Source: a virus. Taken from it: a DNA stretch of 30,503 bases. The stretch's first letter is position 1. Every line of letters starts with the position of its first letter. Of the stretch, positions 1 to 30,503 are shown piece after piece. The translations under genes and the position numbers were made by a program. The DNA lies in the IMG/VR virus record IMGVR_UViG_3300042558_000225, positions 1 to 30,503 of that record. The stretch is one strand, 5' to 3'. A model generated the notes under the pieces. That model did not search any database and was not told where the DNA came from. It saw only the letters and a list, made by a program, of their open reading frames with translations.

Positions 1-138
1 CTGTTTAAGCAGATGCCCGTATCGGTTGCCTTGGGTGCGATGGTTTTTTTTTATCGTTTAGGGAACGTATTAGCGCAACATACACTAAACTCTTTGGCGA
101 AGGAAGCGAAGACATCTACACAAGAGAAGCACAGTTTG
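1..138. repeat. Terminal direct repeat, left copy (circular join)
   Basis: These 138 bases recur at 30366-30503. The only difference is base 12 (G here, A at 30377), so bases 13-138 match exactly over 126 bp. Reading frames continue smoothly from the right end into base 139, which shows that the repeat is the overlap of a circularly closed or circularly permuted map. The mismatch turns a CAG into a CAA codon, both Gln. The non-redundant length is about 30,365 bp. Confidence 0.95.
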
Positions 139-237
139 GACAGCGATGGGGATGGTATTCCAGCATCTATGCTTTGGCTAACGGAGACGTCACAAAGTTT
201 GAAGCAGTCACTCGACTACCTATTCATCAATGCTTGA
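1..237 (+). CDS. Tail-assembly-chaperone-like protein, 0-frame C-terminal part
   Basis: This is the continuation of the gene that starts at 29937. It enters the window at the circular join (base 1 equals 30366) and stays in the same frame to a stop at 235-237, giving a product of about 221 residues. The last part after the T9 run reads as a low-complexity tail rich in Ser, Thr and Leu, including the stretch SDGDGIP. An alternative -1 extension (51-296) overlaps it. By analogy with lambda gpG and gpGT, this would be the abundant short form that binds tape measure or tail tube before assembly. That role is inferred from position, size and the two-frame architecture, not from a motif. The tail might also be just the unshifted read-through product. 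Confidence 0.75.
   Translation: MFKQMPVSVALGAMVFFYRLGNVLAQHTLNSLAKEAKTSTQEKHSLDSDGDGIPASMLWLTETSQSLKQSLDYLFINA
44..52 (+). promoter_or_regulatory. Predicted -1 ribosomal frameshift site (T9 run)
   Basis: Nine T residues follow ATG GG. The frame from 29937 reads GTT TTT TTT TAT here, so bases 45-51 form the slippery heptamer T-TTT-TTT. A slip of one base back continues as TTA TCG TTT at 51 and stays open to 296, where the stop overlaps the ATG of the next gene. The same run appears in the right copy at 30409-30417. Transcriptional slippage on the homopolymer would give the same product. Confidence 0.75.
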
Positions 238-296
238 CCTACCTAACCTTTGAGAAGGAGAAGAACGAAATCGAAATGCAAAAATTAAAGTTATGA
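51..296 (+). CDS. Tail-assembly-chaperone -1 frame extension
   Basis: This is an 81-codon open stretch in the -1 frame relative to the gene from 29937. It has no good start of its own and begins at the T9 slip site. A slip gives a fusion of about 241 residues. The translation looks like real protein: an aromatic patch around FGQRWGWYSSIYALANG, then TKFEAVTRLPIHQCLTYLTF and a charged helical end (EKEKNEIEMQKLK). It resembles domains I recall from Bacteroidota phage proteins at the same locus. The stop at 294-296 overlaps the ATG of the next gene as ATGA, the coupling used across this operon, while the 0-frame stop at 237 would leave a 55-bp gap. Together these favour a gpG/gpGT-like pair. The role is inferred. 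Confidence 0.72.
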   Translation, partial: LSFRERISATYTKLFGEGSEDIYTREAQFGQRWGWYSSIYALANGDVTKFEAVTRLPIHQCLTYLTFEKEKNEIEMQKLKL

Positions 297-760
297 GAAG
301 TTTCTACCAAGCCACCGAGAAAATAAACGACTACCTGACCAGTCACCCGCTGGTAAAGGTGGTTACGTTTGGCGATATATTCGACGTTGACCTAAACAAG
401 CAGACCATCTTTCCGCTGGCACATATTATGGTGAACCAAGCCACGTTCTCCGACCACGTAATTCGTTTTAATGTATCGGTTCTTGCTATGGACATCGTGG
501 ACGAAACGAAGCAAGATTTGAGAAACCAAAACGAGCCATTCTTCGGGGTAGATAACCAGCAGGATATTTTGAACACGACCCTTGCAATCTTGAACGGACT
601 TCAGTCGCAGTTACGCAGGGGCACGCTGTACACGGACAAATACGAAATCGAAGGAGACGTAAGTTGCGAGCCATTCACGGAAAGGTTTGAGAACTTGCTA
701 ACGGGTTGGAACCTGACCTTCGACTTGATTGTACCAAACACCGAAATTAGTATTTGCTAA
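293..760 (+). CDS. Putative tail terminator / tail completion protein
   Basis: A 155-residue protein. Its ATG overlaps the -1 frame stop upstream (ATGA), and its stop overlaps the next ATG (TAATG). The N-terminal half contains TFGDIFDVDLNKQTIFPLAHI followed by an alternating beta pattern (IRFNVSVLAMDIVD) and a DNQQDILNTTLAILNGL helix. I recall this pattern from small structural proteins of Bacteroidota siphophages next to neck genes. The size and its place before a gp10-like connector fit a protein that caps the tail tube. No catalytic motif is visible. The specific role is inferred from context and could instead be another neck component. Confidence 0.6.
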   Translation: MRSFYQATEKINDYLTSHPLVKVVTFGDIFDVDLNKQTIFPLAHIMVNQATFSDHVIRFNVSVLAMDIVDETKQDLRNQNEPFFGVDNQQDILNTTLAILNGLQSQLRRGTLYTDKYEIEGDVSCEPFTERFENLLTGWNLTFDLIVPNTEISIC

Positions 761-1266
761 TGGCAAGGCAGGAGTTGGTCGAGGCGGTTCTTAATAAATT
801 CGCAAAGCGTGTAATTCAACAGGCGAGGCAAAATCTTACCAAGAAGAAAAAGAACGCATCCAAGGAACTTTACAACTCGTTGGACTACGACCTATCCGTA
901 GGCCCTAATTCGTTCTCCCTGACCTTTGAAATGGAGGACTACGGGGAGTTTCAAGACAAGGGCGTAAGCGGTGTCAAGCGTAAGTACAACACGCCGTACA
1001 AATACACCAACAAGATGCCACCACCCAAGGCATTCGCTCAATGGGTAGTCCGAAAGGGGCTTCAAGGCATCCGAGACAAGCAGGGGCGTTTTATCCCACG
1101 GAAGTCGCTGCAATACTTGATAGCAAGAAGCGTGTACAACAACGGTATAAAGCCGAGTTACTTTTTTAGCAACCCCTTCAAGGTGAACTTTAATAAACTA
1201 CCAAAGGAATTAATCGAAGCGTTTGGCCTTGGCCCAGACGACTTCCAAGCATTTACACGTAAATAA
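760..1266 (+). CDS. Virion connector / HK97 gp10-like structural protein
   Basis: A 168-residue protein started at the ATG at 760, which overlaps the preceding TAA. A TTG two codons upstream is possible but less likely. It begins with a basic helix (KRVIQQARQNLTKKKKNAS) and has a central beta segment ending YGEFQDKGVSG. The Y-x-x-x-x-x-x-G pattern inside an amphipathic sheet is typical of gp10-like head-tail joining and minor tail proteins. The C-terminal half holds a basic patch around KGLQGIRDKQGRFIPRKS. It sits between the tail-terminator candidate and the large tail proteins, so a neck or tail-completion role is likely. It is coupled to the next gene by TAATG at 1264-1268. Confidence 0.6.
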   Translation: MARQELVEAVLNKFAKRVIQQARQNLTKKKKNASKELYNSLDYDLSVGPNSFSLTFEMEDYGEFQDKGVSGVKRKYNTPYKYTNKMPPPKAFAQWVVRKGLQGIRDKQGRFIPRKSLQYLIARSVYNNGIKPSYFFSNPFKVNFNKLPKELIEAFGLGPDDFQAFTRK

Positions 1267-2516
1267 TGGGACTTCCAATAGCCACCTTCCCCGCCTCGTT
1301 ACAATTAACAAGGTCGCCTATCTTCATAACGCTAACCAAGGGGAGTGCCGTTAACGACGGCCTCGTTGACGCTACGCTTGTTCTGCGTGTGTTTACTGGC
1401 AGCAGCGCATCAAGCCCAACAGCTGACTACACCCTATTCAAGACGAGCATCGACGATGCGCCTATTACGTTTGAAATTAGCGACCTTATCCGTGAGGAAA
1501 TTGCTTCGGTATTGAAGAACGGAGCAATTAGCGACTGGGAAACAGCAACAACCGAAGTAGTTTGGTGCAAGTTTACTCTTTCGTCTAACTACGTGAATGC
1601 AGGCACGCCTGCGTCTGGTGTAATCCAAAGCAACCAGTCCTTCTTATGCTCCGATGGGTGGCTACCATTTACGCAGCAGTCGGGTGGTATTGTTGCTGGC
1701 GCTGGTCTATTGACCAACCGCACGATGCAAGTTTACAGCGGCTATGAGCAGTCGCTTCCCGCTTTGTACGACACCAACACCGACCTTAATGGAGTTCTGT
1801 ACAATGTAAACGGAACGGACTATTTTTACGTGCTATCTGACGAGCTGGGCTTTGCAAACACAAGCACGGAATCCACGCAAAAGGTAATCTACATTCCCGC
1901 AGGCCCCGCAAGCATAGATTCGTTTTTGGGGGTTGTACCAACCGAGGACTACACTATTTCGCTTATTAGCGATAGCGCAGCAGTCAACTACAAAGCACGG
2001 GTCGAAGCCGATGGGGGAACGTGCGAAGGATTCGCCTGCCTACGTGCGGCACTTGCCGAATTGGGTTACGAGGAAAATGCTACCGACTACAATTACGAGT
2101 TGGTTTGCGAGCCGAAGTACACGCCAGTACGTCTTACGTTTATTAACCGCTTTGGCGTTAGCGACTTTGTTACTTTCTTTAAGGTCTCAACAAGAAGCGG
2201 AGCCGTAACACGTGAAAGCTATATGCCGCAGTTGAACCAGCCATTCAACGTTTCGCAACAAGTTCAGTATCGTAACTTTGACGTAAACAGCCGTGAAACG
2301 ATTGTGCTAAATACGGGCTGGGTGGACGAGAACTACGACGACGTTATCCGTGAAATCCTTATGAGTGAAAAATGCTCCATCAATTACGAAGGAGTAGAGT
2401 TTACCGTTAACCCGCAAGATACTGGAATACAATACCTTAAAGAGGTTAACGACCGAAACATTAATTACACCTTGACGTTTGATATTGCTTGGGATATTAG
2501 AAACAATGCACGATGA
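1266..2516 (+). CDS. Tail structural protein, likely distal tail/baseplate
   Basis: A 416-residue beta-rich protein with no signal peptide or membrane segment. Residues 242-268 (YKARVEADGG, then EGFACL) form a short module that recurs in the small virion protein at 12905. After it comes YTPVRLTFINRFGVSDFVTF, a stretch I recall from Bacteroidota phage tail proteins. The C-terminus (NINYTLTFDIAWDIRNN) is again beta-structured. It sits directly upstream of the 679-residue protein and the tape measure, and the two large genes overlap by ATGA at 2513-2516. A part in the tail tip or baseplate is the best guess. No enzymatic motif is visible. Confidence 0.6.
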   Translation: MGLPIATFPASLQLTRSPIFITLTKGSAVNDGLVDATLVLRVFTGSSASSPTADYTLFKTSIDDAPITFEISDLIREEIASVLKNGAISDWETATTEVVWCKFTLSSNYVNAGTPASGVIQSNQSFLCSDGWLPFTQQSGGIVAGAGLLTNRTMQVYSGYEQSLPALYDTNTDLNGVLYNVNGTDYFYVLSDELGFANTSTESTQKVIYIPAGPASIDSFLGVVPTEDYTISLISDSAAVNYKARVEADGGTCEGFACLRAALAELGYEENATDYNYELVCEPKYTPVRLTFINRFGVSDFVTFFKVSTRSGAVTRESYMPQLNQPFNVSQQVQYRNFDVNSRETIVLNTGWVDENYDDVIREILMSEKCSINYEGVEFTVNPQDTGIQYLKEVNDRNINYTLTFDIAWDIRNNAR

Positions 2517-4552
2517 GGAACAAGGTTACAATTTTTGTAGGCGAGCAAGAGCTTGACGTATTCCAAGACGAGGATATTACGATTAACCTATCGGTTCAAA
2601 ACATACAAGACATAAGCAAGGTCTTTACTGACTTTACGCAGGGGTTTAGCGTTCCCGCTTCGCCACGTAACAACGCCATCTTTGAGCATTACTACCGCAC
2701 GGATATTGTGGGTGGTGCTGACTACCGATTAAGAGCCGATGGACGCATTGAAATCAACGGGTTGGTATTTCGGTATGGCTCTATTGAATTGGAGGGCGTA
2801 CAAATGCGTAAGAACGCTCCTTACGCTTATGATATTACGTTTTATGGATTGCTGGTTAACCTAACCGACATTTTCGGGGAGGACTACTTGTACGACCTTG
2901 AAGGGTTGTCGGATTACAACCACGACTACGACCAGCGACAGGTTTACAATGGACTTGTAGGCACGTTGCTTGACCCAGTGCGTTATCCGCTTATTTCAGC
3001 GAAGGACGTTTGGTTTTACGACTCAAACAATGGAAACCACGACCCGAATAACATTCACTTTCACAACGAAAACGAAACGCACGGCATTCAGTATTATGAC
3101 CTAAAGCCAGCGATAACCATTGAGGCAATTATTGAGGCCATTGAAACAAAATACGGCATTACAATAAACCTTACCGGCGTTGAGAACTTTGAAAACCTGT
3201 ATATGTGGTGTCACCGCCACGCTGGGTATATGTACAAGGATATTCCAACCGCAATGCGGTGGACGCAGGTTATAGCTCCCTCCCCGTACTCCGTAATTAC
3301 TACCGACTGGTGGAATTATTCTACAAGCACGTTTACACCGCAGGGAATTACTGGCTCTGGGAATGTTTACGATATGCTTATTTCGATAGACGTTGGTGCT
3401 TATGCAAACGAATATACGATTGGTGTTTTTATTGACGGAGTCCTTTATGCACAGCAGGCACAAACCGGCTCTGCTGTTTTTGTTTTTTCGGAAATTCCAG
3501 TAACCAACAATTCAAATGTTTATTTTGCGTTTAAACAATCCACCAACGAAACCAGTAGTTGTACAGTTGACGAAGTAGCGATAGAATTATCCTTTTCGCC
3601 CAACACGCAATACGTTTCAGCATACAATTCCGGCGCACAAGCGGCTATTGGCGTTGTCGATATTCCTTCTTTGATGCCAGAGCAAAAGGTTACTGACTTT
3701 TTGGCTTCGCTTTGCAAAATGTTCAACTTGGTAATTATTCCAACGAGCGACACGGAGTTTGACCTTTTGCCTCTTGACGAATGGTATGGTGATGGCACGG
3801 ACGTTGACCTATCGCAATACTTTGACATAACAGAAAGCCAAGTAGAACGCCCACAACTGTACAAGCAAATCAATTTCAAGTATAACGAAACAGGGGCAAT
3901 TACAGGCGAAGAATACCGCCTTACTAACGACGTGGGTTATGGCGACCTTCGCTCCAACTTCGTTTTTGACACGGACGATGAGCTTGCGGTAGAGCCGCAG
4001 TTTGACCAGATGCTCTTTACACGGCTTACCGACCAAGACACTGGCACACTAACAAACGTAATGCCAGGATATGCCATTACAAGAGAACTGGAAACCTATT
4101 TAGGGCAGCCGTTTTTGTTTTATATGACACCTGGATTTGACCTTATTACAGCTCCGGGTTCTGCGGTAATTGGATTTGTAGATAGGTCGGAAACAATCGT
4201 TCCAGGCGATAGCTGCGTTGCTATTGATGTGTTAAACTTTGCAAGCAGTTCAAGCGACTATTCCAACGGGGCAAACGTAACTACCACGAACTTTGGCGCA
4301 GACCTTGACCCGTACTTTCTCCAGTCGGTTAACAAGTCACTTTATAATGAATACTGGAGCGACTATATTACGGACTTGTACAACCCCAGCCGTAGATTAG
4401 TGCGGGTTCCTGCGATTTTGCCATTGGGCAAGATTCTAAACTTCGACCTAAAAAATAAGTTAATCTGGAACGGGCAGAGGTGGTTGGTTAACAACGTAAC
4501 GATAAACCTTACGACAGGACGAGCCGAGTTTGAGTTATTAAACAATGTATGA
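2513..4552 (+). CDS. Large tail-tip / baseplate-like structural protein
   Basis: A 679-residue protein. Its start resembles Bacteroidota tail proteins that open with a beta hairpin followed by a folded insertion domain (ELDVFQDEDITINLSVQNI, then FTQGFSVPASPRNNAIFEHY). The middle contains beta-sandwich-like stretches with Ser, Thr and aromatic residues. The C-terminal third (from about residue 380) includes FLASLCKMFNLVIIPTSDTE and a long beta region ending in NNVTINLTTGRAEFELLNNV. The architecture fits a tail hub or tip protein that combines a structural core with variable insertions. It overlaps the next small gene by ATGA at 4549-4552. I cannot assign a Pfam family from sequence alone. Confidence 0.55.
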   Translation: MRNKVTIFVGEQELDVFQDEDITINLSVQNIQDISKVFTDFTQGFSVPASPRNNAIFEHYYRTDIVGGADYRLRADGRIEINGLVFRYGSIELEGVQMRKNAPYAYDITFYGLLVNLTDIFGEDYLYDLEGLSDYNHDYDQRQVYNGLVGTLLDPVRYPLISAKDVWFYDSNNGNHDPNNIHFHNENETHGIQYYDLKPAITIEAIIEAIETKYGITINLTGVENFENLYMWCHRHAGYMYKDIPTAMRWTQVIAPSPYSVITTDWWNYSTSTFTPQGITGSGNVYDMLISIDVGAYANEYTIGVFIDGVLYAQQAQTGSAVFVFSEIPVTNNSNVYFAFKQSTNETSSCTVDEVAIELSFSPNTQYVSAYNSGAQAAIGVVDIPSLMPEQKVTDFLASLCKMFNLVIIPTSDTEFDLLPLDEWYGDGTDVDLSQYFDITESQVERPQLYKQINFKYNETGAITGEEYRLTNDVGYGDLRSNFVFDTDDELAVEPQFDQMLFTRLTDQDTGTLTNVMPGYAITRELETYLGQPFLFYMTPGFDLITAPGSAVIGFVDRSETIVPGDSCVAIDVLNFASSSSDYSNGANVTTTNFGADLDPYFLQSVNKSLYNEYWSDYITDLYNPSRRLVRVPAILPLGKILNFDLKNKLIWNGQRWLVNNVTINLTTGRAEFELLNNV

Positions 4553-4704
4553 AGGATAGCTATTTAGGTTACTTGGTAGAGGTGCTTAACAACGAACCAC
4601 TACTGGGCGTATCGCACGAAGTGGAAATTGCAAAAGGCACTTACAAGCTCACGGAAGACAAAATAGAGGAAAAACTGAAGATATGGCGGTTGTCGAAACT
4701 GTAA
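4549..4704 (+). CDS. Small conserved-looking protein before tape measure
   Basis: A 51-residue gene in a third frame. Its ATG overlaps the upstream stop (ATGA) and its last 22 bases overlap the tape measure start at 4683. Without it the operon would show a 130-bp gap, which is out of character here. The product starts MKDSYLGYLVEVLNNEPLLG, so it may be a single small beta domain, and ends in a charged helix (EDKIEEKLKIWRL). There is no membrane segment and no known motif. A tail assembly accessory role is suggested only by position. Confidence 0.6.
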   Translation: MKDSYLGYLVEVLNNEPLLGVSHEVEIAKGTYKLTEDKIEEKLKIWRLSKL

Positions 4705-6251
4705 AGATTGAGGGCGATGGTTCTGGCTTGGAGGATAGCATTAAAGGGCTAAACAAAGAGGCAGGCAAACTCCGTGACACCATCGAGGAGGTAGGCAAGA
4801 CCACCAAAACCGCCTTTGACAAAGCCGAGAAGTCCGTTGAGGGTGTTCAAAGGGAAGTTGAGAAGACCAACAGCTCTTTCAAGGAATTAGCCAATAGCGC
4901 AAAGAGTATCGCCCTTGTTTCGGTTGCCCTTGATACGGCCACGGAGGCGTTTGCCGCCAACCAAGCCGTAGTCGATATTTTCAACACTGCCCTCGGAGCG
5001 GTTCAATTAACCGTCTCCAGAATCATTGATAGTTTCACCAAAGGTACGGCCTTAAACTTGGGTACGGTTATTTCGGACGCTTCCGAGGTTGTGCAACTTG
5101 AAAAAGAAGCAGCAAGAGCAGCGGCCCAACGAACAGCGGTACAATTAGAATACCAGTTGTTGGCCGAGCAGGCAAGGCAGGTTCGTGACGACGAGCAAAA
5201 GAGCATTGAGGATAGAATAGAGGCCAATTCACTAGTTAGCGACATCCTAACCGAACAACTTGCAAAAGAGAAGGAATTGGTACAGGCATCTGTTGCTGCG
5301 GCAGAAGCACAATTTTCCAAGTTGCCAAGCATTGAGAACGAGGTTGCCTTGATTCAGGCACGAACCGAATTAGTGGACATCGAGGAACGAGTTGCAGGGC
5401 AGCGGTCGGAGTTCCTTATGAATCAAATGTCGTTAAACAGAGAGCAGCAGACGTACAACGAATTGCTTTTGAAGAATGGCGAAATAATCGAAGGTGAGCA
5501 ATCTGTAATTATTCAATTTAGCGAGAATCGCAGAACGGCACTCGAAGACGAGTATAACGCCCAAACAAAAATCCTCGATATTGAAATAGCAATAGCAAAG
5601 GCACGTCTTGATGCAGCAGCAGAGGGAACCGTTGCCCAGCAAGAGGCGTACGACGCATATTTACAGCTAACAACAGACAAGGGGGTATTAGACGCAGAGT
5701 ACGCAAGGAATAGCAAGGAACTCGACAAGGAGGTTGCTTCCGCTCGCTTTCAAATGGCAAAGGATGGTTTGTCGGCCATTAGTCAACTATCTGCGGCATT
5801 TGCTGGTGAGGACGAGGCATCTAAAAAGAAGCAGTTTGAGTTCCAAAAAAAGCTATCCCTTGCTTCTGCGGTCGTTAGTGGTATTGAAGCCGTACAGAAC
5901 GCATACAAGACCGCCCAAGCGTCTCCGTACACTATTGCCTTTCCTGCGTACCCATTTGTACAAGCAGGCCTTGCGGCAGCATTTAGCGGAGCGCAAATCG
6001 CAGCAATCGCACGAAGCCAATTTGAATCGCCAGAAACAGGCAGTACCGACTACGGAGGTGGCTCGTCTGCTGCCCCTTCAGCACCAAGCGCACCGCAGTT
6101 TAACGTCGTTGGCCGTAGCGGTATAAACCAGTTAGCAGAATCGGTTAACGCAGTAAACAATCGCCCCGTCCGTGCCTACGTGGTAGCGGGTGAGGTTACT
6201 TCACAACAGAACTTAAATAGACGCAGAGCAAGAACCGCAACATTCGGATAA
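4683..6251 (+). CDS. Tail tape measure protein
   Basis: A 522-residue, mostly helical protein with long coiled-coil stretches. An N-terminal segment (GDGSGLEDSIKGLNKEAGKL) leads into a heptad-rich region, then a small hydrophobic patch near residues 75-110, a Gln/Glu/Ala-rich rod (about 140-390), and a C-terminal part with KKKQFEFQKKLSLASAVVSG and alanine-rich helices near residues 385-440. The end (RPVRAYVVAGEVTSQQNLNR) matches a closing motif I recall from Bacteroidota phage tape measures. By the usual rule of about 1.5 Angstrom per residue, the tail would be short to medium, near 75-80 nm. It lacks a visible lytic domain. It lies next to tail proteins and just before the capsid block. Confidence 0.8.
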   Translation: MAVVETVKIEGDGSGLEDSIKGLNKEAGKLRDTIEEVGKTTKTAFDKAEKSVEGVQREVEKTNSSFKELANSAKSIALVSVALDTATEAFAANQAVVDIFNTALGAVQLTVSRIIDSFTKGTALNLGTVISDASEVVQLEKEAARAAAQRTAVQLEYQLLAEQARQVRDDEQKSIEDRIEANSLVSDILTEQLAKEKELVQASVAAAEAQFSKLPSIENEVALIQARTELVDIEERVAGQRSEFLMNQMSLNREQQTYNELLLKNGEIIEGEQSVIIQFSENRRTALEDEYNAQTKILDIEIAIAKARLDAAAEGTVAQQEAYDAYLQLTTDKGVLDAEYARNSKELDKEVASARFQMAKDGLSAISQLSAAFAGEDEASKKKQFEFQKKLSLASAVVSGIEAVQNAYKTAQASPYTIAFPAYPFVQAGLAAAFSGAQIAAIARSQFESPETGSTDYGGGSSAAPSAPSAPQFNVVGRSGINQLAESVNAVNNRPVRAYVVAGEVTSQQNLNRRRARTATFG

Positions 6252-6252
6252 A

Positions 6253-7185
6253 ATGAAAGTAATTGAACTGGTATTGGAAGATACCGAAGGGCTAAACGGA
6301 ATCAATGCCATAAGCATCGTTGAGCATCCCGCTATTGAGGAAAACTTTATTACGTTGTCGAAAGAACACGAAGTACAGTTCGCCAAGCAGGACGAGGAGA
6401 AGCGAATCCTTATGGGCGCAGCTTTGATTCCTAACAAGACCATTTACCGCAACCAAGGCGGAGAGGAATTTTACGTTTACTTCTCAAAAGAGACGGTACG
6501 CAAGGCATCCGAACTATTCCTTATGCGTGGCTACCAAGGTAACACTACCCTCGAACACGCAGCGGAGCTTAATGGCTTGTCGGTTGTTGAATCTTGGATT
6601 ATTGAAGACCCCAAAAAGGACAAGACGGCCATTTACGGAATGGAGTTGCCCGAAGGAACTTGGATGGTCTCAATGAAGGTAAATAACGAGGACGTTTGGG
6701 AGAACTACGTTAAGACTGGCCGTGTAAAGGGCTTCTCAATAGAGGGCTACTTTGTTGACAAGTTGCAAATGGAATCCCACTTGGAACGCATCGAGGAAGA
6801 AGAAGCCGAGTTCCTGCTTTCTAATATTATTGCCAAAATCAAAAAGGACGGCCGCCTAAAAAGCAAGAAGCGAATCGAAATGGAATCGTACAGCGACTAC
6901 CCAGAGGCAGTTCGCAATAACGCAAAGCGTGGTATCGAGCTAAACGAGAAAGGCGGTAACAAATGCGCTACGCAAGTCGGCAAGATACGAGCGCAGCAAC
7001 TCGCAGACGGAAAGCCAATAAGCGTAGAAACAATTAGCCGTATGTACTCGTACCTATCAAGAGCCGAAACATACTATGACGAAGGAGATACCGAAGCGTG
7101 CGGTACTATTAGCTACTTGCTATGGGGCGGGCTTGCCGCAAAGCGTTGGTCTGAATCTAAATTAAAAGAACTCGGTAAATTATGA
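6253..7185 (+). CDS. XkdF-like phage protease (prohead protease) with C-terminal domain
   Basis: A 310-residue protein. Residues 1-170 match the XkdF-type putative serine protease family (Peptidase_S78_2): MKVIELVLEDTEGLNGINAI with SIVEHPAIEENF, then YRNQGGEEFYVYFSKETV, the TTLEHAAELNGL segment and the family signature VKGFSIEGYF at 158-167. His and Ser in these segments are candidate catalytic residues. From residue 213 a separate domain starts with YSDYPEAVRNNAKRG, includes KIRAQQLADGKPISVETISR and ends around a WGGLAAKRW motif. That second domain is known as a free or fused module in phage head proteins. It sits between the tape measure and the scaffold/capsid genes, which fits capsid maturation. 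Confidence 0.82.
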   Translation: MKVIELVLEDTEGLNGINAISIVEHPAIEENFITLSKEHEVQFAKQDEEKRILMGAALIPNKTIYRNQGGEEFYVYFSKETVRKASELFLMRGYQGNTTLEHAAELNGLSVVESWIIEDPKKDKTAIYGMELPEGTWMVSMKVNNEDVWENYVKTGRVKGFSIEGYFVDKLQMESHLERIEEEEAEFLLSNIIAKIKKDGRLKSKKRIEMESYSDYPEAVRNNAKRGIELNEKGGNKCATQVGKIRAQQLADGKPISVETISRMYSYLSRAETYYDEGDTEACGTISYLLWGGLAAKRWSESKLKELGKL

Positions 7186-7325
7186 AAGAGACACCATCCC
7201 GCACTTCACCCAAGAACGGCAAGCGTGGCTGCCTATGCAAAAACAACACCTATTCCTCCAAATGCTGCGATGGTTCACTCCGAGCGCAGGGAGTAGGCCC
7301 AGTGAACAAAGCCCCGAATTTGTAA
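7182..7325 (+). CDS. Small Cys-rich protein
   Basis: A 47-residue gene whose ATG overlaps the protease stop (ATGA). The core is GKRGCLCKNNTYSSKCCDGS, with four cysteines in a C-x-C...C-C arrangement that could bind a metal or form disulfides, followed by LRAQGVG. I recall this motif from many Bacteroidota phages, usually next to protease or capsid genes. Its role is unknown. A virion or capsid-assembly accessory is suggested only by its place between protease and scaffold. Confidence 0.8.
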   Translation: MKETPSRTSPKNGKRGCLCKNNTYSSKCCDGSLRAQGVGPVNKAPNL

Positions 7326-7355
7326 CAATCCAATAACCATTTAATTAGTTGAATT

Positions 7356-7901
7356 ATGAAGGCAAGTGAAATTTTCACCAAGTTCTTTGCGGAGCTATCC
7401 GCAGTAGAAGAAGAAGTTAAGTTGGCGCAAGCCAAACTTGACAACGGCACTGTCCTTGAAGCCGAAGCATTTGAAGCAGGCCAACCCATCTTTATCGTTA
7501 GCGAAGAAGACCGCATCGCCGTTCCAGTAGGTGAATACCTGATGGAAGACGGACGTGTTTTGGTCGTTACCGAAGAAGGCGTTGTTGGCGAAATCAAAGA
7601 AGCAGCAGCCGAAGAGGAAACACCAGAGGTAGAAGTAGAGGTAGAAGCCGCTATGGAGCCGTCTGTTGAAGACAAAATCAAAGAGGTGGTTATGCCCCTC
7701 ATTGAGGAAATGAAGGCGGAGTTGTCCGCTATGCGTGAGGAAATGGGTTCTTACAAGAAGAAGCAAGAAATGTCTTCTGACGTACCAGCCGCTTCCCCTA
7801 TTAAACATAACCCCGAAGGAAAGACCAAGGAAGTTGTAAACCTGTCGCAGAACGCAACAGAGTCAGCCCTTGACCGTGTCCTTGCACGACTTAACAAATA
7901 A
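7356..7901 (+). CDS. Putative capsid scaffolding protein
   Basis: A 181-residue acidic, helical protein placed directly before the major capsid gene, the usual site of a scaffold. The N-terminus is a helix (KASEIFTKFFAELSAVEEEV). A compact beta section with repeated G-x-x-L/V pieces (EAFEAGQPIFIVSEEDRIAV) follows, then a long Glu-rich coiled coil (about residues 85-145) and a basic C-terminus (NATESALDRVLARLNK) suited to contacting capsid subunits. It has no membrane segment. The role is inferred from position and composition. It might also be a delta-domain-like partner of the protease. Confidence 0.68.
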   Translation: MKASEIFTKFFAELSAVEEEVKLAQAKLDNGTVLEAEAFEAGQPIFIVSEEDRIAVPVGEYLMEDGRVLVVTEEGVVGEIKEAAAEEETPEVEVEVEAAMEPSVEDKIKEVVMPLIEEMKAELSAMREEMGSYKKKQEMSSDVPAASPIKHNPEGKTKEVVNLSQNATESALDRVLARLNK

Positions 7902-7914
7902 ACCAAAATAACAA

Positions 7915-8841
7915 ATGCCTACTAACACTTCTATCACCACTACGTATGCTGGCGAGTTCGCTGGTAAATACGTTGCTGCCGCTCTGTTGAGCGCACCTAC
8001 CTTGGACAAAGGCCTTATCGAGGTTATGCCCAACGTATTGTACAAATCCGTTATCCAAAAGGTTAACACGGACGACATTTTGAAGGACGCTACTTGCGAC
8101 TTCGACCCTACTTCTACCGTTACCTTGACCGAGCGTGTTTTGACCTTGGAAGAGTTCCAAGTTAACTTGCAAATGTGCAAAAAGGACTTCGAGCAAACTT
8201 GGCAAGCCGTTGAGATGGGCTATTCTGCATTCAAGAATATCCCCGCCTCCTTTACCGACTTCTTGATTGCTTACGCTGCCGAGCGTGTTTCCGCTCGTAT
8301 CGAGCAAAACATCTGGGCTGGTGTTAATGCATCTTCTGGCCAGTTCGCAGGTTTCCAAACTTTGTTTGCCGCTGATTCTGACGTTATCGACGTAACTGGT
8401 ACTACCGTTACCGCTTCTAACGTTATCGCCGAATTGGGCAAGGTAGTTGACGCTATCCCCGCTGCTTTGTACGGCAAGCCAGACGTTTACTTGTATGTTT
8501 CTCAAAACGTAGCCAAGGCCTATGTACGTGCTTTGGGTGGATTCGGAGCTTCTGGCTTGGGTGCTAACGGTCTGGACAACAAAGGGACTATGTGGTACGG
8601 CGACCAGCCTTTGTTCTTCGACGGAATCCCCGTTGTATTGGCAGAAGGTTTGTCTTCTAACCGCATCGTTGCCGCTCAAAAGAGCAACTTGTTCTTCGGA
8701 ACTGGATTGTTGAGCGACAAGAACGAAGTTCGCCTGATTGATATGGCCGACATCGACGGTTCACAGAACTTCCGCTTGGTAATGCGTATGAGCGCAGGCA
8801 TCCAGTACGGTATCGGTTCCGACATCGTTTACTACGCCTAA
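7915..8841 (+). CDS. Major capsid protein
   Basis: A 308-residue protein of the size and composition expected for an HK97-fold capsid subunit, following protease and scaffold genes. The N-terminal region (GEFAGKYVAAALLSAPTLDK), a central long-helix-like segment (EEFQVNLQMCKKDFEQTWQ) and the later beta stretch (DVYLYVSQNVAKAYVRALGG, then DGIPVVLAEGL) fit the arm, spine helix and A-domain order. Codons are dominated by a restricted set (TTG, GTT, GAC, TCT), unlike most neighbours. This is as expected for a very highly expressed protein. A terminator-like hairpin follows it. Confidence 0.88.
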   Translation: MPTNTSITTTYAGEFAGKYVAAALLSAPTLDKGLIEVMPNVLYKSVIQKVNTDDILKDATCDFDPTSTVTLTERVLTLEEFQVNLQMCKKDFEQTWQAVEMGYSAFKNIPASFTDFLIAYAAERVSARIEQNIWAGVNASSGQFAGFQTLFAADSDVIDVTGTTVTASNVIAELGKVVDAIPAALYGKPDVYLYVSQNVAKAYVRALGGFGASGLGANGLDNKGTMWYGDQPLFFDGIPVVLAEGLSSNRIVAAQKSNLFFGTGLLSDKNEVRLIDMADIDGSQNFRLVMRMSAGIQYGIGSDIVYYA

Positions 8842-8858
8842 TCGTTTCTAAATTCCTT

Positions 8859-8901
8859 GAAGGGGGTGGTGGTGTAATAACGCCCCACCCCTTTCTTTTT
8901 T
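8859..8901 (+). terminator. Terminator-like hairpin after capsid gene
   Basis: An 11-bp stem (GAAGGGGGTGG with CCACCCCTTTC, including one G-T pair) encloses a loop of about 15 nt and is followed by TTTTTT. It lies in the only wide gap of the head operon, so it may act as a partial terminator or a 3' stabiliser that raises capsid mRNA over the tail tube gene. Confidence 0.75.
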
Positions 8902-8922
8902 AACTTACTAAATAAAAACAAA

Positions 8923-9456
8923 ATGGCTTGTGCACTTTCCCTTGGCCGTATTGAACCCTGCAAGGACGTTGTAGGTGGTTTGAATGCGGTTTACTTTTTG
9001 AACTACGCAAACCTGACGGTAACATACGATGCTACCAACACGGATGCTATTGACGTTCTCGGAAGCGGATTGACCGCTTACAAATACGAATTGAAAGGAA
9101 CCTCGTCTTTCGAGCAGGCAATTACTTCTTCTCGTGACAACGGAACCACGTTCTTCGACCAGACCTTGAATTTGACCTTGCACAAGTTGAGCAAGCAGTC
9201 ACACAAGGAAATCAAGTTGATGGCCTATGGTCGTCCGATTGTAATCGTTGAAGACCGCAATGGTAACTTCTTCGTTGCTGGTTTGGAACACGGTTGCGAG
9301 GTTACTGGTGGTACTATCGTTACTGGTGCTGCTATGGGCGATATGAGTGGTTATACTTTGGTATTGAACGGACAAGAGCCAGTTCCTGCGAACTTCTTGG
9401 ACGGCACTTTGTCTGCTGCTGGTATTTCAACTATTGTAACTGGTTCTGACTTTTGA
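8923..9456 (+). CDS. Major tail tube protein
   Basis: A 177-residue beta-rich protein just after the capsid gene, the common place for a tail tube subunit. Recognisable stretches are FEQAITSSRDNGTTFFDQTL, then KEIKLMAYGRPIVIVEDRNG and FFVAGLEHGCEVTGGTIVTG, ending with GDMSGYTLVLNGQEPVPANF. The closing 'Y-T-L-x-L-x-x-Q-E-P-x-P-A-x-F-L' pattern is one I associate with Bacteroidota phage major tail proteins. Codon choice is biased as in the capsid gene, which supports high expression. With a tape measure in the genome this makes the phage a tailed, non-podoviral type. Confidence 0.8.
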   Translation: MACALSLGRIEPCKDVVGGLNAVYFLNYANLTVTYDATNTDAIDVLGSGLTAYKYELKGTSSFEQAITSSRDNGTTFFDQTLNLTLHKLSKQSHKEIKLMAYGRPIVIVEDRNGNFFVAGLEHGCEVTGGTIVTGAAMGDMSGYTLVLNGQEPVPANFLDGTLSAAGISTIVTGSDF

Positions 9457-9458
9457 TT

Positions 9459-9812
9459 ATGAATACTAAACAAAGCATTTACAACATCTTGGCTTCGGCC
9501 AAGCCAGTTAAGGTTGAGTTGGGCTATATTGAAGACACCCGTGCGCTGTTGGACAAAGCTGACCAAATCTTCCGTCAAGCAACTGGGCAGGCAATGAAAG
9601 CGTCCGAAGCGTTTGACGAAGCGGAGCAAGCATACCAATTAGCAGCAAAGAAAGTTGCCGAAATGGAGCAGTTTGTTAAAGATGCCGCCGAGCGTGGTTT
9701 CCCGCAGGAAAACTTGAAGCCAACAATTCAGAAAATGAAACAACAGGCAGAGGGAAGCGTTAAAAAGTCGCAGCGTTATTCTCAAACCGCACAATCTATT
9801 ACGACTTTCTAA
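9459..9812 (+). CDS. Coiled-coil protein after tail tube gene
   Basis: A 117-residue protein starting at ATG 9459, two bases after the upstream stop. A TTG at 9453 is possible but less likely. Nearly all of it is predicted helix with Ala, Glu, Lys and Gln heptads (KASEAFDEAEQAYQLAAKKV, then KQQAEGSVKKSQRYSQTAQS). It is the last gene of the head/tail block and is followed by a terminator. No family recognised. Its position suggests a tail assembly or chaperone helper, but the sequence does not prove it. Confidence 0.75.
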   Translation: MNTKQSIYNILASAKPVKVELGYIEDTRALLDKADQIFRQATGQAMKASEAFDEAEQAYQLAAKKVAEMEQFVKDAAERGFPQENLKPTIQKMKQQAEGSVKKSQRYSQTAQSITTF

Positions 9813-9830
9813 ATTCAAATTACTTTCAGA

Positions 9831-9855
9831 AAGGCCACCTTCGGGTGGCTTTTTT
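9831..9855 (+). terminator. Rho-independent terminator of head/tail block
   Basis: The stem GCCACC (9834-9839), UUCG-type loop TTCG and GGTGGC (9844-9849) is extended by A-T pairs and followed by TTTTTT. It ends plus-strand transcription from the packaging/tail/head operon and insulates it from the convergent minus-strand gene that ends at 9862. Confidence 0.92.
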
Positions 9856-9861
9856 GTTTAT

Positions 9862-10170
9862 TCAATAAACCAACCTGCCTCTTGTTTTAATGATTTGACT
9901 TAATTCTTCATAAGATTTAATTTCAGTACGATACAATTCGGAGTATTCTCCTAAAATAAGTCTTTCCCGCTCTTCTGTTGTTAATTTCTTTTTTCTTTCT
10001 TTCAATTCAAGCCTAATGGTTTTGCACTTCCAAATCTTATTAATTACGTGCCATTTGACGTAGGTAAAATCTCCTTTGCATTCCAGAACTATCCCACCGT
10101 GTCTAAAATACTCGCTCTCGAACGATTCTGGTAAATACACTTGGTCTCCAATTTTGAAGCATTCTTCCAT
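9862..10170 (-). CDS. Lone minus-strand protein, SH3/KOW-like start
   Basis: A 102-residue protein, the only credible minus-strand coding gene in the window. The N-terminal half (KIGDQVYLP, then GGIVLECKGDFTYVKWH) has the G-D-x-V and beta-turn-beta pattern of small SH3-like or KOW-type barrels. The C-terminal half is a charged helix (LELKERKKKLTTEERERLI). It is more AT-rich than the flanking structural genes, a sign of separate origin. Its promoter and leader (-7 element at 10201-10194) closely match those of the early operons, so it is probably an early gene placed in the late region, much like a moron. Function unknown. Confidence 0.72.
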   Translation of the reverse strand: MEECFKIGDQVYLPESFESEYFRHGGIVLECKGDFTYVKWHVINKIWKCKTIRLELKERKKKLTTEERERLILGEYSELYRTEIKSYEELSQIIKTRGRLVY

Positions 10171-10174
10171 TTGA

Positions 10175-10202
10175 GTATGTTTTAATGTTTAAGCAAACAT
10201 AC
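10175..10202 (-). promoter_or_regulatory. Early-type promoter -7 element and inverted repeat
   Basis: On the minus strand TATGTTTG (10201-10194) fits the Bacteroidota -7 element TAnnTTTG, but no TTTG sits at the usual spacing upstream. The leader then reads AACATTAAAACA before the ATG at 10170, almost as in the leader at 22554-22576. The same bases hold an 8-bp inverted repeat, GTATGTTT (10175-10182) with AAACATAC (10195-10202), which could be an operator. Confidence 0.6.
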
Positions 10203-10240
10203 ACAAAAAAACAAAACGACCGCCTTGGGTTAATTAAAAG

Positions 10241-10576
10241 ATGAATATCTTAACAACAAGCGCATCGTCTCAAAACCTCGTTATTATTCCGAGGTCGTTT
10301 CCTGCTTCGGTAGTTGTTAAACTCACCAACGAGTCAACTAACACCACGCAGCAACAGACGATAACTCCAACGTCCGCTAATGGCTATATGACCATCGCAG
10401 CGGCTTGGGTATTGGAAGAGGCCAACTTCTACTTGTTGGAAGTGTTTAGCGGCTCTAACTTAATCTACCGAGGTCGTGTATTTTGCACCAACCAAACGAA
10501 CTTCGAGAAGTACACCGTTAACTCTGGCGTGTACACGCAGGAGACCGCTGGGGATAATACATTTGTAATTATATGA
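10241..10576 (+). CDS. Small structural protein before portal
   Basis: A 111-residue, Thr/Ser/Asn-rich beta protein that opens the second structural block and overlaps the portal start by ATGA at 10573. It contains SFPASVVVKLTNESTNTTQQ and SGSNLIYRGRVFCTNQTNFE, which look like a small Ig-like or beta-sandwich domain. Similar short proteins precede the portal gene in other Bacteroidota phages as I recall them. A head decoration or connector role is possible but not shown. The upstream 70 bp carry no consensus plus-strand promoter. Confidence 0.65.
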   Translation: MNILTTSASSQNLVIIPRSFPASVVVKLTNESTNTTQQQTITPTSANGYMTIAAAWVLEEANFYLLEVFSGSNLIYRGRVFCTNQTNFEKYTVNSGVYTQETAGDNTFVII

Positions 10577-12357
10577 GCAACATTCGATTCGTAGCAATGA
10601 ACTCCTACGTTAAGCCCGAAATTAAAGAGGTGGCGAATAAGGGGTGGGTAGAGTATGGAGAAGACAACGGTTACTTCCAATACCTAATTGATAGGTACAA
10701 CGGAAGCCCGACCAATAACGCTATTATTAACGGCATTATTGATATGGTGTACGGCAAGGGCCTTGGAGCAACAGACGCATCCAGAAAGCCCGACGAGTAC
10801 GCAATGATGATGTCCTTATTTTCCAAGCAGACCGTTTCACGTGTTTGCTCGGATTTTAAGATGATGGGTAATGCTGCCTTTCAAGTTATCTACAACCAAG
10901 ACCATTCCAAGATTGTAAAGGTCGAGCATATCCCCGTTGAGACGCTTCGTGCCGAGCGTGCGAACGAGAAGGGCGACATTCCTGCTTACTACTATGCAAA
11001 GAGCTGGGATGCCGTAAAGGCACGTAAAGAGGAGCCAGTGCGCATTGACGCCTTCGGAATGTCAAACAATGGCATCGAAATACTTTACATCAAGCCCTAC
11101 AAAGCAGGATATTACTACTACGCACCAACCGACTACCAAGGTTCACTGCCTTATGCCGACTTGGAGGAGGAGGTAGCCAATTACCATATTAACAATATCA
11201 AGAACGGCCTTGCGCCTTCGATGCTGGTTAACTTCAATAACGGAATCCCAACCGAAGAAGACCAGACGCTAATCGAGCGTAGGATTGCAGACAAGTTTTC
11301 TGGTAGCTCGAATGCTGGTCGGTTTATCTTGGCATTCAACGACAACAAGGAACTCGCAGCAACAATCGAACCCGTACAACTATCGGACGCAAGCGACCAG
11401 TACCAGTTCTTGTCTACGGAATGCACCCAAAAGATTATGGTAGGCCATAGGGTGACTTCTCCGATGCTTTTGGGCATCAAGGATAACTCTGGGTTAGGCA
11501 ACAACGCAGAGGAGCTTAAAACGGCTTCTATTCTGTTTGATAATATCGTTATCCGTCCGCTTCAAGAAATGATTTTGGATGCCATCGAGCAAATCCTTTC
11601 ATTTAACCAAGCGACTCTAAATATCTACTTCAAGACCTTGCAGCCGTTGGAGTTCAAGGAGGAAATTGTTGCCCCTACGGACGTTGTAGAGGAATCGACA
11701 GGAATCGAGGATAGCAGTTTTAGTTTATCTTCTGACGTTACCGATGCCCAACTGCAGGAGGTATTCGACCGCCTTGCCGAGTTTGGCGAGGATGAGGACT
11801 TGGAGAACTGGGATTTGGTAGACGAGCGGCCTGTTGACTACGAGCAAGAGGCGTATTTAGATTCACTTCTAAAACTTGCCAAAACAGGAGACGCATTCCC
11901 AAACGCTAAAAGCGAGCAGGACGGAGTAAGCAAAGACGGACGTAAGTATAAGATTCGTTACGCCTATGCTCCCAACGCTACCAAAGGCACAAGCCGCAAC
12001 TTCTGTAAAAAGATGGTAGCCGCTAAAAAGGTGTACCGCAAGGAGGACATTGAGCGAATGGGCAGACAAGTCGTAAACGACGTTTCCAAGAACGGAGTAG
12101 GATTCGGGCCAAAAGGTTCACCGACCTACGACATCTGGTTGTACAAAGGAGGCGCACGTTGCCACCACTTCTGGATGCGTAAGACCTACTTGGCAAAGGC
12201 CGAAGGCGTAACACCAGACGCTAAAAACCCGAATGCTGACATTTCGGTTAACCAAGCCCGCAAAGCAGGAGTTGATTTGCCAAAGAACGACAAGAAGGTT
12301 GCTACCCGCCCTGTTGATATGCCAAACGAAGGTTTCCTTCCAAAATCTAAAAAGTAA
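10573..12357 (+). CDS. Portal protein with extra C-terminal domain
   Basis: A 594-residue protein. Residues 1 to about 365 read as a phage portal: KGWVEYGEDNGYFQYLIDRY near the start, NAIINGIIDMVYGKG, the MGNAAFQVIY segment with a typical portal turn, NYHINNIKNGLAPSMLVNFN, and GHRVTSPMLLGIKDNSGLGN close to the crown helix. An acidic linker follows. From about residue 450 comes a separate domain (KYKIRYAYAP, RNFCKKMVAAKKVYRKEDIE, then YDIWLYKGGARCHHFWMRKT). Its Cys and paired His residues might bind metal. Ordinary HK97-type portals end before this. The portal forms the DNA channel at the head vertex. It lies away from the terminase genes, after the tail and capsid block. Confidence 0.85.
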   Translation: MSNIRFVAMNSYVKPEIKEVANKGWVEYGEDNGYFQYLIDRYNGSPTNNAIINGIIDMVYGKGLGATDASRKPDEYAMMMSLFSKQTVSRVCSDFKMMGNAAFQVIYNQDHSKIVKVEHIPVETLRAERANEKGDIPAYYYAKSWDAVKARKEEPVRIDAFGMSNNGIEILYIKPYKAGYYYYAPTDYQGSLPYADLEEEVANYHINNIKNGLAPSMLVNFNNGIPTEEDQTLIERRIADKFSGSSNAGRFILAFNDNKELAATIEPVQLSDASDQYQFLSTECTQKIMVGHRVTSPMLLGIKDNSGLGNNAEELKTASILFDNIVIRPLQEMILDAIEQILSFNQATLNIYFKTLQPLEFKEEIVAPTDVVEESTGIEDSSFSLSSDVTDAQLQEVFDRLAEFGEDEDLENWDLVDERPVDYEQEAYLDSLLKLAKTGDAFPNAKSEQDGVSKDGRKYKIRYAYAPNATKGTSRNFCKKMVAAKKVYRKEDIERMGRQVVNDVSKNGVGFGPKGSPTYDIWLYKGGARCHHFWMRKTYLAKAEGVTPDAKNPNADISVNQARKAGVDLPKNDKKVATRPVDMPNEGFLPKSKK

Positions 12358-12857
12358 TGCCAACTGCGCTTTTTATCAAACGAGAAGATATTGTACGAAA
12401 TACGGCAATTTCGGGAAACGTAGATACGGACAAGTTTCTGCAATTTATTAAGATTGCCCAGCAGATTCACGTCCAGAACTACACAGGCACAAAGCTGTAC
12501 GACAAGATTTCAAACGAAATCCTAAACGACACCTTGGCTGGCGACTACTTGGCTTTGGTGGTTGACTACATACAGCCGATGCTTATTCACTTCGCAATGA
12601 CCGAGTACCTGCCTTTTGCAGCGTACACCGTTGCCAACGGAGGCGTATTTAAGCATATTAGCGAGAACTCAACAAACGCAGAAAAAATTGAAATCGACTA
12701 TTTAGTTGAGAAGGAGCGGACGATTGCACAATACTACGCACAACGCTTTATCGACTATATGGCCTTCCATTCAACCGAATTTCCCGAATACAATGAAAAC
12801 GTCAACGAGGACATCTACCCAGACCGAGACAACCGAGCGTCTTCGTGGGTGCTATAA
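12357..12857 (+). CDS. Head-tail adaptor-like protein (DUF6712-like)
   Basis: A 166-residue mainly helical protein. Its ATG overlaps the portal stop (TAATG). The start LFIKREDIVRNTAISGNVDT, then FIKIAQQIHVQNYTGTKLYD, is the pattern I associate with DUF6712-type proteins of Bacteroidota phages. These are placed after the portal like gp6/gp15 connector proteins. The central segment (QPMLIHFAMTEYLPFAAYTV) would pack as helices in a dodecameric ring. The role, closing the portal and accepting the tail, is inferred from size, fold pattern and position. Confidence 0.7.
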   Translation: MPTALFIKREDIVRNTAISGNVDTDKFLQFIKIAQQIHVQNYTGTKLYDKISNEILNDTLAGDYLALVVDYIQPMLIHFAMTEYLPFAAYTVANGGVFKHISENSTNAEKIEIDYLVEKERTIAQYYAQRFIDYMAFHSTEFPEYNENVNEDIYPDRDNRASSWVL

Positions 12858-12915
12858 GCCCAAGCAAGAGAATATAAATAAACTACGCAGTTACTTAAGC
12901 AAAGATGGCAAATAA
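12793..12915 (+). CDS. Possible small protein overlapping adaptor gene end
   Basis: A 40-residue frame that starts inside the adaptor gene and ends 11 bases into the next gene. It fills what would otherwise be a 47-bp gap in a coupled operon. The Thr-rich N-terminus is likely forced by the overlap. The unique part (ERLRGCYKPKQENINKLRSY) looks like a basic helix. There is no recognised family. It could equally be non-coding spacer. Confidence 0.35.
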   Translation: MKTSTRTSTQTETTERLRGCYKPKQENINKLRSYLSKDGK

Positions 12916-13123
12916 TATCGGATGGGGGCAGGTCTACTGCTCAACTGAATGGGGAGACGAGGACTACAACACCCGCAGCTTGGGCTTCGATGGAGTGCCT
13001 GCGTGCTTTAATAACGCCTACACCTATGCCGAGGCATACGAGGTTCGTGTGCTTGCGGATAGCGGTATCGTGGAGGGTTTCGAGTGTTTGGAAAATGCTA
13101 TTGACGAATTAAACTTTAACTGA
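12905..13123 (+). CDS. Small virion-associated protein with IGWG start
   Basis: A 72-residue protein. It begins MANNIGWGQVYCSTEWGDED; an N-terminal N-N-I-G-W-G motif is common in small tail proteins of Bacteroidota phages as I recall. Its C-terminal 27 residues (Y45 to F71) match residues 242-268 of the tail protein at 1266 at 14 of 27 positions, including R-V, A-D, E-G-F and C-L. Its stop overlaps the fibre start (TGATG). The shared module may be a docking piece for the fibre or tail tip. Exact role unknown. Confidence 0.68.
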   Translation: MANNIGWGQVYCSTEWGDEDYNTRSLGFDGVPACFNNAYTYAEAYEVRVLADSGIVEGFECLENAIDELNFN

Positions 13124-14898
13124 TGAGTAGTTTTTATGACGATGCTTCGCTTGTTGTTATACCAAGCGGCTACAAGACAAGCAAGATTTACGCAGAGAAG
13201 CCGACCGATGGTTCGGGTGATTTGACTTTTACCCGTGCTTCGGGTGCTACCCGTGTGGCCAGTAATGGCCTTATTGAGAAGGTGCGGACTAATCTTGCTT
13301 TGTATAGCGAAGACCAAACCAACTGGACTGACCAAAACCAAACGAGCGTAACGGCTAACGCTGCTGCGAATCCCCTTAATGGTGCGGTAACCGCAGACAA
13401 AGTAATTCCTTCTACGGCTACGGATGACCACTATCGTGGTTTGTCAATGGGCAGTATTATTGGTGAATTTACTTCGTCTATTTATGTAAAGGCGGACGGG
13501 TATAGCATTATTGATTACGGAGTTTTTAATAGCACTGCCTCAAATTACCCAGTTCGTGCCGTTTTTGATTTGTCAACGCAAACCATCACGCAGATAAATG
13601 GTAGTATTTCGTCTATCACTTCGGTAGGTTCGGGATGGTACCGAATTAGTGTTACTGCTTCGGTTGCATCAACCAGCACAATGGGCATTTACCACCGAGT
13701 GCGTTCTACGGGAACTTCGGGTAATTATGCTGGCGATGGTACAAGCGGTATGCTTTTGTGGGGTTGCCAATTAGAATCGGGCGTGATAACTCCATATATC
13801 GGCCCCACCACCACCGCAGCCGTAAGCGTTGGGCCAGTGAGCAACATACCCCGTCTTGACTATTTAGGTAGCAGTTGTCCTCGCCTGTTGCTGGAACCGC
13901 AGCGGACGAACATAGTTAGACAGTCAGAAACATTTGATGGTGTGACCTGGACTAAATACAATGGTTCAACTGTTACCGCTAACACTGTAATAAGCCCCGA
14001 CGGCACACAAAATGCCGATACTTTAACTGTAAGCACAACAGTATATAGCGGTTTATATCAGCTAATAAGTGGAGCAGCCGGGAACTATGTAGTTTCTATT
14101 TTCGCAAAAAAGGGAACTAAAAACTGGTTATATATGTTTGACCACTCCGCCGCAGGCCAAGCGTGGTTTAATTTAGATACTGGTACAATTGGTTCGGTTA
14201 ATACTGGATATACGGCAACTATTACCCCATACGGCAATGGGTGGTTTCGGTGCACAATGTACCGAAATTCTGGTGGTACGCCCGGCTATTTTCAAATTGG
14301 TTTATCTGATGCCAACGAGGTTTCTACCCCTACGTCTACGGGCACGGCACACATTTGGGGCGCTCAATGCGAAGCAGGAAACTACGCAACTTCCTACGTA
14401 CCAACGACTTCCGCAAGTGTTACCCGTGTGGCCGATGCTGCCTCAAAGACGGGCATAAGCTCGCTTTTAAGCGCTTCGGAATACACGCTATTTTGGGAAG
14501 GTACGCACATCCCGACTGGGCAGTTCAATAGTTTTATGACTATTTACAACGCTGCGAACAATGCTTTCAGCGCTCGTTTCTATCGAAATAATACAAACAA
14601 CGAAGTAAGAGCTACTATGTTTAACCCTTCGACAAGCTTCTCTTTAGATATGGGGTCGGGAATAACTGCTTCATACATTAAATGCGCTTTACGTGTAAAG
14701 GCTGGAAATTACGCATTTTATGTGAATGGAAGCCTTGTCAATTCAAGCACAAACGCACTTGCGCCATCGAATATACTTGATTCTGTAAACTTACAATTCT
14801 ATGGGAGTTCGCAATCTTTTGACCAAAATACCGCCCAAGCTTTGTTCTTTAAAACTGGATTAACCAACGCCCAACTGGCAGAACTTACCACGCTATGA
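13123..14898 (+). CDS. Tail fibre / receptor-binding protein with duplicated module
   Basis: A 591-residue beta-rich, Ser/Thr/Gly-rich protein. The N-terminus (LTFTRASGATRVASNGLIE) is a cap motif common in Bacteroidota phage fibre or head-spike proteins. Two copies of a lectin-like module follow, about residues 56-240 and 262-440. Each starts R-T-N-x-x-x-x-S-E, carries W-T, a D-x-x-T-x-T-I strand and a G-x-G-W-x-R turn, and ends with W-G-x-Q-x-E-x-G-x-x-x-x-Y. A link with IPRLDYLG and CPRLLLEPQRTN joins them. The last 140 residues look like a concanavalin/LamG-type domain (TLFWEGTHIPTGQF, then NYAFYVNGSLV). It probably binds host surface glycans. No hydrolase motif seen. Confidence 0.75.
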   Translation: MSSFYDDASLVVIPSGYKTSKIYAEKPTDGSGDLTFTRASGATRVASNGLIEKVRTNLALYSEDQTNWTDQNQTSVTANAAANPLNGAVTADKVIPSTATDDHYRGLSMGSIIGEFTSSIYVKADGYSIIDYGVFNSTASNYPVRAVFDLSTQTITQINGSISSITSVGSGWYRISVTASVASTSTMGIYHRVRSTGTSGNYAGDGTSGMLLWGCQLESGVITPYIGPTTTAAVSVGPVSNIPRLDYLGSSCPRLLLEPQRTNIVRQSETFDGVTWTKYNGSTVTANTVISPDGTQNADTLTVSTTVYSGLYQLISGAAGNYVVSIFAKKGTKNWLYMFDHSAAGQAWFNLDTGTIGSVNTGYTATITPYGNGWFRCTMYRNSGGTPGYFQIGLSDANEVSTPTSTGTAHIWGAQCEAGNYATSYVPTTSASVTRVADAASKTGISSLLSASEYTLFWEGTHIPTGQFNSFMTIYNAANNAFSARFYRNNTNNEVRATMFNPSTSFSLDMGSGITASYIKCALRVKAGNYAFYVNGSLVNSSTNALAPSNILDSVNLQFYGSSQSFDQNTAQALFFKTGLTNAQLAELTTL

Positions 14899-14911
14899 TG
14901 ACTGCATCGAG

Positions 14912-14942
14912 TTTGTATAGTACGAACTCTTTTGTATATTTA
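14912..14942 (+). promoter_or_regulatory. Bacteroidota-type promoter for the homing endonuclease
   Basis: TTTG (14912-14915), 19 bases, then TATATTTA (14935-14942), one base off the TAnnTTTG consensus. The first in-frame ATG after it is 14958. The promoter overlaps possible upstream starts at 14895, which argues for the later start and for independent expression of this gene. Confidence 0.65.
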
Positions 14943-14957
14943 CAAAAAGAATCTGCT

Positions 14958-15473
14958 ATGGAAATTTGGAAAGACATCAAAGGGTACGAAGGATTGTATC
15001 AGGTTTCAAACGAAGGTCGTGTGAAAGCGTTGAGCCGAGTTGTCAAATCACGTTGGGGGACACCCAAGCTGTTGAAGGAAAAAGAGATTCGTGAGATAGT
15101 TGACTCGCTCGGCTACTCACGTTTGTCTTTGTCTAAAGATGGTATGGTTAAGGCACACAAGATTCACCGCTTGGTTGCTGAAGCGTTTTTGGTTGGAGAA
15201 GGTCACATCAATCATATTGACGGCAACAAGCAAAACAACCACGTTTCAAATCTTGAGTTCTGCACCCAGCGAGAAAACAACATTCACGCTCAAGAAACAG
15301 GACTGAAGCCAAGAAAATACTACATTCCGATTGTATGCAATGAAACTGGTGAGATGTTTGAGTCAAAGTCCGCCCTTGCTCGTTCGCTTGGAGTTTCGGC
15401 AGTTATGGTTTCCTCTTACATTCGTGGCAATATGAAACATATCAAAGGAAAAACTTACATACAATTACAATGA
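14958..15473 (+). CDS. HNH homing endonuclease with NUMOD4
   Basis: A 171-residue protein. I chose ATG 14958 because the NUMOD4 domain begins right there and a promoter lies just upstream; the frame is open from 14895. Residues 1-45 are NUMOD4 (EIWKDIKGYEGLYQVSNEGR). Residues 68-110 are an HNH motif with H70, H86 in GHINHIDGNKQNNH and the N-L-E-F-C-T segment. Residues 125-160 are a helix-turn-helix NUMOD1-like part (SKSALARSLGVSAVMVSSYI). This is the usual layout of free-standing phage homing endonucleases. It cuts DNA near its own insertion site and spreads by repair. It sits between the fibre gene and the pre-lysis genes, likely as a selfish insertion. Confidence 0.9.
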   Translation: MEIWKDIKGYEGLYQVSNEGRVKALSRVVKSRWGTPKLLKEKEIREIVDSLGYSRLSLSKDGMVKAHKIHRLVAEAFLVGEGHINHIDGNKQNNHVSNLEFCTQRENNIHAQETGLKPRKYYIPIVCNETGEMFESKSALARSLGVSAVMVSSYIRGNMKHIKGKTYIQLQ

Positions 15474-15850
15474 AAACACTTAAATACGAGTTTGCTGACT
15501 GGGCAACAGCCAAAAAAGCAATAGAGACAACAACCATCTCACTAGATGGCATTACGGAAACAACGTGGAATACGGAGCTTGTAGTGGCCGTAGTTGAGTT
15601 GGGGCATATCTGCACCCAATGGGAAACAAACGAGCAAGGAGAGCAGGTCTGCGTTGCCGAGAATCCTAACTATGCCGTTGACATCCTTTGGCAGAACGAA
15701 CCGCTTGCTGCCTATGCTGATTCGGTTGTATGGCCTGCACCTTGCGGCATTCACATCTTTGCGGGATGGGAGGAAGTTTACGCCAAAGAATACTGCGCTG
15801 CCAACCCAGATGCCGCCTATTGCCAACCCCCAGCCCCGATTGAGCCGTGA
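15470..15850 (+). CDS. Hypothetical protein between fibre and lysis genes
   Basis: A 126-residue protein coupled to both neighbours by ATGA and GTGA overlaps. It contains VVAVVELGHICTQWETNEQG and a mid segment NYAVDILWQNEPL, then PCGIHIFAGWEEVYAKEYC and a Pro-rich end. The pattern with L-G-H and D-x-x-W matches small proteins I recall just downstream of tail fibre genes in Bacteroidota phages. No catalytic motif or membrane segment. It may assist fibre assembly, but this is only inferred. Confidence 0.7.
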   Translation: MKTLKYEFADWATAKKAIETTTISLDGITETTWNTELVVAVVELGHICTQWETNEQGEQVCVAENPNYAVDILWQNEPLAAYADSVVWPAPCGIHIFAGWEEVYAKEYCAANPDAAYCQPPAPIEP

Positions 15851-16008
15851 AGCACGATAGTACAAGCGCAGTAGCAACAAGCTGGTCTTTGGCGGTTGGT
15901 GGCCTTACGATTGCCGAGGTACACCAAATTGCAGGAATGATAGTAATGCTAACCTCCTTCGTTTACACCTTGTGGCGTTGGAGTCGGGATATTAAGAATG
16001 ATAGATAG
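15847..16008 (+). CDS. Small membrane protein, holin candidate
   Basis: A 53-residue protein with a GTG start that overlaps the upstream stop (GTGA). Hydrophobic stretches (SWSLAVGGLTIAEVH and QIAGMIVMLTSFVYTLW) would form one or two membrane helices, and the C-terminus is basic (RWSRDIKNDR). Its size and place two genes ahead of the endolysin fit a small holin that permeabilises the inner membrane. There is no family signature, and the next gene is an equally good holin candidate. Confidence 0.65.
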   Translation: MKHDSTSAVATSWSLAVGGLTIAEVHQIAGMIVMLTSFVYTLWRWSRDIKNDR

Positions 16009-16240
16009 AATTTTTAGAAACCCAAAGACAACCGTTATAGGGCTTATCTTAATTTCGTTTGGAGGTATTCTTGTTTGGTACGAGAAAGCGTCTCTAACGG
16101 AGTTTAGTGCGTTCCTGATGGGTGGATTTGCATTAATGATGAGCAGAGATGGCGAAGGAGCAACAGACAAAAAAAATAACCAAGGCAAAACCAAAACTCG
16201 GAAGACACACCAAAAGCCCGAACAAAGGGGTGACGAGTAA
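15998..16240 (+). CDS. Membrane protein, second holin candidate
   Basis: An 80-residue protein with two predicted membrane helices: TTVIGLILISFGGILVWY and TEFSAFLMGGFALMM, joined by a short turn with E-K-A-S. The C-terminus is long, hydrophilic and basic. It overlaps the end of the previous gene by 11 bases. The hairpin topology with charged tail is typical of class II holins, and the two adjacent membrane proteins could also be a holin/antiholin pair. Assignment rests on topology and location only. Confidence 0.65.
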   Translation: MIDRIFRNPKTTVIGLILISFGGILVWYEKASLTEFSAFLMGGFALMMSRDGEGATDKKNNQGKTKTRKTHQKPEQRGDE

Positions 16241-16265
16241 GAAGTACCGAGGGCAGGGAAGATAA
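16149..16265 (+). CDS. Small basic protein (KYRGQGR end)
   Basis: A 38-residue, very basic protein read in another frame from inside the preceding gene. It has the motif KLGRHTKSPNKG and ends SKKYRGQGR. I recall this ending from small proteins of related phages, which supports it as real despite the overlap. The charge (many Lys and Arg) suggests nucleic-acid or phosphate binding. Function unknown. Confidence 0.6.
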   Translation: MAKEQQTKKITKAKPKLGRHTKSPNKGVTSKKYRGQGR

Positions 16266-16283
16266 GGTACCATATAGGGGATA

Positions 16284-16297
16284 ACTTGCTACCAAAA
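16284..16297 (+). repeat. 14-nt direct repeat before endolysin, copy 1
   Basis: ACTTGCTACCAAAA here recurs as ACTTTCTACCAAAA at 17239-17252, 13 of 14 identical. Both copies are followed by GATATA after 5 and 10 bases, and both lie in the only two sizeable gaps around the lysis genes. A late promoter element or a regulator site is possible. The different spacing weakens the promoter idea. The rest of the 94-bp gap (16266-16359) shows no gene. Confidence 0.35.
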
Positions 16298-16359
16298 AGT
16301 GCGATATAAGACACGTTAACTCGGAACCAGTTAGAGTTACTGCATAAAATTTATCAAAA

Positions 16360-16791
16360 ATGAAGCTATCTGAAAATTTCAGTTTGAGCGAGTTCACCGA
16401 GACCTCAACTGGTCTACCGAACAAGCCAAGCCAAGAAGCGATAACCAATTTGAAATACTTGGTGCAACACGTCCTGCAACCAGCAAGAGACAAGTTCGGG
16501 CCTATTGAAATTACAAGCGGCTACCGCTCCGAGAAGGTGAATGCAGCAGTTGGGGGCGTGGGAGCAACAAGCGACCACCTATTCGGACGAGCAGCAGACA
16601 TTAAGCATAAGGACTTGGCTTCTGTGTTTGCCTTTATACGCAAGCAGACGCATTTTAAGCAACTTATCTGGGAGTTTGGTACAGATAGCCAGCCAGCGTG
16701 GATTCACGTAAGCTACGACGTTAATAACAATAAAGGAGAAGTATTAAAAGCAATAAAGAAAAATGGGAAAACCAAGTACATCAAATTTTGA
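16360..16791 (+). CDS. Endolysin, M15-type peptidase
   Basis: A 143-residue protein. Residues 48-120 carry the metal centre of peptidase M15A: SGYRS at 53-57, SDHLFGRAAD at 71-80 with H73 and D80, and WIHVS at 114-118 with H116. These three residues are the expected zinc ligands. The family cuts peptidoglycan cross-links, so this is the lysis enzyme. It has no signal peptide, so release by the nearby holin is expected. Length is normal for a single-domain phage M15 lysin. Coupled to the next gene (TTGA at 16788). Confidence 0.9.
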   Translation: MKLSENFSLSEFTETSTGLPNKPSQEAITNLKYLVQHVLQPARDKFGPIEITSGYRSEKVNAAVGGVGATSDHLFGRAADIKHKDLASVFAFIRKQTHFKQLIWEFGTDSQPAWIHVSYDVNNNKGEVLKAIKKNGKTKYIKF

Positions 16792-16802
16792 AAGCTGGCT
16801 TA

Positions 16803-17213
16803 ATGAACTCGAAGACGTACCCACATCCCCTGCTTGCTCTATTGATAGTCCTGATTGTGAGTCTTGTTCTGGGTAGTTGTTCTGCCGAATGGCATTTGCG
16901 CCAAGCCGTAAAGAAAGGAGCAAACGTCTGGCAAACGAAGTTTGATACCACTATTGTAACCAAAGAGCGAAACCTTTGGGACACGCTTACGCTAAAAGAT
17001 ATTGACACGGTGGTTGTCCAAAAGGATAACATACGCCTAAAAATTGTTAGGAACTTTGATACGGTGCGTGTTAAAGCAACTTGCCTACCTGACACCGTGC
17101 AAGTGACTAAATACATAAAGACCTCTGTAACGGCTCCTAAAAGCCGCAATTATGAAAAGTACCTAATGCTGTTTGCAGTTGGTATGCTGCTAATAGTGTT
17201 ATTAAGGCGATAG
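16803..17213 (+). CDS. Putative unimolecular spanin (lipoprotein with C-terminal TM)
   Basis: A 136-residue protein from ATG 16803; a TTG at 16788 overlapping the upstream stop would add five residues. The N-terminus is a lipoprotein signal: hydrophobic stretch, then lipobox L-G-S-C with C26 as the lipid site. The middle is a periplasmic, beta-rich and partly helical rod (RQAVKKGANVWQTKFDTTIV). The C-terminus is a membrane helix (YLMLFAVGMLLIVLLRR). Outer-membrane lipid anchor plus inner-membrane anchor in one chain is the u-spanin topology, which fuses the two membranes during lysis. It directly follows the endolysin. The start S-A-E-W-H-L-R matches Bacteroidota phage relatives I recall. Confidence 0.7.
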   Translation: MNSKTYPHPLLALLIVLIVSLVLGSCSAEWHLRQAVKKGANVWQTKFDTTIVTKERNLWDTLTLKDIDTVVVQKDNIRLKIVRNFDTVRVKATCLPDTVQVTKYIKTSVTAPKSRNYEKYLMLFAVGMLLIVLLRR

Positions 17214-17225
17214 AGGTACTTTATT

Positions 17226-17297
17226 TGCGTTCTAACGCACTTTCTACCAAAATTGGCACATTGATATACCTTGACTAATAAAATGCGTCTAAACGCA
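17226..17297. repeat. Two TGCGT-N4-ACGCA palindromes
   Basis: TGCGTTCTAACGCA (17226-17239) and TGCGTCTAAACGCA (17284-17297) are near-identical 14-bp inverted repeats, 58 bp apart from start to start. They flank the second copy of the 14-nt element and an AT-rich stretch. They may bind a regulator or replication protein. The second is followed by a T-rich tract and may double as a terminator of the lysis genes. No gene is seen here. Confidence 0.55.
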
Positions 17298-17343
17298 AAT
17301 TTTCTTTTATTTTTAATTTTAGTCAAGTTTTAACTTTACTTAC

Positions 17344-17399
17344 TAGTTAAGTTAGTTATTAGTTAAGTAAGTTATTAAGTTAACTAACTAACTAAGTTG
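17344..17399. repeat. AT-rich direct and inverted repeats, origin candidate
   Basis: TAGTTAAGTTAGTTAT (17344-17359) and TAGTTAAGTAAGTTAT (17360-17375) are tandem 16-mers with one mismatch. A third, diverged part follows (TAAGTTAACTAACTAACTAAG) and includes the palindrome AGTTAACT. The 9-of-10 complement of 17349-17358 at 17381-17390 could also form a hairpin. It belongs to the 285-bp gene-free region 17214-17498 just before the replication genes, so it is a candidate origin or iteron array. Confidence 0.5.
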
Positions 17400-17414
17400 T
17401 AGAAAATAAGCATT

Positions 17415-17428
17415 GGAGGCATACCTCC
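17415..17428. promoter_or_regulatory. GGAGG-CATA-CCTCC hairpin
   Basis: A perfect 5-bp G/C stem with a 4-base loop lies upstream of the first early gene, without a T-run. It could be an attenuator, a protein site or part of the origin. Further down, TAGGTTTG (17487-17494) matches the -7 element but no -33 TTTG is seen at the usual spacing. Confidence 0.4.
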
Positions 17429-17498
17429 GACAAATGTTAATAACTTTTTTGTTTTCAACACTGCAACAACCTAAACAATCCTGCATTAGGTTTGCAAT

Positions 17499-17687
17499 AT
17501 GGGAACAGATAGAAACACCAAGCGAATGAAATACTTCGCTATCGAGGAGGGTCGTTTGAAGAACGACTATACCAATGCCTTCTTGAATCATTTTGGCTTT
17601 TGCGACTATAACTTGTCTATTGACGAAGCAAGAGACATTCGCAAATACAACACCTTCGAGAACGGTACAAAGCACTTCGACCAGTGA
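17499..17687 (+). CDS. First early-operon small protein
   Basis: A 62-residue acidic protein, first in the early operon after the repeat region. If the -7 element at 17487-17494 is used, transcription would start after ATG 17499, and the ATG at 17526 (residue 10) would be the true start. The stop overlaps the next GTG (GTGA). It contains KYFAIEEGRLKNDYTNAFLN and LSIDEARDIRKYN. No family known. The sequence looks like a compact helical protein. Confidence 0.65.
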   Translation: MGTDRNTKRMKYFAIEEGRLKNDYTNAFLNHFGFCDYNLSIDEARDIRKYNTFENGTKHFDQ

Positions 17688-17959
17688 GCGCACCTAAATA
17701 CTACATCGGTAAGTACAAGGGCATCGAAGCGATGGACGTGGTACTGGACTTCCAAGAGGATAACTACAACCTCGGAGTTGCAATCGCCTATTTGCTCCGT
17801 GCTGGCAAGAAGCAAGACAACCCGTTAGAGCAAGACATTGAAAAAGCAATAATCCACTTACAACGTGAACTTAAACACCGAAATGCCATACTACAACAAT
17901 CCACAAGTAAAGAGCCAGATAGATTTGATACTGGCGGACATTGCGAATCTTTTCGCTAA
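17684..17959 (+). CDS. DUF3310-like protein
   Basis: A 91-residue protein with a GTG start in the upstream stop. Residues 7-65 fit DUF3310: YYIGKYKGIEAMDVVLDF, then NYNLGVAIAYLLRAGKKQ and DIEKAIIHLQRELKHR. The H/Y-Y, E-A-x-D and R-A-G-K-K pattern is the family hallmark. Proteins of this family are common in phage replication modules, sometimes joined to nucleotide kinase domains; the exact activity is not established. The C-terminus overlaps the next gene and may be frame-constrained. Confidence 0.8.
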   Translation: MSAPKYYIGKYKGIEAMDVVLDFQEDNYNLGVAIAYLLRAGKKQDNPLEQDIEKAIIHLQRELKHRNAILQQSTSKEPDRFDTGGHCESFR

Positions 17960-18068
17960 TTGCAATGACCAAACAAGAAGCCAAGCCAAAGAGCAAGAGA
18001 AAGTCCTGCTCGGACGCATCCACCAGCTCGACCCCGCCTTTGCGGCTCGCTGCGGATACAAGGATTGA
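17883..18068 (+). CDS. Small helical early protein
   Basis: A 61-residue protein from ATG 17883; a GTG at 17865 would lengthen it by six residues. It overlaps the DUF3310 gene by 77 bases. Sequence pieces are VKSQIDLILADIANLFANCN and QEKVLLGRIHQLDPAFAARC. It looks like a two-helix protein, and I recall similar small proteins in phage early regions. It also overlaps the next gene's 5' end. Function unknown. Confidence 0.55.
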   Translation: MPYYNNPQVKSQIDLILADIANLFANCNDQTRSQAKEQEKVLLGRIHQLDPAFAARCGYKD

Positions 18069-18414
18069 GGTTACGCTTGGCAAGGTTCCTTCGCTAAACC
18101 AGTTCTACTCGTCAAAGCATTGGATTGTACGCAAGAAGGCCAAGGATAAGTTTGTTGCCGAGGTTCTTGCTCAATTAGCAAAATACGATAAATTCAAATT
18201 TAGTTCACTTATAGTAAACTTGGAACATAACTACGGCTACGATAACGATAACTGTATTATGGCCATTAAGTTTGCCTTGGATGGTTTGCGTAAGCACGGA
18301 GGCGTACAGGACGACACGGCTCGGTTTGTTACAAAAGTTTCCATATTTAGAAACTCCGAGATAGAAAAGAATACTGGCAAAGTAATTTTTTTTGGTGAAT
18401 GTTTGTGGTATTGA
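17965..18414 (+). CDS. RusA-like Holliday junction resolvase
   Basis: A 149-residue product from ATG 17965, but the first 33 residues overlap the previous gene and look frame-forced. A TTG at 18040 would give a cleaner start just ahead of the domain. The domain runs from IEVTLGKVPSLNQFYSSKHW to the end and carries the D-x-D-N...K...D-x-L motif (YGYDNDNCIMAIKFALDGLR), then V-x-D-D. These acidic residues bind metal in RusA-type enzymes that resolve branched DNA before packaging. The gene ends in the promoter for the next unit. Family call by motif. Confidence 0.72.
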   Translation: MTKQEAKPKSKRKSCSDASTSSTPPLRLAADTRIEVTLGKVPSLNQFYSSKHWIVRKKAKDKFVAEVLAQLAKYDKFKFSSLIVNLEHNYGYDNDNCIMAIKFALDGLRKHGGVQDDTARFVTKVSIFRNSEIEKNTGKVIFFGECLWY

Positions 18415-18431
18415 TTTTTTACATATCTTTG
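18402..18431 (+). promoter_or_regulatory. Early promoter before SSB-like/helicase genes
   Basis: TTTG (18402-18405), 18 bases, TATCTTTG (18424-18431). This fits the Bacteroidota consensus with the spacing one base short of usual. The leader then reads AACCATTAACCAACACAC, similar to the leaders at 10170 and 22577. It starts inside the resolvase gene. Confidence 0.75.
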
Positions 18432-18456
18432 AACCATTAACCAACACACTCACTTT

Positions 18457-18618
18457 ATGGAATACACCTTCCGAACGAATTGGTCTCAAGATGGGGCCGC
18501 CCAAATGGTGGAGTTTCTGCAACACCGCATCGAGGCACTTGCCTCACGCAACGAGTTCCTCGAAGCAGAAAACGAAGTATTAAAAAGAACCTTAATTAAC
18601 GAATTGCAAAATGGCTAA
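18457..18618 (+). CDS. Small coiled-coil protein
   Basis: A 53-residue protein, first gene after the promoter at 18402. It has an N-terminal W-S-Q-D-G-A-A segment and a C-terminal heptad helix (FLQHRIEALASRNEFLEAEN). The stop overlaps the next start (ATGGCTAA). It could dimerise and assist the following SSB-like or helicase genes. No family known. Confidence 0.65.
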   Translation: MEYTFRTNWSQDGAAQMVEFLQHRIEALASRNEFLEAENEVLKRTLINELQNG

Positions 18619-19054
18619 AATCACCAGCATCACCCCCACTGGACAGTGGAACGAGTTTTTCAAGTTTGAAGTACGCTTTGACGATGGCGACTTCGGAACG
18701 ACTTTCGCAAAGTCCACAACCCCTCCTTACGCAGTAGGTGACGACGTTACCTACACCAAGAACGAGAAGGGAACCATCAAGATTCAAAAAGCAGGATTCG
18801 CCAACAACTACACCGCCCCGTTTGCAAAGAGCGCAGCAGGTAACGACGACCGTGGTAAGTCCATTATTCGTCAGGTTGCCTTGAAGTCGGCTGTTGAAAT
18901 GTCAGCGGCCTACGTTTCCCAAGGCGCAACGATTCCAGTAGATAAGATTTTTGAACTTGCCGATAAGTTTAACGCTTGGATGCTCAACGAGCAGAAGGGC
19001 GCAAGCCACGAGGAACACTTCGCTCCCCGTGTGGAAGAAAGCAGTCCTTTTTAG
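18611..19054 (+). CDS. SSB-like / OB-fold DNA-binding protein
   Basis: A 147-residue protein. Residues 1-60 have an OB-fold-like beta pattern (ITSITPTGQWNEFFKFEVRF, then AVGDDVTYTKNEKG). The middle and C-terminal part (KSIIRQVALKSAVEMSAAYV) is helical. The last residues are acidic and end SSPF, recalling the D-D-I-P-F tail through which bacterial SSB recruits replication partners. The fold match is by eye only, so it may be a different single-strand-binding or recombination protein. It lies beside the helicase gene and is closed by a strong terminator. The start overlaps the upstream stop. Confidence 0.6.
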   Translation: MAKITSITPTGQWNEFFKFEVRFDDGDFGTTFAKSTTPPYAVGDDVTYTKNEKGTIKIQKAGFANNYTAPFAKSAAGNDDRGKSIIRQVALKSAVEMSAAYVSQGATIPVDKIFELADKFNAWMLNEQKGASHEEHFAPRVEESSPF

Positions 19055-19104
19055 TGTGTGTGTTTTTTAGGACTGCTGGCCCCTCTTCGGAGGGGCTTTT
19101 TTTT
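19040..19104 (+). terminator. Tandem hairpins and Rho-independent terminator
   Basis: Two hairpins follow each other. AGCAGTCCT (19040-19048) pairs with AGGACTGCT (19069-19077) around the stop codon. Then GCCCCTC-TTCG-GAGGGGC (19079-19096) is followed by eight T residues (19097-19104), a textbook intrinsic terminator. It separates the SSB-like unit from the helicase promoter. Confidence 0.92.
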
Positions 19105-19134
19105 GCTTTGAGTTTTTTGTATTGATATTTTGTT

Positions 19135-19142
19135 TACTTTTG
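19135..19142 (+). promoter_or_regulatory. Early promoter -7 element before helicase
   Basis: TACTTTTG matches TAnnTTTG. The closest upstream TTTG elements are 15 and 24 bases away, neither at the normal spacing. The leader CCAAACACACAGA before ATG 19157 resembles other early leaders here. A promoter is expected because a terminator sits just upstream. Confidence 0.55.
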
Positions 19143-19156
19143 ACCAAACACACAGA

Positions 19157-20098
19157 ATGAGACATCCAGACATCCTAACCAACGAAGCGGTACTTCCGTT
19201 TCTGGAACGAGCAAGGGCGGGCAAGTATTTCGATACTGGCAAGCTCGGAAACCCGAAGATAGACGAATACCTACGTTTCAAGGACGGGGAGTTTATCGTT
19301 GTAACTGGCCACGCCAACGTGGGCAAGACGCATACGCTTATTTATTTAATGCTTATGCAATCGCAGAACTACGAGAAGAAGTGGTTGGTTTATTCAGCAG
19401 AAAACGAGGTACACTCACTCAAAAGAAAAATGATTGAGTTTCTGGCCTGCGCTCCGATTCAGCAGATACCAGAACACGTTATGTATCGCCATCTGGATTT
19501 TGTAAACGAATACTTTACGTTTATCGATGGCAACAAGCTGTACGATGCCTTTGGCCTATTGCGGGTTATGGAGGAAATCAAAGAGGAATGGGACTACACT
19601 GGCGCACTTATTGACCCGTACAACTCACTATCAACAGACCAAAAGAAACTTGGCAAGACAGGAATGCACGAATACCACTACGAGGTGGCCTCGGCTATTC
19701 GGGTGTTCGCCCACAAGAACAACGTAACAACAGTCGTAAACACACACCCCGTAACGGAGGCAATGCGTAGAACCTTTCCGCAAGGCCATCAATACGCAGG
19801 GCTACCAATGCCCCCAATGACTTCGGATATTGAAGGAGGTGGCAAATGGGGCAACCGTGCCGATTGCGTACTGGTTGTTCACCGAATGGCCCAGCACCCG
19901 ACCGACTGGTTATTTACCGAGCTACACGTGAGAAAAACAAAGGAAATGGAAACAGGCGGACGACCTACTCCGCTGGGTGACCCAATCCGAATGGAATCTA
20001 TCCGAGGAAATGTTGGATTTAAGATAGATGGATATAACTTGCTTGACCAACAGACACCAGTACAAATTACATTAAACGACACCGATGCACCATTCTGA
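19157..20098 (+). CDS. DnaB/RecA-fold replicative helicase
   Basis: A 313-residue ATPase from ATG 19157, chosen over the upstream TTG because that one overlaps the promoter. Walker A is GHANVGKT at 51-58 and Walker B ends in I-D-P at 152-154 (ALIDPYNSL). The T-V-V-N-T-H segment is a sensor-like motif. A DnaB-type C-terminal segment follows (SDIEGGGKWGNRADCVLVVH, then R-K-T-K). There is no DnaB N-terminal domain and no primase domain, so it is shorter than cellular DnaB (about 470 residues) and must rely on other factors for loading and priming. It unwinds the phage DNA for the host polymerase. Confidence 0.82.
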   Translation: MRHPDILTNEAVLPFLERARAGKYFDTGKLGNPKIDEYLRFKDGEFIVVTGHANVGKTHTLIYLMLMQSQNYEKKWLVYSAENEVHSLKRKMIEFLACAPIQQIPEHVMYRHLDFVNEYFTFIDGNKLYDAFGLLRVMEEIKEEWDYTGALIDPYNSLSTDQKKLGKTGMHEYHYEVASAIRVFAHKNNVTTVVNTHPVTEAMRRTFPQGHQYAGLPMPPMTSDIEGGGKWGNRADCVLVVHRMAQHPTDWLFTELHVRKTKEMETGGRPTPLGDPIRMESIRGNVGFKIDGYNLLDQQTPVQITLNDTDAPF

Positions 20099-20396
20099 AG
20101 ACGCTTGGGAAATTCACGTTAGAGACAAGATTCTCCGTGTTAACGATGCTATCCTTTGGATTAACCAAGTAGCGGTAGACAACCCGAAAGAGACGGTAAT
20201 TGTTGACCACCTTCTTTCCTTATGGAAGGCAACCCAGATGCTCGAAGATATGGTCGACCTTAAAAGGACGTTAGACGTTAAGGTACTCGAAGCCCGCTTG
20301 GATAACTCTAAATTGCGCTACGACCTAAACCAGTCACTTATACAACTTGACCAAGCAAAAGCCGAAATCCTAAAACTTCAAGAGCAGCTAATATGA
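20085..20396 (+). CDS. Coiled-coil protein next to helicase
   Basis: A 103-residue helical protein whose start overlaps the helicase end by 14 bases. The N-terminal part includes WEIHVRDKILRVNDAILWIN. The C-terminal half is a long heptad coil (LIQLDQAKAEILKLQEQL). Its position suggests a helicase partner, such as a loader, but no loader ATPase motif is present. Coupled to the next gene by ATGA. Confidence 0.65.
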   Translation: MHHSEDAWEIHVRDKILRVNDAILWINQVAVDNPKETVIVDHLLSLWKATQMLEDMVDLKRTLDVKVLEARLDNSKLRYDLNQSLIQLDQAKAEILKLQEQLI

Positions 20397-20608
20397 GATT
20401 TATCCCCCTGCCGTTTGACATTGACGAAATCTTTGAAATAGACGAGAAGCGTTTTGTTGTACTTGACTACCGCCGTGCAAGCAACTGGACGGATTGGGGA
20501 GCGTGGATGCTTATACAGGACGAGCAAGGCAAACAATTCAGCGTCCCACTCCTTCACGTACTAACGCAGCGCCAAATGGGCAAGGCACAATACCGAGGCA
20601 AAAGGTGA
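20393..20608 (+). CDS. Small hypothetical early protein
   Basis: A 71-residue protein, coupled at both ends (ATGA, GTGA). It starts RFIPLPFDIDEIFEIDEKRF and continues with a beta segment rich in W (SNWTDWGAWMLIQDEQG), then a basic end. The pattern suggests a small beta barrel. No family known. It lies between the coiled-coil protein and the DnaA-like protein, so a replication link is plausible but unproven. Confidence 0.65.
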   Translation: MRFIPLPFDIDEIFEIDEKRFVVLDYRRASNWTDWGAWMLIQDEQGKQFSVPLLHVLTQRQMGKAQYRGKR

Positions 20609-20994
20609 ACTACAAAACATTCTGCGACTATATTCAGTACCAAGACGATGGAACTCGCAAAGCAAGAAACGTGGTAGTACGCTCGGCTTATTGCAAGGCG
20701 TTCCGACCTATGTACACGCTAACGGAGCTTGGGTTTCAGTTAGGCAAAGACCACTCGACGGTAATTCACTATGAGAAGTTGCAATACAGGCGCAACGCTT
20801 TTTATGAATCGGCATTGAAGTCGGCCTTGCATATCCGAGGTGAGTTGCCAAAGCAAGAAACGCCCGAAGAAAAAACGGTAACCAATGTGCTTAATTATGA
20901 TTATTTGGTTAAAGAGAATGCAGAATTGAAGGAACAGATAACGTATCTAAAAGCCAAGCTGCAACAAATAAACCAGATAACCAATGAATTTTAA
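20605..20994 (+). CDS. Stand-alone DnaA domain IV-like DNA-binding protein
   Basis: A 129-residue protein with GTG start overlapping the upstream stop. Residues 19-60 match the DnaA C-terminal DNA-binding domain: KARNVVVRSAYCKAF, then YTLTELGFQLGKDHSTVIHY, with D49-H50-S51-T52 as the DnaA signature that contacts DnaA boxes. A C-terminal coiled coil (about 95-129) follows. The AAA+ ATPase part of DnaA is absent. It may mark the phage origin, recruit or compete with host DnaA, or regulate transcription. Family call is strong, role inferred. Confidence 0.8.
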   Translation: MNYKTFCDYIQYQDDGTRKARNVVVRSAYCKAFRPMYTLTELGFQLGKDHSTVIHYEKLQYRRNAFYESALKSALHIRGELPKQETPEEKTVTNVLNYDYLVKENAELKEQITYLKAKLQQINQITNEF

Positions 20995-21139
20995 TATCGG
21001 ATTTTACCCTATTTACGGCATTTTACTTGGCTTTAACTGGTCTAAAGTAGAGCTTGACGACATCGAACTTCACCAGATACAGATACCCTTGTTTATCTTT
21101 ATCCTCGAAATCGAATGGGAGAACTACTTGAACGATTAG
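20984..21139 (+). CDS. Small hydrophobic protein before sigma factor
   Basis: A 51-residue protein in its own frame, overlapping both neighbours. It contains FYPIYGILLGFNWSKVELDD and a later hydrophobic stretch (IQIPLFIFILEIEW). I recall similar short proteins in related phages. The two apolar segments with an acidic centre may associate with the membrane. It fills a 120-bp stretch that would otherwise be empty. Function unknown. Confidence 0.65.
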   Translation: MNFNIGFYPIYGILLGFNWSKVELDDIELHQIQIPLFIFILEIEWENYLND

Positions 21140-21645
21140 CAGAACGCCACTCCGACTGGATTCGGATGGCTAAAAGTTTTGGTGCGGACTACGATACCGC
21201 CCAAGACCTCGTTCAAGATATGTACTTAAGATTGTACACGTATGTAAAGGACTTTGAGAAGATTCGCTACGGCGAAGAACCCAACACGTTCTTTGTTTAT
21301 ATTACATTACGTAACCTTTACTTGCGCCAGCAGCAACAGGCGGCCAAATTCGTATCTATTGAAGAGTTCGACGACATTGACGAAATGCACGACCTTGATT
21401 CGGACTTGGCCTTTACGGAATTAGCCGAAGCAGTAAAGGTCGAAATTTCTAAATGGGATTGGTACGATAACAAGCTATTCACCCTGTACCACGATTCTAA
21501 CGTATCAATGCGCAAGTTGTCTAACGACACCAAAATAAGTTTACGTTCAATTTATCATACGTTAAAAAATGGCAGAGAACGAATTAAAAGCAACTGCGAA
21601 GCCGAGTACCAAACGTGGTCGAAAGCCAAAAGGTCTAGGGGATAG
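21115..21645 (+). CDS. Phage RNA polymerase sigma factor
   Basis: A 176-residue protein with sigma-70 family parts. Region 2 is at about 10-75 (RMAKSFGADYDTAQDLVQDM, YLRLY), with the D-A-x-D-L-V-Q-D-like core that binds RNA polymerase. Region 4 is at about 115-165 (FTLYHDSNVSMRKLSNDTKI, then SLRSIYHTLKNGRERIK), a helix-turn-helix for the -35 region. Region 3 is missing, as in ECF-type factors. It probably redirects host polymerase to late phage promoters, which may explain why the late operons lack the standard promoter motif. The 3' end overlaps the next gene by 77 bases. Confidence 0.78.
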   Translation: MGELLERLAERHSDWIRMAKSFGADYDTAQDLVQDMYLRLYTYVKDFEKIRYGEEPNTFFVYITLRNLYLRQQQQAAKFVSIEEFDDIDEMHDLDSDLAFTELAEAVKVEISKWDWYDNKLFTLYHDSNVSMRKLSNDTKISLRSIYHTLKNGRERIKSNCEAEYQTWSKAKRSRG

Positions 21646-21997
21646 AATCGAGCAGTTTACTGAAGCCACTGGCATCAAGGCGGTAGTCGATTGGTTTAGC
21701 GATACTACTGGCGTGGATTGCGGATGCGAAGCCCGCAAGGAGAAGCTCAACAGATTATTCCCAAGCAAGAATCCAAAATGCTTGGAACAGAACGAATACG
21801 AATGGCTTACCGAGTTTTATGCACGGTACAAGTCTTCAATGAGTTCCGCAGACCAAAAGCAAATCGCAAAGATTCACGCTCGCATTTTTAACCACGCCTA
21901 CCATATTCCCTGCGGTTGCAATCCTAAACTTTGGAAGCAATGGATTGAGGAATTGCGTAGCGTTTATTCCGAGTATGACAGAACGGCAGCTGTTTGA
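21569..21997 (+). CDS. Conserved Cys-rich protein with AT-hook-like start
   Basis: A 142-residue protein. The N-terminus is basic with KRGRKPKG, close to an AT-hook core. Then come GDRIEQFTEATGIKAVVDWF and a VDCGCEARKEKLNRLFP segment, and near the end IPCGCNPKLWKQW. The two C-G-C pairs could form one metal site. I recall D-C-G-C-x-x-R-K-E-K-L-N proteins from many Bacteroidota phages, but not their role. The first 25 codons are shared with the sigma gene in another frame. Confidence 0.72.
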   Translation: MAENELKATAKPSTKRGRKPKGLGDRIEQFTEATGIKAVVDWFSDTTGVDCGCEARKEKLNRLFPSKNPKCLEQNEYEWLTEFYARYKSSMSSADQKQIAKIHARIFNHAYHIPCGCNPKLWKQWIEELRSVYSEYDRTAAV

Positions 21998-22373
21998 GTT
22001 CCTAAAAGAACGATTCCTGCCTGACTTGGAAATGAGCGAGGAACCAATGTCGCACTGGGATTGCTACTCTGCGCAGTGGGCCTTTGACATTGAGTTGAAG
22101 TGCAGGCGCAGCCATTACGACACCTTGCTCATTGAAAAAATGAAGTACGACAACCTGCTTGCCCGCTCCGCAAGATTCGAGACAAATCCTATTTATATTA
22201 ATTCTACCCCTGTTGGTATTTATGTTTTCCGATTGGCTGACTTGCAAATTAACTGGGAAACAAAACGAATGCCCGCAACAACCGACTTCGCAAAGACGTA
22301 TAAGGTTGACAAGGTGGTAGGATTCTTAAACGTAAACCAAGCAAAACAAATCTATGCCTTTACCAACCCCTAA
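21975..22373 (+). CDS. PD-(D/E)XK-type nuclease-like protein
   Basis: A 132-residue protein from ATG 21975; a TTG at 21945 is possible but overlaps more. Candidate catalytic residues are D29 (HWDCYSAQW) and the E40-L-K42 motif in FDIELKCRRSHYD, which match the nuclease core D...ExK. A beta region follows with GIYVFRLADLQINWETKRMP. It may be a small VRR/holiday-type or packaging nuclease, although no partner is seen. It overlaps neighbours on both sides (next start inside at 22354). Confidence 0.6.
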   Translation: MTERQLFEFLKERFLPDLEMSEEPMSHWDCYSAQWAFDIELKCRRSHYDTLLIEKMKYDNLLARSARFETNPIYINSTPVGIYVFRLADLQINWETKRMPATTDFAKTYKVDKVVGFLNVNQAKQIYAFTNP

Positions 22374-22494
22374 ATCCAAAGAAGACCAGAAGGAGTTTAT
22401 CAATCGTTGCGTCACAGACGACACAATGATAACTGAATACCCTCGAAAAGACCAGCGATTAGCCGTGTGTTATACGCAATGGAAAAATAAATAG
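22354..22494 (+). CDS. Small protein with QRLAVC motif
   Basis: A 46-residue protein. KSKEDQKEFINRCV, then KDQRLAVCYTQWK, is a motif I recall from many phages, either free-standing or fused to head proteins (F-I-x-R-C ... Q-R-x-A-V-C-x-x-W). Cys19 and Cys39 may form a pair. It is the last gene before a terminator whose stem begins inside the stop codon. Role unknown. Confidence 0.75.
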   Translation: MPLPTPKSKEDQKEFINRCVTDDTMITEYPRKDQRLAVCYTQWKNK

Positions 22495-22515
22495 TCCTTC
22501 GGGGCTATTTTTTTT
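22491..22515 (+). terminator. Rho-independent terminator
   Basis: ATAGTCC (22491-22497), TTCG loop, GGGCTAT (22502-22508), then T residues to 22515. It has one G-T pair. The stem includes the TAG stop of the upstream gene. It closes the sigma-factor unit. Confidence 0.9.
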
Positions 22516-22523
22516 GTCTCAAT

Positions 22524-22553
22524 GTTGTATGTATTAAAAATTTTATATCTTTG
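22524..22553 (+). promoter_or_regulatory. Early promoter before regulator/modification operon
   Basis: GTTG (22524-22527), 18 bases, TATCTTTG (22546-22553). The spacing and -7 are identical to the promoter at 18402. The leader GTGAACATTAAAACACACAC precedes ATG 22577. It probably drives the long operon that reaches to the Mom-like gene. Confidence 0.75.
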
Positions 22554-22576
22554 GTGAACATTAAAACACACACACA

Positions 22577-22702
22577 ATGAAAAACAAACTGATTGACCTA
22601 TTCCAAGACGTGACCGTGTTCATCGCTTGGAGCTTGATTTTAGGCACTGTTGCCTTCACACTGGTTTACTCACCCTTTATTATTTTGGCGTTATGCAAGT
22701 AA
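22577..22702 (+). CDS. Single-pass membrane microprotein
   Basis: A 41-residue protein placed 24 bases after the -7 element, so it is the first gene of its operon. Residues 13-40 (TVFIAWSLILGTVAFTLVYS) form a membrane helix, with a short charged N-terminus (MKNKLIDLFQD). Such early phage membrane microproteins can act on host membrane proteins or exclude other phages, but nothing here is specific. The next gene starts inside it (ATGCAAGTAA). Confidence 0.6.
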   Translation: MKNKLIDLFQDVTVFIAWSLILGTVAFTLVYSPFIILALCK

Positions 22703-22965
22703 CCTACACCGACCTTATGTACGAGGCCGAGAACCAAGGTCTTGCACCCGAAGACATCGCAGGCGACTACTTCGAGGTATTTGCCTCTTGGGCAGGATTC
22801 AAAACCGTACAAGATATGTTTAGCTGGCGTTTGGACGTTGTTGATGCTTACGGCATTGGTGACGTTGACCAGCACCCATATCAACCAGCAATGGTTGAGG
22901 GCTTTAACTGGGAGCCGTTGTACGAGCGAGCGCTGGAGCAAGACTTTAATTACCTACATTTTTGA
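22693..22965 (+). CDS. Small acidic early protein
   Basis: A 90-residue acidic protein from ATG 22693. The frame is open further upstream, but that part lies in the previous gene. It contains MYEAENQGLAPEDIAGDYFE and WAGFKTVQDMFSWRLDVVDA, and ends with WEPLYERALEQDFNYLHF. It looks like a compact helical protein, perhaps a DNA mimic or inhibitor given its charge, but that is speculation. Coupled to the next gene with one base between. Confidence 0.65.
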   Translation: MQVTYTDLMYEAENQGLAPEDIAGDYFEVFASWAGFKTVQDMFSWRLDVVDAYGIGDVDQHPYQPAMVEGFNWEPLYERALEQDFNYLHF

Positions 22966-22966
22966 T

Positions 22967-23197
22967 ATGAATCAACACAGAATGTATCGGGTATTTCAGT
23001 TGATTAACGAACTGCAATCTGGTGAAAACAAATCCCGTAACCACTTGGCCAAGACGCTGAAGATAACCGTCCGCTCCGTGTACCGATACCTTGAACTTTT
23101 GGAGCAAGTAGGGTTAAAGGTAGAGAAGGACGAACGAGGTAAATTCTTTTTGACAAACGACATTAATTCAATACTTAAAAAAAATGACAACTGTTGA
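22967..23197 (+). CDS. Winged-helix transcription regulator
   Basis: A 76-residue protein from ATG 22967. It has a single HTH_11/DeoR-like domain: YRVFQLINELQSGE, then NHLAKTLKITVRSVYRYLEL as helix-turn-helix, and a wing with VEKDERGKFFLT. It lacks a ligand or dimer domain. Likely a phage regulator of early promoters or of host genes. The pairs of palindromes found elsewhere in the window are possible targets. It overlaps the next gene. Confidence 0.75.
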   Translation: MNQHRMYRVFQLINELQSGENKSRNHLAKTLKITVRSVYRYLELLEQVGLKVEKDERGKFFLTNDINSILKKNDNC

Positions 23198-23345
23198 GTA
23201 TATGTACTTGCTAATTAAGCAGTACGGAACCGAAATCCCACAAGAGGAAATTGATAGGGCTATTAATTTTGAGTCAATGCGGATGGACACCGCTTGGAAT
23301 AATGGCGGAGTAGCAGCACACGAACGAATTAAAAAGATGCTATGA
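23184..23345 (+). CDS. Small hypothetical protein
   Basis: A 53-residue helical, acidic protein: YMYLLIKQYGTEIPQEEIDR, then RMDTAWNNGGVAAHERIKK. Its start overlaps the regulator and its stop overlaps the nuclease start (ATGA). No family seen. The position suggests a partner of the exonuclease downstream. Confidence 0.6.
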   Translation: MTTVEYMYLLIKQYGTEIPQEEIDRAINFESMRMDTAWNNGGVAAHERIKKML

Positions 23346-24121
23346 AAATAATTGAACTATTAGACGGAAGCACTTGGGACAGGGCAACCGTTATGGAGAA
23401 AATGATGGAGGACTCGTTTTACTACGGCTACCTTTCAAAAGCCGCACTTTCGTCCTCGGCTTGTAAACTATTGCTCCAGTCACCCAAGACGTACCACTAC
23501 GTCACAAAGTACGGCCAAGACGAATCGGATGCCTTCTCGGTAGGGCGCTTGGTTCACCTGATGGCTCTGGAGCCGCATAGAGTACAAGAGTACGATATTA
23601 TTGACGTACAGAGCAAGAATACGAATATGTGGAAGGAGGCCAAAGCAAGAGGCGGCCAAATAATTACAAAGAAGGAATACAACGAAGCCAGACGCATCGC
23701 AGATGCCCTGCTGCGCAACGAGCCCTTCCTCGGTTATATTCAAGGTTGCCAATTCGAGGTTCCTGCTATTGGAACGATAGAGGGCATACCTTTCCGAGCA
23801 AAAGCCGACATCTACGCACCTGGGTTCATTGCAGACCTAAAAACCACTACCGACCTGCGTGCGTTTCCCTATTCAGCAAAGAAGTACGGTTACGACCTGC
23901 AAGCGTATATCTATACCCGTCTCTTTGGGGTGCCGATTGACAAGTTTATATTTATTGCAATCGACAAGGCAAGTTTGGACGTTGGCATTTACACCATTAG
24001 CCCTGCTTTTGTTGAAGAAGGCGAGAAGAAGTTGCAAGAGGCGATTTCCATATACAAGGAGTTCTTTATGGGAGTGGACGAGCCAGAGCTGGATAACTAC
24101 ACTATTGTTGGGCAGTTATGA
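23342..24121 (+). CDS. PD-(D/E)XK exonuclease (RecB/exoVIII-like)
   Basis: A 259-residue protein. The N-terminal region (YLSKAALSSSACKLLLQSPK, FSVGRLVHLMALEP) holds the conserved G-R-x-x-H motif of this family. The catalytic part has D156 in KADIYAP and the D165-L-K167 motif, then Q in YDLQAYIYTRLFG (motif with Q-x-x-x-Y). This is the DUF3799-type or exodeoxyribonuclease VIII family, which degrades one strand of dsDNA for recombination. No annealase (RecT) lies beside it, though the SSB-like protein could help. Sound family call. Confidence 0.82.
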   Translation: MKIIELLDGSTWDRATVMEKMMEDSFYYGYLSKAALSSSACKLLLQSPKTYHYVTKYGQDESDAFSVGRLVHLMALEPHRVQEYDIIDVQSKNTNMWKEAKARGGQIITKKEYNEARRIADALLRNEPFLGYIQGCQFEVPAIGTIEGIPFRAKADIYAPGFIADLKTTTDLRAFPYSAKKYGYDLQAYIYTRLFGVPIDKFIFIAIDKASLDVGIYTISPAFVEEGEKKLQEAISIYKEFFMGVDEPELDNYTIVGQL

Positions 24122-24273
24122 CCGATATAACCAAATGCACAGGCAGGGGCTGCGACCTTCGGGAAACTTGCTACCGATTCACGGCCCCTGCTGGTATGCT
24201 TCAATCCTACTTTATGACCTCGCCAGTTAAAAACGGTGAATGCGAAATGTATTGGAACACCAACGAAAAATGA
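24118..24273 (+). CDS. Small four-Cys protein
   Basis: A 51-residue protein with the motif KCTGRGCDLRETCYRF and a fourth Cys in NGECEMYW. The C-x4-C-x5-C spacing recalls ferredoxin-like or zinc sites. I recall this family from Bacteroidota phages next to exonuclease or replication genes. Metal binding is likely, role unknown. The next gene starts at 24270 within its stop. Confidence 0.75.
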   Translation: MTDITKCTGRGCDLRETCYRFTAPAGMLQSYFMTSPVKNGECEMYWNTNEK

Positions 24274-24443
24274 TAATAGACTTATTAAGTATTGAATACG
24301 AGCCACAAGCTTGGTTTTGGCTGAGCGTAGTAAATGTTGAATATGGTGGCCAAGACAGAAGTTTACTGTACATTGAAAAGAATGGAAACGTGTGGAAGTT
24401 TCAGTTGTTGTGGTTGACCAATTATTGTTGGATAATCAAATAA
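24270..24443 (+). CDS. Small aromatic-rich protein
   Basis: A 57-residue protein from ATG 24270, overlapping the upstream stop (ATGA). It is rich in W, Y, I and L (EYEPQAWFWLSVVNVEYG, then YIEKNGNVWKFQLLWLTNYC), probably a small beta sheet. It is more AT-rich than neighbours. No family recognised. It may be an anti-restriction or similar accessory, but the sequence does not say. Confidence 0.55.
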   Translation: MIIDLLSIEYEPQAWFWLSVVNVEYGGQDRSLLYIEKNGNVWKFQLLWLTNYCWIIK

Positions 24444-24455
24444 CACCAACGAGAA

Positions 24456-24677
24456 ATGAAAGCTACCATCGAATACGACTTGCCAGACGACCAGATAGAG
24501 TTCGACTTGGCAACATCCGCTTCTAAAATGCACTCGGTACTTTGGGATTTAGACCAATGGCTACGTGGCAGAACCAAGTATGCACCAGATGGAACCTCGG
24601 AGGGTGAATTGAAAGCGTACTATGCCTGCCGTGACCAACTGCGGGAATTAATAAACGACAACAATATAAATTTATGA
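24456..24677 (+). CDS. Conserved small protein (SVLWDLDQWLR)
   Basis: A 73-residue acidic protein. IEYDLPDDQIEFDLATSASK, then MHSVLWDLDQWLRGRTKYA, and a helical end (CRDQLRELINDN) are patterns I recall from small phage and prophage proteins of several phyla. No catalytic motif. It is coupled to the next start (ATGA at 24674). Confidence 0.75.
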   Translation: MKATIEYDLPDDQIEFDLATSASKMHSVLWDLDQWLRGRTKYAPDGTSEGELKAYYACRDQLRELINDNNINL

Positions 24678-24814
24678 GCTGCGCTAATTACACTTATGTA
24701 GAAGACGAGGAAGAGAAACGCCTACGTATTATTATTCGTAACGGAAATTCTGGAGAACATTATGAAGAAGCACACGAAGATTTACTTCCAAGCGATGGGC
24801 ATAAGCCCAGTTGA
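24674..24814 (+). CDS. Small acidic protein overlapping HNH gene
   Basis: A 46-residue protein whose first 88 bases are the only coding content between two genes. MSCANYTYVEDEEEKRLRII and RNGNSGEHYEEAHEDL make a short acidic, helical protein. The last 53 bases overlap the HNH gene. No family known. Confidence 0.5.
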   Translation: MSCANYTYVEDEEEKRLRIIIRNGNSGEHYEEAHEDLLPSDGHKPS

Positions 24815-25016
24815 ATTTTTGGGCTGCGAAGTTTGCGGCCGAAGGGCCGTGGACATTCACCATATCGAACCAAGGGGAATGGGTGGAAGCAAGAAACGAG
24901 ACGTAATCGAAAACCTAATGGCTTTATGCCGTGAGTGCCACCACGAAGCCGACTTTGGTGTTGAGTTACCCAAGGACTTCTTGAAAGCCGTACATTTGAA
25001 AAAAATACCTCAATGA
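24762..25016 (+). CDS. HNH endonuclease
   Basis: An 84-residue protein with the full HNH layout: C-x2-C zinc pair (CEVCGRR), DIHHIEPRGMGG with two His, N-L-M-A-L-C-x-x-C and HHEADFG. It has no extra DNA-recognition domain. Small HNH proteins of this type often aid terminase in phage packaging, usually beside the terminase genes. Here it sits 3.4 kb upstream with modification genes between. It could also be a free homing-type nuclease or part of a DNA-modification system. Confidence 0.82.
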   Translation: MKKHTKIYFQAMGISPVEFLGCEVCGRRAVDIHHIEPRGMGGSKKRDVIENLMALCRECHHEADFGVELPKDFLKAVHLKKIPQ

Positions 25017-25549
25017 TTCATATCGTTACCCCTTGCTCACGACCAGAGAACCTCGAACACTTGCGGGAGTCGATTCCTGCTGGTTGCACTTGGACGGTCT
25101 TTATGGACTACTCTACTAAAAAGAAAGAAGTACCGAAAGGGGTTAAGGTAGTACGGTCTAACCTTGGCGGGGCCTTCGGCAATCCGCTACGCAATATGGC
25201 ACTTGACTACTTGCAAGCGTCCGCAAGCGACAACGACTACATTTACATATTGGACGACGATAACATAATTCACCCGAACTGGTTTGAAGCCGTCAAGGAT
25301 AGCACCGAAGACTTTGTAAACTGGGCGCAATGCTTCCGCAATGGAGACCCACGCCTTCACGCTACCGAATCTCCACGGGTGGGAACAATCGACACGGCCT
25401 CCTATATGGCTCGGCTTGGGTTTATCGGAAAAGCAAGATTCGAGTACAGATACGAAGCAGATGGACTGTTTGCACAGGAGCTTATGACACGAAACCCAAA
25501 GATTAAGACGTACCAAGACTATCTTTGTTACTACAACTATTTAAGATGA
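25013..25549 (+). CDS. GT-A fold glycosyltransferase
   Basis: A 178-residue protein. The start (IHIVTPCSRPENLEHL) is the nucleotide-sugar binding strand of GT-A enzymes. The motif YIYILDDDNIIHPNWF at 77-91 has the D-x-D metal site (D81-D83) used to bind the sugar diphosphate. The gene is short, so it may carry only the catalytic core. It is coupled with the next gene, a second glycosyltransferase. The acceptor is unknown: virion proteins, host glycans or modified DNA bases. Confidence 0.75.
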   Translation: MIHIVTPCSRPENLEHLRESIPAGCTWTVFMDYSTKKKEVPKGVKVVRSNLGGAFGNPLRNMALDYLQASASDNDYIYILDDDNIIHPNWFEAVKDSTEDFVNWAQCFRNGDPRLHATESPRVGTIDTASYMARLGFIGKARFEYRYEADGLFAQELMTRNPKIKTYQDYLCYYNYLR

Positions 25550-26511
25550 GGCCAAACATTCTTTGTATCGGTGACGAAAATTCTGGAGTGGTTTACCACC
25601 GCATATACAAGCCCCTAACTCTACTCAAAGAGAAGGGGCTTATTGATTTTCAAATAATCAATTACAAGCAAGAGGTACAGCCCGACAACTGGGAATCAAT
25701 TACCCACGTTATATTTTCCCGTGCTGTGCCTTTCTCTGGAGAATCGTTCGCCAACTTCTTCGCCATTTGTAAGCAGTCGGGAAAGAAGGTTATCATTGAT
25801 AACGACGACTGGTGGCACTTGGCGTTAGACCACCCCTCCAAAGTCACCTACGACAAAGCAGGACTTGAACACCGAATACGCAACTCTATGTACTTTGCGG
25901 ACGAGGTATGGACAACGCAGAAGTATTTAGCCGATAAAATCAAGAAGCTAAATAAAAACGTAGTTATCATTCCCAACGGCCTAGACCCCGCAGACCCGCA
26001 ATGGCAAATAACACGTGAGCCGTCCGACGAAATGCGCTTTGGTTACGTTGCAGGCATAAGTCACCTACCAGACCTTACGCAAAACAATATAGACCTTTCA
26101 ACGGTTGAATCCTACGTTGCGGATATTGGTGGCTACGTTGAAGCAAGCCGAGCAAGATACAAGCTCCAAACAATGCCCCCGAATGAATACGGAGCAATGT
26201 ACCAAGCGTTTGACGTTGCGCTGGCTCCACTTATCCCAAGTGAGTTTAATCGCTGCAAATCGAATCTAAAAATGGTTGAGGCTGGATTTGCTGGTTGTGC
26301 GTTAATTATTAGTGACGTAGCACCCTATGCCCAACACCTAACCGACAAGAATTGTATTAAGGTTGCCCATAAAGGCGACTGGAACAAAGCGATTAAAGAA
26401 TTAACAATAGACAAAGCGTTTGATATTGCGATGCAACTGCACGAGGATATGACAACCAACTTCAATATACACGACTTTAACGATATTCGTTTAGAACGCC
26501 TGCTGAAATGA
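25546..26511 (+). CDS. GT-B fold glycosyltransferase (GT4-like)
   Basis: A 321-residue protein from ATG 25546, within the upstream stop. The N-terminal part has a Rossmann-like start (LCIGDENSGVVYHRI) and VIIDNDDWWHLALDHPS. The linker (VVIIPNGLDPADPQW) is the N-G-x-D signature of GT4/GT1 enzymes. The C-terminal domain contains RFGYVAGISHLPD, the L-A-P-L segment and KSNLKMVEAGFAGCALIISD, with the E-A-G motif that binds nucleotide sugar. Complete for this fold. Works with the neighbouring GT-A enzyme and methyltransferase, likely to build a modified sugar chain. Confidence 0.75.
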   Translation: MRPNILCIGDENSGVVYHRIYKPLTLLKEKGLIDFQIINYKQEVQPDNWESITHVIFSRAVPFSGESFANFFAICKQSGKKVIIDNDDWWHLALDHPSKVTYDKAGLEHRIRNSMYFADEVWTTQKYLADKIKKLNKNVVIIPNGLDPADPQWQITREPSDEMRFGYVAGISHLPDLTQNNIDLSTVESYVADIGGYVEASRARYKLQTMPPNEYGAMYQAFDVALAPLIPSEFNRCKSNLKMVEAGFAGCALIISDVAPYAQHLTDKNCIKVAHKGDWNKAIKELTIDKAFDIAMQLHEDMTTNFNIHDFNDIRLERLLK

Positions 26512-27035
26512 AACACTACCAAGATATAGACGGCTGGTTTAACCACGAAGCAGCATACGACTACTTAATATCCCAAATGCCAGAAGGAGGTACATTCGTG
26601 GAACTTGGTGCTTGGCTTGGTAAGTCCTCGGCCTACCTATGCGACAAAGCAACAGACAAGCAAATAATAATCATTGATACTTGGAAGGGTTCACCAAACG
26701 AACTCACCACTACGCATAAGCTGGCAACAGAGGTAGACATCTACAAAATGTTCAAATCCAATATGGGAGAACGCAAATACAAATCCATTAAGGCCACTTC
26801 TAAAACTGCTTCCAAGAAGTTTGCAGACGAATCTTTGGACGTTGTGTTTATCGACCTAACGCATACCTACGAAGCTGTAAAGGAGGATATTGCTCTATGG
26901 CTACCAAAAGTAAAGAAAGGCGGATATTTAGCAGGAGACGACTACCACGAGAATTGGCAGGGAGTAATTCAAGCGGTAGACGAGTTACTACCGAATCGTA
27001 TCTTGATTGCTGACTGCTGGTTGTATTGTAAATAA
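26508..27035 (+). CDS. Class I SAM-dependent methyltransferase
   Basis: A 175-residue protein. Motif I is FVELGAWLGKSS (30-41), the SAM-binding loop. DVVFIDLTHTYEAVKEDIAL and the LWLPKVKKGGYLAGDDY segment match Methyltransf_24-type enzymes. These methylate small molecules or sugars. It lacks DNA methylase motifs such as N-P-P-Y. With two glycosyltransferases upstream, it probably methylates a glycan. It could instead act in DNA-base modification. Confidence 0.75.
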   Translation: MKHYQDIDGWFNHEAAYDYLISQMPEGGTFVELGAWLGKSSAYLCDKATDKQIIIIDTWKGSPNELTTTHKLATEVDIYKMFKSNMGERKYKSIKATSKTASKKFADESLDVVFIDLTHTYEAVKEDIALWLPKVKKGGYLAGDDYHENWQGVIQAVDELLPNRILIADCWLYCK

Positions 27036-27046
27036 AATTAAAAGGA

Positions 27047-27640
27047 ATGCAAATAGTACCAATTACCCAAGTGGTTCCCAATACGAGCAACCCACGAATT
27101 ATCAAAGACGATAAATTCAAAAAGCTCGTAAAGTCAATCAAGGAGTTTCCCGAGATGCTAAACCTGCGTCCTATTGTTGTGGACAAGGATATGGTTGTAC
27201 TCGGAGGCAATATGCGATTAAAGGCGTGCCAAGCCGCAGGGCTTACCGAGGTTCCTATTTTAATTGCAGACCAGTTAACCCCAGAGCAACAGGCGGAGTT
27301 CATAATCAAAGACAACGTTGGCTTCGGTGAATGGGACTGGGACATTCTGGCTAATGAATGGGATGCTGCTTTAATGACTGACTGGGGCTTGGATATTGGC
27401 GGCTTCGACTTAAAGGCAGAGGATTTTAATGAGGAGTTCTCCTTGCCCGATGGGGATAAGTCACCCTTCCAGCAAATGACCTTTACGCTTGCGGATGAGC
27501 AGGCAGAGCAGATAAAGAACGCTATTGCGGATATAAAAGCAACAGACGACTACAAATACTGCGAAACCTTTGGTAACGAGAACTCAAATGGAAATGCACT
27601 CTATTTAATTATTATGCAATGGGCAGAGCAAAGGAAATAA
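27047..27640 (+). CDS. ParB-fold (ParB/Srx) domain protein
   Basis: A 197-residue protein. Residues 1-90 form a ParB-type nuclease/CTPase fold: VPNTSNPRIIKDDKFKKLVK, LRPIVVDKDMVVLGGNMRLK and a G-G-N-M-R-L-K-A (53-60) motif equal to the G-x-x-R-x-x-A box. The C-terminal half is acidic and of unknown fold. In phages, ParB-fold proteins often sit next to DNA methylases or Mom-like proteins. The next gene overlaps it by 22 bases, so the two probably act together. It is not a chromosome-partition protein since no ParA is present. Confidence 0.8.
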   Translation: MQIVPITQVVPNTSNPRIIKDDKFKKLVKSIKEFPEMLNLRPIVVDKDMVVLGGNMRLKACQAAGLTEVPILIADQLTPEQQAEFIIKDNVGFGEWDWDILANEWDAALMTDWGLDIGGFDLKAEDFNEEFSLPDGDKSPFQQMTFTLADEQAEQIKNAIADIKATDDYKYCETFGNENSNGNALYLIIMQWAEQRK

Positions 27641-28374
27641 TCGTTAAGGTAATCCCAGCAAAGATTGCCAACGAGTTCGTAAAGAAGCATCACTACTCTG
27701 GAAAGGTTGTTGCAAATAGTAATTTGCACTTTGGTTGTTTTTTAGACGGAAAACTACACGGGGTTATGAGCTACGGGAGCCCATTGGATAAAAGTAAAAT
27801 ACTGGGAATTGTGGCAGATACGGGCTGGAACGAAATGTTAGAATTAAACCGTATGGCCTTTGACGACTACCTTCCAAGGTATTCAGAAAGCAGGTGTATT
27901 GCAATTAGTATTAAACTAATTAAAAAGAATGCTCCACAAATAAAATGGATTTTAAGTTTTAGCGATGGCACACAGTGTGGCGATGGTACAATTTATAGAG
28001 CAAGCGGTTTTATTCTAACAAACATTAGAGAAAATAATACATTGTTTGTTTTTCCAAATGGAGAGCGTATTGCAGGAATGACAATAGAAGCTAATTGGGA
28101 TTTGCCGCAAATAAAAAAAATATGCAGGGATTTGGGGTTGGAGCATAAATATAGAACGAGGAACGATTGGAAGAAATTAGGAGCAAAACCTTTGCCAGGC
28201 TTCCAACTACGTTACATTTACCTAATAGACAAGACCTGTAAAATAACTGTTCCTATTATACCATTTAGCAAAATAGATGAAATGGGCGCAGGTATGTATA
28301 AGGGGCAAAAAATAACCCCCCAAGAAAGGAGGGCTACTTTGAGCGAGAGGGTCGATTTGAACGCCACTTCTTGA
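27619..28374 (+). CDS. Mom-like DNA modification protein
   Basis: A 251-residue protein of the Mom/GNAT type: IPAKIANEFVKKHHYSGKVV, HFGCFLDGKLHGVMSYGSPL, LELNRMAFDDYLPRYSESRC and IKWILSFSDGTQCGDGTIYR. The H-H-Y-S and E-L-N-R-M segments are conserved in the family. Mu Mom changes adenine to a carbamoylmethylated form and protects DNA from host restriction. The gene is notably AT-rich (AAA, ATT, TTA codons) versus its neighbours, which suggests separate acquisition. Its last 25 or so codons are antisense to the tRNA-like unit, so the C-terminus may be the product of that overlap. It follows the ParB-fold gene. Confidence 0.82.
   Translation: MGRAKEIIVKVIPAKIANEFVKKHHYSGKVVANSNLHFGCFLDGKLHGVMSYGSPLDKSKILGIVADTGWNEMLELNRMAFDDYLPRYSESRCIAISIKLIKKNAPQIKWILSFSDGTQCGDGTIYRASGFILTNIRENNTLFVFPNGERIAGMTIEANWDLPQIKKICRDLGLEHKYRTRNDWKKLGAKPLPGFQLRYIYLIDKTCKITVPIIPFSKIDEMGAGMYKGQKITPQERRATLSERVDLNATS
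28307..28335 (-). terminator. Intrinsic terminator of the antisense tRNA-like unit
   Basis: Read on the minus strand, AGCCCTCC (28335-28328), a six-base loop and GGGGGGTT (28321-28314) form an 8-bp stem with G-T pairs. ATTTTTT follows, ending at 28307. It lies inside the coding region of the Mom-like gene, just past the tRNA-like 3' end. Confidence 0.7.
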
Positions 28375-28412
28375 TTGGAATACCAAGCGTGCAACCATTA
28401 CACTTCCCTCGC
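28342..28412 (-). tRNA. tRNA-Gly(TCC)-like gene, atypical
   Basis: Seventy-one bases on the minus strand fold as a cloverleaf. The acceptor GCGAGGG (28412-28406) pairs with CTCTCGC (28349-28343), with one G-T pair. A D-arm with GTGT and GCAC surrounds AATGGTT. The anticodon arm CTTGG/TCAAG encloses TATTCCAA, which reads best as TCC with one extra base. The T-loop is TTCAAAT. Two flaws are seen: an eight-base anticodon loop and a bulged A in the T-stem. The CCA end is not encoded (CTCTCGC is followed by TCA). A consensus promoter and a terminator flank it. It could be a working tRNA, a decayed tRNA or a tRNA-like RNA. It overlaps the end of the Mom-like gene by 33 bases. Confidence 0.6.
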
Positions 28413-28420
28413 AGGTGAAA

Positions 28421-28451
28421 CAAATATAAAACAAAGATTTAGATGGACAAA
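28421..28451 (-). promoter_or_regulatory. Bacteroidota consensus promoter for antisense tRNA
   Basis: On the minus strand, TTTG (28451-28448), 19 bases, TATATTTG (28428-28421). This is the best match to the host consensus in the window. The -7 box ends 8 bases before the first base of the tRNA. The -33 box lies inside the small terminase coding start. Confidence 0.82.
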
Positions 28452-28790
28452 ACTGTACAGCATAAAAAGGCAATGCTCGATGCGTTGGAAAAATCGTTAG
28501 GGGTAGTTACCTCGGCTTGCAAGACGGTAGGCATTGGAAGAACTACGCACTACCTTTGGATGGATAGCGACCCAGAATATAAAGCAGCAGTCGATTCAAT
28601 CGCAGACGTGGCTATTGACTTTGCAGAAAGCCAGTTACATAAACAAATCAAAGAGGGTAACTCCACCGCAACCATTTTCTTTCTTAAAACCAAGGGGAAG
28701 AAGCGTGGCTACGTTGAGCGTCAAGAGATTGATGCCGTGGGCGGAAAGTTGTTCCAAATAGAGGTACTTGGAGAAGATACGAACGAATAA
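28443..28790 (+). CDS. Terminase small subunit
   Basis: A 115-residue protein. The N-terminal region has a helix-turn-helix (MLDALEKSLGVVTSACKTVG, then IGRTTHYLWMDSDPEYKAAV), the DNA-recognition part of small terminases. The rest (FAESQLHKQIKEGNSTATIF, FLKTKGKKRGYVER) resembles the oligomerisation core in phBC6A51-type small subunits. It recognises the packaging site and loads the large subunit. Length is normal. Its first bases are shared with the antisense tRNA promoter. Its end overlaps the large subunit's likely start. Confidence 0.85.
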   Translation: MDKTVQHKKAMLDALEKSLGVVTSACKTVGIGRTTHYLWMDSDPEYKAAVDSIADVAIDFAESQLHKQIKEGNSTATIFFLKTKGKKRGYVERQEIDAVGGKLFQIEVLGEDTNE

Positions 28791-29925
28791 GGTATTTAAC
28801 CACCTGCAACGTAGCAACAAGAAGATTGTTGTTGAGCAAGGCGGTACACGGAGTGGGAAAACTTACAATATCCTGCTATGGATTATCTTTGAATATACCT
28901 ACCGAAATACAGGCAAGACCATCACCATTTGCCGTAAGTCGTTTCCTTCGCTTCGGGCTTCGGTTATGCGTGACTTTCTCGACATCCTACGTGCCTACGA
29001 ATTGTACAACGAGGAATACCATAACAAGTCCAGCAACGAATACCACCTAAACGGAAACCTTGTTGAGTTTATTTCACTTGACCAGCCCCAGAAGATACGT
29101 GGCCGTAAACGGAACTTGCTTTACATAAACGAGGGTAACGAGTTGTTTTACGAGGACTGGCAGCAGTTGGTATTTCGTACCGATGGGCGTATCATTATTG
29201 ACTACAACCCCTCCGATTCGTTTCACTGGATTTACGACCGAGTTATACCCCGTGAGGACTGCGACTTTTACCAAACAACATACAGAGACAACCCGTTTCT
29301 CGACAAGTCGATTGTAAACGAAATAGAACGCCTACGAGACACAGACGAGGACTACTGGCGCATCTACGGCTTGGGTGAACGGGGAATGAGCCGTGCGACC
29401 ATCTTTCAATTTGGGCAAGCCGAAATACCAACAGATGCAAAACTTATATCGTATGGACTTGACTTCGGTTACACCAACGACCCAACCGCACTCGTGGCCG
29501 TTTACCAGTTGGAAAACAACTTATACCTTGACGAACTCATTTACCGAACTGGACTCACAAACCGAGACATTCACGCCCATTTTCAGTCATTCAGTTTAGA
29601 CCGAAGGGACGAGGTCTTTGCCGATAGCGCAGAGCCAAAGTCTATTGACGAGCTGCACCGCTTCGGGTGGAACGTAAAACCAACTGTAAAGGGAGCCGAC
29701 TCGGTAAACGCAGGAATTGATATTCTAAAACGGCATAAGCTATTCGTAACGCCACGGAGCAGCAACCTAATCAAAGAACTCCAGAATTACAAGTGGGTTG
29801 AAGACAAGAACGGAAACCTGCTTAATAAGCCGATAGACGCATTCAACCACGGAATCGACGCTGCACGTTATGCGGTAGCAAATAAGCTCTCTAAACCAAA
29901 CTACGGTCGCTATAACGTCCGTTGA
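28768..29925 (+). CDS. Terminase large subunit
   Basis: A 385-residue packaging motor and nuclease, PBSX/XtmB-like. Walker A is GGTRSGKT at 25-32, Walker B is LLYINE at 117-122 and the coupling motif is IIIDYNPSD at 142-150. The RNase H-like nuclease has D232 in GLDFGYTNDPTAL, D286 in FADSAEP and D364 in NHGIDAARYAV as metal ligands. The start is a TTG at 28768 overlapping the small subunit by 23 bases; no ATG exists before the Walker A motif. Complete at both ends. It cuts DNA and fills the head. The next gene starts 12 bases later. Confidence 0.93.
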   Translation: MEKIRTNKVFNHLQRSNKKIVVEQGGTRSGKTYNILLWIIFEYTYRNTGKTITICRKSFPSLRASVMRDFLDILRAYELYNEEYHNKSSNEYHLNGNLVEFISLDQPQKIRGRKRNLLYINEGNELFYEDWQQLVFRTDGRIIIDYNPSDSFHWIYDRVIPREDCDFYQTTYRDNPFLDKSIVNEIERLRDTDEDYWRIYGLGERGMSRATIFQFGQAEIPTDAKLISYGLDFGYTNDPTALVAVYQLENNLYLDELIYRTGLTNRDIHAHFQSFSLDRRDEVFADSAEPKSIDELHRFGWNVKPTVKGADSVNAGIDILKRHKLFVTPRSSNLIKELQNYKWVEDKNGNLLNKPIDAFNHGIDAARYAVANKLSKPNYGRYNVR

Positions 29926-29936
29926 GTTATTTACCT

Positions 29937-30503
29937 ATGGAACTGAAATTAGTAGTACCTACGTCACTTGACGAAATTACGTTGGAGCAATACCAACGCT
30001 TTGCCCGTATTGAAGGGGACGAAGAGTTCCGCCAAAAGAAGATGCTTGAAATCTTTTGCCAAGTTCCTTTTTCCGACTTGCCAAAGGTTCGCCTTGTGGA
30101 CGCTAACAACGTCCTAACCGTATTGAGCAAGACCCTAAACCAAAAGCCAGACCTTACCAAGTTCTTCGAGTTGAAAGGAACGAAGTACGGATTCATTCCT
30201 GCCCTTAACGATATTTCGCTTGGTGAGTTTGTTGACCTTGACAACTATATGAAGGACTGGGCTACGATGCACCGAGCTATGGCGGTATTGTACCGACCCG
30301 TCACCAAGGAGAAAGGCGAACGCTACGACATCGAGGACTACACCCCAGACGAAGGCAGGGAGGAGCTGTTTAAGCAAATGCCCGTATCGGTTGCCTTGGG
30401 TGCGATGGTTTTTTTTTATCGTTTAGGGAACGTATTAGCGCAACATACACTAAACTCTTTGGCGAAGGAAGCGAAGACATCTACACAAGAGAAGCACAGT
30501 TTG
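29937..30503 (+). CDS. Tail-assembly-chaperone-like protein, 5' part (runs through join)
   Basis: The ATG at 29937 follows the large terminase by 11 bases. The frame is open to the window end and continues at base 139. The protein starts MELKLVVPTSLDEITLEQYQ, with RFARIEGDEEFRQKKML, then FIPALNDISLGEFVDLDNYM and RPVTKEKGERYDIEDY. This is a pattern I recall from conserved Bacteroidota phage proteins located between terminase and tail genes. At 30409-30417 comes the T9 run where a -1 shift switches to the frame that ends at 296. Up to the slip there are 160 codons; the shifted product has about 241 residues and the unshifted one about 221. A gpG/gpGT-like role is inferred. Confidence 0.82.
   Translation, partial: MELKLVVPTSLDEITLEQYQRFARIEGDEEFRQKKMLEIFCQVPFSDLPKVRLVDANNVLTVLSKTLNQKPDLTKFFELKGTKYGFIPALNDISLGEFVDLDNYMKDWATMHRAMAVLYRPVTKEKGERYDIEDYTPDEGREELFKQMPVSVALGAMVFFYRLGNVLAQHTLNSLAKEAKTSTQEKHSL
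30366..30503. repeat. Terminal direct repeat, right copy
   Basis: Same 138 bases as 1-138, with A at 30377 instead of G at 12. The frame of the gene from 29937 runs through it. It marks the circular join and is not an independent element. Confidence 0.95.

Follow-up and report, generated by a model that had tools for sequence, protein, structure and literature searches.

The window analysed here, that is the whole stretch of 30,503 nucleotides, opens in the middle of a reading frame, and its first bases raise the question whether a single gene crosses the ends of the record and is translated into two proteins that share their N-terminal part. Bases 1-138 repeat bases 30366-30503 with one mismatch, which indicates that the record is circular. 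The mismatch, G at 12 versus A at 30377, is synonymous (CAG/CAA) and suggests that the assembled population contained more than one strain. The proposal of the first-pass annotation that the gene starting at 29937 continues past the join was borne out by this circularity and by relatives (e.g. L002) in which the join is crossed unbroken. Frame 0 is read from 29937 to 30365 and then from 1 to the stop codon at 235-237, giving a product of 221 amino acids (aa), of which the 160 residues between the ATG and the slip constitute the N-terminal domain. A -1 slip on T_TTT_TTT is predicted from the sequence to give a product of 241 aa. The T9 run that contains this heptamer is the longest homopolymer in the window, and is matched elsewhere only by its repeat copy at 30409-30417. 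The features of the gene are as follows.

1..138, no strand: repeat at the ends of the circular record, second copy at 30366-30503 with one mismatch
29937..30503, + strand: 5' part of the frame-0 gene, ATG at 29937 (PHROG 32199, E 1.2e-26; predicted fold)
1..237, + strand: 3' part of the frame-0 gene past the join, stop codon at 235-237, full product 221 aa
45..51, + strand: putative slippery heptamer T_TTT_TTT in frame-0 phase, within the run of nine Ts at 44-52; also at 30410-30416 in the end repeat
51..296, + strand: -1 frame extension, 81 codons, stop TGA 294-296; predicted short helix, then three-helix W/Y-rich domain
52..108, + strand: stretch of about 19 codons that appears to be under selection in both frames; in frame 0, the end of a long helix
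109..234, + strand: remaining frame-0 tail, open, without sign of frame-0 selection (substitutions, openness, predicted fold)

The positions given in the first-pass annotation for the shift (45-51) and the frame-0 stop at 237 were correct, as were the 81 open codons of the -1 frame and, by sequence, the sizes of the two products, 221 and 241 residues. The -1 frame does end in an ATGA shared with the start of the next gene (TGA at 294-296, ATG at 293). The W/Y-rich helical domain seen there was likewise recovered: according to the predicted fold and the alignment, the extension opens with a short helix, and its terminal part is a three-helix domain carrying invariant aromatic residues. A match of the -1 profile to Crov588 (E 9.6e-5, 28 residues, no stretch passing alone) was taken as chance.

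Several hundred relatives were gathered by scans of viral and genome contigs, and the loci were sorted with profiles for both halves of the gene. The second domain was in the -1 frame in all 386 related loci that have both domains, a redundant count, as some contigs were counted more than once, which corresponds to about 200 distinct sequences. The T run was T9 in 382 of these loci and T10 in the other four; the -1 arrangement was found in 305 of 305 loci of the first set (304 T9, one T10) and in 81 of 81 loci of a second, marine-derived set (78 T9, three T10). The slippery run, for which retention in relatives had been proposed as a check, is thus kept together with the -1 frame. Seven very distant loci, read by eye, had the same layout. 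One of the very distant relatives (L400) has exactly T7, i.e. just the phased heptamer, and in L167 (an isolate of Paenimyroides baculatum), L401 and L403 the T9 run lies in a different register with T_TTT_TTT still in phase. These observations show that the fixed item is the in-phase heptamer.

The heptamer was free of change at all seven positions in a tree of 168 distinct sequences, whereas comparable sites had 13-35 changes each, and the 154 other well-aligned third positions of the first domain had a median of 29 changes, none of them being invariant. The two phenylalanine codons of the slip site were TTT in 100% of the 168 distinct sequences with zero changes, in contrast to five conserved phenylalanine codons elsewhere in the first domain, which were TTT in 48-70% and had undergone 13-29 third-position changes. 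Thus a conserved in-phase X_XXY_YYZ heptamer stands at the frame change, as is characteristic of -1 frameshift genes. From the comparative sequence evidence, the gene is almost certainly expressed with a -1 frameshift, and the slip is very probably ribosomal in nature.

X_XXY_YYZ is the established model for tandem tRNA slippage, and by analogy with it we infer that the simplest mechanism would be tandem slippage of two phenylalanine tRNAs. Most ribosomes would read frame 0 and make the 221-aa protein, in which a long helix closes the folded N-terminal domain; some, with their tRNAs on TTT TTT, would slip back by one base, both phenylalanine anticodons re-pairing fully. The slipped ribosomes would make the 241-aa protein, in which the helix end is replaced by the second helical, W/Y-rich domain. 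It is quite probable that in this way one gene yields two proteins by programmed -1 ribosomal frameshifting of the gpG/gpGT kind. A stimulatory element is common in -1 frameshift genes and is not required. No conserved downstream RNA structure that could act as a stimulator was found around the slip site in the alignment, nor were there conserved upstream (Shine-Dalgarno-like) bases near the slip beyond codon constraint.

The frame could also be changed during transcription, if the polymerase added one U or dropped two on the T9 run, each mRNA then having one frame only. The run, T9 in 382 of the 386 loci, is long enough for this, Tn with n > 8 having been cited as prone to polymerase slippage (PMC3711429). 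The relative that has T7, precisely the phased heptamer, argues against such a process, as does the finding that T_TTT_TTT in frame-0 phase is what all members have in common, the flanking hydrophobic and aromatic codons accounting for the two extra Ts. We therefore regard transcriptional slippage as quite unlikely.

Selection on frame 0 seems to extend past the slip. The wobble base of the -1 frame, which is the second base in frame 0, had a mean of 10.5 changes per site in -1 codons 0-18, and 17.9 and 20.5 changes per site further on. The deficit in codons 0-18 gave Mann-Whitney p values of 0.005 against codons 27-59 and of 0.0002 against codons 27-88, which are to be taken as indicative because all sites share one tree. 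As judged from these substitutions, selection on frame 0 appears to reach about 19 codons past the slip. AlphaFold2, with which the two halves were folded separately rather than as the fused 241-aa form, predicted for the frame-0 protein one helix of residues 150-185 running through the slip site, with confidence dropping after residue 182, in agreement with a selected stretch of about 19 codons. By the same kind of sequence evidence the last approximately 40 frame-0 codons look unselected. Among relatives the length of the frame-0 tail varies from about 15 to 88 codons. A long functional frame-0 tail was rejected, since constraint was seen in the approximately 19 codons only and the openness of frame 0 over approximately 62 codons past the slip was weakly above expectation (p about 0.05-0.2 in most sequences). 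A recurring DGDGI..S motif in this tail was also discarded: it overlaps the conserved -1 codons for WGWY and looks like their shadow.

If the T run were a homopolymer error of sequencing or assembly, the true gene would be one continuous frame. When IMG/VR was scanned for exact matches to the one-T-longer, continuous form in its commonest version, four contigs were returned, two of which were still -1. L411 was truly continuous, T10 in place of T9 near 958-983 joining both domains in one frame, and L412 was error-ridden, with one extra T plus further frame breaks. Such errors do occur in the data, as the additional T of these two contigs indicates, but the same T run recurs across hundreds of assemblies that are independent of one another and also in genomes of isolates, and frame 0 is constrained past the slip as well. 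With the T run and the -1 frame kept in 386 of 386 loci, sequencing error was rejected as extremely improbable. The first-pass annotation had named continuous-frame relatives, or loss of the T run or of the -1 frame, as observations that would speak against it; the run and the frame were retained, and the continuous form was nearly absent from IMG/VR. The continuous frame of L411 may exist in nature or stem from a fault of assembly. Both halves of the gene are matched by a few BFVD entries; they may derive from continuous-frame relatives or from T10 contigs like L411, and some relatives may accordingly be annotated or encoded as a single frame.

In the 168-sequence tree, the pattern of change in the -1 domain is that of coding sequence all the way to the end. 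Residues F3, R4 and R6, directly after the slip in the -1 frame, are invariant, and most of the about 200 distinct sequences lack a -1 start codon ahead of the conserved core, which excludes independent initiation for those. Coding selection in the -1 frame thus sets in straight from the slip without a start of its own, as expected of a frameshift gene. A separate, independently initiated gene in the -1 frame, as the short separate ORF called in GenBank for phages P12024L and P12024S would have it, has a negligible probability in view of these invariant residues immediately past the slip, the lack of a start codon before the core in most sequences and the invariant in-phase heptamer, for which a separate gene would have no need.

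The gene is present in isolates, namely in P. baculatum and in the Nonlabens (Persicivirga) phages P12024L and P12024S. In the two phages the homologous genes (P12024L_40/_41 and P12024S_38/_39, PHROG 32199) have T9 and are annotated without a frameshift, as two hypothetical proteins. They agree with the window gene in T9, -1 domain and gene order, and differ from it in sequence (about 30% identity) and in the frame-0 tail, which ends 25-28 codons past the slip. The GenBank genes P12024L_41 (L158, 12528-12695) and P12024S_39 (L159, 3528-3695) were called from an internal ATG, and probably cover no more than the 3' part of the -1 extension.

What the two proteins do was approached through the gene neighbourhood, of which the relevant members are given below.

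28768..29925, + strand: terminase large subunit (terL), upstream neighbour (PHROG/Pfam match, conserved order)
293..760, + strand: next gene, 155 aa, start overlapping the -1 stop (PHROG 30964; conserved neighbour)
760..1266, + strand: conserved neighbour, 168 aa (PHROG 29822)
4683..6251, + strand: tape-measure-like gene, 522 aa (PHROG 1506, E 1.9e-6), the presumed client if the frameshift gene encodes a chaperone

The conserved order is terL - frameshift gene - 293 - 760 - 1266 - 2513, and in all loci that reach that far the frameshift gene lies between terL and the 293 and 760 genes. The first-pass annotation cited such slippage between the tail tube and tape measure genes of lambda and many siphophages. 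The gene of the window does not have that position: it is directly 3' of terL, and four genes separate it from the tape-measure-like gene. A candidate tail tube protein is encoded at 8923-9456. The phage is small (about 30.4 kb) and tailed, with Bacteroidota as probable hosts.

Frameshifts of this type have been linked to tail chaperones, with lambda gpG/gpGT as the example (PMC5009743). By -1 frameshifting, one gene would here too give a short and a long form, and this likeness lies in the sequence only. In a tail chaperone of this kind the shared N-terminal part would serve to bind the tape measure protein, and the long form, made in smaller amounts, to recruit tail tube subunits, as in gpG/gpGT. 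A weak fold match (E 0.039, probability 0.94) was obtained to a phage protein, from ctCpR1, that carries the name tail assembly chaperone. PHROG 32199, to which the first domain belongs, is listed as of unknown function. The frameshift gene product had no match in Pfam, neither half had a usable sequence or fold match in the PDB, and neither lambda gpG nor gpT was matched in single-sequence comparison, which has little power. Nine members gave a weak hit to PHROG 166 ('tail protein'; best E 0.0064), possibly by chance. Taken together, the tape-measure-like gene, the conserved structural neighbourhood, the weak fold match and the link between frameshifts and chaperones make a tail role likely, and we consider the more specific role of tail assembly chaperone reasonably likely. 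Of the frameshifted tail chaperone proposed by the first-pass annotation, the frameshift is thus strongly supported by comparative evidence, and the chaperone label is inferred, no sequence homology to known chaperones having been detected. BFVD also gave a fold match of the N-terminal domain to gp10 of Flavobacterium phage 6H (L316, 10040-10927, minus strand), whose frame 0 ends just past a T6 run and is followed by a longer open frame. No clear -1 continuation from the T6 site was found in its 3' region; gp10 is possibly another frameshifted or error-bearing gene of the same kind.

The same frameshift might serve a different function, its products acting in head-neck or packaging assembly and not on the tape measure protein. 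The constant position between terL and the small genes 293 and 760 and the failure to detect homology to known tail chaperones would fit such a role. On the other hand, it is from tail chaperones that frameshifted short/long pairs of tailed phages are best known (PMC5009743), the genome showed no further chaperone candidate, and the weak fold match is to a protein named as one. A head-neck or packaging role is therefore unlikely.

As in lambda gpG/gpGT, a heptamer late in a morphogenesis gene of a tailed phage is the site of a -1 slip and the two forms share their N-terminal domain, and the listing of lambda G and T as separate GenBank genes resembles the split annotation of the P12024 homologues. 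In contrast, no sequence similarity was detected between lambda gpG or gpT and the frameshift gene products, the lambda slip occurs on GGGAAAG instead of T_TTT_TTT, and lambda G/T is flanked by V (major tail protein) and H (tape measure), whereas the present gene follows terL. Frame 0 ends a few codons past the slip in lambda and 15-88 codons past it here, about 19 of them selected; the lambda pair consists of a short and an extended form, and the present one of proteins with different C-termini of similar length. Xu, Hendrix and Duda are said to have surveyed -1 frameshift tail chaperone genes in 2004. The tail chaperones of T4-like phages are comparable as tail chaperones of another tailed phage group, and differ in that a mechanism other than frameshifting is reportedly proposed for them, according to the title of a 2022 study by Vladimirov, Gautam and Davidson.

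A tentative and rather unlikely possibility is that the family, which is large, widely distributed and found mainly in Bacteroidota phages, fixed T_TTT_TTT to switch between two selected C-terminal ends and not for an optional extension of the lambda type. The ends would be the frame-0 helix end, within the dual-coding stretch of approximately 19 codons, and the -1 helical domain, possibly in a chaperone connected with neck and packaging genes.

In open-licence full texts no literature on the PHROG 32199 gene family and no description of frameshifting in tail genes of Bacteroidota phages was found. The mechanism as such is known; none of these texts was found to describe the family, its dual-coding end, the -1 partner domain or the uniform heptamer. 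Automated gene calling splits such genes, and the -1 partner domain of PHROG 32199 goes unrecognised. The frameshift reading provides a lead to the function of PHROG 32199 and its -1 partner domain, which are filed as unknown in hundreds of aquatic phage contigs. The plain T heptamer, strictly conserved without a visible stimulatory structure and also present in two isolated phages (P12024L/S), makes a simple test system for ribosomal slippage in Bacteroidota.

Two other observations were made in the window. PHROG 24921 (349 positions) matches with its first part the protease-like gene at 6253-7185 and with its second part the 181-aa protein at 7356-7901, the pattern that would result if two genes here corresponded to one protease-scaffold fusion in other phages. 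The 192-aa protein encoded at 14895-15473, directly past a tail-fibre-like gene, resembles by eye an HNH homing endonuclease with a NUMOD4-like start.
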